Origin: Bacteroidota bacterium
GTDB lineage: Bacteria; Bacteroidota; Bacteroidia; B-17B0; Aurantibacillaceae
Direction: 5' to 3'
Length of the DNA stretch: 64,000 nucleotides
Assembly (NCBI GenBank): GCA_021323535.1
Contig: JAJONO010000001.1
Coordinates: forward strand, 1 to 64,000
In this document: positions 1 through 64,000 of the stretch, in pieces
Position numbering within the stretch: position 1 is the first letter of the stretch
How the letters are laid out: the number at the start of each line of letters is the position of its first letter
Made by a program: the position numbers and the translations under genes
Notes under the pieces: model-generated
Databases searched by the model: none
Told to the model about the DNA's origin: nothing
The model's input: the letters and a program-made list of their open reading frames with translations, nothing else

Positions 1-85
1 GTACCCCGAGCCGGACTCGAACCGGCATGTCAGTGAAGACAATGGTGTTTGAGACCATCGCGTCTACCAATTCCGCCATCGAGGC
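1..85 (-). tRNA. tRNA-Leu (anticodon CAA)
   Basis: On the minus strand the segment folds as a class II tRNA. The anticodon stem ATGGT/ACCAT encloses the loop CTCAAAC, giving anticodon CAA. A long variable arm follows, then a T arm GCCGG-TTCGAGT-CCGGC. The acceptor strands GCCTCGA and TCGGGGT pair with one or two G-U pairs. The D arm carries the usual GGCGGAATTGGTAGACGC stretch of tRNA-Leu. The discriminator A is at position 2 and the window edge cuts the gene at the CCA end, so whether CCA is encoded cannot be seen. Confidence 0.93.
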
Positions 86-197
86 ATTTTGCTTTTAAAG
101 TGGGATGCAAATTTACTCATTTTTTCTAATCTGAGAAAAGAAATTGGTTTTTAAGTCGCGACTTATTTTTCTTTGAAAACGATCATATCACTATTCT

Positions 198-1184
198 CTA
201 ACTTCCTTTGTTGTATTTAGACTTATACGCCAATGGCGACAATCCTGTTACCCTGTTAAACACCTCTCTAAAGGCTTTAATGTCGCTATAGCCCACTTCA
301 TACATCACTTCATTAACCGTTTTTCTTGTGTTTTCTAAAGATTTTTTGGCAGACTCTATTTTCACACGCTGAAGATAATCAAGTGGTGTAATACCTGTAG
401 CCTTTATAAATCGCCTGTCAAAATTTCGCCTGCCCACACTAAATTTATTTGATAGGAATTCTATCGTAATTTTATTCCTGTAGTTTTTCTCAATATAGGT
501 TTGTGCTTTTAAAATAACATCGTCGTCATGTTTCTTTTGTCCGGAAAAAATAGCAAATGAAGACTGAGTATACCTGTCAATTTCAATCTGGAACATTTTT
601 GTGCAATAGATAGCAGTTTGTTTATCATAATATTCTTCGATAAGAAGTATAACCAGGTTTAAGAATGAATACGCGCCACCATTCGTATAAATTCCCGACT
701 CAGCGGTGATGAGTTTACCATCATTCAAATTAATACCGGGAAACGAATTTCTGAATGTTTCGGCATGGGCCCAATGCGCTGAGCATGTTTTACCGTCCAG
801 AATTCCGGAAGCAGCCAGCATAAATATTCCTGAACACATACTGGCAACTTCCGCCCCCAGTTTATATTGCTTTTTGATCCAGCTAATAATGGTTCTGTTG
901 CCTTTCTGAATATCATTATCACTTCTTATGCCAGAAGGTGGAACCAGAATGAGATCTGTTTTTTTTATGTCAGAAATATTTAATTCAGGCTGGAAGGTCA
1001 TCATCCCTTTACTGAAGCTCACTTTTTCAGATACACCTGCCGTGTGAATAGAACAATTGGCCGGGTTTCCCATTTTTCTCCAATATGAATCCGCTTCGGT
1101 AAAGATCTCTATTGTGCCAATGATGGTGGCAGCAGTTCCCATATTTACCTGGCCATCCGGAACAATGATTGTTACATGCTTCAT
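198..1184 (-). CDS. GlxA family AraC-type transcriptional regulator (DJ-1/PfpI + HTH)
   Basis: This is a 328-aa DNA-binding regulator. Residues about 1-190 form a DJ-1/PfpI-like domain, with the nucleophile-elbow-like segment ASMCSGIFMLA near residue 115. Residues about 225-325 are an AraC/XylS double helix-turn-helix, with the second helix region containing VNEVMYEVGYSDIKAFREVF. This arrangement is typical of GlxA-family regulators, where the DJ-1-like part senses a ligand and is usually not catalytic. The gene is divergent from the DinB/SRPBCC cluster starting at 1321, so it may control that cluster; this is inferred from position only. The ligand is unknown. Confidence 0.9.
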   Translation of the reverse strand: MKHVTIIVPDGQVNMGTAATIIGTIEIFTEADSYWRKMGNPANCSIHTAGVSEKVSFSKGMMTFQPELNISDIKKTDLILVPPSGIRSDNDIQKGNRTIISWIKKQYKLGAEVASMCSGIFMLAASGILDGKTCSAHWAHAETFRNSFPGINLNDGKLITAESGIYTNGGAYSFLNLVILLIEEYYDKQTAIYCTKMFQIEIDRYTQSSFAIFSGQKKHDDDVILKAQTYIEKNYRNKITIEFLSNKFSVGRRNFDRRFIKATGITPLDYLQRVKIESAKKSLENTRKTVNEVMYEVGYSDIKAFREVFNRVTGLSPLAYKSKYNKGS

Positions 1185-1279
1185 ACATTAATATCTGATT
1201 CGAAGTTAAGGTATTGTTTTGTCCATATCAACCCCTGATATTGTCTAAATTACACATCCTTAATCGCATTTTAAGACAC

Positions 1280-1287
1280 TACCTTTG
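1280..1287 (+). promoter_or_regulatory. Bacteroidota -7 promoter element (TACCTTTG)
   Basis: TACCTTTG matches the Bacteroidota sigma-A -7 consensus TAnnTTTG exactly and lies 33 nt upstream of the DinB-family start at 1321. A TTG at the usual -33 spacing is not evident, so the assignment rests on the -7 box and position. Confidence 0.4.
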
Positions 1288-1320
1288 TAGAGGTAACACT
1301 TAATTTTCAATTTAAATCAT

Positions 1321-1803
1321 ATGGACACAAAACAATTAATCGTAAAATCAGTGCTTGGCGCATGGAACTCAAGGTTAGAAACAGCTGACAAAATGTTTGA
1401 TGCGTTATCAGATGAAGACCTTCTGAAAGAGATTTCACCGGGCAGAAACAGAGTTGTTTATATATTAGGGCACCTGGCCCTTATAAACGACAAAATGCTT
1501 CCCTTACTTAATTTTGAAGGGCAACACTACGCACACTTAGAAGACATGTTTTTGAATAAACCCGATAAATCTGTTTCAGACATGCCTTCGGCAAAAGAGG
1601 TAAGAGCGATCTGGAAAAACATAAATTCTAAATTAGCCCGACACTTTGCCGCTTTAAGCGCAGATGAATGGTTTCATAAACACAGCTCCGTATCGGAAGA
1701 GGATTTTGTGAAAGAACCGCACAGAAACAGATTGAATGTAATCATAGGTCGTACAAATCATTTACAGTACCACATGGGCCAGGTGGCCCTCCTGAGGAAA
1801 TAA
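1321..1803 (+). CDS. DinB family protein
   Basis: This is a 160-aa cytoplasmic four-helix-bundle protein of the DinB/YfiT-like superfamily. Spaced histidines that usually bind a metal are visible: GHLALIND near residue 50 and HLQYHMGQVALLRK at the C-terminus. Family members often act as metal-dependent thiol S-transferases or are damage-inducible proteins of unknown role, and no substrate can be named here. It is the first gene of a three-gene plus-strand run with two SRPBCC proteins (gaps of about 45 nt), and all three belong to small-molecule-binding folds. The start follows a TAnnTTTG promoter box. Confidence 0.85.
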   Translation: MDTKQLIVKSVLGAWNSRLETADKMFDALSDEDLLKEISPGRNRVVYILGHLALINDKMLPLLNFEGQHYAHLEDMFLNKPDKSVSDMPSAKEVRAIWKNINSKLARHFAALSADEWFHKHSSVSEEDFVKEPHRNRLNVIIGRTNHLQYHMGQVALLRK

Positions 1804-1848
1804 TTCGCGGCGTAAAAAATTTTAATTAATAATTTAATCTTATAACTC

Positions 1849-2343
1849 ATGACAAATTCAAATTTTACAACTTCTATAGTAGTAGATCAAACTCCGCAAA
1901 AAATTTTTAATGCCATAAACAATGTTAGTGGATGGTGGAGCGAGAATATACTGGGTAGAACAGTAAATCCTGGTGATGAATTCATTTATAATTACAAAGA
2001 TGTTCACGTTTGCAAAATAAAAATAACTGAATCTATTCCCGGTAAAAAGGTAGTGTGGCTTGTACTCGAAAACCTATTCAATTTTACAAAGGACAAAAAT
2101 GAATGGAACGGGAACCGGATTGTTTTCGACATTACTGAGAAAGATGGTAAGACTCAAATGACATTTACTCAAATAGGCCTGGTGCCCGAATATGAATGCT
2201 ATTCTGTTTGCCAGGACGCCTGGACCAGTTATATACAGGGAAGTTTAAAAAATTTAATTACTACCGGTAAAGGCAAGCCTAACAGTAAAGAAAATGATCT
2301 GAACCAGGAACTAATTAAAAAATGGGGACTACCCGATAAATAA
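1849..2343 (+). CDS. SRPBCC / AHSA1-like domain protein (copy 1)
   Basis: This 164-aa protein has the START/Bet v 1-like (SRPBCC) fold of the AHSA1 type. Features seen are FNAINNVSGWWSENI near the N-terminus, the central IPGKKVVWLVLE strand, MTFTQIGLVPEYECY, and an amphipathic C-terminal helix after DAWTSYIQGSLKNLI. The fold binds hydrophobic small molecules or co-chaperone partners in a central cavity. The ligand is not predictable. It is paralogous to the next gene (same WW, PGKKxVWLV and GLVPxxECY signatures), which points to a tandem duplication. A C-terminal extension of about 20 residues is absent from the neighbour. Confidence 0.85.
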   Translation: MTNSNFTTSIVVDQTPQKIFNAINNVSGWWSENILGRTVNPGDEFIYNYKDVHVCKIKITESIPGKKVVWLVLENLFNFTKDKNEWNGNRIVFDITEKDGKTQMTFTQIGLVPEYECYSVCQDAWTSYIQGSLKNLITTGKGKPNSKENDLNQELIKKWGLPDK

Positions 2344-2388
2344 ATCATTTGCTGAATAAGTAATCACATTAAACAAAAATAACAATAT

Positions 2389-2817
2389 ATGAAAAAAGAT
2401 AACTTTAGCTATAGCTTTAATACTTCAAAATCACCAGAAGAGGTGTATAAGCTCCTTTTAGATATTGAACAATGGTGGACAGGATTATATGAGGAAACCA
2501 TTAAAGGAAAAAGCAAAAAAATAAACGATGAATATACTTTTGAAGCCGGAGGCGGTGCGCATTATTCAAAACAAAAACTGGTGGAATTAATTCCTGGTAA
2601 AAAAATTGTCTGGCTGGTTACAGACAGTAACTTAAGTTTTTTAAATAGCCCATCGGAATGGAACAACACAAAATTATGTTTTGATATATCAATAGAAAAC
2701 AATAAAACGGTTGTAGTGTTTACGCACGAAGGTTTAGTCCCAAAAATTGAATGTTATAATGAGTGCTCAGGAGCCTGGACAAATTATTTAGATAATCTGA
2801 AAAAGAAATTGAATTAA
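2389..2817 (+). CDS. SRPBCC / AHSA1-like domain protein (copy 2)
   Basis: This is a 142-aa tandem paralogue of the preceding gene. It keeps the landmarks YKLLLDIEQWWTGLYEE, ELIPGKKIVWLVTDS, FTHEGLVPKIECYNEC and GAWTNYLDNL. It is a cytoplasmic SRPBCC-fold protein with no signal peptide. It lies 45 nt downstream of copy 1 and is probably cotranscribed with it. No catalytic residues are evident, so a ligand-binding or co-chaperone-like role is the family expectation rather than something shown here. Confidence 0.85.
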   Translation: MKKDNFSYSFNTSKSPEEVYKLLLDIEQWWTGLYEETIKGKSKKINDEYTFEAGGGAHYSKQKLVELIPGKKIVWLVTDSNLSFLNSPSEWNNTKLCFDISIENNKTVVVFTHEGLVPKIECYNECSGAWTNYLDNLKKKLN

Positions 2818-2870
2818 GTCATTTATCATTCTGAATGAGCGCTGATCATTACTAATAACATTAGCCCGAA

Positions 2871-4238
2871 CTAACGCATAATAATCACCTTCTCCGAAAA
2901 ACTTCCTTTATCCGAATGTATTTTCAGCTGGTAAATTCCTTCATTGAAGCGTTCGTTATTAAACTCATAAACTGTTCCGGAAAAATTATCGGCATAAACT
3001 ATTTTGCCCATCGCGTCAATCAGTTCAATCCTATATTTTCCTTCTTCTATGGAAATAGTAAACTTAGATTGAGAAGGGTTTGGGAACACCAGCATGGTTT
3101 TGTTTCCTTTTATTGCTTCTTTCAACCCAACCGCTGCCTGTGTAATGGCAAGATCGATCAATGGTTTAGCCGGAGTAGCTCCGTAACAATCCTGGTTAAT
3201 GAGCACCGCTACACAAATACTATCCTGGGGATAATACAACATACAGGCAGCATAACCGAAATAATTACCGGCGTGCCCCCAATACGTTCTTCCATTTCCT
3301 GGAAAACGCTGGCACCCGAGTCCATATCCGTTAAAGTAAGAACTGCTTACACCAGTGAAAGTGAGCATTTGTGTAAGTGACGATTGATTTATCACATTTC
3401 CGGAATAAAGATTATAACCCCATTTGGCTAAGTCGGCAGGATCGCCCATATAACCTCCTGCAGCTGAAACAGAACTCCATAAAGCATTATGCGGAACCGC
3501 CGATTCATCGCTTGCAAGTGCCGGATTAAAGTTGGGCGCGCTCCAGTTATGAGCAATGGTATTCGTGTACGTTTCGAATACTTCCATGTGAGTGTTGTTT
3601 AATCCCAGCGGTGAAAGAAAATTATTTCTCAGTACTTTATGTAAAGAGTCGCCGGTTTTGGCCTCTACGATCATACCCAGCAACGCGTAATTTGTATTAA
3701 TGTATTTATACGATCCTCCCGGAGCCGCGAGTGGCGCCGGCAAAAAAGCGTTTATTGCCTGGGGCGCGTACCATATAGCGTTGTAGTTAGCCGCCATACC
3801 GTTTTGCCAATTGGCATTAAGATAATCTGCCAGTCCCGACTTATGACCCAGTAATTGTTTCACTGTAATATTCGGGTTAACATTAGGAATAGATGGGAGA
3901 AGATTATAAACAGAATCATTCAGCGATAACTGGCCGCCTTCGATGAGTTTAAATATTTCGGCTGCGACAAACGTTTTTGTGATACTGCCGATGCTGAACA
4001 ACATGGTTGTATCAATAAGAGTTGAATCATGCGAAACACCTGTAACACCTTTCCACATCCCTTGTCCGGGTATATAAGCCGCCGCCGAAATTCCTTTTAC
4101 CTGCATACTGGTGCGCATGGAATTAATGGAATTCTGTAACGCCTGAGCAAGACCTGGATTGATACCACTTTGTGAACGTAGTGATACGCTAAAAAATAAT
4201 ACCGGGATGCAGGCAAAGTATGTAATCAGTTTTTTCAT
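2871..4238 (-). CDS. Secreted serine hydrolase (class C beta-lactamase family) with T9SS sorting tail
   Basis: The product is about 455 aa. The N-terminal signal peptide MKKLITYFACIPVLFFSVSL leads into a serine beta-lactamase/D-alanyl-D-alanine carboxypeptidase-like domain. The SxxK nucleophile motif is in SIGSITKTF, the YxN-type motif in YKYINTNYALLG, and the HxG-type motif in WGHAGNYFGY. The last ~80 residues (VFPNPSQSKFTI... to the end) form a type IX secretion sorting domain, so the enzyme is probably exported and surface-anchored or released. The likely substrate class is peptides or esters; true beta-lactamase activity is not implied. An upstream in-frame TTG at 4256 would add six residues before the signal peptide, and it lies inside a promoter-like box, so the ATG at 4238 is preferred. 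Confidence 0.88.
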   Translation of the reverse strand: MKKLITYFACIPVLFFSVSLRSQSGINPGLAQALQNSINSMRTSMQVKGISAAAYIPGQGMWKGVTGVSHDSTLIDTTMLFSIGSITKTFVAAEIFKLIEGGQLSLNDSVYNLLPSIPNVNPNITVKQLLGHKSGLADYLNANWQNGMAANYNAIWYAPQAINAFLPAPLAAPGGSYKYINTNYALLGMIVEAKTGDSLHKVLRNNFLSPLGLNNTHMEVFETYTNTIAHNWSAPNFNPALASDESAVPHNALWSSVSAAGGYMGDPADLAKWGYNLYSGNVINQSSLTQMLTFTGVSSSYFNGYGLGCQRFPGNGRTYWGHAGNYFGYAACMLYYPQDSICVAVLINQDCYGATPAKPLIDLAITQAAVGLKEAIKGNKTMLVFPNPSQSKFTISIEEGKYRIELIDAMGKIVYADNFSGTVYEFNNERFNEGIYQLKIHSDKGSFSEKVIIMR

Positions 4239-4253
4239 GAGGAGTATTTGATC

Positions 4254-4261
4254 CAAAAGTA
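4254..4261 (-). promoter_or_regulatory. Putative -7 element for the serine hydrolase (TACTTTTG)
   Basis: On the minus strand this reads TACTTTTG, an exact TAnnTTTG match, 15 nt upstream of the ATG at 4238. No TTG lies at the standard 19-nt spacing, so support is partial. If real, it excludes the upstream TTG start. Confidence 0.3.
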
Positions 4262-4398
4262 AATTAATCTGTCCTTATCTGCTTGTCAAATCCTGCTTTT
4301 TTAATGTTTTTTTAGCCTATAAGCGCGGTTCTGCCCTTGAAAAATACCGCTTATCAAATTCTGTGGTTTTTGCATAAACCGATTCTTATTTTTGAGAT

Positions 4399-5301
4399 AT
4401 GCTCCGCAACAGCGAATACAGGGGAATAATTATAGGTAACATCTGGGATGATAACAAAGCTGCCTTTTCACAGCTGAGAGACTTTGCGCGTACTGCCATT
4501 ACACCGTCAAACGTGATAGGCATCAAGTATGTTATTAAAGGCTGCGAGAATTATTACCTGGATCAAAGAACGCATAGTGTAAAAGACGGATCTTTTTTCC
4601 TCGTCAATTCAAATCGAAAACTGGAAACACTTCTCGACAGTGGAAAAACTACAACCGGACTTTGTTTTAATATCGAAAAAAAACTGTTAAGTGATGTCTA
4701 TAACAACTATACTTCATCCGATCAGCTTTTATTGGATCAACATGCAACAGGACTCCCTGATTTTAATTTTACTGAAACTATTTACAGAGCCGATGATCAT
4801 TTGAGTCAATATCTTTCCTCATTAAAACATCACCTGAATACAGTCACCGGCGAATTGATGGTTGAAAAAGAACAGTTGTTTTATGATATTGCAAAGAACC
4901 TGCTCCTTGCCCAGTCTGTTGTACGTAAGCAAATGCTGCAGATCAGAGCCAATAAAAAGGCAACCCGTGAAGAATTATTCAGAAGAGTAAGTGAAGCAAG
5001 AAACATCATTGACGATTCTGTTTTAAAACCAATTTCAATAGAAGAAATAGCAGCTTCTGTAGCGCTTTCGGAATTTCATTTCTTTCGTGTATTTAAACAG
5101 GTATACGGCATATCGCCATATCAATATCAGATGGGGCAAAGACTTAAGCGCTCCAAAATACTGATAGAAAAAGGAATTCTTATTTCGGATGCAGCGGAAG
5201 CAAATGGTTTTGCCGACATTTCTTCATTTAACAAAGCCTTTAAAAAAGCATTTGGAGTTTCTCCGGGGCAAATGCGAATGAGGAATGAGAATGAAGAATA
5301 A
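4399..5301 (+). CDS. AraC family transcriptional regulator
   Basis: This is a 300-aa regulator. The N-terminal ~190 residues form a sensor region without a recognisable named domain. The C-terminal ~100 residues are an AraC/XylS double HTH: ISIEEIAASVALSEFHFFRVF in the first motif and SDAAEANGFADISSFNKAF in the second, ending in GVSPGQMR. It is divergent from the T9SS serine hydrolase (160-nt shared intergenic region) and convergent with the secreted alpha/beta hydrolase, only 3 nt away from its stop. Control of one of these secreted hydrolases is plausible from position but not shown. Confidence 0.9.
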   Translation: MLRNSEYRGIIIGNIWDDNKAAFSQLRDFARTAITPSNVIGIKYVIKGCENYYLDQRTHSVKDGSFFLVNSNRKLETLLDSGKTTTGLCFNIEKKLLSDVYNNYTSSDQLLLDQHATGLPDFNFTETIYRADDHLSQYLSSLKHHLNTVTGELMVEKEQLFYDIAKNLLLAQSVVRKQMLQIRANKKATREELFRRVSEARNIIDDSVLKPISIEEIAASVALSEFHFFRVFKQVYGISPYQYQMGQRLKRSKILIEKGILISDAAEANGFADISSFNKAFKKAFGVSPGQMRMRNENEE

Positions 5302-5304
5302 GAA

Positions 5305-7554
5305 CTACTTATCAACCAAAATCACCTTACCCATTCCAACTACTTTACCATCCTGCATTAACTGAACAAAGTACAATCCATTCGAAAGATTGTCTCTTGA
5401 GATGGTAAAACTTTTACCAGACACATTGTCGATTTGTTTTACAGATTGCCCGTATAAATTATAAACCATACACGAAGCATTTTTTAAAACGAATCCTGAT
5501 TGTATAGTGACTTTCTCTGAAAACGGATTCGGATAAATAAATAACTTATTCTCATTGGTAATTTGCATTTCTTTAATAGTGGTTGCCAGGCTCATTTCTT
5601 TTTTCACCAGTTCAATATCATCTATTCCCAGTGCTCCTAATGTACTTGTTCCGGTACCGCCAAACGAAAACTGAAGTAGTTCAATCTTGCTAAGGTCAAG
5701 CTGCGTGCCATTAACAAGAAAATCTTTAAGGCGTATGCGAATGGTGCAGAATTCGTTTTGCCAGCCTCCCTCACGCTGGTAAGTTTGAATGACCGGACTA
5801 TACAAGGCTGTGATCACTGAAGAACTCTTCGCGGCTTCATCGGTGAAAGAAACCATAAAATTAATGGAAGTATCAAGTGTAACATTAAATGGATGTTGTG
5901 TTCTCTGACATGCACGCAAGCTAAGAAACTCGTAACCTGAAAAATCTTTAAGCGAATCCGGAATAGTGTAACTTATATAACCAGGACTGTTCCATTCAAC
6001 GACGAGACAATGTGGCGAATCAGTGAATCGCGCGCGCGTCATGCCGTTGGCAGCATTACCAGGAGTGAATGATCCATCAACATCTTTCATCAGAATTTCA
6101 GAAGAGTTCACAAGATTGGTTGTAACTATCGCGCTGCTGCTGGAAAGATTTAATGACGTATTTGTTTCAAAATCATCAATCACTCTTTTACCTGACAACT
6201 GGCTCTCGCGACATTCATTGGAAATAACAACTGAGTCATTCGTATTCATAGGACGATACTCCGAATAACTACGTGTGAAAAATTCTTTACCTGCATTATT
6301 TTGCTTGCAGTACAATTCCGACATGGCAAGAACGTATCCTTTTACCAATGGATGAAGCTGGGCACGGCTAACAAGATTTGGACCACTTGCCCATTCCCAG
6401 GCGGACACATCATTATGAAACACACCATGTCCCGCCCCATGAACATACATCACATGTTTATTGCCTGTTCCTCGTTCGTAAATGGTCATTGGCTGTGTAT
6501 AATTGTCTATTGGCATTCCGGAAACATCTGTATCAGCGCCCCCTATAAACTGATGATAGTTTATGCTGTAAGGATTAACTTCCGTAACAGAGAGCCACGC
6601 CACCGGGCAGATGCTATTAATATATTTCACATCGCCCCAGGCAAAATAAGCAGAGGAAATTTCGTTATTATGTAAGCGTGTATATGCCCGCACAGGAGTT
6701 TCTCCCCCGGTGCTATGCCCCATCCAGCCCATACGATGATGATCAATTTTTCCATTAAGCACTCCACTAAATAAAGTATCCTGGTTACCCAAAAGATGAT
6801 TGATATTAGCGATCAGTGAAAGAGATGCCAGTTGCGTTCCCCCGGGCCCACCATTACTTACATCGTTGTGGTGCGACATAACAATGTAACCATAAGAGGC
6901 AAGGTGCGAACCGATATAATCGTAGTAAGCATAATTGTGTGTCCACCCATGAGAAATAACAATCAACGGAAGCGAATCCATGCTCGCAATGTTCGACGGA
7001 TACCATATACGTTTAGTCAGGTAAGTTGTTTGGGTCCAATCAATAGTTGTAACCGGTAGCGAACCCAGTTGGGCCAAATCATGCAAAACGTAAAAGCCGG
7101 CGCCGTCTCCTCCATCAATGTAATCTGCAGATGAAAGAATTCCATTATTGTCCATGTCTATCACTACATCATACCCAACTCCTATTCCTGGTCCATTATA
7201 CGCGATAAGTTCATTTGCCGCAGTAAGCTGTAGAATGTTCTGCTGAATACTATCATTGGAAAACGTAAAAGATTGTTTACCGCCACTCGTTATATCCAGT
7301 AAGGTGTTATTTAATGCCCATTGACTTGCCGATTTATCTGCTACTACATAAACATCTGCAGTGATATTGTCAATGGCAGGATAAAGTTTTCCGTCGATTG
7401 CAAGATTGACTTTCTGATCACCATTAAAATTCTGAACGAAATGAAAGTGAGGAAACTTCATTGAGGGTTTGCCCGCGAGTTCCACTTCGGTTTGCGCGAA
7501 ACATATCGACGTTAACAGAATGACAGATAATAAAAGAAGTAGCTGTTTTTTCAT
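5305..7554 (-). CDS. Secreted alpha/beta hydrolase with T9SS sorting tail
   Basis: This 749-aa protein begins with the signal peptide MKKQLLLLLSVILLTSICFA. An alpha/beta-hydrolase core spans roughly residues 180-420: LIVISHGWTHNYAYYDYIGS is an oxyanion-strand-like segment, WMGHSTGGETPVRAY is the GxSxG nucleophile elbow, and HVMYVHGAGHGVFHND probably carries the catalytic histidine. The fold resembles PAF-acetylhydrolase/cutinase-like lipases. A beta-rich region (about 470-650, carbohydrate-binding or jelly-roll-like) precedes a T9SS sorting domain starting near FIYPNPFSEKVTI. It is probably exported and acts outside the cell on an ester substrate that cannot be identified from sequence. Confidence 0.85.
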   Translation of the reverse strand: MKKQLLLLLSVILLTSICFAQTEVELAGKPSMKFPHFHFVQNFNGDQKVNLAIDGKLYPAIDNITADVYVVADKSASQWALNNTLLDITSGGKQSFTFSNDSIQQNILQLTAANELIAYNGPGIGVGYDVVIDMDNNGILSSADYIDGGDGAGFYVLHDLAQLGSLPVTTIDWTQTTYLTKRIWYPSNIASMDSLPLIVISHGWTHNYAYYDYIGSHLASYGYIVMSHHNDVSNGGPGGTQLASLSLIANINHLLGNQDTLFSGVLNGKIDHHRMGWMGHSTGGETPVRAYTRLHNNEISSAYFAWGDVKYINSICPVAWLSVTEVNPYSINYHQFIGGADTDVSGMPIDNYTQPMTIYERGTGNKHVMYVHGAGHGVFHNDVSAWEWASGPNLVSRAQLHPLVKGYVLAMSELYCKQNNAGKEFFTRSYSEYRPMNTNDSVVISNECRESQLSGKRVIDDFETNTSLNLSSSSAIVTTNLVNSSEILMKDVDGSFTPGNAANGMTRARFTDSPHCLVVEWNSPGYISYTIPDSLKDFSGYEFLSLRACQRTQHPFNVTLDTSINFMVSFTDEAAKSSSVITALYSPVIQTYQREGGWQNEFCTIRIRLKDFLVNGTQLDLSKIELLQFSFGGTGTSTLGALGIDDIELVKKEMSLATTIKEMQITNENKLFIYPNPFSEKVTIQSGFVLKNASCMVYNLYGQSVKQIDNVSGKSFTISRDNLSNGLYFVQLMQDGKVVGMGKVILVDK

Positions 7555-7683
7555 TTTACAACAGATTGGGTGGTGTGCCGGTAAAACTACTAAATAATAA
7601 GAAGAGCCCTATGTTTGTTATAAAGCCTCAGCAACCACTTATTAAGATTCTGAAACCAGTTATGGAACGCGGAAGAATTCCTT

Positions 7684-10134
7684 TTAAAAATCCACCTTCA
7701 CATAAAACAAAGGCAGAAAACCTAACTGGTAATTTTTAACGAGAGGATCGGCTGTAAGATCGGCAGGATCGGGAGAATAACTTAAAGCCAGAACATTTCG
7801 CGCACTTAAAACATTCACGAGATCCAGCGCTATTTCTGTTCCAACCCGTTTAGAATTTATTTTGTAAGATACTCTTAAATCGAGACGGTTATACGGATCA
7901 AATTGCAATGTATTTACTTTATCATTCTGGGCCACTACATCCATAATAGCGTTGCTAGCCGCAATGTTAACAGGAGAATAAAGTTTTCCGCCGCCATAAG
8001 TAAACTTAGTTCCAAAACTCAGAATATTCTTTTTGCTTTTTCCAATGTTGTACTCGAGTCCGCCCAATAAATTCATCATGTAATTTCCATTGAAATCTGT
8101 GTTATGTTCTACACCATCGCTGCCAACGTATTTACTTTCGAACAGACTACCGCTGTACATAAAAAAATAATGCTTGTGAAACACTTTCTCTATAGTGAAT
8201 TCAATCCCGTAGTTATAACCTGTTCCGTTATTAGCCATAGAATATGTTGGAAAGAAACGGCTGAACGTAGCCCCCCTGTTAAGCATTGACACGCTGGAAG
8301 AAACCTGGTAAACAGGTACGTTCCATAAATACTGGTAATATACTTCCGTTTTTAATTTCAGATATTTTGTAACGAGATAATCGTGAGCCAAAACAAAATG
8401 CTGACTTTTTGTAAAATCAAGGTCCATGTTCGCTAATTCTCTTTTCGTATTCGGCACCAACACATTATTGCTAACTATACTATCGGGCACAGCGAAATAA
8501 AGATAGGTCTGCTGCATCTGGCTATGCAAACCATAAGCAAAGCTTAACGACTGATTAGAAACGAACTGATATTTTAAACCTGCTCTTGGTTCAATTGTAT
8601 ATTTGTTATTGAGTGTAACATATTGCGAAAGTACACCGGCATTAAAGCTGAGCTTCCCGTTGAATTTATGCGTATAACTTACGTAAGGTTGTGCGAGATA
8701 AAAACTGCTGATGTTGTTTATCCTTGTCTTGAACGCTTTGTTATTTATGACCTGGGCAATGGTATCATATAAGGAGTTCACTTTTACGCTGTCGCTAAAG
8801 TTTACATCTATCCTGTTAATGAAAAATCCATATTTAATACTGTTCTTCGAATTGAGTTTGCTTTTAATGAACCACGACAATGTTGTTTTTCCTTCATAGA
8901 AACGATAACGTAAAATGTGTGGTAAGGTATCTTTCGGAATAAAATCCTTGTTTCGTAAAATAAGATAATGATCTGTTCTTACAGTTTGAACACCGTACGC
9001 AAGGCTTGTTTTCATAACTGTTCTGCTATTGAAACCATATGTGTGATTTAAAATTCCAACGCCCATGTTGGTACCAAAATATTGGTCGCGGTTAAGATCG
9101 CCGTAAAGTTCACTTGGACGTTCATAGGTTTTACTTAAAATAATTTTCACCTCACTTAAACCACCAATACCAGTAAAACTGAATACACCGGCTTTCTTTG
9201 TTGGAAAATTTAATCGTATGCCTAGGTCCTGATAAAAAGGAACCGCACTTGAACCAATATTGAATTTTACTTCATTGAACAGGGCCAGTGTTGAATAACG
9301 GTAAGACACGAGATAACTTGCCCCGCTTTTTTTACTGATCGGTCCTTCGAGGGCTAACTCGGTTCCCAGAAATCCGAACTGGAAAGTGCGTTCATGTTTT
9401 TCGTTATTTCCATTTCGCATTTTTAAATCGAAAACCCCGCCAAGAGCATTTCCGTAATTGGCAGGAAAAGCGCCGGTATAAAATTCGCTGTTGGCAAGAT
9501 ATTTATTGTTGATAAGGCTTTGTGGCCCACCTGCTGAACCCGGAACCGCAAAGTGATTCGGATTAGGAATATCAATTTCTTCGAGGCGCCACAACAAACC
9601 GGCAGGACTGTTTCCCCTCACCACAATATCGTTTCTGGAATCGTTCGTTCCCTGGATACCCGCAAAGTTAGCAGCCATTCGGGCCGGGTCGCTTCTTGAT
9701 CCGGGATAACGCTCAGTTTCTTCAATGCTGAACGCTTTCATACTCACCGATTGCATGGTGTTCACTACATCAGTATCCGAAGATGCTTTAACTTCCACTT
9801 CAGTCATTGAAATAGTATTCTCTTCCATTTCAACATTCACAATCATTTCTTTCCCAGAAGTAACGATCACGTCGTTTACCGGCATTGATTTATAACTGGT
9901 GAACGTAAACAAAAACGATTGTCTTCCAACAGGCACATTGAGTAATTTGTAATTTCCATTCTCATCGGAAGTTGAAGCAATGGTGATGGCAGAATTTTTT
10001 AACTGAACAATGACGCCGGGGAGTCCGATGCCGATTTCTTTATCCGTAATTTTTCCCTTGACGGTTTGGGTCAATTGTCCGAAAACAACATTGGAAATAA
10101 GAACAAGTAATAAATAATGCTTTTTAAAAATCAT
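7684..10134 (-). CDS. TonB-dependent receptor with carboxypeptidase-regulatory-like domain
   Basis: The product is about 816 aa. After a signal peptide (MIFKKHYLLLVLISNVVFGQ) come a CarboxypepD_reg-like domain (TVKGKITDKEIGIGLPGVIV, about 25-105), a plug domain (about 130-240, with FAGIQGTNDSRNDIVVRGNS) and a long beta-barrel ending in FYVKVDF, whose C-terminal Phe is typical of outer-membrane barrels. It probably imports a large or complexed substrate across the outer membrane using TonB energy. No SusD partner is adjacent, which argues against a standard polysaccharide locus. A TTG at 10140 gives a two-residue longer form; the ATG at 10134 is preferred. Confidence 0.9.
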   Translation of the reverse strand: MIFKKHYLLLVLISNVVFGQLTQTVKGKITDKEIGIGLPGVIVQLKNSAITIASTSDENGNYKLLNVPVGRQSFLFTFTSYKSMPVNDVIVTSGKEMIVNVEMEENTISMTEVEVKASSDTDVVNTMQSVSMKAFSIEETERYPGSRSDPARMAANFAGIQGTNDSRNDIVVRGNSPAGLLWRLEEIDIPNPNHFAVPGSAGGPQSLINNKYLANSEFYTGAFPANYGNALGGVFDLKMRNGNNEKHERTFQFGFLGTELALEGPISKKSGASYLVSYRYSTLALFNEVKFNIGSSAVPFYQDLGIRLNFPTKKAGVFSFTGIGGLSEVKIILSKTYERPSELYGDLNRDQYFGTNMGVGILNHTYGFNSRTVMKTSLAYGVQTVRTDHYLILRNKDFIPKDTLPHILRYRFYEGKTTLSWFIKSKLNSKNSIKYGFFINRIDVNFSDSVKVNSLYDTIAQVINNKAFKTRINNISSFYLAQPYVSYTHKFNGKLSFNAGVLSQYVTLNNKYTIEPRAGLKYQFVSNQSLSFAYGLHSQMQQTYLYFAVPDSIVSNNVLVPNTKRELANMDLDFTKSQHFVLAHDYLVTKYLKLKTEVYYQYLWNVPVYQVSSSVSMLNRGATFSRFFPTYSMANNGTGYNYGIEFTIEKVFHKHYFFMYSGSLFESKYVGSDGVEHNTDFNGNYMMNLLGGLEYNIGKSKKNILSFGTKFTYGGGKLYSPVNIAASNAIMDVVAQNDKVNTLQFDPYNRLDLRVSYKINSKRVGTEIALDLVNVLSARNVLALSYSPDPADLTADPLVKNYQLGFLPLFYVKVDF

Positions 10135-10392
10135 GTGCAATAAAGTATCAAAGAAAAAAATAATTTCGGGAATGGCAATAGCCTTCTTTACAGTAAAACG
10201 TTTAAAGGAAGAGAAACCCTACCCTTTTATCATCGAACAGTGTTTTCCAACAATTCGTCTTCATCTTTTAACCACAAAGGTCGCGGTGCAACTGCAAAGA
10301 AACCGCCAGGGTCGCAAAGCAGGGTAAAAAAGTAGCGTATTTCCTTTCCGTGGAAAACAAAGTACACCAAGCTAAACTAAACCAAAGTTGCT

Positions 10393-11796
10393 TTAAGTTT
10401 TATCTTTGTCTTTTAATCTGTTCAGCCTCTTTTCAATATACTTTTCGGTTGGCAGAAGCGACATTTGAATGCGCTTGGCATAATTGATACTGTCGGTGAT
10501 ACTTTTATTCTGTTCCTCAATCGCCTCCTTTTTATGTTCAATTTCACGTCGTTGCATCTCGGTTGTATGCTGTAGTCTTTCTACTTTGGCGAACTGCAAT
10601 GAAAAACGTGCTCCCAGGATCATCGACATCATAAAAATAAACGCAATGTCCACCCCGGTAATTAAAACGTGAATAATTGGAATTACTGAAGCGTATACCA
10701 TTACTTTTAAGATGAGACTTCCCAACAAAACAATGATCCCCAGTCCGGCGTAATTTGCTCCTTCCACTTTAGCTTTAACCGCTTTAATAATGGTTATGGC
10801 GAGAACCACCACTCCGAAAGGGATGATAAACAATAGCGGTGGAATGAGCCATGAGAAGACAGATGGCGGACAAACCAGCGTGATACCGATCATGAGACTG
10901 AAAACGACCAGGAAAAACTTCACAAAAAAACTGGCCAGCTGTTCGGGAAATAGTTTTTTAATGAATAACACCATAAACAAGCAGGGAAACAGTACTCCAA
11001 AATATTCCATCTTTAACAGGAAGTTCCAGTTGATGTCAGGAAAAATTGTAGCCATAAAATAATTAACGGCAATAACAGGACGTAAACTCAGCGTGATACA
11101 GAACAACGAAAAATAAAGTATGGACAGATCCTTTCTTCTGAAAATATAAAGCGCGAATAAAAATAAACCGAGGATGAGAAGCACCGACGATTCAATTACA
11201 TCCAGCAAATAGTACATGGTGTGATGACTGATAACAACTGATGAAAGTCCTATTTCAAAAGGATGAACAAAGCCGCCTTTACGGTGATGGAAATTCGCTA
11301 TCTGCACTGTGAGCTGAATTTCTTTTAAATTACCCGGAAGATGCACCATGGCGTCCCGGTTAGCGGGAACTGTAGTTTCTACATTTGTGCCTGGCTTACC
11401 CACTTCAAGCACCATGCTATCGTTCACAAAAACACGGCAGGATGTTTGAACACTGTATACATCCAACATCAGGTCGGCAGCGGGTACATTGGTAAGAAGA
11501 AGGCGGTAGGTTGCGAATCCTTTTCCACTTTGTGACATACCGTTTATTTTGATATCGCTCCAGGAAGATGGTTTTACCAATGCATCCGGGGCAATAAAGG
11601 CTTTACCTCTGAAATCAGCAGGAGCAAGTAATTTGTTCTGGTAAAACTCCCATTCCGTATCAAGCTGAATAATACTCTTTTCTTTGAAGTTCCAGTTATG
11701 AAGATCCAGAATACCGCTCTGGTTCACAGAAGAAGTTTGCGAAAAGATATACGCATTCAGTACTAGCAATAAAAATACAGAAAGTACTTTTTTCAT
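10393..11796 (-). CDS. 7TM-DISM sensor protein lacking an output domain
   Basis: This 467-aa protein has a signal peptide (MKKVLSVFLLLVLNAYIFSQ), a periplasmic beta-sandwich region (about 25-195) and seven predicted membrane helices (about 200-400) in the 7TMR-DISM arrangement. A cytoplasmic coiled coil follows, with the linker ITDSINYAKRIQMSLLPTEK, and then the protein stops about 15 residues later. In the proteins at 14829 and 28729 the same linker leads directly into a SpoIIE-type PP2C phosphatase, which is missing here. Downstream DNA shows no phosphatase remnant. It may signal through a partner or be a natural truncation. It is divergent from the propeller lipoprotein gene. Confidence 0.85.
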   Translation of the reverse strand: MKKVLSVFLLLVLNAYIFSQTSSVNQSGILDLHNWNFKEKSIIQLDTEWEFYQNKLLAPADFRGKAFIAPDALVKPSSWSDIKINGMSQSGKGFATYRLLLTNVPAADLMLDVYSVQTSCRVFVNDSMVLEVGKPGTNVETTVPANRDAMVHLPGNLKEIQLTVQIANFHHRKGGFVHPFEIGLSSVVISHHTMYYLLDVIESSVLLILGLFLFALYIFRRKDLSILYFSLFCITLSLRPVIAVNYFMATIFPDINWNFLLKMEYFGVLFPCLFMVLFIKKLFPEQLASFFVKFFLVVFSLMIGITLVCPPSVFSWLIPPLLFIIPFGVVVLAITIIKAVKAKVEGANYAGLGIIVLLGSLILKVMVYASVIPIIHVLITGVDIAFIFMMSMILGARFSLQFAKVERLQHTTEMQRREIEHKKEAIEEQNKSITDSINYAKRIQMSLLPTEKYIEKRLNRLKDKDKT

Positions 11797-11989
11797 TGGG
11801 GTAAACTCCTTTTTCAGAACAATAAATGTATTAATTAAGATCGGATTATAAGTGTCAATTTATAACAAATAGACTAACCACGGTCATTTATAGATTAGAA
11901 ATATAACTGTTGTATCTTTAATTTGTTTGAAGGAAGATTAACAAGTCATTAACAGGATGTATAAGACGGTGGACCTAACTTTGCCATTT

Positions 11990-13060
11990 ATGAAATTTAT
12001 TATCACAATTGGAGTAATGCTATCCTTTCGAGCATTCGTATCGTGTAGTGAGAACGGTCATTCAGAGACATACGCAACTGTTGGAATTACTGGAGATACT
12101 GTAAAAGAAATGAGTGACAGCTTAACGGTGATACTGCAGGACAAGAAAAATAATTACTGGTTCGGGAGTTTCGGGCAAGGAGTATACCGTTACGATGGGA
12201 AAGACATCTTTCATTATACAACAAAACATGGCTTAAGCAACGATACCATCTGGCAGATACAGGAAGATAAACAGGGAAACATTTATTTCAACACCGTGCG
12301 CACCATCAGTAAGTTTGACGGGCATGTTTTCACCACCTTAAGAGTTGCAAAAACAGGTTCAGATAGTGAATGGAAAATCCAGGCGGATGATCTTTGGTTC
12401 AAAGGCGGACAGGATTCCGGCGTGGTTTACCGTTATGATGGAAATATTCTTTACCGTTTGGAATTTCCCAAAACACAAGCCGGTGATGATTTTTTTTCAA
12501 AATACCCAAGAGCGAAATATCCGAACATGAAGTTTAATCCGTATGACGTTTACTGCATTTACAAGGACAGTAAAGAACGAATGTGGTTTGGTACAGGGAA
12601 CCTTGGCGTATGTTGTTATGAGGGTAAATCTTTTACCTGGTTAGCTGAAGACGGACTCTCTGAATCCCCTGTACGCTGCATCATCGAAGATAAGCATGGG
12701 AACATGTTATTTGGCAACAGCGGCCAGGCTCTTTTTAGTTACGATAGTAAGACTTTACATAATCTCAGAAAAGAAAAAGGAGTCGGAAATTTAAAAGATT
12801 ATAGCAACGATGTTCCGGTAAGTTACATGTCTATTGCCAAAGACAATAAAGGTGATCTCTGGATTGCCACACATCGCGAAGGAATCTGGCGTTATGAGCA
12901 AAATAATATCACCAGTTATCCTGTTAGAAATGATAGCGCAACGGTTGCCGTCTTCTCTATTTACAACGATAACTCAGACAATTTATGGTTGGGCACAAAC
13001 GCAAACGGAGTTTATAAATTCAATGGTACAACGTTTGAGAGATTCAAACTCAAGGATTAA
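11990..13060 (+). CDS. Two-component-regulator-propeller lipoprotein
   Basis: The product is about 356 aa with a lipoprotein-like signal (MKFIITIGVMLSFRAFVSC). It is followed by repeated propeller blades of the type found in the periplasmic half of Bacteroidota hybrid two-component sensors: YWFGSFGQGVYRYDG, MWFGTGNLGVCCYEG, LWIATHREGIWRYEQN and LWLGTNANGVYKFNG. Here the blades form the whole protein, with no kinase part, so it is a stand-alone sensor-like or binding protein, probably anchored in the envelope. An ATG at 11957 adds 11 residues before the signal; the later start gives a normal n-region. TAACTTTG at 11976-11983 resembles a -7 box but leaves almost no leader. Confidence 0.82.
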   Translation: MKFIITIGVMLSFRAFVSCSENGHSETYATVGITGDTVKEMSDSLTVILQDKKNNYWFGSFGQGVYRYDGKDIFHYTTKHGLSNDTIWQIQEDKQGNIYFNTVRTISKFDGHVFTTLRVAKTGSDSEWKIQADDLWFKGGQDSGVVYRYDGNILYRLEFPKTQAGDDFFSKYPRAKYPNMKFNPYDVYCIYKDSKERMWFGTGNLGVCCYEGKSFTWLAEDGLSESPVRCIIEDKHGNMLFGNSGQALFSYDSKTLHNLRKEKGVGNLKDYSNDVPVSYMSIAKDNKGDLWIATHREGIWRYEQNNITSYPVRNDSATVAVFSIYNDNSDNLWLGTNANGVYKFNGTTFERFKLKD

Positions 13061-13152
13061 TAAAACAGCAGAGATACAGAGATAAGAAAGCTTAGCAAAC
13101 CTATTCTCACTGTTTCTTTGCATCTCTTCGGTAAATTTCCATACTGCACTCT

Positions 13153-14721
13153 TTATTTATTACTTCTTTTTCTGTGCGACAAAGCCGTCTTAAAAGTGAT
13201 CACCGCGGTTTCCATGTGATGCATTTTAGAGAACTCATGCGTTTTTACATTGACAGATGTGTTTTTCAGAATCGTTTCAAGAACCGGAACTTCTTTGAGA
13301 TGTTCTTCGCCTCCCGAAGTCATGAACAGATTTTTAGACTTCGTTTCCTTTTTTTTCAGAGCTCTGAACTCTTCCAACAGGTAACCATTAAAATATTCAA
13401 GATGCGGACTCGCGGCCACATAATTCTGAAACGGACCAGGATTTTTCCAATGATAACTCATAGCAAATAAAGTGAAGTATCCTCCAAGCGAATGTCCCAT
13501 CAGCGTTCGGTCAGTTGAATCGCTCCTGTATTTTTTATCGATATAAGGAATAAGCTCCTTGTCAATAAAATTCAGAAACTCAAGTCCTCCCCCGCTCACC
13601 TTCATGGTATCTGATTTACCCGCCACAGGATATGTATAATCTCTGTCGCGAAGAGAATCGGCCAGGAAAGCGTTCTTATAGCCAATGCCTACAATAATAT
13701 TATCGGCATTGCCTTTCAGAAGATCAAAATACACGTTGGCGTCAAGCACATATACCACAGGATAACTCTTCTTATCCCTCGAATATTTTTTCGGCAAGGA
13801 AACAAAAATGTGCATGGAGTCTTTTGTATGTTTTAAATGCAGTTTTGTTACAGGAACAGATTCCTTTTCATCGTCATCGGTTGATTTGGATTTTCCGTCT
13901 TCAACAAGTGCCGTTGCAAATAACCTGTAATGATGTGGCGGTGTCATCCAGTTGCCAAAGCTGCTTGTCCTTACAAAACTCTTAGTCGAACCTCCTACTT
14001 TCACTTCATACTTAATAGTTCCCTTACCTGCTGGAATAAATTCAATACCCACAACCACATCACCTTTCAGATAAACATTCTCGTTCCTGATATCAAACCT
14101 GAGCCAGCCTTCCTGTATCGCTTTTTTACAATAAATAGCAGCTTTATTTAATTTTTCACCTGGCTTATCATCTGCCAGCTCGTAAAAATTGATCCTGAAA
14201 ATTCCACTGTCCTTGCGGTTTTCATTGATAAAAAGATTCACCGAGGTTATTCTTGCAGGCAATACCGGTAAGTGCAGCACCTGGGCTATTTCAAAAATAT
14301 CGTTTTGCTGAACGCTTCCATCCATAAAATGAAGAACAGGATTGTATTTTGTGATTCCGAATTTTCTCTCTACAAGTTTTTTTACTGTGACCGGAACCTC
14401 GTTTAAAAAAACCGGCGAAGACTTCAGAATAATCATATTCATCTCTGAGGAAATTAACTGCGAAACAGCCATCTTATGGTTCTCATAACCTATCAGCGCG
14501 AAATGCAAAGTATCCTGCAAAAGATCCTGTGGAATCCTTATGGAAAAAGCTCCTTCTTCCGAGGCACACACGCCAACATTTTTGCCTTTGATACCAATAT
14601 TGACGAAGCTAAGTTTTTCTCCTTTTTCATTTGCTATTTTTCCATTCACTGTCACCTGGCTCAATGATAAGAAAGGCAGTATGATCAAAAGGTAAATACC
14701 ACGTAATACAGATACTTTCAT
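13153..14721 (-). CDS. Esterase family protein with N-terminal carboxypeptidase-regulatory-like domain
   Basis: The product is about 522 aa. The signal peptide MKVSVLRGIYLLIILPFLSL is followed by a CarboxypepD_reg-like beta domain (VNGKIANEKGEKLSFVNIGI) at about 25-110, a second beta-rich region, and from about residue 300 a putative esterase (enterochelin-esterase/esterase D-like). The latter shows YPVVYVLDANVYF, the nucleophile elbow LMGHSLGGYFTLFAM and a C-terminal KMHHMETA, which probably supplies the catalytic His. It is likely periplasmic or outer-membrane associated; the ester substrate is unknown. An upstream start at 14784 would put 21 residues before the signal peptide and is rejected. 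Confidence 0.85.
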   Translation of the reverse strand: MKVSVLRGIYLLIILPFLSLSQVTVNGKIANEKGEKLSFVNIGIKGKNVGVCASEEGAFSIRIPQDLLQDTLHFALIGYENHKMAVSQLISSEMNMIILKSSPVFLNEVPVTVKKLVERKFGITKYNPVLHFMDGSVQQNDIFEIAQVLHLPVLPARITSVNLFINENRKDSGIFRINFYELADDKPGEKLNKAAIYCKKAIQEGWLRFDIRNENVYLKGDVVVGIEFIPAGKGTIKYEVKVGGSTKSFVRTSSFGNWMTPPHHYRLFATALVEDGKSKSTDDDEKESVPVTKLHLKHTKDSMHIFVSLPKKYSRDKKSYPVVYVLDANVYFDLLKGNADNIIVGIGYKNAFLADSLRDRDYTYPVAGKSDTMKVSGGGLEFLNFIDKELIPYIDKKYRSDSTDRTLMGHSLGGYFTLFAMSYHWKNPGPFQNYVAASPHLEYFNGYLLEEFRALKKKETKSKNLFMTSGGEEHLKEVPVLETILKNTSVNVKTHEFSKMHHMETAVITFKTALSHRKRSNK

Positions 14722-14828
14722 GCGTTCCAAAAATAGATATATAGGCAAAATGCATTTGTTATTTAAGGTTAAACACCTAAACATTTAGATAGTATTGCCC
14801 ATTCCCAAAAACAGTTTATATTTATAGG

Positions 14829-16775
14829 ATGTTTAAAATAAAAATCCTCCTCCTGGCTTTTTTGTTTTCATTAACGCCTGCAATCGCTGGTACAAAAGTA
14901 GATTCCTTGCTTGCGATTACCAATGATCCAGCCACCGCTGATACCACAAAACTTATTGCCTACATAAAGATCATTAAACTTTATTCAAAGAAGAATGTGG
15001 ACTCTGCAGTTATTTTCCTGAACAAGACTGTTGAACTTGCCCGTAAAACCGGGAACAAAAAATTTGAAGGTAAAGCCTACAACTTTTTTGGGATCATTTA
15101 TAACGACAAAGGAAATTACAGTTCAGCCATTGAATACTATATCAAAGCTTTGAAAGTGTGGGACGAGCTACACGATTTTACTTTACGGAGCATGACCAAC
15201 CTGAACATGGCGAATATTTTTGTGATGCAGAAAAATTATAATCGCGCCCTCGAATGTTACGATGATATAATAGCAAACAAAAGTAAAATAACCATGCCTC
15301 AAATTGTTCCTGCCGCTCTTATTAATTCTTCCACCATTTTCTCGGCAAGAAAGAACTGGGATGAAGCTTTAAAACGCGCTGAAGAGTCTCTGAAAGAAAG
15401 TAAAAAATTAGGCGACAAAGGTAACATGGGTACCTGTTACTCTTCCATGGCTACTATTGCCAAAGAACTTAAGCAAGTAGATAAGGCCGTTGAATATCAT
15501 AAGAACGCTATTGACATTGCTCTTGAAACTAAAGACGAACAGGCTCTTTGTACTGAGAAAGGAAATCTTGCAGCTTCTTATATTGAAATGAAAAAATATA
15601 AAGAGGCTGAAAAAGAAGCCACCGAAGCGCTTGAGATTGCACGTGAATATAAAATGATGCAGCTGGAATGGTACACTTACCAGGTTCTTGCCAAACTTTA
15701 TGAGGCCACCGGTGATTACGAAAAAGCATACAAGAATTTTAATAAACATATTACTTTAAAAGATAGCATGTTCAGCCAGGAAAAAGCGCAGGAACTTGTA
15801 GAGAAAGAAGTGGCTTATGAATATGGCAAAAAAGAAGCGCTCGCCAAACTGGAACAGGAAAAGAAAGAACAGTTAGCCAAAGCCGAAAGCGATCGCCATA
15901 AGCTCGTTATTTTAGGCATTGGTCTTATACTACTCATCATCATCTTTTTTTCGTTCATGCTTGCAAGAAGATTACGCATTACTAAACAACAAAAAATTGT
16001 GATCGAAGAAAAAAACAAAGAGATCACTGATAGTATCAATTATGCGAAACGCCTGCAGGACGCCATTCTTCCTCATAAGGACCAGATGTTATCCGTACTT
16101 CCCGGCTCATTTATTTTCTTTCGCCCAAAAGATATTGTAGCGGGCGATTTTTATTTCTTTGAAGAAGAAGCGGGAACTGTATTTGTAGCCGTTGCAGATT
16201 GCACAGGACATGGTGTTCCGGGCGCCATGGTAAGCGTGGTTTGCGCCAATGCTCTTACCCGGTGCGTGAAAGAATTTAAATTAAAAGATCCGGCTGCTAT
16301 TCTCGATAAGGCCCGCGAAATTGTTTTGGAAACATTTCGTAAGAGTGGACAAGATGTAAAAGACGGGATGGATATCTCGTTGATCTCACTTCAAACTTCA
16401 AACTCTGAACTAAAAACTATAAAATGGTCGGGGGCAAATAATGCCTTGTGGTATATTCAAAACGGACAGTTACATGAAATTGCTCCAGACAAGCAACCTG
16501 TAGGTCAGGGTCACAATCCTAAACCATTTACGAGTCACACTGTAAACTTAAACACAGGCGACAGGGTATATTTATTCAGCGACGGTTATGCCGATCAGTT
16601 CGGCGGCGGCAAAGGAAAAAAATTCCGAGGCAAGGCATTAAAAGAAATGCTGATCACCATACATGAAAAACCAGCTGAAGAACAGGAACGTCAGCTTCAC
16701 AATTCATTCGAAGAATGGAAAGGTAAACTGGAACAGATCGATGATGTAACTGTGATGAGTTTTAGAATACCATAA
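14829..16775 (+). CDS. TPR-repeat, membrane-anchored SpoIIE-type PP2C phosphatase
   Basis: This 648-aa protein has a signal peptide, periplasmic tetratricopeptide repeats (about 40-310, e.g. GNYSSAIEYYIKALKVWDEL), a charged coiled coil and one membrane helix at about 358-380 (LVILGIGLILLIIIFFSFML). A cytoplasmic helical linker with ITDSINYAKRLQDAILPHK precedes a SpoIIE/RsbU-like PP2C domain (about 420-648). Metal-binding motifs are seen in VAGDFYFFEE, VADCTGHGVPGAMVS, DGMDISL and LFSDGYADQFGG. Such phosphatases dephosphorylate serine/threonine on anti-sigma-antagonist-type partners; no such partner is in the window. A terminator hairpin follows the stop. Confidence 0.92.
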   Translation: MFKIKILLLAFLFSLTPAIAGTKVDSLLAITNDPATADTTKLIAYIKIIKLYSKKNVDSAVIFLNKTVELARKTGNKKFEGKAYNFFGIIYNDKGNYSSAIEYYIKALKVWDELHDFTLRSMTNLNMANIFVMQKNYNRALECYDDIIANKSKITMPQIVPAALINSSTIFSARKNWDEALKRAEESLKESKKLGDKGNMGTCYSSMATIAKELKQVDKAVEYHKNAIDIALETKDEQALCTEKGNLAASYIEMKKYKEAEKEATEALEIAREYKMMQLEWYTYQVLAKLYEATGDYEKAYKNFNKHITLKDSMFSQEKAQELVEKEVAYEYGKKEALAKLEQEKKEQLAKAESDRHKLVILGIGLILLIIIFFSFMLARRLRITKQQKIVIEEKNKEITDSINYAKRLQDAILPHKDQMLSVLPGSFIFFRPKDIVAGDFYFFEEEAGTVFVAVADCTGHGVPGAMVSVVCANALTRCVKEFKLKDPAAILDKAREIVLETFRKSGQDVKDGMDISLISLQTSNSELKTIKWSGANNALWYIQNGQLHEIAPDKQPVGQGHNPKPFTSHTVNLNTGDRVYLFSDGYADQFGGGKGKKFRGKALKEMLITIHEKPAEEQERQLHNSFEEWKGKLEQIDDVTVMSFRIP

Positions 16776-16776
16776 A

Positions 16777-16810
16777 GATAAGTTAGTGTAAACTTATCGT
16801 TATCTTTTTT
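16777..16810 (+). terminator. Intrinsic terminator after the TPR/PP2C gene
   Basis: GATAAGTT and AACTTATC form a perfect 8-bp stem with a 6-nt loop one base after the stop codon. A T-rich run (TATCTTTTTT) follows. Confidence 0.6.
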
Positions 16811-16853
16811 GAGTGGAATAGCTTTTATTCTTAAAATGGGATATTTTTAATCT

Positions 16854-16958
16854 ATGATTGAATCCCAGGATAAAATTGAAAAAGAAGAAATCTTACAATT
16901 GATCGGAGCTATTATGTCCACGATCATCATTCTTTGCATCTGGGCCTTTGTGATGTAA
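16854..16958 (+). CDS. 34-aa single-helix membrane peptide (hypothetical)
   Basis: The frame starts with ATG and reads MIESQDKIEKEEIL, then one hydrophobic helix (LIGAIMSTIIILCIWAFV), ending FVM-stop. A short acidic/basic N-terminal segment followed by a C-terminal membrane helix is the layout of a tail-anchored micropeptide. It lies 78 nt after the TPR/PP2C stop and beyond that gene's terminator, and ends 8 nt before the convergent gene's stop. I do not recognise a family. Coding status rests on composition, the clean start and stop, and the fit between genes. Confidence 0.5.
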   Translation: MIESQDKIEKEEILQLIGAIMSTIIILCIWAFVM

Positions 16959-16966
16959 GCCCAAAA

Positions 16967-17431
16967 TCAAATCCTTTCCGCTTCAAAATACGTGTGCTCC
17001 ACCGTGTGAGTAAAGAAAAACCAGTAACGGTCCTCTGCAGGAGAATAAATGATGTAGTACTTAAATGTGCCTATCCGGTCGGTATAATGACCTATGTAAC
17101 CATGAGCCAGCTTGTCTTTCGGAAAAATCTCTTTCCATATTTCATCACGGTTCATTTTAGCCGAAATAGAAGAACGAAGTGACTGTGAAGATCTGTCTTC
17201 AAACATCAGAGACCTGCCAGTAAACTTTATGGAGTCTGTAGTTAAAGTGATGGTCATTGGCTTTTTTGGTTTCTTCTTGTCTTTTTCTTTTCCTTCGTAG
17301 TAATATTTTATGATCTTAAAATTCATTGAAGAAAAGGCAGAATCAAGGACAAAAGTTTTTATCTGTGAAGACATTGTTCCTGTACATAAAAACAGGAACA
17401 TCAGCACTGTAAATTTATTTTTAAAAGCCAT
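16967..17431 (-). CDS. Secreted hypothetical protein
   Basis: The product is about 154 aa, with a signal peptide starting MAFKNKFTVLMFLFLCTGTM and a mature part rich in lysine and aromatic residues. I do not recognise the family. The ATG at 17431 lies inside the 3' end of the upstream gene (11-nt overlap with the gene ending at 17421), which suggests translational coupling and a shared function with that large envelope protein. An alternative start at 17476 would prepend 15 residues before the signal peptide and is unlikely. Confidence 0.75.
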   Translation of the reverse strand: MAFKNKFTVLMFLFLCTGTMSSQIKTFVLDSAFSSMNFKIIKYYYEGKEKDKKKPKKPMTITLTTDSIKFTGRSLMFEDRSSQSLRSSISAKMNRDEIWKEIFPKDKLAHGYIGHYTDRIGTFKYYIIYSPAEDRYWFFFTHTVEHTYFEAERI

Positions 17432-19922
17432 AACCAATTCCAAAACAAAATTCAGGTGGAACATCCATCCATCCATAGATAGAAGTTCCTAATTGCAATT
17501 TAATTTTACTAACATGTATAATCAAACCAGTGGATATATCTAATCCGGCGCCCCAATCTTTGAGTATAGGTTTGAAAGGGTTACGCAGATCCACCTCCTT
17601 AAAATTACTGATTCCCGCAGCCATGTACCATCCCACGGGATGAAGAATATTAGCGGTTATTCCGGCATTCATGCAATAATTCCTGTACGAAGAGTTTTTA
17701 TTGAGCTTCGGATCTTTTTCTATCAATCCTCTTACGCTCATATAAAGTCCCATGCCATTGTGTTTGGATTTATAATAGCAAATGCCCAATGGCGCAAATT
17801 TTCCACCTGAATAACCAATTACTCTTGCATTCTGAATATTTCTCTCTTTTGCTTCTTTCATCGCTTTCCTCTCTGCAATTTCCTGTGCAGCTTTACGCTC
17901 TTGCTCTTCTTTCCATCTTTTCTGCTCTTCCGCAAGTCTTCTCGCTTCTTCCTCTTTTCTGAGCTTTTCGAGATGTTGTTCCTTTAATACATCAAAGTAT
18001 TCTTTTGAACGTGGCAATTGATCGAGCTGCTTGGATGCATTGATCACATCCACATATTTTTCTTCGATGGTTTTGCTGAAGTTATCTATGTAATAGTTTG
18101 AATTCTTGCGGGCATCTTCTATGATAGAATAATCGTTATACATATCTTTATTGATCAGCTCCATCTGCGACATTATCCTGAGATAAAGTACTTTTGGCTC
18201 TTTTGTTTTTAAATACGATTCGGTTTCATCAAGCCTGGAGAGAGCCAGAGCATAATCGGATTTCGAAAACGCAAGTTCAGCTTCTTCGTATTTGGCAAGA
18301 GGCAGAAAACTCTGCGTGGCAACTGAACCCGGTTTTGCAATGTTACCCCAGGAATTTATTTCGAAAGCATTGTAGACAGGCTTCAGTGATTGCTGATCAA
18401 GATCTTTATTCGTACATCCGGCCATGATCATGCCATTCATAAAATACTGCCTTTGGGTTTCAGCTTCTTCCTTGCCAGAATAAAACCCACACAATGTCCA
18501 GGGATTACCATTAAAATTCATCTTCGGGAACTGTGCGGATAATTTGTCCCTGAATGGCCAGGTCCCGTCTTTGTATTTCTGAACCGAAAATACATTAGAG
18601 ACAAAAAACACCGTTGATGATGATTCAAGATACTGCGGATTATGATTGTAAATAAAGAAATACACTTCGTCTGTATTTGGAGTTTGCGAAGACAAAGGCA
18701 TGTTTCCATCCGTAAATTTTGAAAGAAGATATTTCCTTGCAGCCACCGCTTTACGCTGCGCCTCCGCCTCCATACGTTCCTGCCTCTTTTCCATTGCTTC
18801 TCTTTCTCTTATAGCCTGTTGCTGGGCCGCATAATTATTTAAGGTATTCGCGAAGTTACCTACCGCCTGTGATGATGATGTATTACTGTATGTCGTATTA
18901 CTGTATGGTGTATTCTGAATCACATTCTTATTAAAATATTCCTTCGCCTCGGCATCCGTCATTTTTCCTGAGCTATTGGAAGTCTGATTATTTTGAGTGG
19001 AACCAGTATTTCCGGAAGAACCATAAGATGAAGAAGACGGCTTTGCTACACCAGAATTTGTATTGGAACTTGTGTTTGTAACTGAAGAAGTTGTCGTGTG
19101 CCCCAAAGTACTTTTCGGCTGCTCTTTTTGAGTTGATCCGGCTGTTGTTTCACTTTTTGGAACAGTACTTTTTAATTTCTCTTCTTCATCCTGTATTTTC
19201 TGTAACTGGTCCTTTGGGTATTGCTCATTAGGAAATAATTTAAGCGCGTTGCTATAATTGAACTTTGCTCCTGCAAGGTTTTTTGAATTAAATAACAGAT
19301 CGCCTTTATCTAAATATTTTTTATACTCATCACGGTTCTTAGAGATCTTTAAATAATTCTGAACACGTTTTTTTACCACATCATCATTCTTTACGTACAC
19401 TTTTTTCAGATCCTTGAACTGCAAACTATATTTCGAAGGATCCTCATCTGCCTCAACGTCCCACAACTCAGCATGCCCTATCTCCGTATCAAATAAAATG
19501 GTCTTTGTCCTGGCATTCTGGCCGCTGTTTACAAAAACTTCAACCATAAGATTCGTTAGTTGAATCTGCGAAAACCCCGTTGTTGCCAGACCATCTTCCT
19601 TGGCGAGGTCGTTATGACTGAAATTTCTGTCCTCGTATCGGTAAAAGTATTCACCATACTGCGACGATGGCTCTGCCATGGTGTTAACCCTTAGAACCAT
19701 ATGATACTTACCACCTATCGAAATTTTTTCAAAATAATAAGTGAATTTTACATGCATATGCAGCACTCCGGAAGATATTTGGGCAGGTAGCAGATAATAA
19801 GTAGGTACTGTTGCAGGCACCGACTTGTTTTGCGAAAAAGAAACAGATGACAAAAGGATACAACAAACAAGTAAAAAACATTCTTTTTTAAAGTTTAGCG
19901 TCTGGGTTCTGAAGAGATTCAT
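17421..19922 (-). CDS. Large envelope protein with TPR-like, low-complexity, coiled-coil and beta-barrel-like parts
   Basis: This is 833 aa of unrecognised family. In order: a signal peptide (ending SSVSFSQ), a beta-rich region (about 30-190), a TPR-like pair (about 205-245, GDLLFNSKNLAGAKFNYSNA), a Ser/Thr/Asn/Gly low-complexity linker (about 255-345) and a Glu/Arg/Gln coiled coil (about 360-395). These are followed by a central globular region, a second long charged coiled coil (about 635-690), and a C-terminal glycine/aromatic beta-strand region ending in GIGYGF. The terminal Phe and strand pattern suggest an outer-membrane anchored end. It overlaps and probably cotranscribes with the downstream small secreted gene. 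Confidence 0.8.
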   Translation of the reverse strand: MNLFRTQTLNFKKECFLLVCCILLSSVSFSQNKSVPATVPTYYLLPAQISSGVLHMHVKFTYYFEKISIGGKYHMVLRVNTMAEPSSQYGEYFYRYEDRNFSHNDLAKEDGLATTGFSQIQLTNLMVEVFVNSGQNARTKTILFDTEIGHAELWDVEADEDPSKYSLQFKDLKKVYVKNDDVVKKRVQNYLKISKNRDEYKKYLDKGDLLFNSKNLAGAKFNYSNALKLFPNEQYPKDQLQKIQDEEEKLKSTVPKSETTAGSTQKEQPKSTLGHTTTSSVTNTSSNTNSGVAKPSSSSYGSSGNTGSTQNNQTSNSSGKMTDAEAKEYFNKNVIQNTPYSNTTYSNTSSSQAVGNFANTLNNYAAQQQAIREREAMEKRQERMEAEAQRKAVAARKYLLSKFTDGNMPLSSQTPNTDEVYFFIYNHNPQYLESSSTVFFVSNVFSVQKYKDGTWPFRDKLSAQFPKMNFNGNPWTLCGFYSGKEEAETQRQYFMNGMIMAGCTNKDLDQQSLKPVYNAFEINSWGNIAKPGSVATQSFLPLAKYEEAELAFSKSDYALALSRLDETESYLKTKEPKVLYLRIMSQMELINKDMYNDYSIIEDARKNSNYYIDNFSKTIEEKYVDVINASKQLDQLPRSKEYFDVLKEQHLEKLRKEEEARRLAEEQKRWKEEQERKAAQEIAERKAMKEAKERNIQNARVIGYSGGKFAPLGICYYKSKHNGMGLYMSVRGLIEKDPKLNKNSSYRNYCMNAGITANILHPVGWYMAAGISNFKEVDLRNPFKPILKDWGAGLDISTGLIIHVSKIKLQLGTSIYGWMDVPPEFCFGIGYGF

Positions 19923-20043
19923 AGGAAGTTATAGTTTACTTTATATTACTTATCAAAAAAACTTTGAAATTATGGGCCAATGAATTATTTTGTTATCAGT
20001 TAATACAGATTAAAAGTATTTTGATCTTCGAATATACACAATA

Positions 20044-20056
20044 CCCCCACAGGGGG
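20044..20056. promoter_or_regulatory. GC palindrome upstream of the LuxR gene
   Basis: CCCCC-ACA-GGGGG is a perfect inverted repeat in otherwise AT-rich DNA, 27 nt before the LuxR-family start. It is followed by ATTTTT. It could be an operator or a short hairpin; the 3-nt loop makes an intrinsic terminator less likely. Confidence 0.3.
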
Positions 20057-20082
20057 ATTTTTAAAGAATCAACAAATTATCA

Positions 20083-20763
20083 ATGATTTCTAAAGAAAAA
20101 CTAATTGCCAGAAAAGTTGCGGAAATCTCCCAAAGCGCCAATGAATTTCCCGGAGTTGTTATTATTCATAATGTTCAGGACCCGAATTTTAAGATCGAGT
20201 ATATGTCGCCTCGTGGACGGCAGATCCTTGGTGTTAGCGAAAAAGAAATTTCAACCATGACATCGGCTGAATATTTCTCAACGTATTTTAATATTGAAGA
20301 CGCGCGGGATTATGTTCCTAAAACAATTGAAATGGTTCAACGCAACGATATGGAAGAGATCTACACACAGTTCCAGCAGGTACGATCATCACCCGGAGCT
20401 CCGTTTCAATGGTACCTGTCGAGTGTAAAATTACTTTTGAGAGACACTGCAGGACTTCCATTACTGACTATCAGTTTTGCGATCCCCATCGAACCAAAAA
20501 ATCACGTCACCAAAAAAGTATCACGTCTGTTAGAGGAGAATATTTTTTTCAGACGCCATACCGCAGAATTTGCTTCACTTACAAAACGAGAAAAAGAAAT
20601 TGCCAGGTTCATGGCAAAAGGAATGTCATCCTCCGAAATTTCTAAAAAACTCCACATCACAGTTGAAACCATCAAAACACACCGCAAGAATATTTATCAG
20701 AAGCTGAAGATAAAATCGTCTTACGACCTTATGGACTATGCCCGGGCATTTGACCTCATATAA
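20083..20763 (+). CDS. LuxR family regulator with PAS-like sensor domain
   Basis: This 226-aa regulator has an N-terminal PAS-like domain (about 20-145): IIHNVQDPNFKIEYMSPRGR with GRQILGVSEKEI, then the beta strands around FQWYLSSVKLLL. The C-terminal ~65 residues are a LuxR/FixJ helix-turn-helix (LTKREKEIARFMAKGMSSSE then ITVETIKTHRKNIYQKL). It lacks a receiver domain, so it is probably ligand- or redox-sensing rather than phosphorylated. Similar PAS-LuxR proteins are common in Bacteroidota. Targets are unknown. A CCCCC-ACA-GGGGG palindrome sits just upstream and might be its own operator. Confidence 0.88.
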   Translation: MISKEKLIARKVAEISQSANEFPGVVIIHNVQDPNFKIEYMSPRGRQILGVSEKEISTMTSAEYFSTYFNIEDARDYVPKTIEMVQRNDMEEIYTQFQQVRSSPGAPFQWYLSSVKLLLRDTAGLPLLTISFAIPIEPKNHVTKKVSRLLEENIFFRRHTAEFASLTKREKEIARFMAKGMSSSEISKKLHITVETIKTHRKNIYQKLKIKSSYDLMDYARAFDLI

Positions 20764-20826
20764 ACTTATTTCCTTCCTTCAGGATTTTGGTTATATTTAT
20801 ATCTGTTATAACCCGAAGCCTTAAGT

Positions 20827-21441
20827 ATGAAATGGTTTTATAGTCCCTTAGCTTTACTTGCTTTCTTTTTTATTAGTTGTTCCGATAAGGAGATCGTCTA
20901 CGTCATAGAAAATAATAAAGGCGTGTTCGCGTATCAAACAACCAGGGAAGATACCATCATCAAAGATTCCATCTCCATCTGGACAATGGACCTTACGCCC
21001 CGTATTGATCCACCGATCGGAATTAACTTCATTTATTCAGAGGATATTCCGAATGTAGAAAAATTAAAATCAATTCGTGTTTCCCTCAAAGCGCCCGATG
21101 ATAATGGAAACTATGTTGATCTCCCTTATGAATCCGAACTGGATGTGGAATACTATGACGGTAAACATAATATCCGTTCAAAGAAAAAAAACAACACAGC
21201 ACCATTGAATACTTTGGTGGACTGGAAAAAAGTAAGTTATACATACACCTTTGCTGACAAAGAATACAAGGTTAAAAGCAATCGCGTGACCTACACTTTT
21301 TCTTACGATTTTAAAACAGAAGAATATCCCGACAATTTAAAACTCGAAGTGCTCATTACCTGGGAAAACGGAGAAAGAAAATACGAATCGGTACTTACTA
21401 AAAAGGAATATACAGGGCCGAAGCTAAGTCTAAAGATTTAA
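20827..21441 (+). CDS. Hypothetical lipoprotein
   Basis: This 204-aa protein has a lipoprotein signal: a hydrophobic stretch ending LLAFFFISC, with the lipidated Cys followed by SDKE. The mature part is beta-rich and charged (e.g. KVSYTYTFADKEYKVKSN), without a domain I recognise. It is followed 3 nt later by the DUF3592-like gene, so the two are very probably one operon. Localisation is inferred to be the periplasmic face of a membrane or the outer membrane. Confidence 0.78.
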   Translation: MKWFYSPLALLAFFFISCSDKEIVYVIENNKGVFAYQTTREDTIIKDSISIWTMDLTPRIDPPIGINFIYSEDIPNVEKLKSIRVSLKAPDDNGNYVDLPYESELDVEYYDGKHNIRSKKKNNTAPLNTLVDWKKVSYTYTFADKEYKVKSNRVTYTFSYDFKTEEYPDNLKLEVLITWENGERKYESVLTKKEYTGPKLSLKI

Positions 21442-21444
21442 AAC

Positions 21445-21891
21445 ATGGATTATTTCACCGCTACATTTTCAACAATAATAGGCGCTGCTTGTACCCTGGC
21501 AAGTATTAAAATGCTGCGGCTTTATTTTAAAGTAAAAAGCTGGAACCTGGTTCCCGCTAAAGTTATATTAAAAGAAAAATTCCTACATCCAAAGTTCTCT
21601 ACATCGCGTTCACCTTATGGATTAAAAGCAGAATACGAATATTCCTTCAATAACATTAAATATACAGGCAATAAAATTTACCTGGCAGAGCTTATAGGCG
21701 GACAGTCTAATCACATGGCCAAGCAAGCCGATGCCCGTTTAGAAAAAATTCATTCTACTATGAATGTGTTTGTTAATCCCGTTGATCCGCAACAATCGGT
21801 CATGTTTTGTGAAGGAGGCTTTTTGTATGTCTTTCTTTTTTGCATGGGCATTATTGCTTTTTCTGTTGGCATAATTGCCTTTTTTATTTAG
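21445..21891 (+). CDS. DUF3592-like membrane protein
   Basis: This is a 148-aa protein with a membrane helix at each end (about 5-25 and 125-147) flanking a beta-rich extramembrane domain. LVPAKVILKE near residue 34, LKAEYEYSFNNIKYTGNKIY, and MNVFVNPVDPQQSVM before the second helix match the pattern of DUF3592 proteins, whose function is unknown. It starts 3 nt after the lipoprotein stop, indicating cotranscription. Confidence 0.75.
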   Translation: MDYFTATFSTIIGAACTLASIKMLRLYFKVKSWNLVPAKVILKEKFLHPKFSTSRSPYGLKAEYEYSFNNIKYTGNKIYLAELIGGQSNHMAKQADARLEKIHSTMNVFVNPVDPQQSVMFCEGGFLYVFLFCMGIIAFSVGIIAFFI

Positions 21892-21964
21892 AGTACCAAC
21901 ACGGTAATCCTTTAAATTTAGTTAAGAACAAAAGTTCATGGCTTAAAAGAGTTAATTTTATTAT

Positions 21965-22354
21965 ATGACAGGATTGTTTCCACTCCGTTGCTTTCCAACT
22001 CCCTTTGACGGGCTCGCCAATATTGAATGGGATTTTTATGGTTTGTTGTTTAGTATAGCTTCTGCTTTTCTCGTGTTTCTTATCTTCATCATTTTTTTAT
22101 CTGCGATTATTACCGCCATTGTAATACGTAACAAAAAAGCAACTCCCATTAAACAACAAAAAGCATGGATAATTATTAAAGCTTGTCTTATTCCAGGTGT
22201 TATGGGCCTGATTGGCCTCTCTGGTTGCCTGCACGGTTTTCCAAAAGACTTTAGAAAGGGTCTTGATGAAATTGCGTTTTATTATCCGGCTTTTTGGTTG
22301 CTTGTGTTTTTTATTTACTGCAGGATAAAAATTAAAAAAACCTCCGGGACATAA
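21965..22354 (+). CDS. Small multipass membrane protein (hypothetical)
   Basis: This 129-aa protein has three predicted membrane helices: IASAFLVFLIFIIFLSAIIT, a middle helix near LIPGVMGLIGLSGCL, and AFWLLVFFIYC. A short basic tail follows. No family is recognised. It is 73 nt downstream of the DUF3592-like gene and on the same strand, possibly the last gene of that unit. Its 3' end overlaps the terminator of the decayed minus-strand gene. Confidence 0.65.
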   Translation: MTGLFPLRCFPTPFDGLANIEWDFYGLLFSIASAFLVFLIFIIFLSAIITAIVIRNKKATPIKQQKAWIIIKACLIPGVMGLIGLSGCLHGFPKDFRKGLDEIAFYYPAFWLLVFFIYCRIKIKKTSGT

Positions 22355-22369
22355 TAATCCCGAAGGTTT
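22332..22369 (-). terminator. Intrinsic terminator of the decayed T9SS gene
   Basis: AACCTCCGGGA pairs with TCCCGAAGGTT (10 of 11 positions) across an 8-nt loop. Read on the minus strand it is followed by TTTTTTT. It lies just after the stop of the T9SS remnant at 22381, which supports that remnant as once part of a transcribed gene. Confidence 0.6.
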
Positions 22370-22380
22370 GTTGGGGAAAA

Positions 22381-22673
22381 TTACTCCGCAATTATTTTAC
22401 CGTTGCCTATAACTTTATTCCCGGAAATGAGTTTATAGAAATAAATACCTTTCATAAGCTCATCACGGTTCATAGTGATCCTTCCTCCGAAGAAATATTT
22501 TTTACTTCTTGTCCCATAACATTTGTAACGCTAAGAGTAACTGTTAAAGCAGATGTTGTTTCGAAGTTTAAATGAGTTGAAAAAGGATTCGGATAAACAG
22601 AAACAACCGGACTGAAATCATTTCCTTTAATTCCGGTTGGTAATGAGTTCCTGAATGTCGCTGTTCCTGATGT
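22381..22673 (-). pseudogene. Orphan T9SS C-terminal sorting domain, frameshifted remnant
   Basis: Read on the minus strand, this stretch encodes a T9SS-tail-like sequence with the landmark VVSVYPNPFSTHLNFE. It continues to NVMGQEVK and then changes frame into KYFFGGRITMNRDELMKG and GIYFYKLISGNKVIGNGKII, ending in a stop. The frames join if one A is added to the A6 run after GT. Upstream the frame is closed by a stop at 22674-22676 and no passenger domain is present. This is therefore the decapitated 3' end of a secreted-protein gene. A sequencing error could explain the frameshift but not the missing passenger. Confidence 0.75.
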
Positions 22674-22790
22674 TTAATCCCGTTTATTCGGGAGTTCTAA
22701 AATTTTTAGAAACCACTGATTTTATCCGGGTTTTTACTGATTGGAGGATTCGGATTTATTAGTAAATTCGATCGTTTTATTACATCCAAA

Positions 22791-23441
22791 ATGGATTCAT
22801 CAATGCTCCCAATCAGGCAAAACCAAATTGCCGATTTGATTAAATCTCATGGGTTTAAACCTACAGATTTTGAATTTAAACCAATTACGAATGAGTATTT
22901 TAATTTGACATATAAATTAAATACAAATTTCTTGATGACTATCCAAGATAAAAAACATTATATAAAACCTGCCCAGCAAGGTCGTTGGGTTACTAATGGC
23001 GAAACTGCGAATTGGGAAACCGCGTTATTAAGAGTAGATTATTGGTTAAATGCTTTAAAAGAAAACGTCACGATTAAAAATCCTTGGGAGGAAATTGAAA
23101 ACACCCAGAATTATATGGGGGAAATTAACTTTGAGTCTTCCACTGAAGTTTTTACATCTGATGAGCAAAAAAACATTGAAAATAAACTTAACCAATTACT
23201 CCTAAAAATTGAGACACTAAATGTTAATATTGAAATAGTTAATACAGATATTAATCATTTAAACGAAATGTCTGGAAAAATTTCGAAAAAAGATTGGATA
23301 CTTTTAATGCTAGGAACAATAACCGGATGGCTTTTCACAAGTTTAATATCATCAGATCAGGCACATTTTGTATGGGAGAGTGTCAAAAATATATTTTCTG
23401 GATTTGATTCGAAACAAATTGCAAATAACACTAATAACTAA
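22791..23441 (+). CDS. Hypothetical protein with C-terminal membrane helix
   Basis: This is 216 aa without a family I recognise. The N-terminal ~100 residues look like a compact globular domain (QIADLIKSHGFKPTDFEF, then WETALLRVDYWLNALKENV). Next come a coiled-coil stretch (about 120-160, rich in N, L, I and E) and one hydrophobic helix (WILLMLGTITGWLFTSLI, about 167-185), with a short tail. There is no signal peptide, so the N-terminal domain is probably cytoplasmic. Composition looks more AT-rich than in the neighbours, and it lies next to a gene remnant, so recent acquisition is possible. The 3' end overlaps the convergent DUF922 gene by 11 nt. Confidence 0.65.
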   Translation: MDSSMLPIRQNQIADLIKSHGFKPTDFEFKPITNEYFNLTYKLNTNFLMTIQDKKHYIKPAQQGRWVTNGETANWETALLRVDYWLNALKENVTIKNPWEEIENTQNYMGEINFESSTEVFTSDEQKNIENKLNQLLLKIETLNVNIEIVNTDINHLNEMSGKISKKDWILLMLGTITGWLFTSLISSDQAHFVWESVKNIFSGFDSKQIANNTNN

Positions 23442-23985
23442 ACCTCACCTCCACCACATTCACTTTATACTCTCTTAACTCATCCAATTCAACTATTATT
23501 TTCGAGTTCCATTTTGCCTGGCGTTTTGAGTTACGTGAATGATTGGTGGCTCGGTCGTATTGATCCTGGTAAACATCAAGTTCTTTATCTATTTTATTAT
23601 GATAAATTTCCAGTTTCTCTTTCAGTTCTTCAACATTTTTAAAAGTTTCCGCCTGAATTTGTTTTCTGAATTTCCTGGCGTACAACTCAACAATATCAAA
23701 ATGTAATTGCTCATGTTGCAACACATTCTTTTTTCGCCTGCGTTTCCAGGATTCATTCGGATAAAATACCGCGTATATTTTCACACTGGCATAAGTTCCG
23801 TGATTGGTAACGTTTCGTTTCAGACTATAATGTGTGGAGGCAATGCTGTTCCTCTTCTCCGGCTTGCCCCTGAAATCGCTCCAGGCAAGGGGTTTGTCCT
23901 GCTGCCATATAATTATCTCTTCCGGCCCGGGTTTAAGGAAGCTTAAAAGACAGATACCAATCATGGCTAAAATCAACGTTCTCAT
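23431..23985 (-). CDS. DUF922 family protein (HExxH metalloprotease-like)
   Basis: This 184-aa protein begins with a hydrophobic signal or anchor (LILAMIGICLLSFL). The motif LQHEQLHFDIVELYARKFRK contains HExxH followed by D and E residues, the arrangement expected of a zinc metalloprotease fold. LAWSDFRGKPEKRN near residue 33 is also characteristic of DUF922. The family is predicted to be extracytoplasmic peptidases; activity is not proven. Stop codons of this gene and the convergent 22791 gene overlap. Confidence 0.78.
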   Translation of the reverse strand: MRTLILAMIGICLLSFLKPGPEEIIIWQQDKPLAWSDFRGKPEKRNSIASTHYSLKRNVTNHGTYASVKIYAVFYPNESWKRRRKKNVLQHEQLHFDIVELYARKFRKQIQAETFKNVEELKEKLEIYHNKIDKELDVYQDQYDRATNHSRNSKRQAKWNSKIIVELDELREYKVNVVEVRFSY

Positions 23986-24260
23986 TCATGAGTTTTATCA
24001 CAAAGTTGATACCAACTGTTGCGATTAGAAAAGCTTTTTTTACGAGGAAAGACAAGTACCAAGCATTATCGGGATCACGAATAGCTAATGAAGTTTAGCT
24101 TCGCGCCGGCAAAGCGGAAACAAGTTCCTTATGCACTTAGCTTTGTGAACCTCTTTGTCCTGACAATTGTCGGGACTTGTGTAAGCGAAGGCCTTTGTGT
24201 TAAAACTATAGAGCTATAATTTAGTTTCAGTTTTTTAAGAAAATCCTTATTTTAGTTCTC

Positions 24261-25217
24261 ATGATATCAAAGACGTCTTATTCCCCACTCCATATCAGAA
24301 AACCCAGAACAATTACTGTAATCATTAAAGACTCGCTTAATCACCTGAGTAGCGAGGCACGTTTTCTTTTTCCGGGGATTGCCCTTTACTCTTTCTCCTT
24401 GTTGATTCTTTCTCTTTTCCTGTGCACTATCTACATGGGTTCACAGCCCGATTTTATCAGGTTGTTTTATATGCTAAAAGAAAACAAAGGATCTGATTCT
24501 CTCATCATGGTTATAGGAATGCTTTCTTACCTGATCAGCTTTTGCATGTTAACCTACATTACTAATAAGGTTATCCTTGCCAGGGACTGGGGCCACAACA
24601 AAACCGTAGATGACAATTACATAAAGTTAAACGCCGGTTTCTTTTCTGATTTTCCCAATTACATCATCAACTTTATTATCATTTATATCTTCTATTTTCT
24701 CATGCAATTGGGACTGGATGCCTTCTCTGGAAGCGAACTCTTTTTTGACAAGGAGGAAATTTACTCCGATCCTACATCCTATTACACAAATTACATTATC
24801 ATGACAATCCCAACAATCCTTGTATCGCCTTTGTTGCATTATTTTTGTTTCACAGCTTTGTTTGTTTCATTAAGGGATAATATCAGTTCTACCGATGGAC
24901 TCAAAAAAGTGATGCGTATTTCGAAAGACAAACTAAAAAAGATCTGGATCGCAGGTATTTTAATTCTTCTCATTTGTTATATATCTCTTTCCATCCTTCT
25001 TTTTACAATGCGCTTTCTTCATTATGTTCTACCAGCTGGTTCCGTATATGCTATTATTGGTTTTGTAAGTCACGTGATGTATTATTGCGTTTATGTATTC
25101 GTAGGTTTTGCTTCCGTTATTATTTTAGGGAGTATCGAAGATGAAAACGAAGGTTATTACATCAAAAGCAAAATCGATAAAATTGAAGATGATGCAGTAA
25201 TACCTCCTTCGGTTTAA
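24261..25217 (+). CDS. Multipass membrane protein (hypothetical)
   Basis: This is a 318-aa integral membrane protein with about six hydrophobic helices. Examples are FPGIALYSFSLLILSLFLCT, YIINFIIIYIFYFLMQLGL, IAGILILLICYISLSILLF and a last helix near YYCVYVFVGFASVII, followed by a charged cytoplasmic tail. The layout resembles DUF975 or glycerophosphodiesterase-membrane-domain-like proteins, but no motif settles it. The preceding ~275 nt contain no gene I can support, only short repeat-like sequence. Confidence 0.65.
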   Translation: MISKTSYSPLHIRKPRTITVIIKDSLNHLSSEARFLFPGIALYSFSLLILSLFLCTIYMGSQPDFIRLFYMLKENKGSDSLIMVIGMLSYLISFCMLTYITNKVILARDWGHNKTVDDNYIKLNAGFFSDFPNYIINFIIIYIFYFLMQLGLDAFSGSELFFDKEEIYSDPTSYYTNYIIMTIPTILVSPLLHYFCFTALFVSLRDNISSTDGLKKVMRISKDKLKKIWIAGILILLICYISLSILLFTMRFLHYVLPAGSVYAIIGFVSHVMYYCVYVFVGFASVIILGSIEDENEGYYIKSKIDKIEDDAVIPPSV

Positions 25218-25442
25218 ATTTTCGCTCTCTTCAATAACTTTTTTTAACGAATTGCATTCTTCAATAACTCTATTGCAACGCCACTCCGTAAAACATAAAG
25301 CCCACTGAGTCAACTCTACTTTTGAAATGGTGAAAAGGATTTTTCCTGAAAATACACTATGGTGAACATTCATATTTGTTAAAATCTGTTTATCTTTTTT
25401 TGTGAGTTCAATTGTTAAAGGATGTTGTGGGCGCAATATCAA
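25125..25442 (-). CDS. Possible small protein, uncertain
   Basis: The 105-codon frame opens with TTG. It has a protein-like N-terminal two-thirds (LTKKDKQILTNMNVHHSVFS and WALCFTEWRCNRVIEECNSL) located in the gap between 25217 and 25472. The last ~30 codons run antisense through the 3' end of the convergent membrane protein gene, which is unusual. Either the true protein is shorter or longer than this frame, or the frame is spurious. It is included because the composition of the intergenic part looks coding and nothing else explains this stretch. Confidence 0.3.
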   Translation of the reverse strand: MILRPQHPLTIELTKKDKQILTNMNVHHSVFSGKILFTISKVELTQWALCFTEWRCNRVIEECNSLKKVIEESENLNRRRYYCIIFNFIDFAFDVITFVFIFDTP

Positions 25443-25471
25443 TGTTCTAGTTTTATCGAAAACTCAAAGTC

Positions 25472-28400
25472 ATGATAAAAAATTACATTGTCCCGGTTGC
25501 ACTCATAACCGCGTTTACCGGACTCGGCGCACTTCTCATTAAAGAGAACACCCGCAAAGAAGTATCATTCACTAAACCTGTCGTTAATCCTCTTGTGCAT
25601 TTCACATTACCTGCCCATAGCGCTTCCGTTCCTGCGCTCATGGTAAGAAAAAAACAAAATGATTCAGTCTCTGGCCCGTTAAAGATCACGAGTCTTAATC
25701 TTGATGTAAAAGTGGCGGGAAATGTAGCCACTACCATAATGGATATTACCTTTTACAACGATCTTGATCGCATTCTTGATGGCGAATTTTGTTTTCCATT
25801 GGGAGAAGATCAGGCTGTAAGTTACTTCGCCATGGAGAGTGAGAAAGGTTTACTGGAAGCTTCTGTTGTAGAAAAAGAAAAAGGAAGAATTGTATACGAA
25901 TCTATTGTAAGAAGAAACGTGGATCCTGCCCTACTCGAACAGACTGCCGGAAATAACTTCCGCTCACGTATCTACCCTATTCCGGCTAAAGGTTATAAAC
26001 GTATTCTCATTGGCTTTGAGCAGAAATTACTTTTCTCGGAAAATAGTTATTTATATTATCAGCCATTTTTTTTTAAAGACAAGATTGAAAACTTTAAAGT
26101 AAGCGCCGAAGTTTTTAAGAACGATGTAAAGCCTGAACTATACGGTAAAAAAAATGTGACTATTCAATTCTCTAAATGGAAGGAAAACTGGAAAGCTAAA
26201 CAGGAGTTCAAGAATTACACGCCCGATAAACCGCTTTCTTTCCTGGTACCTGCAAATGAAAAAATGAACCCGGTTTTAGTGGAGATGAATAAAGATGGAA
26301 AATCATCCTTCTATTTCAATGTTCATCCAAAACAAATTACTGCAACCAAAAAAATGCCGGCAAAAATTGTCATACTATGGGACAGATCCGGCTCTTCTGC
26401 TTTATCAGAACAAAAATCAGTTATGGAATGCCTGGATGCTTATATGAAAAAAGCAAATTATCCCCCTGTGAAATTAGTGGCTTTCTCCAATGAAATTACC
26501 GACGTTAATCATTATTCAGGAAACGTAAACGAATGGAACAATCTAAAAAATTATGTAAAGAATTTACCGGCCGATGGCGGTACACAATTAGGTTGTCTTG
26601 ATCTGTCGAAATTTGAAGGAGATGAATTCATCCTCGTTTCTGATGGCATGAGTAATTTTGGCGCGCATAAATTAAAAGTGACTGACAAACCACTCTACAC
26701 AATTTGTTCATCGCCTGGTGTAAATTATTCTTATTTAAAATATTTATCCTCAACAACAGGTGGCAGTTTTATTAATCTCAATACAAGTTCGCTGGAAGGT
26801 GCGCTAAGGGTTTTATCTTCTTTACAATACCGTTTCATTTCGGCCGATTACGATAAGAGTATTCTAAAAGACGTGTTCCCTTCACAATCTATGGCCGTGA
26901 ATGAAAATTTTGCAATGGCAGGAACCATTGAAGGCGATTCTTCAAAGATCATTTTGAATTTTGGAATAGGAAACACCGTTCTTCATAAAAAAGAAATTAT
27001 GGTAAGAAATAAACCGCAGGATTATGATAACATGGTTCCGAAAATGTGGGCGCAGACAAAACTGGCCGAACTGGATATTCTTTACGAAGAAAACAAAACA
27101 GAAATTACCGAGCTTGCAAAAAAATACGAGATCGTAACAAAGAACACTTCCCTTTTAATTCTCGACAATCTCGAAGATTATCTCACTCATAAAGTTGTGC
27201 CAAAAAATTATAAACTCAGAAAGCAATACCTGGCGCAGGTTAATAACAATAAAGCCGACGAAAGAAAAAAGATCTTTGAACATAACGTAAGTGTTGTAAA
27301 CCAATTCGAAGAACTTGTAAAATGGTACGAGACAAATTATGTTTACGCGCATCCTAAACCAATACAAAGTTCCCCGGCCGTTATTGATACAGCCCGGGTA
27401 AGAGTTACTTCGGGTCAGAATGTAAATGCGCCTGCACACGTGAGCTTTGATTCTGTTGTAGTAGTAAGTACAGGGGCTGCCTCTTATGCCTGGAATGCAA
27501 GTAGTATTAATGGTAATGTTTCAAATCTTACCCCCAACGTAAATGCTTCTTATGCTGTAAGCGGAAATTATAATGTTACTTTGCAGGATGCCAATGGCTG
27601 CGTAGGCTTTTCAAGTTCCATTACTTCCTCTTCCCCGGAAAATAAACAATCAGAAATTACTCTCGGAGCCTGGAGTCCTGATGCAGCTTACATGAAAGAA
27701 CTTAAAAAAACATCGAAAAAAGATCGTTATGCAAAATACCTTGAGCTAAAAGAAAAATATAAAAGCACGCCTTCTTTTTTTATCGATGTTTCAGACCTAT
27801 TTGTGAAAGATGGTGAAAACAAACTTGCCTTACGAATTTTATCTAATGTTACCGAACTTGAACTTGAAAATCATCAGCTCATGCGTGTACTGGCGCATCG
27901 TCTCTTACATTTAAATGAAACCGCTCTTGCAATAGAAGTATTTAAAGATGTTCTTAAGATCCGTGCCGAAGAACCTCAGTCTTATCGTGATCTTGGTTTA
28001 GCTTACGAACAAAACAAACAATACCAGGAAGCTATTGATATGTTAAGCGAAGTGGTCAATAAAAACTGGGACGGGCGTTTTCCAGGAGTAGAAACACTTG
28101 TGCTGGCCGAGATCAACCATATTGTTTCCACCTCTGGGCAAAAACTAAATCTTGAAGCGCTTGACTCAAGACTGATTCACGCCATGCCTGTAGATATGAG
28201 AGTAGTGATGAATTGGGACACGGATAATTGCGACATTGACCTGTGGGTAACAGATGAAAATAACGAAAAATGTTTTTATGGTTACAACCTTACACAATCC
28301 GGAGGAAGAATCAGTAATGATTTTACGGGAGGCTACGGACCCGAAGTCTTTATGCAGAAAAAAACTAATAATGGAAATTACACCATTGATGCAAATTATT

Positions 28401-28552
28401 ACGGATCAAGATCTCAATCATTAACAGGACCTGTAACTGTACAGGCTGAGATCTACACCAATTACGGAAGAAAGAACGAGAAGAAAAAAGTGATCACTTT
28501 ACGTTTAAAAGATAACAGTGAAGTGGTTAATATGGGGCAAATAGCCTTTTGA
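25472..28552 (+). CDS. VIT / VWA-like / DUF2135 protein with embedded SprB-like segment
   Basis: This 1026-aa protein has an N-terminal hydrophobic anchor (IVPVALITAFTGLGALLI). Next is a VIT domain (about 70-210, with DLDVKVAGNVATTIMDITFY and SRIYPIPAKGYKRILIGFEQ). A von Willebrand A-like domain follows (about 290-470), whose MIDAS-like motif is in ILWDRSGSSALSEQ. A cohesin- or SprB-like segment (about 650-710, SYAWNASSINGNVSN) is inserted before TPR-like helices (about 740-880). The C-terminal DUF2135 domain (about 915-1026) contains WDTDNCDIDLWVTDENNEKC. VIT/VWA proteins usually mediate metal-dependent protein interactions in the envelope; the partner here is unknown. Confidence 0.85.
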   Translation: MIKNYIVPVALITAFTGLGALLIKENTRKEVSFTKPVVNPLVHFTLPAHSASVPALMVRKKQNDSVSGPLKITSLNLDVKVAGNVATTIMDITFYNDLDRILDGEFCFPLGEDQAVSYFAMESEKGLLEASVVEKEKGRIVYESIVRRNVDPALLEQTAGNNFRSRIYPIPAKGYKRILIGFEQKLLFSENSYLYYQPFFFKDKIENFKVSAEVFKNDVKPELYGKKNVTIQFSKWKENWKAKQEFKNYTPDKPLSFLVPANEKMNPVLVEMNKDGKSSFYFNVHPKQITATKKMPAKIVILWDRSGSSALSEQKSVMECLDAYMKKANYPPVKLVAFSNEITDVNHYSGNVNEWNNLKNYVKNLPADGGTQLGCLDLSKFEGDEFILVSDGMSNFGAHKLKVTDKPLYTICSSPGVNYSYLKYLSSTTGGSFINLNTSSLEGALRVLSSLQYRFISADYDKSILKDVFPSQSMAVNENFAMAGTIEGDSSKIILNFGIGNTVLHKKEIMVRNKPQDYDNMVPKMWAQTKLAELDILYEENKTEITELAKKYEIVTKNTSLLILDNLEDYLTHKVVPKNYKLRKQYLAQVNNNKADERKKIFEHNVSVVNQFEELVKWYETNYVYAHPKPIQSSPAVIDTARVRVTSGQNVNAPAHVSFDSVVVVSTGAASYAWNASSINGNVSNLTPNVNASYAVSGNYNVTLQDANGCVGFSSSITSSSPENKQSEITLGAWSPDAAYMKELKKTSKKDRYAKYLELKEKYKSTPSFFIDVSDLFVKDGENKLALRILSNVTELELENHQLMRVLAHRLLHLNETALAIEVFKDVLKIRAEEPQSYRDLGLAYEQNKQYQEAIDMLSEVVNKNWDGRFPGVETLVLAEINHIVSTSGQKLNLEALDSRLIHAMPVDMRVVMNWDTDNCDIDLWVTDENNEKCFYGYNLTQSGGRISNDFTGGYGPEVFMQKKTNNGNYTIDANYYGSRSQSLTGPVTVQAEIYTNYGRKNEKKKVITLRLKDNSEVVNMGQIAF

Positions 28553-28677
28553 GAAATTAAAAATCAAGAATTTTAAATGATAAATGCGAGGCAGTTGCAG
28601 AGAAAAATATCGTAATACTTTGGCAAAGTTTCAGAGTAGTCATTTTTTTCTGCAACACTTGCAATGTAAGATGTTAA

Positions 28678-28711
28678 ATGGAAAATGGAATGCTCGTCTT
28701 CCATTTTCCAT
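28678..28711. terminator. Perfect 13-bp inverted repeat between convergent genes
   Basis: ATGGAAAATGGAA and TTCCATTTTCCAT are perfectly complementary around an 8-nt spacer. They lie between the convergent stops at 28552 and 28729, so the hairpin may act as a bidirectional terminator. A related repeat is found at 54924-54962. Confidence 0.45.
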
Positions 28712-28728
28712 ATTCCCTTTTACATTAA

Positions 28729-31700
28729 CTAAATGCGTACCCCTATAATAAGTACATCATCCACCTGCTCTCCACTTCCCTTCCAGTTGTCGAAACGTTG
28801 CGAAAGAATATCGGATTGTTTTTGCATTGGCTCTTTGTGGCAAGCCAGTAAAATTTCTTCGAGTTGTTTATATTTGAATTTCTTGCCTTTTGGTCCGCCA
28901 AACTGATCGGCATAACCGTCGGTGAAAGTATAAATCACGTCGCCTTCCTGTAATTGCACTTTATGGTATGTGAAAGGTTTAAGATCGTCCTCAAATTTTC
29001 CTACCGGCATTTTATCCGCGCTGTGATTTACAATCTTATTATCCCTGATAATGTAGAATGAATTGTTAGCCGCAGCGTATTCAAGTTGTTTGTTTTTAAT
29101 ATCCAGTTTACAAACTACAGCGTCCATTCCGTCTTTACTTTCTTCCGCACTTCCTTCGGCATTTAATACACCTATGATCTCGTTCCTGACATTATTAAGT
29201 ATAAGATCGGGCTGAGTGATCTTATTTTCGTTGATACACTGGCTGAGTTTACTTATGTTAAGCAGACTCATAAACGCACCAGGCACACCGTGGCCCGTAC
29301 AATCTGCCGTCACGTAAATAAATTCTTCTTTTGACTGGCCCTCCGGCGATGTAGTTTTAACAGAGGCGCCCCAATAGAAATCTCCACTCACCACATCCTT
29401 TGGTTTAAACATTACAAAATGTTCCGGAAGATTATTCTTCAGTAAATTATCACTTGCTAATAAAGCAAACTGAATCCGCTTCGCATAATTGATACTATCA
29501 ATGATCTCTTTTTGTTTTTCTTCGATCACCTTCTTCTGTTCCACAATTTCTTTTGTGCGTTCCTGAACTTTTTGTTCGAGGTTAGCGTAAATGAAAGCAT
29601 TCTCAATAGAAATGGCCGCTTGTCCGGATAAAAGCTTCAATATCTCTATCCTATCCGCTGTAAACGCTCCTTCGGTGAGATCATTTTCCAGGTAGATGAT
29701 AGCAACGAGTTTTCCCTGATTCATTAAAGGAAAACACAATACTGATTTTGAATTACTCTTAGTAAGATAGGCATCGCCCTGGAAACGTTTATCTTCCCGG
29801 GCATTGCTGAGCACAACACTTTCGTTGGTACGACTCACATAATTGATGATCTTCACAGAAGCAACAGAAGAATCTTCTTTTATGGCAACAGAACCAAGTG
29901 CTTTAATCTCTTCACTATCAATATGGCCCTCAGCTTCAACAAAAAACTCACCATTCTTATTCAGAATAAATAAACCGCGGTGCGCGCCTGCGTTCTCTAT
30001 GAGAATAGACATTAATTTCTTTAATAACTTTTCCAGTACAACTTCTCCCGAAAGTGTCTGAGACGCTTTCATAATGGTTTGTATATCGAAACTATATGCC
30101 CCGGTTGAAGTAGTGCGCGTTCCTTTAATGGTACTTTGCGGACCATCGGACTGAAGCTTGCTGCTTTGTACCGTGATATATTCAGGATACGTTTCTTTCA
30201 GCTTAGCTGCTTTAACTGTAGCGCCCCATTGTATATAACAATAATGAGCGTCCAGTAAATACGGCTTCGCGCTCTTGGTGTTACCGTGGGCCAGATAATA
30301 TTTCGCGGCAAGTTCATTGGCAATAGCCTGGTTCTGTAAGTAACCCGATTCTTTCGCCGATTCAATGGCCTTGTTATAAAGCTCTCCCGCCTTTGCTTTG
30401 GTAATGTTAGCTACCTCGGCAGCTACAAGAAGATAACGGTTCTCATAATTTACCGGAGATTCTTCCGCAAATTTCTGCATCTTCTTTTTAAACTTCATCA
30501 GTTTTGAAAGATGTTTCTTTCCCTCCGAAGGACTCGAGTGGATTACGGCTGCAAGAACGAGTGAGTGATAAAAATAATGTTCCACCGTATGAACCATGGC
30601 AATGGAATGTTTCAGGAATTTCTCCGACTCATTGGCCATTTCAAGTGCTTTATCATATTCGCCACATAAAAACAGGGCCTGCATTTTATTGATGTAATAA
30701 AAATGCGCGAAGTGTTGTGAACCAAACGTTTTTAATTCCTCAATGTATTTTTCTTCATTGAAGTTTTCAGTTTCAAACGATGAAGGGGATGCGGTTTTTC
30801 CCTGGTAATTTAACACTGCCTGCTGAACGGCTTTGATGCTTCCCTGCGATTCTGTATTCTCAATTCTTTGCGCCAGTTCCATGTATCTTTCCGTTTCTTT
30901 GTAAACTTCGGCAAGTGGCATCCCACGCATGAGATAACCCTGGCTCAAAGCACAGGCCGCGCATCCTCCATGAAAAAAGTCTCCTGTTTCAAGAGCAGAT
31001 TTTATGGCTTCTTTATAATAATGTTCAGTGTCCTTAATATGGTGCTTCCACGAATTAAGGAAATACGCGTACACGAACTGGCACTCGGGACGTTGCTGTA
31101 CGAAATTAAATTTATCGTTGATCGCAAGTGTTAACTTCCCGTAACGGTAACCGGTGTCTCTGTCGCCAAGTACACCACCCTGAAAAATACCGCCGAACGC
31201 TACAAAGCCAACAGCATTGTCTTCGGAGTTACCGTGAGTCAATGCAAGATTCACCACTTTAGCAGCGTTAGCAATACATAATTCAGGCGCGATCTGGTAA
31301 GCCGATTTAAGAACAGCAGAAATTAATTTCACCGCCATTTTCAGATTTTCATCCTTCATCAAAGGAAGATCAACCAGGTCTTCAATCTTTTTACCACGTA
31401 ATTTTACTTTCGACTTTATAAATTCCGCGATCAGTAAAGGCTTCGCGAATTTAGGAGCGGGTAAAGAAATACTGAATAATTTCAGAGCCTGTTGGGCCGT
31501 GGCATACGAATCGGTAAACTTTCTGACATTGGTATAAAAGTGAATTTTCTTCTCGTAAACTTTTGCTTTATCAAGTTTTGAATTTGCTTTATCAAGTGTA
31601 ATGCCAAAATATTTTTCGGCCGCTTCAATGTTTCCGCATAAATGCTCACATTCCGAACGCTCCATGTGAAGAGGGTAAACAACACTATAATCCGAGTTCC

Positions 31701-34062
31701 AGCTTTCTTCTCCAAGAAGATCCATCCCTGAAGAAATATATTTTAAAGCCGGGGCATATGCTGCGGAAGATTTGGCACGGATACCGGCCTGAAGATTCAT
31801 TTCCGCCAGTTGCTTTTTTTCAGCCGCATCTTTAATAAGATCGATCGAGAAATTAAAATGGTTGGTAATATCGAATAATTTTTCATCTCTTTCTTTTGCG
31901 TCGAGACCTTTGGCCATAGTGCGACCAATGCTGAGATGAATTTCCTTTTTATCTTTTTCATCAATCAACGAATAAGCAGCCTGTTGAACCCTGTCATGCA
32001 CAAAACGATACGTAACATCCGAAAAGGCTTCAATTGCTTTCTGATCTTTTTCGTTAATGGCTGATAATAATTTATAATCATTACCGATCGGTAAAATAAA
32101 TCCTGCTTCCATAGCGGGCACCAGTTGCATGGCGGTATCGCTGAATGCTCCCCCGTTAATACGCGCCAGCACCTTGAGTTCAAATGTATTTCCAATACAG
32201 GAGGCGAGGCGAATCACTTTCTGAGTCACACCAGGCAGCTGGCGGATATTGCTGCTCATGAGTTCCACTACGTTATCCGTAATATTCATTTGCGTGATCT
32301 TTGCCATGTCCCACTTCCATTTGGCAGAAGCCGCGTCAAACTCCACCGCTTTTTCTTCGTATAGTTTTTTAAGGAACTGCCCAATGAAGAAAGGATTTCC
32401 GTTTGTCTTTTTAAGAACAAGATCCGCTAAAGGAGAACACACGTCAGCATTTGCGTTGAAGCTGTCGCAGATCAATTCAAGAACATCTTTTTGTGCTAAA
32501 GGTTTTAATGTAAGTTCAGAAATGCGTTTCGATTTCTTTTTGATCTCATCGAGCGTTAACATTAACGGATGTGAAGCATTGACTTCATTATCACGATAAG
32601 TTCCAATGAGCAAAAGATGTTTACTTTCTTTATCGGTAATAAGTGATTGAATTAAATGCAGGGAACCGGAATCCGCCCACTGCAAATCGTCGAGAAACAC
32701 TACCAGGGGATGCTCTTCTTTAGCGAATACATCCACCAGTGATTGAAAGGTGATGTTAAACCTGTTCTGCGCCTCGGTCGCACCAAGTTGTAATAACGGT
32801 GTTTGTTTCCCAATGATCAGTTCCATTTCCGGAATAAGATCAACGATCACTTGCCCGTTCGTTCCAACTGCTTTAAGAATTTTATTTTTCCATTGATTAA
32901 TGTTCTGCTGGCTCTCGGCGAGTAATTGCGTTACCAATTCGCGAAAGGCCTGCATAATGGAAGAATATGGAATGTTCCTGTTAAACTGATCGAACTTTCC
33001 GGAAATGAAATAACCACGTTTTTGTACAATGGGTTTATGAATGTCATTTACCAGCATCGATTTTCCAATTCCTGAATAACCCGACACAAGAATTAATTCC
33101 GAAGGGCCAGAACTTATTCTGTCAAAAGCTGAAAGTAATAATTTTGTTTCCTCTTCCCTTCCATATAATTTTTGTAAAATATTAAGTTTGCTTTGCGAAT
33201 CATATTCTCCTAAAGTAAACTGAACATTCTTATCTCCTTTTTTTATAGCAGCAAGGCATTTTTCAAGATCAGCCATCAGGCCTTTCGCACTCTGATATCG
33301 TTCTTCGGCAGTCTTCGCCATCAGTTTCATCACAATATCAGAGATCACCTGCGGAATAGCTGGATTGATTTCTTTCGGAGCAATAGGTTTTTTTGCAATA
33401 TGTCCGTGCACCAGTTCCATAGGATCGTCTGAACTGAACGGAAGTTTTCCGCAGAGCAATTCATAAAATGTAACACCTAAGGAATAAAAATCACTTCGGT
33501 AATCAATGGCACGGTTCATTCGTCCGGTTTGCTCGGGCGACATGTATTCCAGTGTTCCTTCCAGTACAGTTGGATTTACCGCGATCTGATTTTCTTTTTC
33601 GAGTTGCGATGAAATTCCAAAATCTACAAGCTTCACTTCAAAGGTCTGGTGATTGATAAGAATATTGGATGGTTTGATGTCTTTATGAATGATCCTGTTC
33701 CTGTGAACTTCTCCAAGCGTACCCGACAACTGCAGGGCTACATTCAGAAAAAGTTCCATGTTGGAATTTATCTTCCCTACAAAACTCCTGAGATTTACCC
33801 CACCGTAATCTTCAAAGATAAGCGCCGGTGTGTTCTGGTATTGCTCCATCCCATACGTAGCAATAACACCAGGCATGGTGAGTTGTTTTGTAATCTCGAA
33901 TTCCCGTTTTATACGTTCAACTTCCCTCGGGGTAGGATATTCGGCGTTAAGTACCTTAATAATAACGCGCTTGTTATCATTCTCACGCGTTGCACGATAA
34001 ATTGCCGCGAGCTGACTCTCGTGAATTTTTTCGCTTACCTGGTAACCATTCAACCTGATCAT
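28729..34062 (-). CDS. Ser/Thr kinase - AAA ATPase - TPR - GAF - PP2C phosphatase fusion
   Basis: This is a 1777-aa cytoplasmic signalling protein. Residues about 1-270 are a Hanks-type kinase, with RVIIKVLN carrying the ATP-binding Lys, NRIIHKDIKPSNILI as the catalytic loop (HKD in place of HRD) and KLVDFGIS. An AAA_16/STAND ATPase follows, with Walker A in SGYSGIGKSMLVNDI (about 325) and Walker B in LVVFLDDLQWADSGS (about 455). TPR-like helices (about 750-1290), a GAF domain (about 1330-1485) and a helical linker with IIDSINYAKRIQFALL come next. A SpoIIE-type PP2C domain (about 1535-1777) shows VSGDFYWG, TADCTGHGVPGAFMS and YTFTDGYADQFGG. The architecture up to GAF matches known multidomain kinases; here the usual histidine kinase end is replaced by a phosphatase. 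Confidence 0.92.
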   Translation of the reverse strand: MIRLNGYQVSEKIHESQLAAIYRATRENDNKRVIIKVLNAEYPTPREVERIKREFEITKQLTMPGVIATYGMEQYQNTPALIFEDYGGVNLRSFVGKINSNMELFLNVALQLSGTLGEVHRNRIIHKDIKPSNILINHQTFEVKLVDFGISSQLEKENQIAVNPTVLEGTLEYMSPEQTGRMNRAIDYRSDFYSLGVTFYELLCGKLPFSSDDPMELVHGHIAKKPIAPKEINPAIPQVISDIVMKLMAKTAEERYQSAKGLMADLEKCLAAIKKGDKNVQFTLGEYDSQSKLNILQKLYGREEETKLLLSAFDRISSGPSELILVSGYSGIGKSMLVNDIHKPIVQKRGYFISGKFDQFNRNIPYSSIMQAFRELVTQLLAESQQNINQWKNKILKAVGTNGQVIVDLIPEMELIIGKQTPLLQLGATEAQNRFNITFQSLVDVFAKEEHPLVVFLDDLQWADSGSLHLIQSLITDKESKHLLLIGTYRDNEVNASHPLMLTLDEIKKKSKRISELTLKPLAQKDVLELICDSFNANADVCSPLADLVLKKTNGNPFFIGQFLKKLYEEKAVEFDAASAKWKWDMAKITQMNITDNVVELMSSNIRQLPGVTQKVIRLASCIGNTFELKVLARINGGAFSDTAMQLVPAMEAGFILPIGNDYKLLSAINEKDQKAIEAFSDVTYRFVHDRVQQAAYSLIDEKDKKEIHLSIGRTMAKGLDAKERDEKLFDITNHFNFSIDLIKDAAEKKQLAEMNLQAGIRAKSSAAYAPALKYISSGMDLLGEESWNSDYSVVYPLHMERSECEHLCGNIEAAEKYFGITLDKANSKLDKAKVYEKKIHFYTNVRKFTDSYATAQQALKLFSISLPAPKFAKPLLIAEFIKSKVKLRGKKIEDLVDLPLMKDENLKMAVKLISAVLKSAYQIAPELCIANAAKVVNLALTHGNSEDNAVGFVAFGGIFQGGVLGDRDTGYRYGKLTLAINDKFNFVQQRPECQFVYAYFLNSWKHHIKDTEHYYKEAIKSALETGDFFHGGCAACALSQGYLMRGMPLAEVYKETERYMELAQRIENTESQGSIKAVQQAVLNYQGKTASPSSFETENFNEEKYIEELKTFGSQHFAHFYYINKMQALFLCGEYDKALEMANESEKFLKHSIAMVHTVEHYFYHSLVLAAVIHSSPSEGKKHLSKLMKFKKKMQKFAEESPVNYENRYLLVAAEVANITKAKAGELYNKAIESAKESGYLQNQAIANELAAKYYLAHGNTKSAKPYLLDAHYCYIQWGATVKAAKLKETYPEYITVQSSKLQSDGPQSTIKGTRTTSTGAYSFDIQTIMKASQTLSGEVVLEKLLKKLMSILIENAGAHRGLFILNKNGEFFVEAEGHIDSEEIKALGSVAIKEDSSVASVKIINYVSRTNESVVLSNAREDKRFQGDAYLTKSNSKSVLCFPLMNQGKLVAIIYLENDLTEGAFTADRIEILKLLSGQAAISIENAFIYANLEQKVQERTKEIVEQKKVIEEKQKEIIDSINYAKRIQFALLASDNLLKNNLPEHFVMFKPKDVVSGDFYWGASVKTTSPEGQSKEEFIYVTADCTGHGVPGAFMSLLNISKLSQCINENKITQPDLILNNVRNEIIGVLNAEGSAEESKDGMDAVVCKLDIKNKQLEYAAANNSFYIIRDNKIVNHSADKMPVGKFEDDLKPFTYHKVQLQEGDVIYTFTDGYADQFGGPKGKKFKYKQLEEILLACHKEPMQKQSDILSQRFDNWKGSGEQVDDVLIIGVRI

Positions 34063-34128
34063 GGATTATTATTTAATTTATTCTTCTACAGTGTGAAAAT
34101 TTGAAATTAAAAATCAGAAATCTACAAT

Positions 34129-35550
34129 TTATGATTTTTTATTGAGCGACTTAAAAGGTGTCCACGGTTGTGAAGGACGGTTTTTCATGTAACCTTTCAG
34201 CCAGTTGTATTGAGGATTTTTATCAATGAATTTATCGGCGTTGAATTCTGCTCCGCAGGCATGTCCCCAGATTCCTTCAAACGACATGTTCTGCGCCATT
34301 TTACTGTCGGCAATTTTTCCGTCGGCCGATCCCCATGGAAAATACGGAGGCGTACTTCCGCCGGTGCTTCCATTATCGTGTTCAAAATGTCCACAGATGG
34401 TTCTTCCGCAAGGATTTTCTTTACCTGTGTAAACATCGTGATGATCGGCAATCATTTCTTTTGCCAGTTTAGCGTCTATCTTTCCGTGATATTTTTTGAA
34501 GAGCTCCATCCAGCGAACCTGTCTCGCCCCGTTGTTCCTTATATCACCATACCCGGTATTACTGCATTCAAAATTTCTTAATTCAATATTTTCGGGAGCA
34601 TTGTATCCGGCGTAACAACCATCTTTCTTTTTTTCGAAGCCATAATATTTTAATCCTAATTCAAATCGTGCAATTTCACCCGTCTTATGATTTCCAAGCA
34701 GCCAGATGTTAGCGTAACCTCCGTTATTATTATCCAGCATGATATTTCTCCATTCGTTAATTGACTTTGCATATTGTGTCGCTTTTCGTGAGCGGAAAAA
34801 TTCAGGTGACTTCGTTGCATCGAAACCAGAGAAACCAACAATGGAAGTTTCACAGATCATCAATCCAGAGCTTGCGATCCAGAAATCAGTTGAACTATCA
34901 ATGTAACCCGGAACAGATTGCATGATCATTCTGTTTCCTTTTTTCGGATGAATATCTAAAACAACATTGTACCAATCCGATGCGCCATACAATTGCCAGG
35001 TTGTGTGAGCCATGACCACTTTACCACCACGCGTTGCTTTTCCTGTAGCTACAAAGGCGCTGCATTTATGCGGACGGTGTTTTAAATGCTGAGGCTGCGC
35101 TCCTGCTCCTCCTGCTGGTGGCCACCAGTTGCAGATCAGTTCAGGATAAGCATTCCATGCAAGAATTTCATCAGCGGAAACTTTATATCCCGCTTTGGTT
35201 GAACCATCGGCAATGCCTTGCATCTCATCCATAAATTCCTGATCAATATGTTTCGGAAACATTTTCATAGCGTTCTGCATGAAAAATTCGAAAGTGGATC
35301 CTGTATCGTAATGAATTAAATAACGAATGACCTGCAATGCGCCTTTAATTTCGTTGGCAAGAAGATATCCATGTTGAAATCCTCTCTCGTATCCATCACC
35401 TTCAATATGAAGATAGATCCATCCGTTAATATCATTTCGTTTTGCTTTTTCCAGGAAAGTTTTTTCCTGTGGGGTGAGATTATTTTTTTTCACAACGTTA
35501 GGGTTTTGCTGTACTAATATTATGATAATTAAAATAGAAAACAAGAGCAA
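34129..35550 (-). CDS. C45 / phospholipase B-like N-terminal-nucleophile hydrolase
   Basis: At least 473 aa. An N-terminal hydrophobic stretch (LLFSILIIIILVQ) precedes a C45 acyltransferase/phospholipase B-like domain. The segment HKCSAFVATGKATRGGKVVM contains the Cys expected to become the N-terminal nucleophile after self-cleavage, followed by AHTTWQLYGASDWYNV. GYERGFQHGYLLANEIKGAL near residue 55 is also typical. It probably hydrolyses an amide or ester bond outside the cytoplasmic membrane. The only in-frame start at the end shown is TTG; a one-base indel in a run of eight A/T bases at 35586-35593 would extend the frame to an ATG at 35611 (MKVKEQFF...), a better signal anchor. Confidence 0.8.
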   Translation of the reverse strand: MLLFSILIIIILVQQNPNVVKKNNLTPQEKTFLEKAKRNDINGWIYLHIEGDGYERGFQHGYLLANEIKGALQVIRYLIHYDTGSTFEFFMQNAMKMFPKHIDQEFMDEMQGIADGSTKAGYKVSADEILAWNAYPELICNWWPPAGGAGAQPQHLKHRPHKCSAFVATGKATRGGKVVMAHTTWQLYGASDWYNVVLDIHPKKGNRMIMQSVPGYIDSSTDFWIASSGLMICETSIVGFSGFDATKSPEFFRSRKATQYAKSINEWRNIMLDNNNGGYANIWLLGNHKTGEIARFELGLKYYGFEKKKDGCYAGYNAPENIELRNFECSNTGYGDIRNNGARQVRWMELFKKYHGKIDAKLAKEMIADHHDVYTGKENPCGRTICGHFEHDNGSTGGSTPPYFPWGSADGKIADSKMAQNMSFEGIWGHACGAEFNADKFIDKNPQYNWLKGYMKNRPSQPWTPFKSLNKKS

Positions 35551-35615
35551 GACAAGAAATAACGAATGATTATTTTGAAGTTCTGAAAAAAAACTGTTCC
35601 TTCACTTTCATTAAT

Positions 35616-35984
35616 ATGGGAAACCCGGTTTTATTTTTTGAAATACTCGCCACGGACCAGACAAAGGTTCAGGACTTTTACAGCGATTTATTTGGCTGGA
35701 ACATTAACAGAGATAATCCAAACAAGTACGGATTTGTGAATACGAACTCTGAAAAAGGAATTCAGGGAGGCATTGGTCACGCCGAATTAACAGGACAAAA
35801 CAAAGTGATGGTTTATGTGGAGGTCGATAATTTAGACGCTTACATCGAAAAAGCAAAAGCATTGGGCGGTAAGCTAATCATGCCGCCAACAGTCTTAATT
35901 GGTTATAGTATTGCTATGGTTTCTGATCCGGAAGGAAATATAACCGGCCTTATTTTACCACAACGTCCAAATTCAAAACAATAA
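35616..35984 (+). CDS. VOC family (glyoxalase/bleomycin-resistance-like) protein
   Basis: This is a 122-aa protein with the paired beta-alpha-beta-beta-beta modules of the vicinal oxygen chelate superfamily: VLFFEILATDQTKVQDFYSD, LFGWNINRDN, MVYVEVDNLDAYIEKAKALG and MVSDPEGNITGLI. Members bind a divalent metal and act as glyoxalase-like lyases, dioxygenases or drug-binding proteins. The substrate here is unknown. It is the first gene of a tight plus-strand run (3-nt gap to the next gene). Confidence 0.87.
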   Translation: MGNPVLFFEILATDQTKVQDFYSDLFGWNINRDNPNKYGFVNTNSEKGIQGGIGHAELTGQNKVMVYVEVDNLDAYIEKAKALGGKLIMPPTVLIGYSIAMVSDPEGNITGLILPQRPNSKQ

Positions 35985-35987
35985 TAT

Positions 35988-36344
35988 ATGTATCCCCTGA
36001 TATCAAAATGGACCATTCTTCCGGGTAAAAAAAAGGAAGCGCTTGCGGCTCTTAAAGAAGTTGCAGAATTTGTAAAGCAAAGAGAACCCGATACTTTAAT
36101 GTATACCGTTCATGTTCCGGATTTTTCGCAACCCAATCTTCCAACTCCGCCTGAAGGAGAAGTCATCTTTTTTGAGATTTACCGCAATGAAGAAGCTTTT
36201 CAGAAACACGTAAACGGGCCAACTTTTAAAAATTTCGTAAAACAACACGGGCACCTGTTCCTTAGCAATAACAAACAACCTTATACGTCGCTTGAGATCA
36301 TGAAAGATGTTGCAGGTTTCATCAGGCCTGAACTGGTAAAGTAA
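35988..36344 (+). CDS. Putative antibiotic-biosynthesis-monooxygenase (ABM) domain protein
   Basis: This 118-aa protein has the ferredoxin-like ABM dimer fold. ISKWTILPGKKKEALAALKE, then EVIFFEIYRNEEAFQKHVNG and FKNFVKQHG fit the YgiN/quinol-monooxygenase-like family, which oxidises quinones or reactive small molecules without a cofactor. It is cytoplasmic. It lies between the VOC gene (3 nt upstream) and the VTT gene (1 nt downstream), so these small-molecule-stress enzymes are likely coexpressed. Confidence 0.83.
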   Translation: MYPLISKWTILPGKKKEALAALKEVAEFVKQREPDTLMYTVHVPDFSQPNLPTPPEGEVIFFEIYRNEEAFQKHVNGPTFKNFVKQHGHLFLSNNKQPYTSLEIMKDVAGFIRPELVK

Positions 36345-36345
36345 C

Positions 36346-36987
36346 ATGTTTAAAAAAATTGTTATACCCTTTCTTATCTGCGTGATTCTTATCTCGGTGG
36401 CGTTTGTGATGTTTGAAGAACTCGAAACTTTTTTTGTGGATTACCTTAATAGGGCCAGCAATAATAAAGGTGTTTATTCATTCATGAGTTTTTCCATTCT
36501 CGCTTCAGATATTGTTTTACCTGTTCCTTCCAGCATTGTGATGTACACCAATGGCTACGTCCTTGGATTTTTTTATGGTTTTATTATTTCACTAGTGGCT
36601 CTCATGATCGGCGCCCTTATTGGATATTATCTCGGAAGGTTTACATCCATGGGAATAAAAGCCAAAGATGATGAGAAAGCAGAGACTATTCTCGCGAAAT
36701 ACGGATCCTTGTCCATTCTCATTACACGAGGCATTCCTATTCTTTCTGAAACCATCTGCGTGGTGTGTGGTTATAATAAGATGCCATTAAAAAATTATTT
36801 ACTTCTTAACCTCATTGGATACATTCCTGTTTGCATGTTGTACGCTTTTTGTGGAAGCATGGGCTACAGTAAAGACATGTTTCTTGTCACTTTTGGATGT
36901 TCTTTGTTAATTTCAGCTGCATTCTGGATCTTTGGCAAGAAATTTTTAACGAGGTATTTCAATGTCACAAGCCAGGTTCAGGAATAA
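36346..36987 (+). CDS. VTT / DedA family membrane protein
   Basis: This 213-aa integral membrane protein has about five helices and the VTT (SNARE-associated) signature: DIVLPVPSSIVMYTNGYVLG with a glycine-rich helix after it (LMIGALIGYYLGRF), then ILITRGIPILSETICVVCGY. DedA/VTT proteins are lipid scramblase- or flippase-like and support envelope homeostasis. It starts 1 nt after the upstream stop and overlaps the following BamA-like gene by 26 nt, indicating tight translational coupling and suggesting a shared envelope role. Confidence 0.85.
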   Translation: MFKKIVIPFLICVILISVAFVMFEELETFFVDYLNRASNNKGVYSFMSFSILASDIVLPVPSSIVMYTNGYVLGFFYGFIISLVALMIGALIGYYLGRFTSMGIKAKDDEKAETILAKYGSLSILITRGIPILSETICVVCGYNKMPLKNYLLLNLIGYIPVCMLYAFCGSMGYSKDMFLVTFGCSLLISAAFWIFGKKFLTRYFNVTSQVQE

Positions 36988-38038
36988 ATTCATATTCACG
37001 GTTGTTATGGCCGTTTCTTTCCTGCAATTGGCATTTGGGCAGGATTCTCTTCAAAAAAACAAAAAAGTGAAAGTCCTTCCCGTTCCCACCTTTGGGTATT
37101 CTCCTGAAACTAAAACATACATAGGTGCTGTTACATTGTTCACTTTTAACATGTACAAGGATACTCTTACCAGGACTTCGAACGCGAAACTTGAGTTTAA
37201 TTATACCTGGCTCAAACAAATAATTTTAGAAAGTGAATGGAACTATTTTTTCAGAGAAGAAAAGTGGTTCACCAAAGGAAGATTACATTATTCTAAATTT
37301 CCTGATCTGTATTATGGAATAGGCTCATCAACACCAGATTCGAATGAACTTCGTTTTCAAAGCAACCGTATTGTATGCGAAGCGAACCTTCTTCGTAAGA
37401 TCGGCTACCGCTTATTTACCGGGGGTTTTGTAAGATATGTTGATTACGGTAACATCAATTATACATCCGACAAACTAAATTATCCTGAATTGAAAGACAA
37501 TTCAAGCCTTGGCTTTGGTTATTCTTTACTAAGCGATAAACGTAATAATCTTCTCACACCTACTGCAGGTTCCTATTTCGGGTTGAATACATCCTATAAT
37601 TTCTCTCAGAAAAATTATGTAAAAATTACAGCAGACGCGCGTTTATACCATACCTGGAAAGAAAAATATACCCTCGCTTTCCGTTTTGTTCACGATGTCA
37701 ATATCGGCGATCCTCCATTTTATGATTACGCGTTTTTGGGTGGCGATAAGTTCGTTCGCGGATATTATTATGGAAGGTTCCGGGACAAAGTTTTGAGTAT
37801 TGTTCAGACAGAGTTTCGTTTTCCTGTTATCTGGCGATTTGGTATGACAGCCTTTGGTGGATTTTCAAGTGTTTATCCCGAAGCTTACGCGCCTCAATTA
37901 AAGAAAGCAAAATATAATTATGGTATAGGCATCCGTTTCATGGTTGATAAAAACGAGAGAACCAACCTTCGTTTCGATTATGCCATAGGAGAAAATGGAA
38001 ATACCGGGTTCTATGTTGCGTTTGGGGAGTCATTCTAA
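36962..38038 (+). CDS. BamA/TamA family outer-membrane barrel protein
   Basis: This is a 358-aa protein with a signal peptide ending LQLAFGQ. It consists of alternating aromatic beta strands of a 16-stranded Omp85-type barrel and ends in FYVAFGESF, with a terminal Phe. The conserved barrel segment FLGGDKFVRGYYYGRFRDKV contains the VRGY/F motif of the Omp85 family. POTRA domains are absent, so it is a short patatin-less Omp85 form rather than BamA itself. It overlaps the VTT gene by 26 nt. Function is probably outer-membrane transport or assembly; the cargo is unknown. Confidence 0.85.
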   Translation: MSQARFRNKFIFTVVMAVSFLQLAFGQDSLQKNKKVKVLPVPTFGYSPETKTYIGAVTLFTFNMYKDTLTRTSNAKLEFNYTWLKQIILESEWNYFFREEKWFTKGRLHYSKFPDLYYGIGSSTPDSNELRFQSNRIVCEANLLRKIGYRLFTGGFVRYVDYGNINYTSDKLNYPELKDNSSLGFGYSLLSDKRNNLLTPTAGSYFGLNTSYNFSQKNYVKITADARLYHTWKEKYTLAFRFVHDVNIGDPPFYDYAFLGGDKFVRGYYYGRFRDKVLSIVQTEFRFPVIWRFGMTAFGGFSSVYPEAYAPQLKKAKYNYGIGIRFMVDKNERTNLRFDYAIGENGNTGFYVAFGESF

Positions 38039-38051
38039 ATCATCAGCCTTT

Positions 38052-38132
38052 TAGCCGCAGGTTACGCTGATTTCCACAGATCAATAAGGGTCCAGAATTA
38101 AAGTCTGCGAGAATCTGTGTAATCCATGGCTC
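38052..38132. repeat. Imperfect palindromic intergenic repeat (copy A)
   Basis: Arms beginning AGCCGCAGGTTACGCTGATT and ending AATCCATGGCT are imperfect reverse complements. CAGATT/AATCTG-type words are shared with the copy at 44077-44162. It sits immediately after the BamA-like gene, so it may protect or terminate that transcript. Confidence 0.5.
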
Positions 38133-38189
38133 CAAAACTCGATTAGCAATTTTCAACAAGTTTTCACTACGTAAAAACACGGATAAACC

Positions 38190-38287
38190 ATCCGTATTTT
38201 TACGGATAAAATCGTGCTTTTAATACGAAAACGTATTTCTAAGTTCATTAAACATGAACATAATAATAATCTAAGAATTCTCTTAGA
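38190..38287. promoter_or_regulatory. Cluster of four short inverted repeats upstream of the 38376 unit
   Basis: Four consecutive perfect inverted repeats lie within 98 nt. They are ATCCGTA-tttt-TACGGAT (38190-38207), AATACG-aaaa-CGTATT (38222-38237), GTTCAT-taaac-ATGAAC (38243-38259) and TCTAAGA-attc-TCTTAGA (38270-38287). They lie just upstream of a TAnnTTTG box and could be operators. The rest of this 337-nt gap holds the palindromic repeat at its left end and an A-rich leader. Confidence 0.4.
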
Positions 38288-38317
38288 ACATAAATTAGGA
38301 AAACCGAACTTAATGTA

Positions 38318-38325
38318 TAAATTTG
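38318..38325 (+). promoter_or_regulatory. Bacteroidota -7 element (TAAATTTG)
   Basis: TAAATTTG matches TAnnTTTG exactly, 50 nt upstream of the start at 38376. A TTA (instead of TTG) is present about 20 nt upstream. The leader is A-rich, as in well-translated Bacteroidota genes. Confidence 0.45.
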
Positions 38326-38375
38326 GTCTGCCCATAAAAAAACATAACTAAACAAACAACACAAAAAAATAATCT

Positions 38376-40226
38376 ATGAGTTATCTGGACATACCCCGAA
38401 TTCACATGGCCGGTGCATTTTTCACCGATCCATCGACAGTAAACAATGATCCTACACATTACGACCCCACTTGCACAAACCCCTCACCCTGGCAGGAGCC
38501 AAACGGCCAGCACCGTTTCCAGCTCCGCGATTGTTCAGTAATGTCGGTAATGGGACCCACTGGCCCGGCAAGCAGCGACCCGTTAGTTGGCGCTTCAGTT
38601 ACCTGTATTGAACCTTTTGGTGCAGCGCGGTTGGTTGACCTTGATGTTTATCAGCAGGGTGTTCCAACTATTTTTGGAATGAATGTACAAATCACATTAC
38701 CCGACGGTACTTTCGTGAAAGGTGCTATGGATGCGGCAACACTGAACGGACTCTGGTTTAACGCCGTATTACCAACACGTGACTGGGGTGGCGATTATGG
38801 AATGGACAGTTATGGCGGCGACATGAACGCCTGCGGATATTTTGTAACTGTTATACGTGTGAAGCCCGCTGACTGGACCAACACATCATCGCCAATGTTA
38901 CAGCAACTAAAGAGTTCAACGATTACGGATGCGAATGGTAACTACATGATCTCTTTTAAATTTGTAACCGATGCTTATGAAAACGTTCCGCAAAATGCGA
39001 AGTATCGCCTCGGAAGAATTATCGGAGCATTTGGTCCCTTAAAAGTAAACGAACCACTTTATAATGCGGGAAAGCGTTGGATGCAACCACGTCCTTTTGC
39101 AGATACCGATCCATGGTTCTATCCTTCATTCAACCCGTGTATCTACACTGTTGATACAACACGAAATAAATTAGTCATCGATCTTTCGAATAGTATCTGT
39201 CGTCAGTCTGCCGGAGGACCGCCTGTTGATCTTGGAACGCTGAACGCAGTTGTAACTTATAACGGCACCGAAACTCAGATCGGCACTGTTGATTATTCGG
39301 ATTTTTGTTATAATAACAATGCGCACATTGCCGAAATTGATATATCCCCGGCTATCATATCACTGATTCAGCAAGGCGGGGTAAGTCTCGTTACAAGTCG
39401 CAATGATATTGGAAACCAAAGCGTCCTTTTTGAGCAAAACACTTCCGTACCGGTTGAATACGCGGTTGAAGTTCGTCCGGTTCGCATGCCTGGCGCACCA
39501 GGTACAACTGCTACAACTAAAGTATATGTTTCGAAAGGTGGTGTTCCAGTTGTTGGAAAACAAATGTCGCTTGCGATTGAAAGCGTTCATGGAAACACGC
39601 CGGGTGCAACTGTTGCCCCTACCAACCCGGGTAACACAAACGACAATGCATTAACCGCTGCCATTTCAACAACAGATGCCAATGGTTATGCTACTATTAC
39701 ATTAACTATCGCCAACGATCCTGGTCAGAGGACACCATGGCTCGACGGACAATTATATTTTGTCATAGTATATGATCCGAATCATCCTGATCCATACTGG
39801 CTAAAAAATGCACCTATACAGGAACATCTCGTTTCTGTCATCACGTTTTCAGATTATCCTGTCAACAAAACACCACAGTGGCAGGAAATCCAGAACATGA
39901 TGATGCCGTATGTGAAATTATATCCTTCTATGAAGGCGCAGATCGATCTTACCGACCTGCACACATTCACTATCTTCTCAATGAACCCGCCTTGGGACAG
40001 AGTGTATGGACCAACAACACCTCCGGGCCCGTTAGGAATTACAGCAGGAGCAATTCCTTATTACATGTCGCGTGATTTCAATGATCCCCGCTTTATGCCT
40101 ATATCGCGTGATCTTTCGCCTAATAAAATATTAACGTTAATGTATTACGTACAATATTTGCAGCAAAATCCTCCTCCTGCAGGAACAACTACAATGCCAT
40201 CAAAACCTAATAACATTAAAAGCTGA
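38376..40226 (+). CDS. Uncharacterised 616-aa protein, start MSYLDIPRIHMAGAFF
   Basis: I do not recognise a characterised family. There is no signal peptide or membrane helix. The N-terminal half contains distinctive segments (IPRIHMAGAFFTDPSTVNND and VLPTRDWGGDYGMDSYGGDM). A beta-sandwich, Ig-like insert (about 365-450: TTKVYVSKGGVPVVGKQMSL, then TTDANGYATITLTI) is followed by a proline-rich, possibly helical end (DPRFMPISRDLSPNKILTLM). The gene has its own promoter box and operator-like repeats, and the next gene starts 2 nt after its stop, so the two form one unit ending at a strong terminator. Cytoplasmic or non-classically secreted location is inferred. Confidence 0.75.
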   Translation: MSYLDIPRIHMAGAFFTDPSTVNNDPTHYDPTCTNPSPWQEPNGQHRFQLRDCSVMSVMGPTGPASSDPLVGASVTCIEPFGAARLVDLDVYQQGVPTIFGMNVQITLPDGTFVKGAMDAATLNGLWFNAVLPTRDWGGDYGMDSYGGDMNACGYFVTVIRVKPADWTNTSSPMLQQLKSSTITDANGNYMISFKFVTDAYENVPQNAKYRLGRIIGAFGPLKVNEPLYNAGKRWMQPRPFADTDPWFYPSFNPCIYTVDTTRNKLVIDLSNSICRQSAGGPPVDLGTLNAVVTYNGTETQIGTVDYSDFCYNNNAHIAEIDISPAIISLIQQGGVSLVTSRNDIGNQSVLFEQNTSVPVEYAVEVRPVRMPGAPGTTATTKVYVSKGGVPVVGKQMSLAIESVHGNTPGATVAPTNPGNTNDNALTAAISTTDANGYATITLTIANDPGQRTPWLDGQLYFVIVYDPNHPDPYWLKNAPIQEHLVSVITFSDYPVNKTPQWQEIQNMMMPYVKLYPSMKAQIDLTDLHTFTIFSMNPPWDRVYGPTTPPGPLGITAGAIPYYMSRDFNDPRFMPISRDLSPNKILTLMYYVQYLQQNPPPAGTTTMPSKPNNIKS

Positions 40227-40228
40227 TT

Positions 40229-41803
40229 ATGAAATTTAAATTTTTAAAATTAAGCGCGGCAGCCCTCTTTACTGTAGCGTTTACACAATGTAATGATACA
40301 CCTCAGGAAGGATCGGGTAACGGCCAACCTAAAGACACCACTTCTACTACACATACTTTACCTCCGAATGCAAAAGACAGCGTATTTCCTTACACCCTGG
40401 AATTTGTTCCTAAAACCTATTCAGGAAAACCACTACCGTGTCTGCAATCCTACCAGGCTGCAGTTGCTTCTGATGGATCGTTTCTTATCGTAAGCGGACG
40501 CCGACAAGGTTTACATACGTTCATGGGAGCGCCTGCTACTAATTTCGTAAAAGACAGCGCGAATAATTATTTATTCGTTATTGATCCTGTGAGTGGCAAT
40601 CAATGGTCATTTAATGTGAACCAGCTTTCAGGAAAATATTCCGCTCCTTTAAAATCTACAAACGCGCAAAGTTGTTTCGACAGATCAACAGGCCAGATGT
40701 ATTTTGTTGGTGGTTATGGATGGAAAGCCGACAGCAGCGATATGGTAACATTTGGCACTATTATGCGTTTTAATGTAGACTCAATGGTTAAAGCTATTAA
40801 GGCCGGCGCCAATGCTGCAAAAATTACAAGTCTGATAGAAATAGATTCGGATGACCGCTTCGCAGTTACCGGTGGAGAATTGTTTAATATGAACGGCCAG
40901 TTTTATCTCGTGTTCGGACAGAAATTCACGGGCCAGTATCGGGCTTTTGGCGGAACTGATTTTACACAAAAATACAATGAACAAGTTGCTGTGTTTACTT
41001 TAAAGCCTAACACATTAAAAATTCTTGGTTATGGTACAACTACAAACAACGAACCTGGAAGACCATTTCACAGGAGAGACGGAAACATCATAGATGATCT
41101 TGATCCTGCAACGGGTCAGGCCCGCATTACCGCGTTTGGCGGTGTTTTCCAGCCGGGTATCATCGGTGCTTACACGTATCCGATCTTCATTAATAGTCCT
41201 GCCGCTCCTACTCTTAATAGAAATGTGAATCAGAAATTCAGTCAGTATGAATGCCCTGTAATTTCGGTTTATGATAGTAGTGCCTCTAATCAATCTATTT
41301 ACAGAACTTTTTTCGGAGGAATTGGTCATTACTATTATTACCAGACGCCTTCTCAAAAAGCGATCTATGATACAGCAACTCACCAGGGACGTAACGATGG
41401 ATTCCCTTTCCTGGAAGACATTACAACCTGGGTTGAAAAAGCAGGTCCTGCAGGTGGAGCTTCAACATGGACCGAATGGATCCACGTGGATCCTGTTCCC
41501 GGAAATCGCCTCTTAGGTGCCACTGCTCCGTTTCTTGTAACACCAGCGATGTTCACACAAGGGATGGTTTATGAAAATGGTATTGTTAACCTTTCAAAGT
41601 TCCAGAAGAATACAAAAACACTGATCGGATATATCTATGGGGGGATTGAAGCACAGAACCCGCTTCCGTATCATCCTAATACAGGAACATTTGTATCTAA
41701 CACCGTGTTTGAAGTATATCTCAACTATACGCCTGCTCCTGGAATTCCTTCAAGCGAAGCTCATGAAAGCACGAAAAGCGATGCGAATATGCAGAGGAAA
41801 TAA
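40229..41803 (+). CDS. Kelch-like beta-propeller lipoprotein, uncharacterised
   Basis: This 524-aa protein has a lipoprotein-like signal (AAALFTVAFTQC followed by NDTPQEG) and a Thr/Ser linker. The body has repeated GG-containing strands such as MYFVGGYGWKADS, ITAFGGVFQPGI, YRTFFGGIGHYYYY and IGYIYGGIEAQ, compatible with a kelch-like or galactose-oxidase-like propeller. No catalytic residues can be assigned. It follows the 616-aa gene by 2 nt and is surely cotranscribed; an envelope partner of that protein is inferred. A perfect terminator hairpin follows. Confidence 0.75.
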   Translation: MKFKFLKLSAAALFTVAFTQCNDTPQEGSGNGQPKDTTSTTHTLPPNAKDSVFPYTLEFVPKTYSGKPLPCLQSYQAAVASDGSFLIVSGRRQGLHTFMGAPATNFVKDSANNYLFVIDPVSGNQWSFNVNQLSGKYSAPLKSTNAQSCFDRSTGQMYFVGGYGWKADSSDMVTFGTIMRFNVDSMVKAIKAGANAAKITSLIEIDSDDRFAVTGGELFNMNGQFYLVFGQKFTGQYRAFGGTDFTQKYNEQVAVFTLKPNTLKILGYGTTTNNEPGRPFHRRDGNIIDDLDPATGQARITAFGGVFQPGIIGAYTYPIFINSPAAPTLNRNVNQKFSQYECPVISVYDSSASNQSIYRTFFGGIGHYYYYQTPSQKAIYDTATHQGRNDGFPFLEDITTWVEKAGPAGGASTWTEWIHVDPVPGNRLLGATAPFLVTPAMFTQGMVYENGIVNLSKFQKNTKTLIGYIYGGIEAQNPLPYHPNTGTFVSNTVFEVYLNYTPAPGIPSSEAHESTKSDANMQRK

Positions 41804-41822
41804 TTTTTATTCTTAAAAGAAG

Positions 41823-41852
41823 AAAGCTCCCGGTAAACCGGGAGCTTTTTTT
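41823..41852 (+). terminator. Strong intrinsic terminator of the 38376-41803 unit
   Basis: AGCTCCCGGT and ACCGGGAGCT form a perfect 10-bp stem with an AA loop, extended by A/T pairs and followed by TTTTTT. It closes the two-gene unit. Confidence 0.85.
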
Positions 41853-41879
41853 ATTTCTTCATCTCTTTGTTTATTTTTC

Positions 41880-42460
41880 AAATTCAAAATTTTGAATTAA
41901 AAATGTATATAAAGCCTTTGATCGCTTTTCTTTCTTCCTTGATGAAGAAAGAAACAAAGAAATCAAGGCTGCAAATAAATTCCTTGATTTGAAGTTTTTG
42001 ATTTTTTGTAGTCGCCTGCGAACTTGTCCCGCCTCTTTTTGCTTCCAGCGGGACTTCGAACAACGGAGGCTCGCGAAAAGCCATTGCTAAATACAAAACC
42101 AGCTAAATGCAAGGACTTTCCGATGTCTCGAAAAATCAAAAACACAAATCATACGGAATTTCTTTGAGGCCGAAGTGTCGACGCTCACCAGAACTCAAAA
42201 ACTCAGCGGTTAGTCGGTTGTCGAACTGTTTTTTGGCCTTTTGCAGAAATAGATGTGATCAAGCTTTCGAAGCCGCTTGCGGCCTTACGGCTTGATCAGC
42301 ATCGCCGCGCCCGACTGAACAACGTTCGGGCGGGGTTTTTCTTTCGCTGTCTCTACCTTGCGAAAGAAAAATTTCCCACAAAATGGCCAAAAGCGTTTTG
42401 CCTACTTTTTCGCGTGAAAAGTAGAATGAAGTTTCAAATCGTTTTTTCTATTTTCTTGAT
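41880..42460. other. Structured non-coding region without supportable genes
   Basis: No reading frame here looks like protein, although several chance frames are open. The DNA holds nested short inverted repeats: CTTTCTTCC-ttgat-GAAGAAAG near 41930, GCCCGA...TCGGGC at about 42309-42331 followed by GGGGTTTTTC, CTTTCGC...GCGAAAG at about 42350, and CTACTTTTT-cgcg-TGAAAAGTAG at about 42400. The pattern resembles a dispersed Bacteroidota intergenic element or a structured RNA. No coding or RNA family can be assigned from the sequence alone. Confidence 0.4.
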
Positions 42461-42491
42461 AAAAAAAGCCACTCTTTCGAGCAGCTTTTTT
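42461..42491 (-). terminator. Intrinsic terminator of the 46-aa gene
   Basis: On the minus strand AAAAAAGC pairs with GCTTTTTT around an inner CTC-GAAA-GAG stem-loop with a GAAA tetraloop. A T run follows directly. It is placed 24 nt after the stop of the small gene at 42515. Confidence 0.65.
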
Positions 42492-42514
42492 GTAACACTA
42501 TTAAGGGTGTTAGC

Positions 42515-42655
42515 CTAAGATTTTACTAATTCTTTAAGGTTCTTAAGGTATGGAGCCACACACTCTTTAAGATCTTCAAGAGAATTAATTTTTAACTGTT
42601 TTGCAACTGCGTAGAGGATTGCTCCACCGGCAGCCACTATTAATATCGTTTTCAT
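42515..42655 (-). CDS. 46-aa small protein, copy 1 of a tandem pair
   Basis: The peptide has a hydrophobic N-terminal segment (ILIVAAGGAILYAVAKQ) and an amphipathic, lysine/leucine-rich C-terminal helix (INSLEDLKECVAPYLKNLKE). It is about 58 percent identical over 45 residues to the product of the adjacent gene at 42744. The shared core is AGGxILYxVAK, KINSLxDLK and the P-x-LK motif. Conservation at protein level between two copies, plus a terminator after each, is good evidence of coding. The family is unknown to me. It could be a membrane-associated micropeptide or a phasin-like helix. Confidence 0.7.
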   Translation of the reverse strand: MKTILIVAAGGAILYAVAKQLKINSLEDLKECVAPYLKNLKELVKS

Positions 42656-42666
42656 TTTTACATTCT

Positions 42667-42699
42667 TTTAAAAACCGCCCCAGACTAATCCGGAGCGGC
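42667..42699 (-). terminator. Intrinsic terminator of the 45-aa gene
   Basis: On the minus strand CCGCTCC pairs with GGGGCGG (one G-U) around a 10-nt loop, followed by TTTTTAAAA. It lies between the two small tandem genes, so each copy seems to have its own transcript end. Confidence 0.65.
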
Positions 42700-42743
42700 T
42701 TATTTTCTTTAACACTTTTTTCTTTAGGGTGTCAGCCTTTTAT

Positions 42744-42881
42744 TTATTTAATCAATGCGCTTAGTTCTTTCAATTGTGGTCCAACCACTTTTTTAAGATC
42801 TGTCAGTGAATTGATTTTAAAATGCTTTGCGACCTGGTAAAGAATCACTCCACCTGCGGTCAATAAAATAAGATTTTTCAT
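42744..42881 (-). CDS. 45-aa small protein, copy 2 of a tandem pair
   Basis: This is a tandem paralogue of the 46-aa gene. The N-terminal hydrophobic segment is LILLTAGGVILYQVAKH and the C-terminal amphipathic helix is INSLTDLKKVVGPQLKELSA. The copies differ in many codons while the peptide motif is kept, which suggests purifying selection rather than a recent DNA repeat. The intergenic spacer holds a terminator. No partner gene is adjacent apart from the DUF2911 gene on the opposite strand. The role is unknown. Confidence 0.7.
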   Translation of the reverse strand: MKNLILLTAGGVILYQVAKHFKINSLTDLKKVVGPQLKELSALIK

Positions 42882-43148
42882 AACTATTAAATTTAAGAAC
42901 TGTTTTCTACTATAAAGTTAAGCATTATCCGTGCCCGTTCTCCATGTTATCGGTCAGCCGGGAAATAGCGTCGTTAAAGGGATACAAGCTTTGTGTAAAT
43001 TGTTTTTTATAAAATTTTGTACAAAAAGCCCGTGGAAATACGATCCCGGAATGAAGTTAAAAAAGGGTTATTTTTTCAACGAAAACTGTTTTATTTAATT
43101 CATTAATTCTATTTTAGAGCTTTAATTCATTTACAAAAATTAACCACT

Positions 43149-44006
43149 ATGATAAACTTTACAAAACGAATGGCTCTTACAGTTGCGGCAGTAAGCACAA
43201 TTGCAACCGCGAGCATGAATGCACAGCAATTAAAAACTCCGGCGCCGAGTCCGCTTCAAACAATCAAACAAGCTTTTGCTTTAACGGATGTTACAGTTGA
43301 ATATTCTCGTCCTGGTGCAAAAGGACGTACAGTTTATGGCGACGTTGTTCCATTTGGAAAAACGTGGAGAACAGGCGCAAACGGCGCTACAAAGATCACC
43401 TTTGGTGAAGACGTAAAAATTGAAGGAAACGATCTTAAGGCCGGAACATATGCACTATACTCTGTTCCCAATAAAGATTCGTGGGATATTATGTTTTACA
43501 AAGATCTTACCTTAGGTGGCGATGTAGGCAGCTACAAAGCAGAGAATGAAGTTTTAAAAGTTAAAGTAAAACCTCAGTCAGTTTCCGATAATATGGAAAC
43601 ATTCACTATTCAGTTTGATGATGTTAAACCTACAACCATGAATGTTTCGTTGGTTTGGGAAAAAACAAAAGTGTCATTCGGCATAAAAGCTGATATTGAT
43701 ACTAAAATCATGGCCAACATTGAAAAAGTAATGGCAGCAGACGCTCGTCCATATTATTCAGCTGCGAGCTACTATTACGAAAACGATAAAGATTTGAAAC
43801 AAGCATTAACATGGATCGACAAAGCAGCGGAAATTAATCCTAAAGCATACTGGGTAGTGACTTTAAAAGCGAAGATCCAACTCAAAATGAAAGACAATAA
43901 AGGAGCCACTGAAACAGCGAACAAAGCAATGACCCTTGCTAAAGCTGATGGCGATGATGCTTATGTGAAGATCAATGAGAAAATTTTAGCGGACGCTAAG
44001 AAATAG
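43149..44006 (+). CDS. DUF2911 domain-containing secreted protein
   Basis: This 285-aa protein has a signal peptide (MALTVAAVSTIATASMNA region) and a DUF2911 domain (about 35-185) with DVTVEYSRPGAKGRTVYGDV, VPFGKTWRTGANGATKITF and AGTYALYSVPNKDSWDIMF. A C-terminal helical TPR-like extension (about 190-285, LKQALTWIDKAAEINPKAYW) follows. DUF2911 proteins are common periplasmic or outer-membrane proteins of Bacteroidota without an assigned activity. It is monocistronic, with a terminator after the stop. Confidence 0.88.
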   Translation: MINFTKRMALTVAAVSTIATASMNAQQLKTPAPSPLQTIKQAFALTDVTVEYSRPGAKGRTVYGDVVPFGKTWRTGANGATKITFGEDVKIEGNDLKAGTYALYSVPNKDSWDIMFYKDLTLGGDVGSYKAENEVLKVKVKPQSVSDNMETFTIQFDDVKPTTMNVSLVWEKTKVSFGIKADIDTKIMANIEKVMAADARPYYSAASYYYENDKDLKQALTWIDKAAEINPKAYWVVTLKAKIQLKMKDNKGATETANKAMTLAKADGDDAYVKINEKILADAKK

Positions 44007-44035
44007 TTGATAGTTTATAGTCAATAGTTTAAAGA

Positions 44036-44066
44036 AATGCCTCGTCACATTTGACGGGGCATTTTT
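44036..44066 (+). terminator. Intrinsic terminator after the DUF2911 gene
   Basis: ATGCCTCGTCA and TGACGGGGCAT form an 11-bp stem (one G-U pair) followed by TTTTT. It lies 30 nt after the stop. Confidence 0.7.
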
Positions 44067-44076
44067 GCTTTAAGAT

Positions 44077-44162
44077 TTTTCAGCCGCAGATTTCACAGAT
44101 TCTCGCAGATAAGTACGAATGACAATTATCTGTGTAAATCTGCGTTAATCTGTGGCTGAAAA
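44077..44162. repeat. Imperfect palindromic intergenic repeat (copy B)
   Basis: The element starts TTTTCAGCCGCAGATT and ends AATCTGTGGCTGAAAA. The outer arms are near-perfect reverse complements and inner CAGATT/AATCTG words repeat. It overlaps the 3' end of the symporter gene and supplies its last codons and stop. Related to the copy at 38052-38132. Confidence 0.6.
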
Positions 44163-45851
44163 CGAAGACACTCTTTGTTTCTGGAATCCGTTAAGCAACA
44201 GCGAAAATAAAATCACCAGCAAACAGCCGATCACATTCAACCATAAAAATGCTGAGAGATTAAACACCCATGCCAGTACCACAAATATTTCGGCAATAAT
44301 GGCCGAATAAAACACAGCGTTTCCTGAAACTTTTTTAAAGTAAAATGCCACCAGGAAAATTCCGAGAATGGTTCCATAAAATAACGAACCCAGAATGTTT
44401 ACTGCTTCGATCAGGTTTCCCAATTTACTGGCAAATAAAGCTACAATAATACAGAATACGCCCCACCCGACTGTTGCCCACCTCGAAGCTGAAAGATAGG
44501 TGGCATCACTCCCTTGCTTATTCATGAGTCTTTTATAGAAATCAACAACTGTTGTTGAGGCCAATGAATTTAATCCGCTCGCTGTTGATCCCATCGACGC
44601 CAGGAAAATAATCGCGATGAGAAGACCAACCATTCCGACAGGAAGATATTCTGTAACGAACCTGAGAAAAATATAATTAGAGTCGTTGGAATCTTTCTGC
44701 GCCGTACTCCTCGTCATCTGCGTAGTAATATTTTTAATATACATTACTTTCTTTTCTTCCCTTTTCAGATTGGTTCTTGCTTTATCAATACCTTTCTCAT
44801 CATTGGCGTCAAGCGCCGTTACCAGTTCCTTTACATGTTTTTGTTTCTGATCATAAACTTCGTTGAATTCCTTTTCAAGGTGACGGTATTGCTGACTGTA
44901 AGCGCCGTTCTCAATGCGATTGACTTCATTTTTATTGAAGAAAACAGGCGGACGATTGTATTGGTAAAATGAAAATACAAGTGTACCTATCAAAAGAATT
45001 AAAAACTGCATTGGGATCTTCACAAGTCCGTTCATGACTAAACCAAGTCTGCTCTGAGAAATCGAACTTCCTGTTAGATATCTTCCCACCTGCGATTGAT
45101 CCGTACCAAAATAAGAAAGTTGAAGAAAAAATCCACCAATGATACCCGACCATAAATTGTAACGGTTGTTCCAATCGAATTTTGTATCAATAGCGTTGAG
45201 CTTATCCATTTTTCCGGCAATATGAAGCGCGTCGGTAAAGCCAATATCCGCCGGAAGAAGGTGCACGATCATGTATGCCGCCATGAACAAACCAGCAAAA
45301 ATGATACTCATCTGCAACATTTGCGTATAAGACACTGCTTTTGTTCCTCCGTAAACCGTATAAATAATAACAAGAACACCGGTAATAATTGTGGTGTAGT
45401 TGATATTAATATTGAGAATAGTGGAAAGAACAATCGACGGCGCGTAAATAGTTATTCCGGTTGATAATCCTCTTTGAAGTAAAAATAAAAACGCGGTAAG
45501 AGATCTTGTTTTTAAGTCGAACCGTTTTTCAAGATATTCATAGGCCGTATAAACATTCAGTTTCTGAAAAATGGGAATGAATGTCACACACAGCACCACC
45601 ATCGCCAATGGTAACCCGAAATAAAACTGCACGAAGCGCATCCCATCTGTGTAAGCTTGTCCCGGTGCCGAAATAAAAGTGATAGCGCTTGCCTGCGTGG
45701 CCATTACCGACAATCCCACATGATACCATGGTAATTGTTTATCCGCCAGTAAAAATCCCTGGATGTTTTTCGCGCCACGACTCTTCCATATTCCATAAGA
45801 AATAATCGAAAGGAGTGTAACAACAAGAACTATCCAGTCGATATTACTCAT
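44145..45851 (-). CDS. Sodium:solute symporter (SSS family)
   Basis: This 568-aa integral membrane protein has about 13 helices in the SSS/LeuT-like arrangement. LADKQLPWYHVGLSVMATQA and SAITFISAPGQAYTDGM are the N-terminal sodium-site region, and SMGSTASGLNSLASTTVVDF is a conserved helix. It probably imports a small organic solute with Na+. A soluble, charged insertion of about 70 residues (about 300-370, LEKEFNEVYDQKQKHVKELV) lies between helices, which is unusual for this family. Its ATG overlaps the stop of a 38-aa membrane peptide gene (ATGA), and the upstream PIG-L gene overlaps in turn, so the three are one operon. The last five codons lie inside a palindromic repeat. Confidence 0.9.
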   Translation of the reverse strand: MSNIDWIVLVVTLLSIISYGIWKSRGAKNIQGFLLADKQLPWYHVGLSVMATQASAITFISAPGQAYTDGMRFVQFYFGLPLAMVVLCVTFIPIFQKLNVYTAYEYLEKRFDLKTRSLTAFLFLLQRGLSTGITIYAPSIVLSTILNININYTTIITGVLVIIYTVYGGTKAVSYTQMLQMSIIFAGLFMAAYMIVHLLPADIGFTDALHIAGKMDKLNAIDTKFDWNNRYNLWSGIIGGFFLQLSYFGTDQSQVGRYLTGSSISQSRLGLVMNGLVKIPMQFLILLIGTLVFSFYQYNRPPVFFNKNEVNRIENGAYSQQYRHLEKEFNEVYDQKQKHVKELVTALDANDEKGIDKARTNLKREEKKVMYIKNITTQMTRSTAQKDSNDSNYIFLRFVTEYLPVGMVGLLIAIIFLASMGSTASGLNSLASTTVVDFYKRLMNKQGSDATYLSASRWATVGWGVFCIIVALFASKLGNLIEAVNILGSLFYGTILGIFLVAFYFKKVSGNAVFYSAIIAEIFVVLAWVFNLSAFLWLNVIGCLLVILFSLLLNGFQKQRVSSFSATD

Positions 45852-45964
45852 TCAAAATACTTTGTAAAAAAATAAAAGAAAACAATGCACAGCACAAGAA
45901 CGCCTATTACTAAAACGTAAACATTTTTCCAGCTTCCAAGAATCGGCGATTTTTCTTTATCCAT
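45848..45964 (-). CDS. 38-aa membrane peptide coupled to the symporter
   Basis: The frame starts ATG (MDKEKSPILGSWKN), has one hydrophobic helix (VYVLVIGVLVLCIVFFYFF) and ends TKYFE-stop. Its start codon overlaps the PIG-L stop (TAATG) and its stop overlaps the symporter start (ATGA), so translation of all three genes is coupled. The length and single helix recall the small accessory subunits found beside some SSS transporters, but I do not recognise the sequence. A role in assembly or regulation of the symporter is inferred. Confidence 0.75.
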   Translation of the reverse strand: MDKEKSPILGSWKNVYVLVIGVLVLCIVFFYFFTKYFE

Positions 45965-48447
45965 TATTTATTTTTAGGAAGGCTTAAAAGGTTTACCAGT
46001 AAACGATAAGCGCCCGGCACACCGGCAGGTAATTCACGAAAGAATACAAGTCCGGTATAAACAAAATTTCCTTTGCCATGCTTTGTAACAATGAGGCTAC
46101 CCTCACTCGCTTTTTCTCCCGGATCATTCATAGAAATAAGGGTTTCGTAATTTTTATCCATTTCTCCTGAAAAATATATTCCACGCTCCTGTACCCAGCC
46201 TTCAAAATCTTTTGCGGTAATTTTATTCGGTGAGTTAAATGCCGCATGATCAGGTTTCAGTATTTTTACTTCCGCTTTTTCATCAGTAACACGATCACGT
46301 GAAATAGTGAAAGGATACGGACCAATTTTCGCGAGGACGGGACCTATACGGTTATTGGTATTGTACTGAACAATAAGGTTGCCGCCATTCTTTACATACT
46401 CCATTAATTTAGTGTAATGAACCTGCAAACGTTCGGTGGTATTATAGGCACGCACACCTGTAACGATAGCATTATATTTCGAAAGGTTTTCATTACTGAG
46501 AAGATCATCGGTAAGAATGGTAACATCATAACCTATCTGTTTCAGACAAGCAGCAACATCATCACCTGCCCCGGGAACATATCCTATTTTGTTTCCTGAT
46601 TTTTTAAGATCAACGTTTACTAAACCTGTTTCAGCATCACTTAAAATAAACTGGTAAGGAATATGATCGTACTCTATTCGCTTAATACTTTTATTATAAG
46701 TCGTTCCACCTACATTTACAGAAGCGTTTAATTTTCCATCAGAAGCATTTTTAACCGGTGTGACCGTAGCTTCAAAAACAGCTTCATCACCTTTATTAAG
46801 GAGTTTAAATTCAGTTTCCTTCAATTCTACTTTCCAACCCTCAGGAACTTTTAATTCAACATTGCCACTTATGTTTGCGGCGCTTGATTTTACGATCAAC
46901 TGAATGGACTTTGGTGAAGTACCCGTAAACATCAGCACTTTTTCAGCACTATTGATTGTAGCGGGAGGAAGTATTTCCAGGGGTCGATACACTTCGCCTT
47001 TAACCGGATCGGTGTATTTATAAACTACCGGTCGTACCAATTCGAATTTAAATCCTGAAATTTCAACTTCGAAAACAACTTTTGTGTCGGGCACATTCTC
47101 TGGCGTTCCAATCAATAATCTGTTAGAAATAGTAAATCTGTTTACACCATGCTTTAAAGCGAGCCAGTATGGATCCGAAAACAGAGCAGACACTGGCAAT
47201 TTTTCTGATCGTTTGAAAGTGTAAAGTTCATTTGTCTTTAAAGACATATTCGTAGTTGTATCGCTTCCCGGGTATTTTACTGAAAGTAATTTAGCTTCGG
47301 TATTATTTCTTTTTATGATCTGTACAGAAAGATTCATGTTATTGCCAGGAATAACTGTAAAGTCATTATTGTAAGCTTCCATCCATAATCCTGCACAAGC
47401 CAGAATAAGATCAAGTGCCTCTTTTGATTTTTGTTTTTTCCAGTACGCAAGATCCGGATCGTTTTCATCAAGTTGTTGAAGTTGCTTATAGATATTTACA
47501 AGATCCGGAACCATATTCTGAGGAGATACAGCATCAAATTTTTTAATACAATCATTGATCAGTTTTTCCAAATGCGCTGTAGCGGGAAACCGGTTCCAGG
47601 TATTGTCGATCCCAGTGAACAAACCATTCTGCGCCGAATCTCCTTTTAAGAGTTTAAAATATTCGATCGAACTTCCTCTTCCTTTTGCTGAACCAAAACC
47701 CTGGCTCTTATGCATGGACCGGCTTTCGGAAGCGATCTCGCCATAACTTTTTCCAAGCAGTGGATTATAAATACCAACATCCAGTTTGATCTGATTTGGC
47801 GCTGTGGTGTTGGTTCCACCAAAATTAAACGTGTTCCATAAAATACGTTTCGTTTTCCAGATATTCACTTCTTTCAATTGTTCAGGAAACTCATTTGGAT
47901 CGGCAGCAGCATCAAAAGCTTCGAGTGCCAGAATTGCTGAAGCAGTATGGTGACCATGCCCGCCTTCGCCTGTAGTTGGAAATCTACAGATGATCACATC
48001 GGGTTTGAATTTCCGGATGATGCGTACCACCTCTGCAAGGGTATTGCCTTTGTGCCATATCGAAAAAGTTTCTTCAGGGTTTTTAGAATAACCAAAATCA
48101 ATTGCATTAGTGAACATCTGTTCGGCCCCGTCAACTTTTCTGGCTGCGAGCAATTCCTGTGTACGAATCAGGCCAAGCGCGTCGCCCTGTTCTTTGCCAA
48201 CGAGATTTTGTCCGCCATCGCCGCGTGTTAATGAGAGGTAACCTGTGCGTAATTTTTTTTCGCGCGCCATGTAACCCAGAAGGCGCGTGTTCTCATCATC
48301 GGGATGAGCAGCGATATACAAAACAGAGCCAATCGTATTTAATTTTTGAAGATGAAGCAATATTTCTGAAGAATTCATCTGAACAGAATTCTGCGCGGAA
48401 GAAATAAAAGTTGATGTTAAAAACAGTAATAGGAATAATCGTTGCAT
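45964..48447 (-). CDS. Secreted PIG-L family deacetylase with large C-terminal region
   Basis: This 827-aa protein has a signal peptide (QRLFLLLFLTSTFISSAQ). The PIG-L/LmbE zinc deacetylase domain (about 30-260) contains IAAHPDDENTRLLGYMA, the metal-binding AHPDDE motif, and GGHGHHTASAILALEAFD, the second histidine motif. The C-terminal ~550 residues include beta-sandwich segments (about 380-600) and a ThuA/GATase-like segment (about 620-827, VTGVRAYNTTERLQVHY). PIG-L enzymes deacetylate N-acetylglucosamine derivatives. The overlapping downstream symporter could import the released solute (inferred). A -7 box lies at 48487-48494. Confidence 0.88.
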   Translation of the reverse strand: MQRLFLLLFLTSTFISSAQNSVQMNSSEILLHLQKLNTIGSVLYIAAHPDDENTRLLGYMAREKKLRTGYLSLTRGDGGQNLVGKEQGDALGLIRTQELLAARKVDGAEQMFTNAIDFGYSKNPEETFSIWHKGNTLAEVVRIIRKFKPDVIICRFPTTGEGGHGHHTASAILALEAFDAAADPNEFPEQLKEVNIWKTKRILWNTFNFGGTNTTAPNQIKLDVGIYNPLLGKSYGEIASESRSMHKSQGFGSAKGRGSSIEYFKLLKGDSAQNGLFTGIDNTWNRFPATAHLEKLINDCIKKFDAVSPQNMVPDLVNIYKQLQQLDENDPDLAYWKKQKSKEALDLILACAGLWMEAYNNDFTVIPGNNMNLSVQIIKRNNTEAKLLSVKYPGSDTTTNMSLKTNELYTFKRSEKLPVSALFSDPYWLALKHGVNRFTISNRLLIGTPENVPDTKVVFEVEISGFKFELVRPVVYKYTDPVKGEVYRPLEILPPATINSAEKVLMFTGTSPKSIQLIVKSSAANISGNVELKVPEGWKVELKETEFKLLNKGDEAVFEATVTPVKNASDGKLNASVNVGGTTYNKSIKRIEYDHIPYQFILSDAETGLVNVDLKKSGNKIGYVPGAGDDVAACLKQIGYDVTILTDDLLSNENLSKYNAIVTGVRAYNTTERLQVHYTKLMEYVKNGGNLIVQYNTNNRIGPVLAKIGPYPFTISRDRVTDEKAEVKILKPDHAAFNSPNKITAKDFEGWVQERGIYFSGEMDKNYETLISMNDPGEKASEGSLIVTKHGKGNFVYTGLVFFRELPAGVPGAYRLLVNLLSLPKNK

Positions 48448-48486
48448 AGTTTAAGACTTAAGTTCCCCTTTTGTGGAATAAAGTCC

Positions 48487-48494
48487 CAAAGATA
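48487..48494 (-). promoter_or_regulatory. -7 element of the PIG-L/symporter operon (TATCTTTG)
   Basis: On the minus strand this reads TATCTTTG, matching TAnnTTTG, 40 nt upstream of the PIG-L start. No clear TTG at -33. Confidence 0.4.
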
Positions 48495-48623
48495 GGAATT
48501 ATTTAGAGTAATAAATTCCACAGGCTTAGATGAACATAATATAGCTTACGACGAAAAATTTAAAATCATTTAGGTACGAATTTTGTGTCACCTTAATGTT
48601 TAAAAAAAGTATCTAAAGAACTG

Positions 48624-49262
48624 ATGACTATAACAAATGACTGGAAAAAAAGCCACATGCAGGTATTCTGGGGAGAGATAGCACCATGTAATCACCTCGT
48701 GCAAATTTACGACAACGATGTTGTTTTTTTAAATTCATTGGAAGGATTTGCAGGAAGTGGATTTTTGAATAATGAAAGTGTAATTATTATTGCAACCGAG
48801 GCTCATCTCAAAGCTCTTGATGAAAGACTCACCAACCAGGGTTTTGATCTTGAATTATACAGATCAACCGACCAGTACATTGCTTTAAATGCTCATGAAA
48901 CACTTGCGAAATTCATGAAAGAAGGTTGGCCCAACGATATTCTTTTTGTTGAATGCGTTGGTAAACTGATTGACAAAGGACGCAGAAATAACCGTAAAGT
49001 ACGGGCCTTTGGTGAAATGGTGGCAATACTTTGGGAACAGGGAAATAAAGCTGCTACTGTAAGATTAGAAAATCTATGGACTCAATTCTGCGGCTCCGAA
49101 GGGTTTAGTCTTTTTTGCGCTTATCCAAAGACCGGGTTTACGCAGGACGCGGCTACATCTATACAACATATTTGCGAAACTCATTCTAAGATCATTTCGG
49201 GTTCAGCTAATCCTACAACAGAAATCCATTATCGCGACTCCCAGGTTGCAAAAGCAGATTAA
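48624..49262 (+). CDS. MEDS (DcmR-like sensory) domain protein
   Basis: This 212-aa soluble protein matches the MEDS domain pattern across its whole length: HLVQIYDNDVVFLNSLEGFA near the N-terminus, FLNNESVIIIATEAHLKALD, then MVAILWEQGNKAATVRLENL and SLFCAYPKTGF. The domain is found in DcmR-type regulators and sensor kinases, where it is thought to bind a small hydrocarbon-like ligand. Here it stands alone without a DNA-binding or kinase part. It may act as a partner of a separate kinase. A terminator hairpin follows immediately. Confidence 0.82.
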   Translation: MTITNDWKKSHMQVFWGEIAPCNHLVQIYDNDVVFLNSLEGFAGSGFLNNESVIIIATEAHLKALDERLTNQGFDLELYRSTDQYIALNAHETLAKFMKEGWPNDILFVECVGKLIDKGRRNNRKVRAFGEMVAILWEQGNKAATVRLENLWTQFCGSEGFSLFCAYPKTGFTQDAATSIQHICETHSKIISGSANPTTEIHYRDSQVAKAD

Positions 49263-49293
49263 AAAATCCCGGAAGTTTTCTTCCGGGATTTTC
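49263..49293. terminator. Bidirectional intrinsic terminator between convergent genes
   Basis: AAATCCCGGAAG and CTTCCGGGATTT form a perfect 12-bp stem with a TTTT loop. A and T runs on both sides let it serve the MEDS gene and the convergent DUF4142 gene. Confidence 0.8.
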
Positions 49294-49295
49294 GT

Positions 49296-49808
49296 TTACG
49301 ATTTATTGTTTTTCTTTGCTTTGTCGCAGGCTTGCTTCGACATTTCAAGATGATGCTCTAATTTTGGTACCGTTTTCGAGGCCCAGTTTTTCATCTCTGT
49401 ATCACTACCCTTTTTCGATTCTTTCTTAAATAAAGCCACGTCTTTTTTGTGGTCCTTTACCATGCACTGCGTATAGGCCTTATCGAACTCTTCGCCTTTT
49501 TTCTGAGCAAGCTTGTCATATTTTTTCTGTCCTTCCGCATCAAGTGAGTTAGGAAGCAGAATTCCTTTTGAAAGCGCCAACGTTTTTAATTCTTCATTGG
49601 CTTTTGAGTGATCTTCTACCATCATTTGTCCAAGGAGTTTCACTTCCGGGGACGAAGAATTAGTCTGGGCAAGCTGACCCAGCTTTACTTCCAGGATACC
49701 GCCTTTTGCAGCCTCCATCACAAATTTCTCATCTTTCTTTTTAGTGTCCTGCGCTTCACTTAACATAGATGCTGAAACTAACAGGATTGTTAAAATCGTT
49801 TTTTTCAT
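49296..49808 (-). CDS. DUF4142 domain-containing protein
   Basis: This 170-aa protein has a signal peptide (TILTILLVSASMLSEA) and an all-helical DUF4142 domain, a ferritin-like four-helix arrangement: KFVMEAAKGGILEVKLGQLA, VKLLGQMMVEDHSKANEEL, FDKAYTQCMVKDHKKDVALF and ASKTVPKLEHHLEM. The family is periplasmic and of unknown biochemical function, and is often linked to stress. It is convergent with the MEDS gene, sharing a terminator. Confidence 0.88.
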   Translation of the reverse strand: MKKTILTILLVSASMLSEAQDTKKKDEKFVMEAAKGGILEVKLGQLAQTNSSSPEVKLLGQMMVEDHSKANEELKTLALSKGILLPNSLDAEGQKKYDKLAQKKGEEFDKAYTQCMVKDHKKDVALFKKESKKGSDTEMKNWASKTVPKLEHHLEMSKQACDKAKKNNKS

Positions 49809-49993
49809 TGGTCGGTTTTTAATGTTTAATATTTCACTGGCCTTACTAAGGAAATTACAGTGCCACCTTTAACATTGATTAACCGACCATTTAACAGGAA
49901 GCATTTAAATAAAACTGTATAATTATTTCCCCGCTTTTAACTTAATTTTTCTCCGGCATTTAATTTGCTAAAGAGAGATAAAAACCCACTGTC

Positions 49994-50185
49994 ATGATCA
50001 ACGATTTAAAAAACTTCCGATTCGATATCCGTTTAAAAAGGATCAAACCAATCAACAAAGATGTTTTAACATATCGACGATCTAATTGTCCTCGATGCAA
50101 GGATCCAATCCGTTCGCTTCACATTGCGGGAAGTTCAAAGTCAGATTTCTTCTGCAACAATTGCCAGATACTTTTCAGGCGATAG
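49994..50185 (+). CDS. 63-aa protein with Fpg-type zinc finger
   Basis: The peptide has a basic N-terminal half (LKNFRFDIRLKRIKP) and a C-terminal CxxC...CxxC zinc-binding module: SNCPRCKDPIRSLHIAG followed by SDFFCNNCQILFRR. The spacing and the trailing Gln resemble the C-terminal zinc finger of formamidopyrimidine-DNA glycosylases and IleRS. The glycosylase domains are absent, so this is a stand-alone zinc ribbon. It may bind nucleic acid. Start and stop are clean and the gene is isolated between two minus-strand genes. Confidence 0.65.
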   Translation: MINDLKNFRFDIRLKRIKPINKDVLTYRRSNCPRCKDPIRSLHIAGSSKSDFFCNNCQILFRR

Positions 50186-50207
50186 CTTTATTATACAAAA
50201 TGATTAA

Positions 50208-50263
50208 CGACAAAGGACAAATGATCTGTACTCATAATCATTTATCCTTCATCATTTATCTTA
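50208..50263. repeat. Imperfect inverted repeat downstream of the zinc-finger gene
   Basis: AAGGACAAATGAT pairs with ATCATTTATCCTT (12 of 13) across an 11-nt spacer, with further AAATGAT/ATCATTT words on both sides. It lies between convergent stops (50185 and 50268) and may terminate both. It resembles the repeats at 28678 and 54924 in position and AT-rich make-up. Confidence 0.4.
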
Positions 50264-50267
50264 AGTC

Positions 50268-50930
50268 CTAATTAACAACTATTTTAAAGCTCACCTCAAT
50301 ATCGGTTTCACCAGGCGTAAAGGTTCCATCTTTTGAATCGGGCTGGTGGCGTAAAGTAATTACTAATTTATTTTTTACACTTCCTGTGGATGCATTCGTT
50401 CTCCATTTTGTAAGCAAACCTATTCCTCTTTGAGTTGATCCCGCGTCGAGGTCGGTGTAAGTAACTTTAATGTTTGAACCATTCAGTTGTACTGCATATG
50501 GATTAGATGAGCTCAGAATAGTATTCATTCCATTATTATAAAAGAACATATGATGTTTGCCTTCATCGTTTACCGCATTTGAAATACTGTCAACCGGACT
50601 TTTTGTTTCATCCAACAGAATGATCTGTCCGTAATACGTTTTGTTTGCCAAAAGATTAACAACCGAATCGGTTTGCGAAGAAGTGGTAGTGGTTCCGGGG
50701 CCGTAATAAGGAGTCACACCTCCATCACCATCAGGATCTTTAAACATATAAGTGGTTGTCGCATTTGTAGCTGAATCCGTCAGCAATAGTTTGAACGTTG
50801 TAATTAATTCGGATTCATTTGGAGGTATTGGATTTGTTGGTTCCGGTGTATTTTTTTTCTTTTTACAGGAAGCACATACAAATAACATTGCTGTAAGTAT
50901 AATGGTACTGAGTTTGAAAACTGTTTTCAT
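50268..50930 (-). CDS. Hypothetical lipoprotein of the TonB/His-rich cluster
   Basis: This 220-aa protein has a lipoprotein signal (FKLSTIILTAMLFVCASC, Cys followed by KKKK) and a beta-rich mature domain with ITTFKLLLTDSATNATTTYM, then NGSNIKVTYTDLDAGSTQRG. No known catalytic motif. It lies 23 nt downstream of the TonB-receptor stop, on the same strand. Similar receptor-lipoprotein pairs in Bacteroidota serve metal or haem uptake, with the lipoprotein at the cell surface; the role here is inferred from context. Confidence 0.78.
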   Translation of the reverse strand: MKTVFKLSTIILTAMLFVCASCKKKKNTPEPTNPIPPNESELITTFKLLLTDSATNATTTYMFKDPDGDGGVTPYYGPGTTTTSSQTDSVVNLLANKTYYGQIILLDETKSPVDSISNAVNDEGKHHMFFYNNGMNTILSSSNPYAVQLNGSNIKVTYTDLDAGSTQRGIGLLTKWRTNASTGSVKNKLVITLRHQPDSKDGTFTPGETDIEVSFKIVVN

Positions 50931-50953
50931 ATTCTTTTTATTAATTATTATTT

Positions 50954-53275
50954 TTAATGTTTATCATAAAGTACAAATGGTACGCGTAAACGAAGCGTGT
51001 AATTTACACCAGGCGCGTCATTGTAATAACGAAACCTGTCAAGGTAATCACGGTACACCGAGTTCGCGGCGTTGTTAATTGAGAAGGTAAGTATTAATGG
51101 TTGTTTGTTTAATTGAATAGTAGTTCCTGCGTTGAGTCCGAATAAATAATAGGCATCGGGGGCTGCCACAAAATCAGAATTTACAGGAACACGATATTGT
51201 TTGTCTATAAACTGAAACGTTGGTTCCAGGTAACTTTCTTTAAAAAGTTTAATGTCACCAAATTTAAAAGCGATGCTTGTTTCATAGCGGTCGGAAGGCA
51301 TGTAGATGAGAGGGATGTTTAAATCTTTATTGCGCCCTCTTACCCACATGGCTCTTGCTTTTACTTCAAGATGTTTTATTGGCTGATAATTGAGAAGCAT
51401 ATCTCCTCCCCTGATGGAAGCATTGTTTTGCGTATAATTAAAAACAGGAAAGGCTCCGCGGATTGTGAGTTCAGGCTGGTTGGAAGGATTGTAATAAATG
51501 TAATTTTCAAATTCGTAAGCGTAAGCCGTGGCTTCAGCGCGAAACTTTTTATGATCTATCACAACTCCTCCAATCGCGTTGAGACAATATTCCGTCTTAA
51601 GATTTTTATCTCCTCTTTCAATTGCAGCTACACCATGATGAAGCCCGTCGCTGTATAACTCATTCACAGCAGGCGCCCTCCAGCCATTGGCCAGGTTCAG
51701 GTTAAATTTCATAAATGAAAGCGGCTTATAGATGGCTCCCAGATTATAACTTAAATTCTGAAAATTAAGTTGCGGCGATTGCAGAACATTTCCAATATAA
51801 TAATACGACTGAAGGTCTTTATTGTCCAAGCGTAAACCGGCCTCTACTTCAATTCTTGATCTTACAAAACGTTCAATAGCAAAAATTCCGTATGACTGAT
51901 TCATATAATTAGGAATAAAAAACCTTCCGAGATATACATTTTTCTGAAGCAATCCTTGCGCGCCAAACTTTCCACGAAATGATTTGATGTAATCGTGCTC
52001 CCAATACACTTCAGCGGTTTGTGTTCCAATCCTGTAATCAAGTTCCGGCTTGTTAGCATCATATTGTGCGCTGCCTTTTGGCACATGTTTATCAAATTCC
52101 TGCCGGATATTATACTGCCACGCATAGTTTACATAGATACGTGAACGTTGGCTGGTATGAATATGCAGAGCCGCTTTTACCAGTTCGTGTTCAGTGTTCT
52201 GGTACGGACGTTTGATCTCATAAGAAAAAACAGCAAGGCTATCCTCAGGCTTTGAACTATTGAACGCCGCGTAAAGATCAGTAAGATTTCCGATGTGCGC
52301 CCCCGAGAAAATCCCGATGTTAGAATTGAACTGCGAATAATACACATCTACTCCGAATTTTTTGCGATGATATCCAAGCGCGTAAGAAAAATTGGTTTCT
52401 TCCACACCGGTGTTATCAAGATAATAATCCGGAGTTTTAATATTTCCTGATCTTTTTACGGTGCCCTGAACCCGCCATCGAAAACCAGGAAGCTTATCAA
52501 AATTCCCCTCAAGGAATAATGAACCAACTCCCCCTCTTCCGTTCGTGTAACCAACTGAATTGAATTCACCAGTTAAGCTTGCTGTATCCGGAAGATTATT
52601 TGGTTCAACAAGAACAACACCGCCAATGGCATCGCTGCCATAACGTACCGCCGAAGCGCCTCTTACCACACTTAATTTCTGCGCAATAAAAGGATCGATT
52701 TCGGGCGCGTGTTCGTTGCCCCATTGTTGTCCCTCTTGCCTGATCCCATTATTTAGAATAAGTACACGATAGCCCTGCATACCATTGATCATAGGTTTTG
52801 AAATGGTGGAGCCTGTATTAAAGGTGGTAACACCGTTCATTTGCTTAAGCTGCTCGCCGAGACTTTGTCCTTTTACCTTATCGAGCTGTTTAGCGTCGAG
52901 TGTTTGCATGGTTTGTGGAACTTTTTCATCGCTTTTCTTTTCAACTACTTCAACATCCTGAAGCGAATTGAGGTTATGCGGAAGGTGAAAACTGATCTTT
53001 TTCGACTTATTTAAATCAAATTCGAAAACAGTATCCCTGCAACCGACATGCTGAACCAGGATGGAATATTTACCCTTGCATAATCCTGAAAATTCAAACT
53101 CACCTTTTTCATTTGTCTGAATAAGGCGATTGTCGTTGAGTAATTTCACAAAAGCAAAACCAAGCGACTCGTGATTATCATCGTCACACACATGGCCCTT
53201 GAGAACAATATCGCAGGTCTGAGATCGCGCAAAGAGGCTTAAAATAAAAAGTACAAAAAATGAAATATGCTTCAT
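50954..53275 (-). CDS. TonB-dependent receptor (probable metal or metal-complex uptake)
   Basis: The product is about 773 aa. After the signal peptide (MKHISFFVLFILSLFARSQ) comes a CarboxypepD_reg-like domain (about 22-100). A plug domain follows (about 120-240) with QLKQMNGVTTFNTGSTISKP and VRGASAVRYGSDAIGGVVLV. The barrel is long, with the TonB-dependent region YRDYLDRFRYYNDAPGVNYT near the end. It lies between a His/Cys-rich secreted protein gene and a lipoprotein gene, so uptake of zinc, copper or a metallophore is the leading inference. A TTG at 53293 would add six residues. Confidence 0.9.
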   Translation of the reverse strand: MKHISFFVLFILSLFARSQTCDIVLKGHVCDDDNHESLGFAFVKLLNDNRLIQTNEKGEFEFSGLCKGKYSILVQHVGCRDTVFEFDLNKSKKISFHLPHNLNSLQDVEVVEKKSDEKVPQTMQTLDAKQLDKVKGQSLGEQLKQMNGVTTFNTGSTISKPMINGMQGYRVLILNNGIRQEGQQWGNEHAPEIDPFIAQKLSVVRGASAVRYGSDAIGGVVLVEPNNLPDTASLTGEFNSVGYTNGRGGVGSLFLEGNFDKLPGFRWRVQGTVKRSGNIKTPDYYLDNTGVEETNFSYALGYHRKKFGVDVYYSQFNSNIGIFSGAHIGNLTDLYAAFNSSKPEDSLAVFSYEIKRPYQNTEHELVKAALHIHTSQRSRIYVNYAWQYNIRQEFDKHVPKGSAQYDANKPELDYRIGTQTAEVYWEHDYIKSFRGKFGAQGLLQKNVYLGRFFIPNYMNQSYGIFAIERFVRSRIEVEAGLRLDNKDLQSYYYIGNVLQSPQLNFQNLSYNLGAIYKPLSFMKFNLNLANGWRAPAVNELYSDGLHHGVAAIERGDKNLKTEYCLNAIGGVVIDHKKFRAEATAYAYEFENYIYYNPSNQPELTIRGAFPVFNYTQNNASIRGGDMLLNYQPIKHLEVKARAMWVRGRNKDLNIPLIYMPSDRYETSIAFKFGDIKLFKESYLEPTFQFIDKQYRVPVNSDFVAAPDAYYLFGLNAGTTIQLNKQPLILTFSINNAANSVYRDYLDRFRYYNDAPGVNYTLRLRVPFVLYDKH

Positions 53276-53344
53276 TAGTATATGAATATGCAATGCCCAA
53301 GCATCGCCAATAAAATGATTAAAGAAAATTTAAACTGACCGGTA

Positions 53345-53746
53345 TTAAGCTACCACAGGAGGACCTCTCAGGTAAGTACAGAACTGATTGTTGTTAACGT
53401 GATCACGTTCAACGTTGATTATATCGTTAATATTGCTTGCAGGCTCAGAAGAACAAGACTTTTCTTCGAAAAAATAACTTTGCTGTTCTTTAAAAAACTC
53501 ACATTTAAAACATTTTTCTTCTGTTTTTGAAAAGTGATCATGATCCCCATCGCAATGTTCGCTTTTAATATGATGAACGATGTATCGGTGACAATCATCG
53601 GCCTCGTCTTCGGCATCACATCCGGTATGAAGTTCGGAAGTGTGTTCGTTTAAAGTATGAAACAGTTCATGCGTGGCGTTAACAACAAACACCGCGCACA
53701 ACAATGCAACAAAAAACGCTTTGATATTGAGGCCCTTCAGCTTCAT
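53345..53746 (-). CDS. His/Cys/acid-rich secreted protein, putative metal binding
   Basis: This 133-aa protein starts with a hydrophobic signal or anchor (IKAFFVALLCAVFVVNATH). The mature part is rich in possible metal ligands: HELFHTLNEHTSELHTGC, ADDCHRYIVHHIKSEHCDGD, HDHFSK and KCFKCEFF. No annotated family is recognised; the layout resembles DUF2946-like proteins next to metal transporters. It is 69 nt upstream of the TonB receptor gene and probably the first gene of that operon, supporting metal acquisition or metal sensing. Confidence 0.72.
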   Translation of the reverse strand: MKLKGLNIKAFFVALLCAVFVVNATHELFHTLNEHTSELHTGCDAEDEADDCHRYIVHHIKSEHCDGDHDHFSKTEEKCFKCEFFKEQQSYFFEEKSCSSEPASNINDIINVERDHVNNNQFCTYLRGPPVVA

Positions 53747-53845
53747 TAAGAACCTCTAAATTAAGAATTTAATGCCTTTTCTCAAAAAATTAACAATCTT
53801 GGGTATTTTATCGCCTGGTGTTTGATCAGAAATGGAAAATATTTA

Positions 53846-53860
53846 GTTTTAACTTAAAAC
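53846..53860. promoter_or_regulatory. 15-nt perfect palindrome upstream of the 53868 gene
   Basis: GTTTTAACTTAAAAC is a perfect inverted repeat centred on C, 8 nt before the ATG at 53868. It could be an operator for the gene or for the divergent His-rich gene. Confidence 0.3.
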
Positions 53861-53867
53861 AAATTTT

Positions 53868-54242
53868 ATGAAAAAACTCCCCCTCTTTATTTTGCTGTCG
53901 CTTTTAAGCATCATGGCATATTCGCAAACCACCACCACCGGTGTTATTACTTCTGTTAAAGGAAAAACCTTTGTTTTAAAATTAGACAGCGCCACTACTA
54001 TTCCGAATAAAGGAGACAGTTGTTATGCCTACAAAGATATTTCAGGAAGTAAAAACCCTTTTGGCATAAAGATCAGCAGCGGTTGGATGGGAGTAGCGAA
54101 AACTGTAGTAACCGCGTGCGATAAAAATAAAATGGCTGTATTGATCGTAAAAGAAACATCTAATATTGTCATTAACGGAAAAAAGACAGAACACTTTGTA
54201 GTTGGAAAGAAATTTAAGATGGAATGGGGAGAGAAGAAATAA
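53868..54242 (+). CDS. Small secreted hypothetical protein
   Basis: This 124-aa protein has a signal peptide (MKKLPLFILLSLLSIMAYSQ) and a compact beta-rich mature domain with repeated lysine/valine strands: TGVITSVKGKTFVLKL and GWMGVAKTVVTACDKNKMAV, probably an OB- or SH3-like barrel. The family is not recognised. It is divergent from the metal-cluster gene at 53746 and 66 nt before the MORN-repeat gene on the same strand. Confidence 0.7.
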   Translation: MKKLPLFILLSLLSIMAYSQTTTTGVITSVKGKTFVLKLDSATTIPNKGDSCYAYKDISGSKNPFGIKISSGWMGVAKTVVTACDKNKMAVLIVKETSNIVINGKKTEHFVVGKKFKMEWGEKK

Positions 54243-54308
54243 TGAATGAAGAATTATAAATTTTAAATGGACCATAATAACCCGTTATCAATATTAACAT
54301 CAATATTC

Positions 54309-54899
54309 ATGAATAAACTAAATTTCATAATTACTATATTCCTTATTTTCTTTTCAAGTATTTTATTCTCACAAAATAAAAACTTTGATCCCAACAATCT
54401 CAAACCTGAGTATTTTAAAGATGCTTCCATTAAAGACAATGCAGAATTTAATGACAAAGAAGGGCATACTTACAAAATAAAAAACTCAGCCTCTTCGATT
54501 GGACTGTACATAAAAAAAGATAACAGCTGGGTGAAACATGGAGTGTGGCATGAATACTATGAAGGGAACCTGGCTTCAAAAGCCATTTATAGCTATGGAA
54601 AACTTCATGGAACGAAGGACACTTACAGGAGCAATGGCAAGGTTCAATTTTCGTATGAATATGTTAATGGTGTTCAGGAAGGAAAATCATATCAGTATTG
54701 GGAAACCGGATCATTATACGAAGAATGCCCTTACGTGAATGGAAAGAAAGACGGGTTAAAAATCACTTATCGGGAAAACGGTACGATTCAATTCAAAACA
54801 AATTTTAAAGAGGGCCAAAGACATGGCGACCATTATCAATATGATGATAAAGGCACACAAGTCGCTCATGAACAATACAACATGGGTAAAAAAATATAG
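54309..54899 (+). CDS. Secreted MORN-repeat (YwqK-like) protein
   Basis: The product is about 196 aa, with a signal peptide (MNKLNFIITIFLIFFSSILF) and tandem MORN-type repeats: WHEYYEGNLASKAIYSYGK, GTKDTYRSNGKVQFSYEYVN, GKSYQYWETGSLYEECPYVN and GLKITYRENGTIQFKTNFKE. This repeat is commonly annotated as a YwqK-family antitoxin, but here the export signal and lack of a toxin neighbour make an extracytoplasmic scaffold more likely. A start at 54267 would put 14 residues before the signal peptide. Confidence 0.82.
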   Translation: MNKLNFIITIFLIFFSSILFSQNKNFDPNNLKPEYFKDASIKDNAEFNDKEGHTYKIKNSASSIGLYIKKDNSWVKHGVWHEYYEGNLASKAIYSYGKLHGTKDTYRSNGKVQFSYEYVNGVQEGKSYQYWETGSLYEECPYVNGKKDGLKITYRENGTIQFKTNFKEGQRHGDHYQYDDKGTQVAHEQYNMGKKI

Positions 54900-54923
54900 C
54901 TTTAACCAGATTGGAAAAAGGTA

Positions 54924-54962
54924 AAATGGAAAATGTAAACAAACGAATTACATTTTCCATTT
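54924..54962. terminator. Perfect 15-bp inverted repeat between convergent genes
   Basis: AAATGGAAAATGTAA and TTACATTTTCCATTT are perfectly complementary around a 9-nt spacer. It lies between the stops at 54899 and 54986. The core word ATGGAAAATG is shared with the repeat at 28678, in the same convergent context. Confidence 0.5.
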
Positions 54963-54985
54963 CACATTTTACATCTTACATTTTT

Positions 54986-56185
54986 TTAATAAAGAAGATT
55001 GTTATAGGGATATCTCTTCATGTGAAGCTCCTTAACAATGTCGTAAAGTGTCTTTTTAAACTCTTCCACATTTTCTTTATTCTGCGCGCTGATAAAAAGC
55101 ACCGGATTATTTAAATTCTTCATCCAGGTACGCTTTACATCATTGAGAGAAAGATTCTCTCTTGTTGTTGGAGTAAGGTCATCTTCGTCTTTTGGTGTAT
55201 AGGTGAACGCATCAATTTTATTGAATACAAGAATCGTAGGTTTGTCTCCCGCGCCAATATCCTGCAATGTTTGCTTCACCACATTAATGTGCTCCTCGAA
55301 ATTTTTATGAGAAATGTCAACCACATGTATCAGCACATCCGCTTCGCGTACTTCGTCGAGTGTAGATTTAAAACTTTCTACAAGCTGCGTTGGCAATTTG
55401 CGGATAAATCCAACAGTATCGCTTAAGAGAAAAAATAAATTATCTATCGTGACTTTTCTTACTGTTGTATCAAGCGTAGCGAACAGTTTATTCTCAGCGA
55501 AAACATTGCTTTTGCTAAGCATGTTCATAATGGTGCTTTTTCCAACATTCGTGTAACCTACCAGCGCCACGCGGATCAGTTCACCACGGCTCTTACGTTG
55601 CGTGGCCATCTGTTTATCTATTTCGCGGAGACGTTCTTTCAATAACGCGATCTTATCACGTACAATACGGCGATCGGTTTCAATCTCCTTCTCACCCGCT
55701 CCACCACGTGTTCCTGTACCACCCCGCTGACGTTCTAAGTGGGTCCACATACCCGTTAATCTTGGTAACAGATATTGCATTTGCGCCAGTTGCACCTGTG
55801 TTTTTGCATGGGCCGTTTGAGCACGCTGTTCAAATATTTCTAAGATGAGCGTGGTACGGTCGAGGATTTTTTTACCGAACACTTTTTCAAGATTACGTTG
55901 TTGCGAAGGCGAAAGTTCGTCATCGAAGATCACAACGTCTACATTATTTTCAGTTACAAAAGCTTTTACCTCTTCTGTTTTACCTTTTCCTATAAATGTG
56001 GCCTTGTCAGGTTTTTCAAGCTTCTGGGTAAACGTCTTTTTTGTTTTCAATCCGTAGGTTTCGGCAAGGAAAGCCAGTTCATCTAAATACTCTTTAGATG
56101 CCGAATCGTCCTGGAATTTATTGATAACCCCTATCAAAACGCAGTGATGCTGCGGGATAGCGGTGGATAGTGCTTTTTCTTTCAT
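54986..56185 (-). CDS. hflX: GTPase HflX
   Basis: This 399-aa ribosome-associated GTPase splits stalled or hibernating 70S ribosomes. The N-terminal HflX domain (about 1-195) contains GKGKTEEVKAFVTENNVDVV and the conserved RLTGMWTHLERQRGGTGTRG loop. The G domain has the P-loop in VGYTNVGKSTIMNML (G1), LSDTVGFIRKLP (G3), VFNKIDA (G4) and FISAQNKENV (G5). Length fits the family. It stands alone between convergent and same-strand neighbours. Start MKEKALSTAIPQ is the only good one. Confidence 0.95.
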   Translation of the reverse strand: MKEKALSTAIPQHHCVLIGVINKFQDDSASKEYLDELAFLAETYGLKTKKTFTQKLEKPDKATFIGKGKTEEVKAFVTENNVDVVIFDDELSPSQQRNLEKVFGKKILDRTTLILEIFEQRAQTAHAKTQVQLAQMQYLLPRLTGMWTHLERQRGGTGTRGGAGEKEIETDRRIVRDKIALLKERLREIDKQMATQRKSRGELIRVALVGYTNVGKSTIMNMLSKSNVFAENKLFATLDTTVRKVTIDNLFFLLSDTVGFIRKLPTQLVESFKSTLDEVREADVLIHVVDISHKNFEEHINVVKQTLQDIGAGDKPTILVFNKIDAFTYTPKDEDDLTPTTRENLSLNDVKRTWMKNLNNPVLFISAQNKENVEEFKKTLYDIVKELHMKRYPYNNLLY

Positions 56186-56270
56186 TGAATTAAATTCTTT
56201 CTAATCGTTAAACGTATAAATAATCCTGCCTGCCGGTTTAAAAACAGGTCTTCATTTAAAAACGTTAAGA

Positions 56271-56891
56271 CTAGTGTCCTTTCAGATCGCTCTGCACATA
56301 AGCTGCAATAAGCGCGGCTTGTTCATCAGTAACGGCTACAGGAGCCATTGAGTTCTTTCCGTGAAGAATAATGTCCTTAATCGCGTTAACATCAAGTGTT
56401 GTTGCTGTAAGATCCTTTGCCCCGGCCGCTCCGAGTTTACCATCATCGCCATGACAAAGTTTACAATTCTTCTCATAAAGACCTTTTGGGGTAGTTGAAT
56501 CTGCAACTGCATCGTCTTTCGCTACTCCTTTTTTCTTATGATACACTTCTGCCAATCCGAAACTTCCTGTGATCAACAATAAACTCAACGCGGCAAGGAT
56601 CTTATTCTGTTTTTTGAAACCAATAACAGCGATAGGAATAGAAGCAAGTACCATCCCGATTTTTATCCAGAATAAATGATCGTATTTGCCACCAAATGGT
56701 AACTGCGTCATCAGGTAAACACCTGTTCCAAGAAACAAAAAGCTAATGATCATTTCAGGAACCTTTACTTTTTTGGTAAAGTTCTGAAGCAGGTCTGTCT
56801 TGTTACTCAACAATAAAACGGTCTTGATAACATAGATCAGTAAAAATAAAACGACTACCAGGTAGTGCGTGTGTAATATGCCTTTATACAT
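56271..56891 (-). CDS. Membrane protein fusing a SirB2-like helix bundle to cytochrome c
   Basis: The product is about 206 aa. Four hydrophobic helices (about 5-120) start with HTHYLVVVLFLLIYVIKTVL, in the pattern of SirB/SirB2-like membrane proteins. A C-terminal cytochrome c domain follows, with the haem-binding motif CKLCHGDDGKLG and a distal Met near NSMAPVAVTDE. It therefore carries one c-type haem on the periplasmic side and probably passes electrons in a respiratory chain. A TTG at 56918 would add nine residues; ATG 56891 is preferred. Confidence 0.82.
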   Translation of the reverse strand: MYKGILHTHYLVVVLFLLIYVIKTVLLLSNKTDLLQNFTKKVKVPEMIISFLFLGTGVYLMTQLPFGGKYDHLFWIKIGMVLASIPIAVIGFKKQNKILAALSLLLITGSFGLAEVYHKKKGVAKDDAVADSTTPKGLYEKNCKLCHGDDGKLGAAGAKDLTATTLDVNAIKDIILHGKNSMAPVAVTDEQAALIAAYVQSDLKGH

Positions 56892-56976
56892 AGTTGAAAT
56901 TTCCCGTAAAATTAACAATTCCTCCGTAAATAAAAATAGTATGAATATTACATAATCTCATTAAATTTGATGGTTT

Positions 56977-59900
56977 ATGATGAAAAATAAACTCTTGTTA
57001 GTTATGTGCCTCCTGGGGTTCATCAGGGCAGCTGCTCAGCCCACCTTCCCCACTAACGGCGCACCTTTCAACGTACACAGCACCTACGCCTACATCAATG
57101 CCAATATTTATGTGGATTACGAAACACTGATCAAAAATGGTGTATTGTTGTGTAAAGACGGAAAAATACTTTTTGCCGGAGTAAAAACCGAAATTCCAAA
57201 GGGCGCGGTTGTTATCGATCTGAAAGGAAAATTCATTTATCCTTCTTTTATCGATATTTACAGTGATTACGGAATGCCGGAAAACAAAGGCTCTGCAAGG
57301 CACCATCGTGAGGCCCCGCAGATGGAAAGCAGCGTAAAAGGCGCTTATGGCTGGAACCAGGCTATAAAACCCGAAGTGGAAGCCATTAAAGCTTTTGTTC
57401 ATAACAAAGAAAAAGCCGAAGAATACAAAAAACAGGGGTTTGGAACGGTTCTTACCTGTCAGAAAGACGGAATCGTTCGCGGGGCGGGAGCGCTGGTAAA
57501 TCTTGATGATTCGAAGGAAAACCTGAGCATTGTAAAAGATCGCTGTGCGGGATACTATTCTTTATCAAAAGGAAGCTCAACACAGGATTATCCAAGTTCG
57601 TTAACAGGCTGTATTGCTTTATTAAGACAAACGCATTACGACGCTCAATGGTATAAAAGCAATGTAAACAAAACGGAATACAATATTTCGCTTGAAGCAT
57701 TTAATAAATTACAGGAACTGCCAAGCGTGATAGAAACCAACGATAAATACAATGCAGCTAGAGCTGCTAAAATCGGAAAAGAATTTAATGTAAAATACAT
57801 TATCAAAGCAGGCGGCAACGAATATCAGCGCATCAATGATATTGCCAACTCAGGGCTAAAATACATTCTTCCTCTTAATTTTCCCGACGCTTACGATGTA
57901 GAAGATCCTTATGACGCGGAAAATATTTCGCTCGCGGAACTAAAACACTGGGAGCTTGCTCCAACAAATCCCGCAGAATTTGAAAAGAACGGCGTTCCTT
58001 TCTGCTTCACTTTATCAGATCTGAAAAACAAAGGCGATTTCTTAAAGAACCTACGTAAAGCTATTCAGTACGGACTAACTGAACAAGCAGCGCTCAAAGC
58101 TTTAACAGCAAATCCCGCGCTTTTTGTGAACGTATATGATAAAGCCGGAGCTCTTAAGAAAGATTTCTACGCCAACTTCTTTATCTCTAACAAATCTATT
58201 TTTGAGGATGATGCCGTTATTCTTCAGCACATCATCAGCGGAGAACCTGATACGTATAGCGAACTGAACCCTTCCGATATACGCGGAAATTATAAACTCA
58301 CCATCGATTCAAAAACGTATGATGTAAAATTTTCAGGAGATGTACATAAGCCAAACGCTTCGGTAAAAGTGGACACATCGAAAAAGAACGCGAACTATAA
58401 CTTCAACAACAATCTTATTTCATTTTCATTTTCGCTGGATAGTGTTACCACCTACAGATTATCCGGAAATTATAATCCTGCCGATAAATCATTCAATGGA
58501 AACGGACAAGCTCCCAATGGGAACTGGTTCAGTTTTACAATGACTTATGTATCTGCAGCAGACACTGCGGCCAAAAAACCAAACCCAAAAACAGCTGATC
58601 TTAATCTGGGAAAAGTGATCTATCCATTCAACGCTTATGGAGAACCTCTTCCTGAGGGAAAAGGATTCTTCAAAGACAACTGGAACAAATTCAAGAACCG
58701 TTACTCCGCTATTCTTATTAAAGACGCAACGGTATGGACAAATAACGGAGACAGTGTATTAACCGATTATGATGTATATGTTGTAGAAGGAAAAATTGTA
58801 CGTGTTGCTCCAAATATCGATGCTCCTAAATTAGCCTTCGCGAAAATTATCAACGGAAAAGGAATGCACTTAACTCCAGGCATTATTGACGAACACAGCC
58901 ACATTGCCATTTCTCATGGCGTTAACGAAGGTGCGCAGGCCAGCAGCGCCGAAGTAAGAATGGGCGACGTTATTAATCCCGATGATGTAAATATTTATCG
59001 CCAGCTTTCAGGCGGAGTTACCTGTGCTCAATTACTGCATGGCTCCGCAAATCCTATTGGCGGGCAAAGCGCTATTATCAAATTAAGATGGGGACACAGT
59101 GCTGAGGATATGAAATACGAAAAGGCCGATGGTTTTATCAAATTCGCTTTAGGAGAAAACGTAAAACAAAGTAACTGGGGCGATCATAACACCGTTCGTT
59201 TTCCTCAGTCACGAATGGGAGTTGAACAGGTTTACAATGATTTTTTCAGCAGAGCGAAAGAATATAACAAGTCATTTATGGACTTCGCAAAACTAACTCC
59301 AAAAGATATTGAAAAAGGAAAAATAGCTTCACCAAGAAAAGATCTGGAGCTTGAAGCACTGGCGGAGATCCTAAACACAAAACGTTTTATCACCTGTCAC
59401 AGTTATGTTCAGAGCGAGATCAATATGCTCATGCACATTGCCGACAGTTTTGGTTTCAAAGTAAACACCTTTACTCATATTCTTGAAGGATATAAAGTAG
59501 CGGATAAAATGAAAGCGCATGGTGTAACTGCTTCTACCTTTTCTGACTGGTGGGCTTATAAAAATGAAGTAATGGATGCTATCCCTTACAATGCAGCTAT
59601 TCTCACAAAAATGGGAGTGAACACCTGTATCAATAGCGATGATGCTGAAATGGCACGTCGACTGAACCAGGAAGCTGCAAAATCGGTAAAGTATGGTGCT
59701 GCTACAGAATCAGAAGCTCTCAAAATGGTAACATTAAATCCAGCTAAAGCTTTACACATTGATGATAAAGTCGGAACCATTCAGGCCGGAAAAGTTGCCG
59801 ATCTTGTGTTATGGACCGATCATCCGCTGAGTGTTTACGCGAAAGCGGATAAAACAATTATCGACGGACAAATTTATTTCGACCGTGAAGAAGATGCTAA

Positions 59901-60063
59901 ATTGAGAGAATACATCAAAACCGAAAGAGCAAGGATCATTGCAAAACTACTAAAGGAAAAACAAAAAGGAGAAAGAACGGTGAGACACCATTCGAAACAA
60001 CCACGTTTGTACCATTGTAATACTATCGAAGGAGTCAGCGAGGAGGAGACTGGCGTGCGATAA
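56977..60063 (+). CDS. Double-module amidohydrolase family protein (first module degenerate)
   Basis: This 1028-aa protein has a signal peptide (LLVMCLLGFIRAAAQ). The N-terminal amidohydrolase-like module (about 25-420) has lost the metal site: KFIYPSFIDIYSDYGMPE replaces the DxHxH strand. The C-terminal module (about 600-985) keeps it: GMHLTPGIIDEHSHIAISHG, RFITCHSYVQSEI, KVNTFTHILEGYKVAD and NTCINSDDAEMARRLNQEAA. The metal-dependent hydrolase acts on cyclic amide or amine substrates that cannot be named. The tail after KEKQKGERT looks unrelated to the family and may be read-through into repeat DNA. The next gene encodes a related protein. Confidence 0.85.
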   Translation: MMKNKLLLVMCLLGFIRAAAQPTFPTNGAPFNVHSTYAYINANIYVDYETLIKNGVLLCKDGKILFAGVKTEIPKGAVVIDLKGKFIYPSFIDIYSDYGMPENKGSARHHREAPQMESSVKGAYGWNQAIKPEVEAIKAFVHNKEKAEEYKKQGFGTVLTCQKDGIVRGAGALVNLDDSKENLSIVKDRCAGYYSLSKGSSTQDYPSSLTGCIALLRQTHYDAQWYKSNVNKTEYNISLEAFNKLQELPSVIETNDKYNAARAAKIGKEFNVKYIIKAGGNEYQRINDIANSGLKYILPLNFPDAYDVEDPYDAENISLAELKHWELAPTNPAEFEKNGVPFCFTLSDLKNKGDFLKNLRKAIQYGLTEQAALKALTANPALFVNVYDKAGALKKDFYANFFISNKSIFEDDAVILQHIISGEPDTYSELNPSDIRGNYKLTIDSKTYDVKFSGDVHKPNASVKVDTSKKNANYNFNNNLISFSFSLDSVTTYRLSGNYNPADKSFNGNGQAPNGNWFSFTMTYVSAADTAAKKPNPKTADLNLGKVIYPFNAYGEPLPEGKGFFKDNWNKFKNRYSAILIKDATVWTNNGDSVLTDYDVYVVEGKIVRVAPNIDAPKLAFAKIINGKGMHLTPGIIDEHSHIAISHGVNEGAQASSAEVRMGDVINPDDVNIYRQLSGGVTCAQLLHGSANPIGGQSAIIKLRWGHSAEDMKYEKADGFIKFALGENVKQSNWGDHNTVRFPQSRMGVEQVYNDFFSRAKEYNKSFMDFAKLTPKDIEKGKIASPRKDLELEALAEILNTKRFITCHSYVQSEINMLMHIADSFGFKVNTFTHILEGYKVADKMKAHGVTASTFSDWWAYKNEVMDAIPYNAAILTKMGVNTCINSDDAEMARRLNQEAAKSVKYGAATESEALKMVTLNPAKALHIDDKVGTIQAGKVADLVLWTDHPLSVYAKADKTIIDGQIYFDREEDAKLREYIKTERARIIAKLLKEKQKGERTVRHHSKQPRLYHCNTIEGVSEEETGVR

Positions 60064-60097
60064 GCGATCTGCTTATCGGCATGAAAAAATTCACAAC

Positions 60098-61396
60098 ATG
60101 AAAAAATATTTCATACATATCATTTTGTTTTTCGTTGCTGTTACAACTGCTGTAGCGCAGAAAACATATACACATGTAGCGCTCATCAACGCTACGGTTC
60201 ATATTGGAAACGGCCAGGTCATCGACGGTGGCGTTGTAGCATTTAAGGGAGATAAGATTGAAATGGTTCAATCGGTAAAGGGGCTTCGTTTAAATCACAG
60301 CGCTTATGATACCGTAATAGATCTTGAAGGCAAACACGTTTACCCCGCTCTAATTAACACGAATAATGTTCTTGGTCTGCACGATGCCGAAGCTGTAAGA
60401 GCAACGCGCGATTTCAGCGATGTTGGAAATATAAATCCACACGTAAGGGCTTTGATCGCTTACAATACCGATAATAAAATTGTTCCAACCGTTAAAACCA
60501 ACGGCGTGCTTTATACGCAATGTACGCCAAGAGGAGGTCTTATCAGTGGGTCATCATCGGTTATGGCGCTTGAAGGATGGAACTGGGAAGACGCGGTATT
60601 ACAGGCCGATGACGGTATTCATCTGAGCTTTCCAAAACTCATTGAAAAAAAATGGAGTGATGAAGGCGATGACATGGGAAGCAGCGTGAACAAAAAATAT
60701 AATACCGAGATCCAATCACTTTCTAAATTCTTTACCGACGCGCAAAGCTATTGCAACAGCGCAACTGTCAGCGAGAAAAATATCCGTTTCGAAGCCATGC
60801 GCGCTGTTTTAAAAGGAACAGCCAATCTTTACATTCATGCCGACAAAGCGAAAGATATTTTAAGCGCGATCAATTTTTCAACCAAACACAACATTAAAAA
60901 AATGGTGATCGTTGGCGGAAAAGAAAGTTATAAGGTGACAAAGGATCTGAAAAAATATAATATCCCGGTAATGCTCAACCGTGTGTTTGATCTTCCTGAT
61001 CATGCAGACGCTGATGTGGATCTTGTTTTCAAAACTCCTGCCCTCTTACAAAAAGACAGCGTGTTGTTCTGCCTGCAATTAGAAGGGGACATGGAAGCCA
61101 TGCATAGCCGTAATCTGCCGTTCAACGCCGGAGGAGCCGTTCCATATGGTTTAACAAAAGAAGAGGCATTAAAAAGCATTACTCAAAGCGCGGCGAAAAT
61201 TCTTGGGATCGATTCTAAGATCGGAACACTGGAAGACAATAAAACTGCAAGTATTGTAGTGAGCGATGGAGATATCCTCGACATGAGAACAAACAATGTG
61301 ATCATGGCATGGATCGCAGGAAAACCTGTGAAACTTACCAATCACCAGACAGATTTGTACCTGAAGTACAAAAATAAATATGGAATCACGAAGTAG
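60098..61396 (+). CDS. Amidohydrolase-like protein lacking metal ligands
   Basis: This 432-aa protein has a signal peptide (HIILFFVAVTTAVAQ). The amidohydrolase N-terminal strand reads HVYPALINTNNVLGLHD, so the DxHxH metal-binding motif is absent, and the histidine/aspartate ligands of the C-terminal half are not evident either. C-terminal landmarks such as ALKSITQSAAKILGIDSKIG and TLEDNKTASIVVSDGDI confirm the fold. It resembles the degenerate first half of the upstream gene and starts 34 nt after it, so it is probably a cotranscribed pseudoenzyme partner. Confidence 0.85.
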   Translation: MKKYFIHIILFFVAVTTAVAQKTYTHVALINATVHIGNGQVIDGGVVAFKGDKIEMVQSVKGLRLNHSAYDTVIDLEGKHVYPALINTNNVLGLHDAEAVRATRDFSDVGNINPHVRALIAYNTDNKIVPTVKTNGVLYTQCTPRGGLISGSSSVMALEGWNWEDAVLQADDGIHLSFPKLIEKKWSDEGDDMGSSVNKKYNTEIQSLSKFFTDAQSYCNSATVSEKNIRFEAMRAVLKGTANLYIHADKAKDILSAINFSTKHNIKKMVIVGGKESYKVTKDLKKYNIPVMLNRVFDLPDHADADVDLVFKTPALLQKDSVLFCLQLEGDMEAMHSRNLPFNAGGAVPYGLTKEEALKSITQSAAKILGIDSKIGTLEDNKTASIVVSDGDILDMRTNNVIMAWIAGKPVKLTNHQTDLYLKYKNKYGITK

Positions 61397-61430
61397 ATCA
61401 AAGATCACTTCATGATTAAAAATTAAAATT

Positions 61431-62480
61431 ATGAGCGAAAGAGTTATTGTAGGAATATCGCACGGCGACATAAACGGGATCGGACTTGAAGTTGTTCTCA
61501 AAACATTAATGGAACCAGGCATTGCAGAAATATGCACGCCGGTACTTTTCAGTTCTCAGAAAACAGTTTCTTATTACAGGAAAGTTCTTGGATTGGAAGA
61601 ATTCAATTTTAATCCTATCAGGGATCTTGGTCAACTGAATAACAAAAAAGTAAATGTATTTGTTTGTTATGAAGAGGAAGTAAATATTGAAATGGGAAAA
61701 CCCACCGAAACCGGAGGTAAGTATGCTTTAATTTCACTTCAGAAAGCAACAGAAGCTTTAGCAAATAAACAGATCAATGCTTTAGTAACCGCTCCAATCA
61801 ACAAGTCCACAATTCAAAGTCCGGATTTTAAATTTGTTGGTCACACCGAATACCTAGGAAGCAAACTCGGAGGAGATCCGTTAATGTTACTATGTTCAGA
61901 TAACGGACTTCGTATTGCTGTGGTAACAGGACACATTCCTTTAAAAGATGTGGCTGCAAAAATCACCACCGATAATGTGGCGAATAAAATTATAAAGCTT
62001 CACGAATCACTCATTAAAGATTTTGGTGTACGCAAACCAAAGATTGCTGTGCTTGGATTAAATCCTCATGCAGGCGATAGCGGCGCAATTGGAAATGAAG
62101 ATAAGGACATTATTGCTCCTGCCATTCAGAAAGCAAACCTCAGCGGTATGGTTTACGGTCCGTATGCATCCGATGGTTTCTTCGGAAACGGAACGTATAA
62201 GCAATTTGACGCGATCCTTGCTATGTATCACGACCAGGGATTGATTCCATTTAAAACCTTAGCGTTTAATGATGGCGTAAATTTTACAGCGGGATTAAAT
62301 GGCGTACGTACCAGTCCTGACCATGGAACCGCGTTTGAAATTGCGGGAAAAAACATCGCGAACGAACAATCGTTCAAAAAAGCGTTGTATGCTGCGATAG
62401 ATATTTACAAAAGCAGAAAATTACATTCTGAGATTTCAGAAAACCCATTGGCTTTTGGAAACATTAAGAAAGAACGCTAA
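61431..62480 (+). CDS. pdxA: 4-hydroxythreonine-4-phosphate dehydrogenase
   Basis: This 349-aa enzyme oxidises 4-hydroxythreonine-4-phosphate in the DXP-dependent pyridoxal-phosphate pathway, with NAD and a divalent metal. Family landmarks are GISHGDINGIGLEVVLKTL (N-terminal), NALVTAPINKSTIQSPDFKF, GHTEYLG, GLNPHAGDSGAIGNED and AMYHDQGLIPFKTLAFNDGV, which carries a metal-ligand His and Asp. The ATG at 61431 is the natural start. A large hairpin follows the stop and pgk comes next on the same strand. Confidence 0.95.
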   Translation: MSERVIVGISHGDINGIGLEVVLKTLMEPGIAEICTPVLFSSQKTVSYYRKVLGLEEFNFNPIRDLGQLNNKKVNVFVCYEEEVNIEMGKPTETGGKYALISLQKATEALANKQINALVTAPINKSTIQSPDFKFVGHTEYLGSKLGGDPLMLLCSDNGLRIAVVTGHIPLKDVAAKITTDNVANKIIKLHESLIKDFGVRKPKIAVLGLNPHAGDSGAIGNEDKDIIAPAIQKANLSGMVYGPYASDGFFGNGTYKQFDAILAMYHDQGLIPFKTLAFNDGVNFTAGLNGVRTSPDHGTAFEIAGKNIANEQSFKKALYAAIDIYKSRKLHSEISENPLAFGNIKKER

Positions 62481-62481
62481 C

Positions 62482-62517
62482 CCTGAAGTAGAAATTCCTT
62501 CGGAATTATATTTCAGG
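62482..62517 (+). other. mRNA hairpin between pdxA and pgk
   Basis: CCTGAAGTAGAAATTCC pairs with GGAATTATATTTCAGG across a 3-nt loop, with two internal mismatches. No T run follows, so it is a weak terminator or a transcript-stability or processing hairpin. Confidence 0.45.
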
Positions 62518-62539
62518 ACGCTTCAAAGTAAAAAAAATA

Positions 62540-62569
62540 AAACCACCTACGCAGGGCTTCTGCGGTTAA
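62540..62569. repeat. Hairpin-forming 30-nt repeat, copy 1 (pgk leader)
   Basis: The unit is AAACC(A/G)CCTACGCAGGG followed by CTTCTGCGGTT. CGCAG and CTGCG form a 5-bp stem with a GGCTT loop, and outer AACC/GGTT words can extend it. It ends a few nucleotides before the pgk start at 62573. A near-identical copy is at 63765-63795. Confidence 0.55.
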
Positions 62570-62572
62570 TAC

Positions 62573-63766
62573 ATGAAAACTATAGATTCAATTAATTTTT
62601 CAGGAAAGAAAGCGGTGATCCGCGTGGACTTTAACGTACCATTGAACGAACAATTTGAAGTGACAGACAGTACCCGTATCAGGGCAGCTATTCCAACGCT
62701 TAAAAAGATTTTAAAAGACGGGGGAAGCATTGTGTTGATGAGTCATTTAGGCAGACCAAAAGAAGGACCCACCAACAAATATTCTTTAAAACATATTGTA
62801 AACGAAGTCAGCAGGCAATTAGGAACACCTGTTAAGTTTGCCGATGATTGTATCAGCGAAAATGCTTTTGCTCAATCGTCTGCTTTAAAAGCAGGTGAAG
62901 TTTTACTTCTTGAGAACTTACGTTTTTACAAAGAAGAAGAAAAAGGAAACGAAGAATTTGCGCAGAAATTAGCCAGGCATGGAAACGTTTATGTAAACGA
63001 CGCTTTTGGAACAGCACACCGTTCGCATGCATCAACGGCTGTAATGGCAAAATTTTTTGATGCCGGATCAAAATGTTTAGGATACGTGATGGCCGGCGAA
63101 GTAGAGAGTATTGATAAAGTATTGAATCAATCTGAAAAACCTTTCACCGCTATTATTGGTGGCGCAAAAGTGAGCGATAAAATTTTAATCATAGAACAAT
63201 TGATGAACAAAGCCAATAACATTCTTATTGGAGGTGGAATGGCTTTTACATTCGTGAAGGCCATGGGCGGACAGATTGGGAAATCGCTTTGTGAAGACGA
63301 TCGTTTACAAACCGCGAAAGAATTGCTTGACAAAGCAAAACAAAAAGGCGTGAACATTTATATTCCAACCGACGCAATCATTGCAGATAATTTCTCGAAT
63401 GACGCCAACAAAAAAGAAGTGGCCATCGACCAGATCCCTGAAGGATGGATGGGGCTTGACATTGGCAGCAAGAGCGTAAAACAGTTTGGTGAAGTGATCA
63501 AAAGCTCTAAAACTATTTTATGGAACGGACCAATGGGTGTTTTTGAAATGAGCAGTTTCGAAAATGGAACAAAGCAGGCAGCATTTGACATTGTTGAAGC
63601 AACAAAATCTTCGGCTTATTCGCTGATTGGTGGTGGCGACAGTGTTGCGGCGATCAACAAATATAATCTTGCCGAAAAAGTAAGTTATGTAAGTACCGGC
63701 GGAGGAGCGCTTCTCGAGTATATTGAACAGGGAAGCCTGCCAGGAGTTAAAGCAATTGAAAATTAA
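62573..63766 (+). CDS. pgk: Phosphoglycerate kinase
   Basis: This 397-aa glycolytic enzyme transfers phosphate from 1,3-bisphosphoglycerate to ADP. The N-terminal substrate domain shows [38 protein letters not shown] and [13 protein letters not shown]. The C-terminal nucleotide domain shows [49 protein letters not shown] and [14 protein letters not shown]. Length is normal for bacteria. The leader contains a hairpin repeat that recurs before the next gene. Confidence 0.96.
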
Positions 63767-63795
63767 ACCGCCTACGCAGGGCTTCTGCGGTTGAT
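63765..63795. repeat. Hairpin-forming 30-nt repeat, copy 2 (63798 leader)
   Basis: Same unit as at 62540-62569 with one A/G difference in the first arm. It starts inside the pgk stop codon and ends 2 nt before the start at 63798. Confidence 0.55.
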
Positions 63796-63797
63796 AA

Positions 63798-63983
63798 ATG
63801 AGATCAATCAGTCTGATAATTATCGTTGTGTTTTTTGTTTCGTCCTGCAAAAAAAACAGGATCTGTGAATGCAAGAATTCCAATGGCACTTATATTGCCG
63901 GAGAAGTAGAAGCAACGAAAAGCAAGGCAAAAAAGCATTGTGCCGATCTTTCAACTTCCGCTACGGACTGCTACGTTAAATAA
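63798..63983 (+). CDS. 61-aa Cys-rich lipoprotein (hypothetical)
   Basis: The peptide has a lipoprotein signal (ISLIIIVVFFVSSC, Cys followed by KKNR). The mature part has four further cysteines: ICECKNSNGTY, KKHC and TDCYVK. They might form disulphides or bind a metal. The family is not recognised. It begins 32 nt after the pgk stop, with the repeated hairpin directly in front, so it is probably cotranscribed with pgk. Confidence 0.65.
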   Translation: MRSISLIIIVVFFVSSCKKNRICECKNSNGTYIAGEVEATKSKAKKHCADLSTSATDCYVK

Positions 63984-64000
63984 GAATATCTATGTTTTAA

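What the first reader, a model, noticed from the sequence alone, without database searches (positions are those of the whole stretch)
42515..42881. Tandem pair of unannotated 45/46-aa paralogous micropeptides
Two minus-strand genes encode peptides about 58 percent identical, each with a hydrophobic helix (AGGxILYxVAK) and an amphipathic helix (KINSLxDLK). Each is followed by its own intrinsic terminator. Protein-level conservation despite DNA divergence argues for real function. They sit alone beside a structured non-coding region and opposite the DUF2911 gene. No known family comes to mind.
Basis: partly seen in the sequence, partly recalled or inferred. Interest (0 to 1): 0.62.

Follow-up and report, generated by a model that had tools for sequence, protein, structure and literature searches.

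The report
Tandem membrane micropeptides, LytTR-type promoter
Two neighbouring genes in an uncultured Bacteroidota bacterium make tiny, positively charged, helical peptides that belong to a real but unnamed gene family, found in two lineages and mostly read from a shared promoter design that resembles those controlling peptide toxins and signals in Gram-positive bacteria.

Summary
In detail: two ATG ORFs, 46 aa (42515-42655, -) and 45 aa (42744-42881, -), 58% identical, each followed by a strong hairpin. They are genes. Profiles find relatives in 7 of 87 genomes of the order and 5 of 36 of a second order, including tandem arrays of two to four copies in fixed order; no match in phages, plasmids or viral contigs (one query each) and no Pfam/NCBIfam/PHROGs/PADLOC family. 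Purifying selection is clear (pooled dN/dS 0.06-0.42, or synonymous sites saturated). The peptides are cationic: short hydrophobic helix, INS hinge, amphipathic helix. New here: 21 of 35 genes carry one promoter design, a TAnCTTT(A/G)-like box preceded at fixed distance by two direct repeats 21 bp apart (0 of 1000 shuffles; 2 of 20000 control sets), the spacing of LytTR response-regulator sites. In one context (3 of 32 genes checked) the gene sits beside LytTR regulators. The window's pair is one unit: only the upstream gene has the promoter; the other is reached through a hairpin. Best reading: membrane-associated peptide effectors of a LytTR-type response, like AgrA-driven PSM-beta peptides in logic, not in descent. 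Binding, localisation and activity are untested.

The parts
42744..42881 (-). micropeptide gene 1 (promoter-proximal), 45 aa
   Evidence: relatives; short end branch 0.052 in the tree
42515..42655 (-). micropeptide gene 2, 46 aa, faster-changing paralogue (end branch 0.9)
   Evidence: groups with gene 1 at 94/85 support, not among the starred forks
42907..42920 (-). promoter -7 box and start region, TAACTTTATAGTAG
   Evidence: leave-one-out profile score 34.8; only site over 17 in the window
42948..42982 (-). two direct-repeat half-sites (cores AACGA and ACCGA, 21 bp apart) upstream of the box
42670..42701 (-). hairpin with U run between the two genes (terminator or attenuator)
42460..42491 (-). 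hairpin with U run after gene 2 (terminator)

Best explanation
The two genes form one short transcription unit, activated by a transcription factor that binds two tandem sites 21 bp apart upstream of a -7 box; the factor is most likely a LytTR-type response regulator. The unit makes cationic helix-hinge-helix peptides without a signal sequence. Their apolar N-terminal helix (12 and 16 residues in the two window peptides) docks in or on the inner membrane while the second, amphipathic helix lies along its surface. They act on the membrane, or on a membrane protein, when the two-component system is triggered. The hairpin between the genes lets only part of the transcripts reach gene 2, giving unequal amounts of the two paralogues. 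SHOWN: real conserved genes, purifying selection, shared promoter architecture, hairpins (folding prediction). INFERRED: LytTR as the factor (about 0.5), membrane association (about 0.75), action on the producer's own envelope rather than export (about 0.5), graded read-through (about 0.5).
For: Family and selection. Helices 2-20 and 26-44 (AlphaFold2, mean pLDDT 68.5, pTM 0.32); net charge +2 to +8 in 34 of 34 peptides, apolar run of 11-16 residues in 33 of 34 (8 in one), hydrophobic moment of the second helix 0.30 or more in 31 of 34. Promoter: 21 of 35 genes carry the box; without gaps two half-sites line up at -62..-53 and -41..-28; period-21 self-match 0.379 against 0.256 in shuffles (0 of 1000), and separately 0 of 1000 (8 array genes), 3 of 1000 (window plus 5 single f1 genes) and 1 of 1000 (7 f21 genes); 89 other genes of the held DNA with the same box give 0.295, 2 of 20000 resampled sets reach the family value. 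LytTR sites are 9-bp direct repeats mostly 12 bp apart (period 21) just upstream of the promoter (PMC6193735, passages). LytTR link: in G429 the peptide gene ends 71 bp from one LytTR response-regulator gene and lies 1.1 kb from another, with a Reg_prop/His_kinase sensor next to them; a random position of that contig has two LytTR domains within 2 kb in 0.3% (worked out after seeing the case). A 98-105 aa protein downstream of three arrays is found strongly in exactly the 4 peptide-bearing genomes of 40 in the genus; in the window's own genome that gene lies between two LytTR/His_kinase pairs, with other genes between.
Against: Of 32 family genes in the 9 genomes searched for LytTR, only the 3 of one f21 context have a LytTR domain within 2 kb; on the contigs of the arrays (G003, G016, G029) none is listed, and on the window's contig the only one is about 74 kb away. 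LytTR genes are common (6 to 32 per genome), so adjacency is suggestive only. The half-sites resemble the recalled LytTR consensus only loosely, by eye. The 98-105 aa gene shows no family-type promoter in the held copies, the four genomes sharing it may simply be one clade, and two further genomes have distant homologues without peptides. 14 of 35 genes lack the box: 10 internal genes (window gene 2 among them) and 4 f21 genes with a different element. L095 fits badly (leave-one-out -26.7), L072 (9.8) and L093 (15.5) weakly. The apolar helix is short for a membrane crossing; best 19-residue mean hydropathy passes 1.6 in 5 of 34. The structure model is of modest confidence.
Confidence: 0.45

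Rival explanations
1. Secreted or released antagonistic or surfactant peptides (leaderless-bacteriocin-like or PSM-like): the peptides leave the cell and disturb other membranes, LytTR-type control being a density or stress switch.
For: Cationic, small, no signal sequence, tandem paralogues with copy-number differences between genomes; a promoter of the type that controls such peptides in Firmicutes (PMC6193735 and PMC4227749, passages); a small protein with two hydrophobic segments (by eye) downstream of three arrays could be an immunity protein.
Against: I recognised no peptide-processing ABC exporter beside the genes (by eye; not every neighbour was scanned; an MFS-type permease, by eye, follows the G003 array). 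The small downstream protein was not found in the held flanks of L035, of the single genes or of f21, and lies on another contig from the window's pair. One f21 context is a kept single copy between MsrA-like and pseudouridine-synthase-like genes (by eye) in three genomes, unlike a bacteriocin locus.
Confidence: 0.2
2. Small accessory subunits of a membrane complex or transporter encoded elsewhere (CydX/CcoQ style).
For: Short hydrophobic helix plus amphipathic tail; single-copy genes kept in recurrent f21 contexts.
Against: No single partner gene recurs beside the family: contexts differ (BrkB, holin-like and PAS kinase; arsenic-type genes and aquaporin, by eye; MsrA-like and pseudouridine synthase-like, by eye; LytTR locus); no credible Pfam or PDB sequence match.
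Confidence: 0.18
3. Type I toxin-antitoxin loci: short hydrophobic toxins in tandem, silenced by antisense RNAs.
For: Size, hydrophobic N-terminal helix, tandem copies, hairpin-bounded short units.
Against: A shared activator-type promoter and a fixed array order argue for positive regulation; conserved second helix; no match in PADLOC, NCBIfam or Pfam. Antisense transcription was not tested.
Confidence: 0.08
4. Chance ORFs or decaying gene fragments.
For: Small size; one array member in G016 is truncated to 32 aa, and a family-type promoter site at L034:8757 has no recognisable peptide gene behind it.
Against: Selection, frame-keeping homologues in 12 genomes, promoter and start-site signature.
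Confidence: 0.02

Closest known systems
Staphylococcal PSM-beta peptides under AgrA (a LytTR regulator)
   Same: Tandem paralogues of about 44-45 residues without signal sequence (PSM size and layout recalled), with a promoter of the direct-repeat type; AgrA directly activates psm-alpha and psm-beta (PMC4227749, passages)
   Different: Different phylum, no matching Pfam family, no Agr-type locus recognised beside the genes; activity unknown
LytTR-regulated bacteriocin promoters of streptococci (LytTR Regulatory Systems)
   Same: Two direct repeats with about 12 bp between them just upstream of the promoter, driving small peptide genes (PMC6193735, passages)
   Different: No GG leader or processing transporter recognised; the repeat sequence differs; Bacteroidota -7 box
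Bacteroidota sigma-A promoters (-33 TTTG / -7 TAnnTTTG)
   Same: TAnCTTT(A/G) box and A-rich start region (PMC9723704 and PMC6847099, passages)
   Different: Last base mostly A (15 of 21), no evident -33 TTTG by eye; an upstream repeat pair at fixed distance instead
Small membrane stress proteins and small complex subunits (CydX-like; recalled)
   Same: Under 65 aa, short hydrophobic helix, outside annotation families
   Different: Tandem arrays, amphipathic second helix, no conserved partner gene found

Membership tests
LytTR-controlled promoters | two direct repeats, 11-13 bp apart, at fixed distance upstream of the promoter box | tested here: met
   period 21 in 21 of 35 genes as a set
LytTR-controlled promoters | half-site fits the LytTR consensus | tested here: inconclusive
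   judged by eye; the reverse complement TCGTTnA is near the recalled consensus
LytTR-controlled promoters | LytTR regulator encoded beside the target | tested here: inconclusive
   met for 3 of 32 genes (one f21 context); not met for the window (about 74 kb away)
LytTR-controlled promoters | binding and activation by the regulator | not testable with these tools
   needs gel shift and reporter
Phenol-soluble modulins | sequence match to a PSM family | tested here: not met
   45-mer: no Pfam family at E up to 1; 46-mer: one chance-level match to an unrelated domain, E 0.065, under cut-off; no NCBIfam match over cut-off. No direct alignment with PSM sequences was made
Phenol-soluble modulins | surfactant or cytolytic activity, export by a dedicated transporter | not testable with these tools
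   needs peptide assays
Phage holins | match to a phage holin family, or occurrence in phages | tested here: not met
   best PHROGs hits E 0.052, one of them a holin family for one array member; no match in phages (the 46-mer) or viral contigs (one array member)
Type I toxin-antitoxin | known toxin family | tested here: not met
Type I toxin-antitoxin | antisense RNA over the toxin gene | not tested
   no expression data at hand

The most novel reading that the evidence does not exclude
A Bacteroidota peptide-effector system: a family of cationic helix-hinge-helix micropeptides, expanded in tandem in some genomes, driven by LytTR two-component systems through tandem 21-bp-spaced sites, working as membrane-active effectors as PSMs and bacteriocins do in Firmicutes, with a co-occurring small two-hydrophobic-segment protein as possible partner or immunity factor.
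Probability: 0.25. Interest if true: 0.78.

Novelty: new variant of a known kind. Interest (0 to 1): 0.55.

Why it matters
LytTR regulators are numerous in these Bacteroidota genomes (6 to 32 per genome in the 9 searched), and the listings of my two searches for LytTR in Bacteroidetes showed no title on small-peptide targets there (no paper; ten papers, seen as listing only, none read). A defined promoter plus a peptide family gives a concrete target set to test. The family also adds a selected, unannotated small-protein group to two little-known uncultured lineages, and shows that such families can be recognised by promoter and start-site signature as well as by coding conservation.

Tried and rejected
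Known families: Pfam, NCBIfam, PHROGs, PADLOC, PDB sequences gave nothing credible. Mobile origin: no phage match (the 46-mer), no plasmid match (one array member), no viral-contig match (one array member). Wide distribution: class sample 3 of 395 with the first profile, the window's own genome among them; 5 of 395 with the second profile, of which two are weak (E 0.004-0.005, inside long frames); phylum sample 1 of 395, the window's own. In these three samples at most 17 candidates per genome were scored, so misses are possible. Regulon in the window's genome: 20 stretches (373,061 bases, about 7%) gave one weak site, score 11.6. A sigma54-like GG-N10-G(A/C) element was seen by eye upstream of four f21 genes and not pursued. 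A structure search with the model was not run: 45 residues at pLDDT 68 would give meaningless matches. Literature: eight searches showed no paper on this family in their listings; the library lacks most subscription journals.

Full report
CHECK. They are 58% identical and the only two copies found in the 5.3 Mb genome. More amino acids are kept than random change would keep (25 of 44 against a mean of 15.3, maximum 22, 0 of 300 simulations).

RELATIVES. A search of 60 related genomes with the 45-mer found tandem clusters in three other genomes of the genus (17 of 60 genomes match at E up to 1, most of them at chance level). With a profile of 19 rows (A1), 6 of 40 genomes of the genus match at E up to 0.01, 4 strongly and 2 only marginally (E 0.005-0.008, not counted); 7 of 87 in the order, which is one family, f1, match at E up to 0.001; 3 of 395 in a class sample, one of them (G429) in another order; of the 36 genomes of that order, 5 match (5 of 36 again with profile A2). 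Together 12 genomes and 37 matches, of which I analysed 35 genes; two at contig ends (L091, L096) were dropped.

ARRAYS. In genus g1 the copies stand in tandem, in a fixed order of four types (my naming: A GGAALYQ, B YLGIALIRE, C MTIGVALLRQ, D LYAVAR/LYQVAKxYNI): G003 has A-B-C-D; G016 has A-B and A-B-C-D (D truncated to 32 aa); G029 has B-C-D, A-B-C and one single gene. In G029 the B-C-D array, a DUF2911 gene and an SSF transporter like those of the window are on one contig, with a kinase, a response regulator, a BrkB gene and a holin-like gene between. In the other f1 genera (G081, G097, G101) the genes stand single in the held flanks. In f21, 10 of 13 matches fall in three recurrent contexts. 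The window's two genes group together (94/85), so they look like a duplication of their own lineage, the 46-mer having changed faster; 45 columns resolve little else.

SELECTION. Pooled dN/dS: the pair 0.16; A 0.14; B 0.20; C 0.27; D 0.42 (one pair); f21-i 0.24; f21-ii 0.06 with two of three pairs saturated; f21-iii saturated when pooled (one pair of three gives 0.17); L068-L069 0.17. Identical residues exceed all 300 simulations in each of nine sets (first three pairs of each set). Pairs within a set are not independent.

ANATOMY. 34 peptides were aligned (A2); the truncated G016 D copy was left out, which is why there are 35 genes but 34 peptides. M1 is invariant; K2, A18 and K19 are kept in at least 90%. 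The model has helices 2-20 and 26-44 with a gap at INS. Net charge (K+R minus D+E) is +2 to +8 in 34 of 34; the longest run without charged or N/Q/H residues is 11-16 in 33 of 34 and 8 in one; the second helix has a hydrophobic moment of 0.30 or more in 31 of 34; best 19-residue hydropathy passes 1.6 in 5 of 34. Positive residues flank the apolar helix on both sides; with its shortness this favours lying in or on the membrane rather than a classical crossing (inference).

PROMOTER. 21 of 35 genes have TAnnTTT(A/G) 30-60 nt upstream. Of the 14 without it, 10 are internal genes of tandem units (window gene 2 among them) and 4 are f21 genes with another element. Lined up on the box without gaps, two half-sites stand out at -62..-53 and -41..-28, and the stretch matches itself at a shift of 21: 0.379 against 0.256 (0 of 1000 shuffles); separately in 8 array genes (0 of 1000), in the window gene with 5 single f1 genes (3 of 1000) and in 7 f21 genes (1 of 1000). 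89 other genes of the held DNA with the same box give 0.295; 2 of 20000 resampled sets reach the family's value. A weight matrix scores the window promoter 34.8 with its own row left out; with all rows in, the window has no other site above 17 on either strand, and 20 shuffles of it have none. The L095 row fits badly and was dropped from the matrix used. In the other held loci five more sites above 17 stand before a very short transcript and a DUF6799 gene in L072, two 45-46 aa CxxC ORFs in L068, and a stretch with no recognisable gene in L034. The 98-105 aa gene named below has no such site in the held copies.

REGULATOR. 9-bp direct repeats about 12 bp apart just upstream of the promoter are typical of LytTR regulators (PMC6193735, passages). 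In f21 context ii the gene lies beside two LytTR response regulators in G429 and G476 and beside one in G478; in G429 a Reg_prop/His_kinase sensor is next to them. These are 3 of 32 family genes in the 9 genomes searched for LytTR; none of the other 29 has a LytTR domain within 2 kb. In the window's genome the 98-105 aa protein that follows three arrays elsewhere lies between two LytTR/His_kinase pairs, with a YceI gene and a long ORF also between. That protein is found strongly in the 4 peptide-bearing genomes and in none of the other 36 of the genus; two of those 36 have distant homologues (Fisher 1.1e-5 for strong hits, 1.6e-4 for any hit; shared ancestry not corrected for). The LytTR assignment is therefore an inference.

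TRANSCRIPT. 27 of 35 genes are followed within 90 nt by RNA more stable than its shuffles by 2 sd or more; a simple hairpin-plus-T rule accepts 28 of 35, some of them doubtful. In the window the hairpin after gene 1 precedes gene 2 by 16 nt and gene 2 has no box, so gene 2 is probably reached by read-through. The same gene-hairpin-gene layout recurs in arrays. Starts carry an A-rich signature (A at -11 in 34 of 35, -12 in 33, -13 in 29, -3 in 27), but A at -6 in only 10 of 35; by the expression used, one gene of 35 has a Shine-Dalgarno-like motif.

FUNCTION. The best-supported explanation is a membrane-associated peptide effector of a LytTR-type response. PSM-beta under AgrA is the nearest working analogue; membership is not claimed. 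Whether the target is the cell's own envelope or a competitor's is open.

Noticed in passing
window 41880-42450: The intergenic region next to the pair is a dispersed repeat: 12 matches in the window's genome, the window copy included, 5 of them (it included) over 290 bases; one more copy lies on the same contig at 66109-66592.
   Followed up: partly
L034:7319-7636, L032:7887-8183, L033:16649-16951, L145:8514-8816: A 98-105 aa protein with two hydrophobic segments (by eye) and no Pfam match (METxELVRKA start) follows three arrays and, in the window's genome, lies between two LytTR/His_kinase pairs.
   Followed up: partly
L033:11159-12115: A PAS_3 domain fused to an ECF-type sigma factor, about 3.4 kb from a peptide array.
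   Followed up: no
L084, L088, L089, L092 upstream of the peptide genes: Four f21 genes lack the family promoter and show a sigma54-like TGGCA...GG-N10-G(A/C) element instead (by eye).
   Followed up: no
L068:6048-6185 and 6445-6585: Two 45-46 aa ORFs with CxxC motifs (one weakly like a zinc ribbon, under cut-off) behind family-type promoter sites (scores 20.1 and 19.8).
   Followed up: partly
L072:4616-4760: A strong family-type promoter (40.8) in front of a stretch that reaches a hairpin after about 130 nt, with only an unrelated short ORF; next to a DUF6799 gene with a weaker site (22.4).
   Followed up: partly
window 38376-41803: Two adjacent ORFs on one strand, 616 and 524 aa (40229-41803, lipoprotein-like start by eye); the second has no Pfam match at E up to 1, the first only sub-threshold ones.
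   Followed up: no
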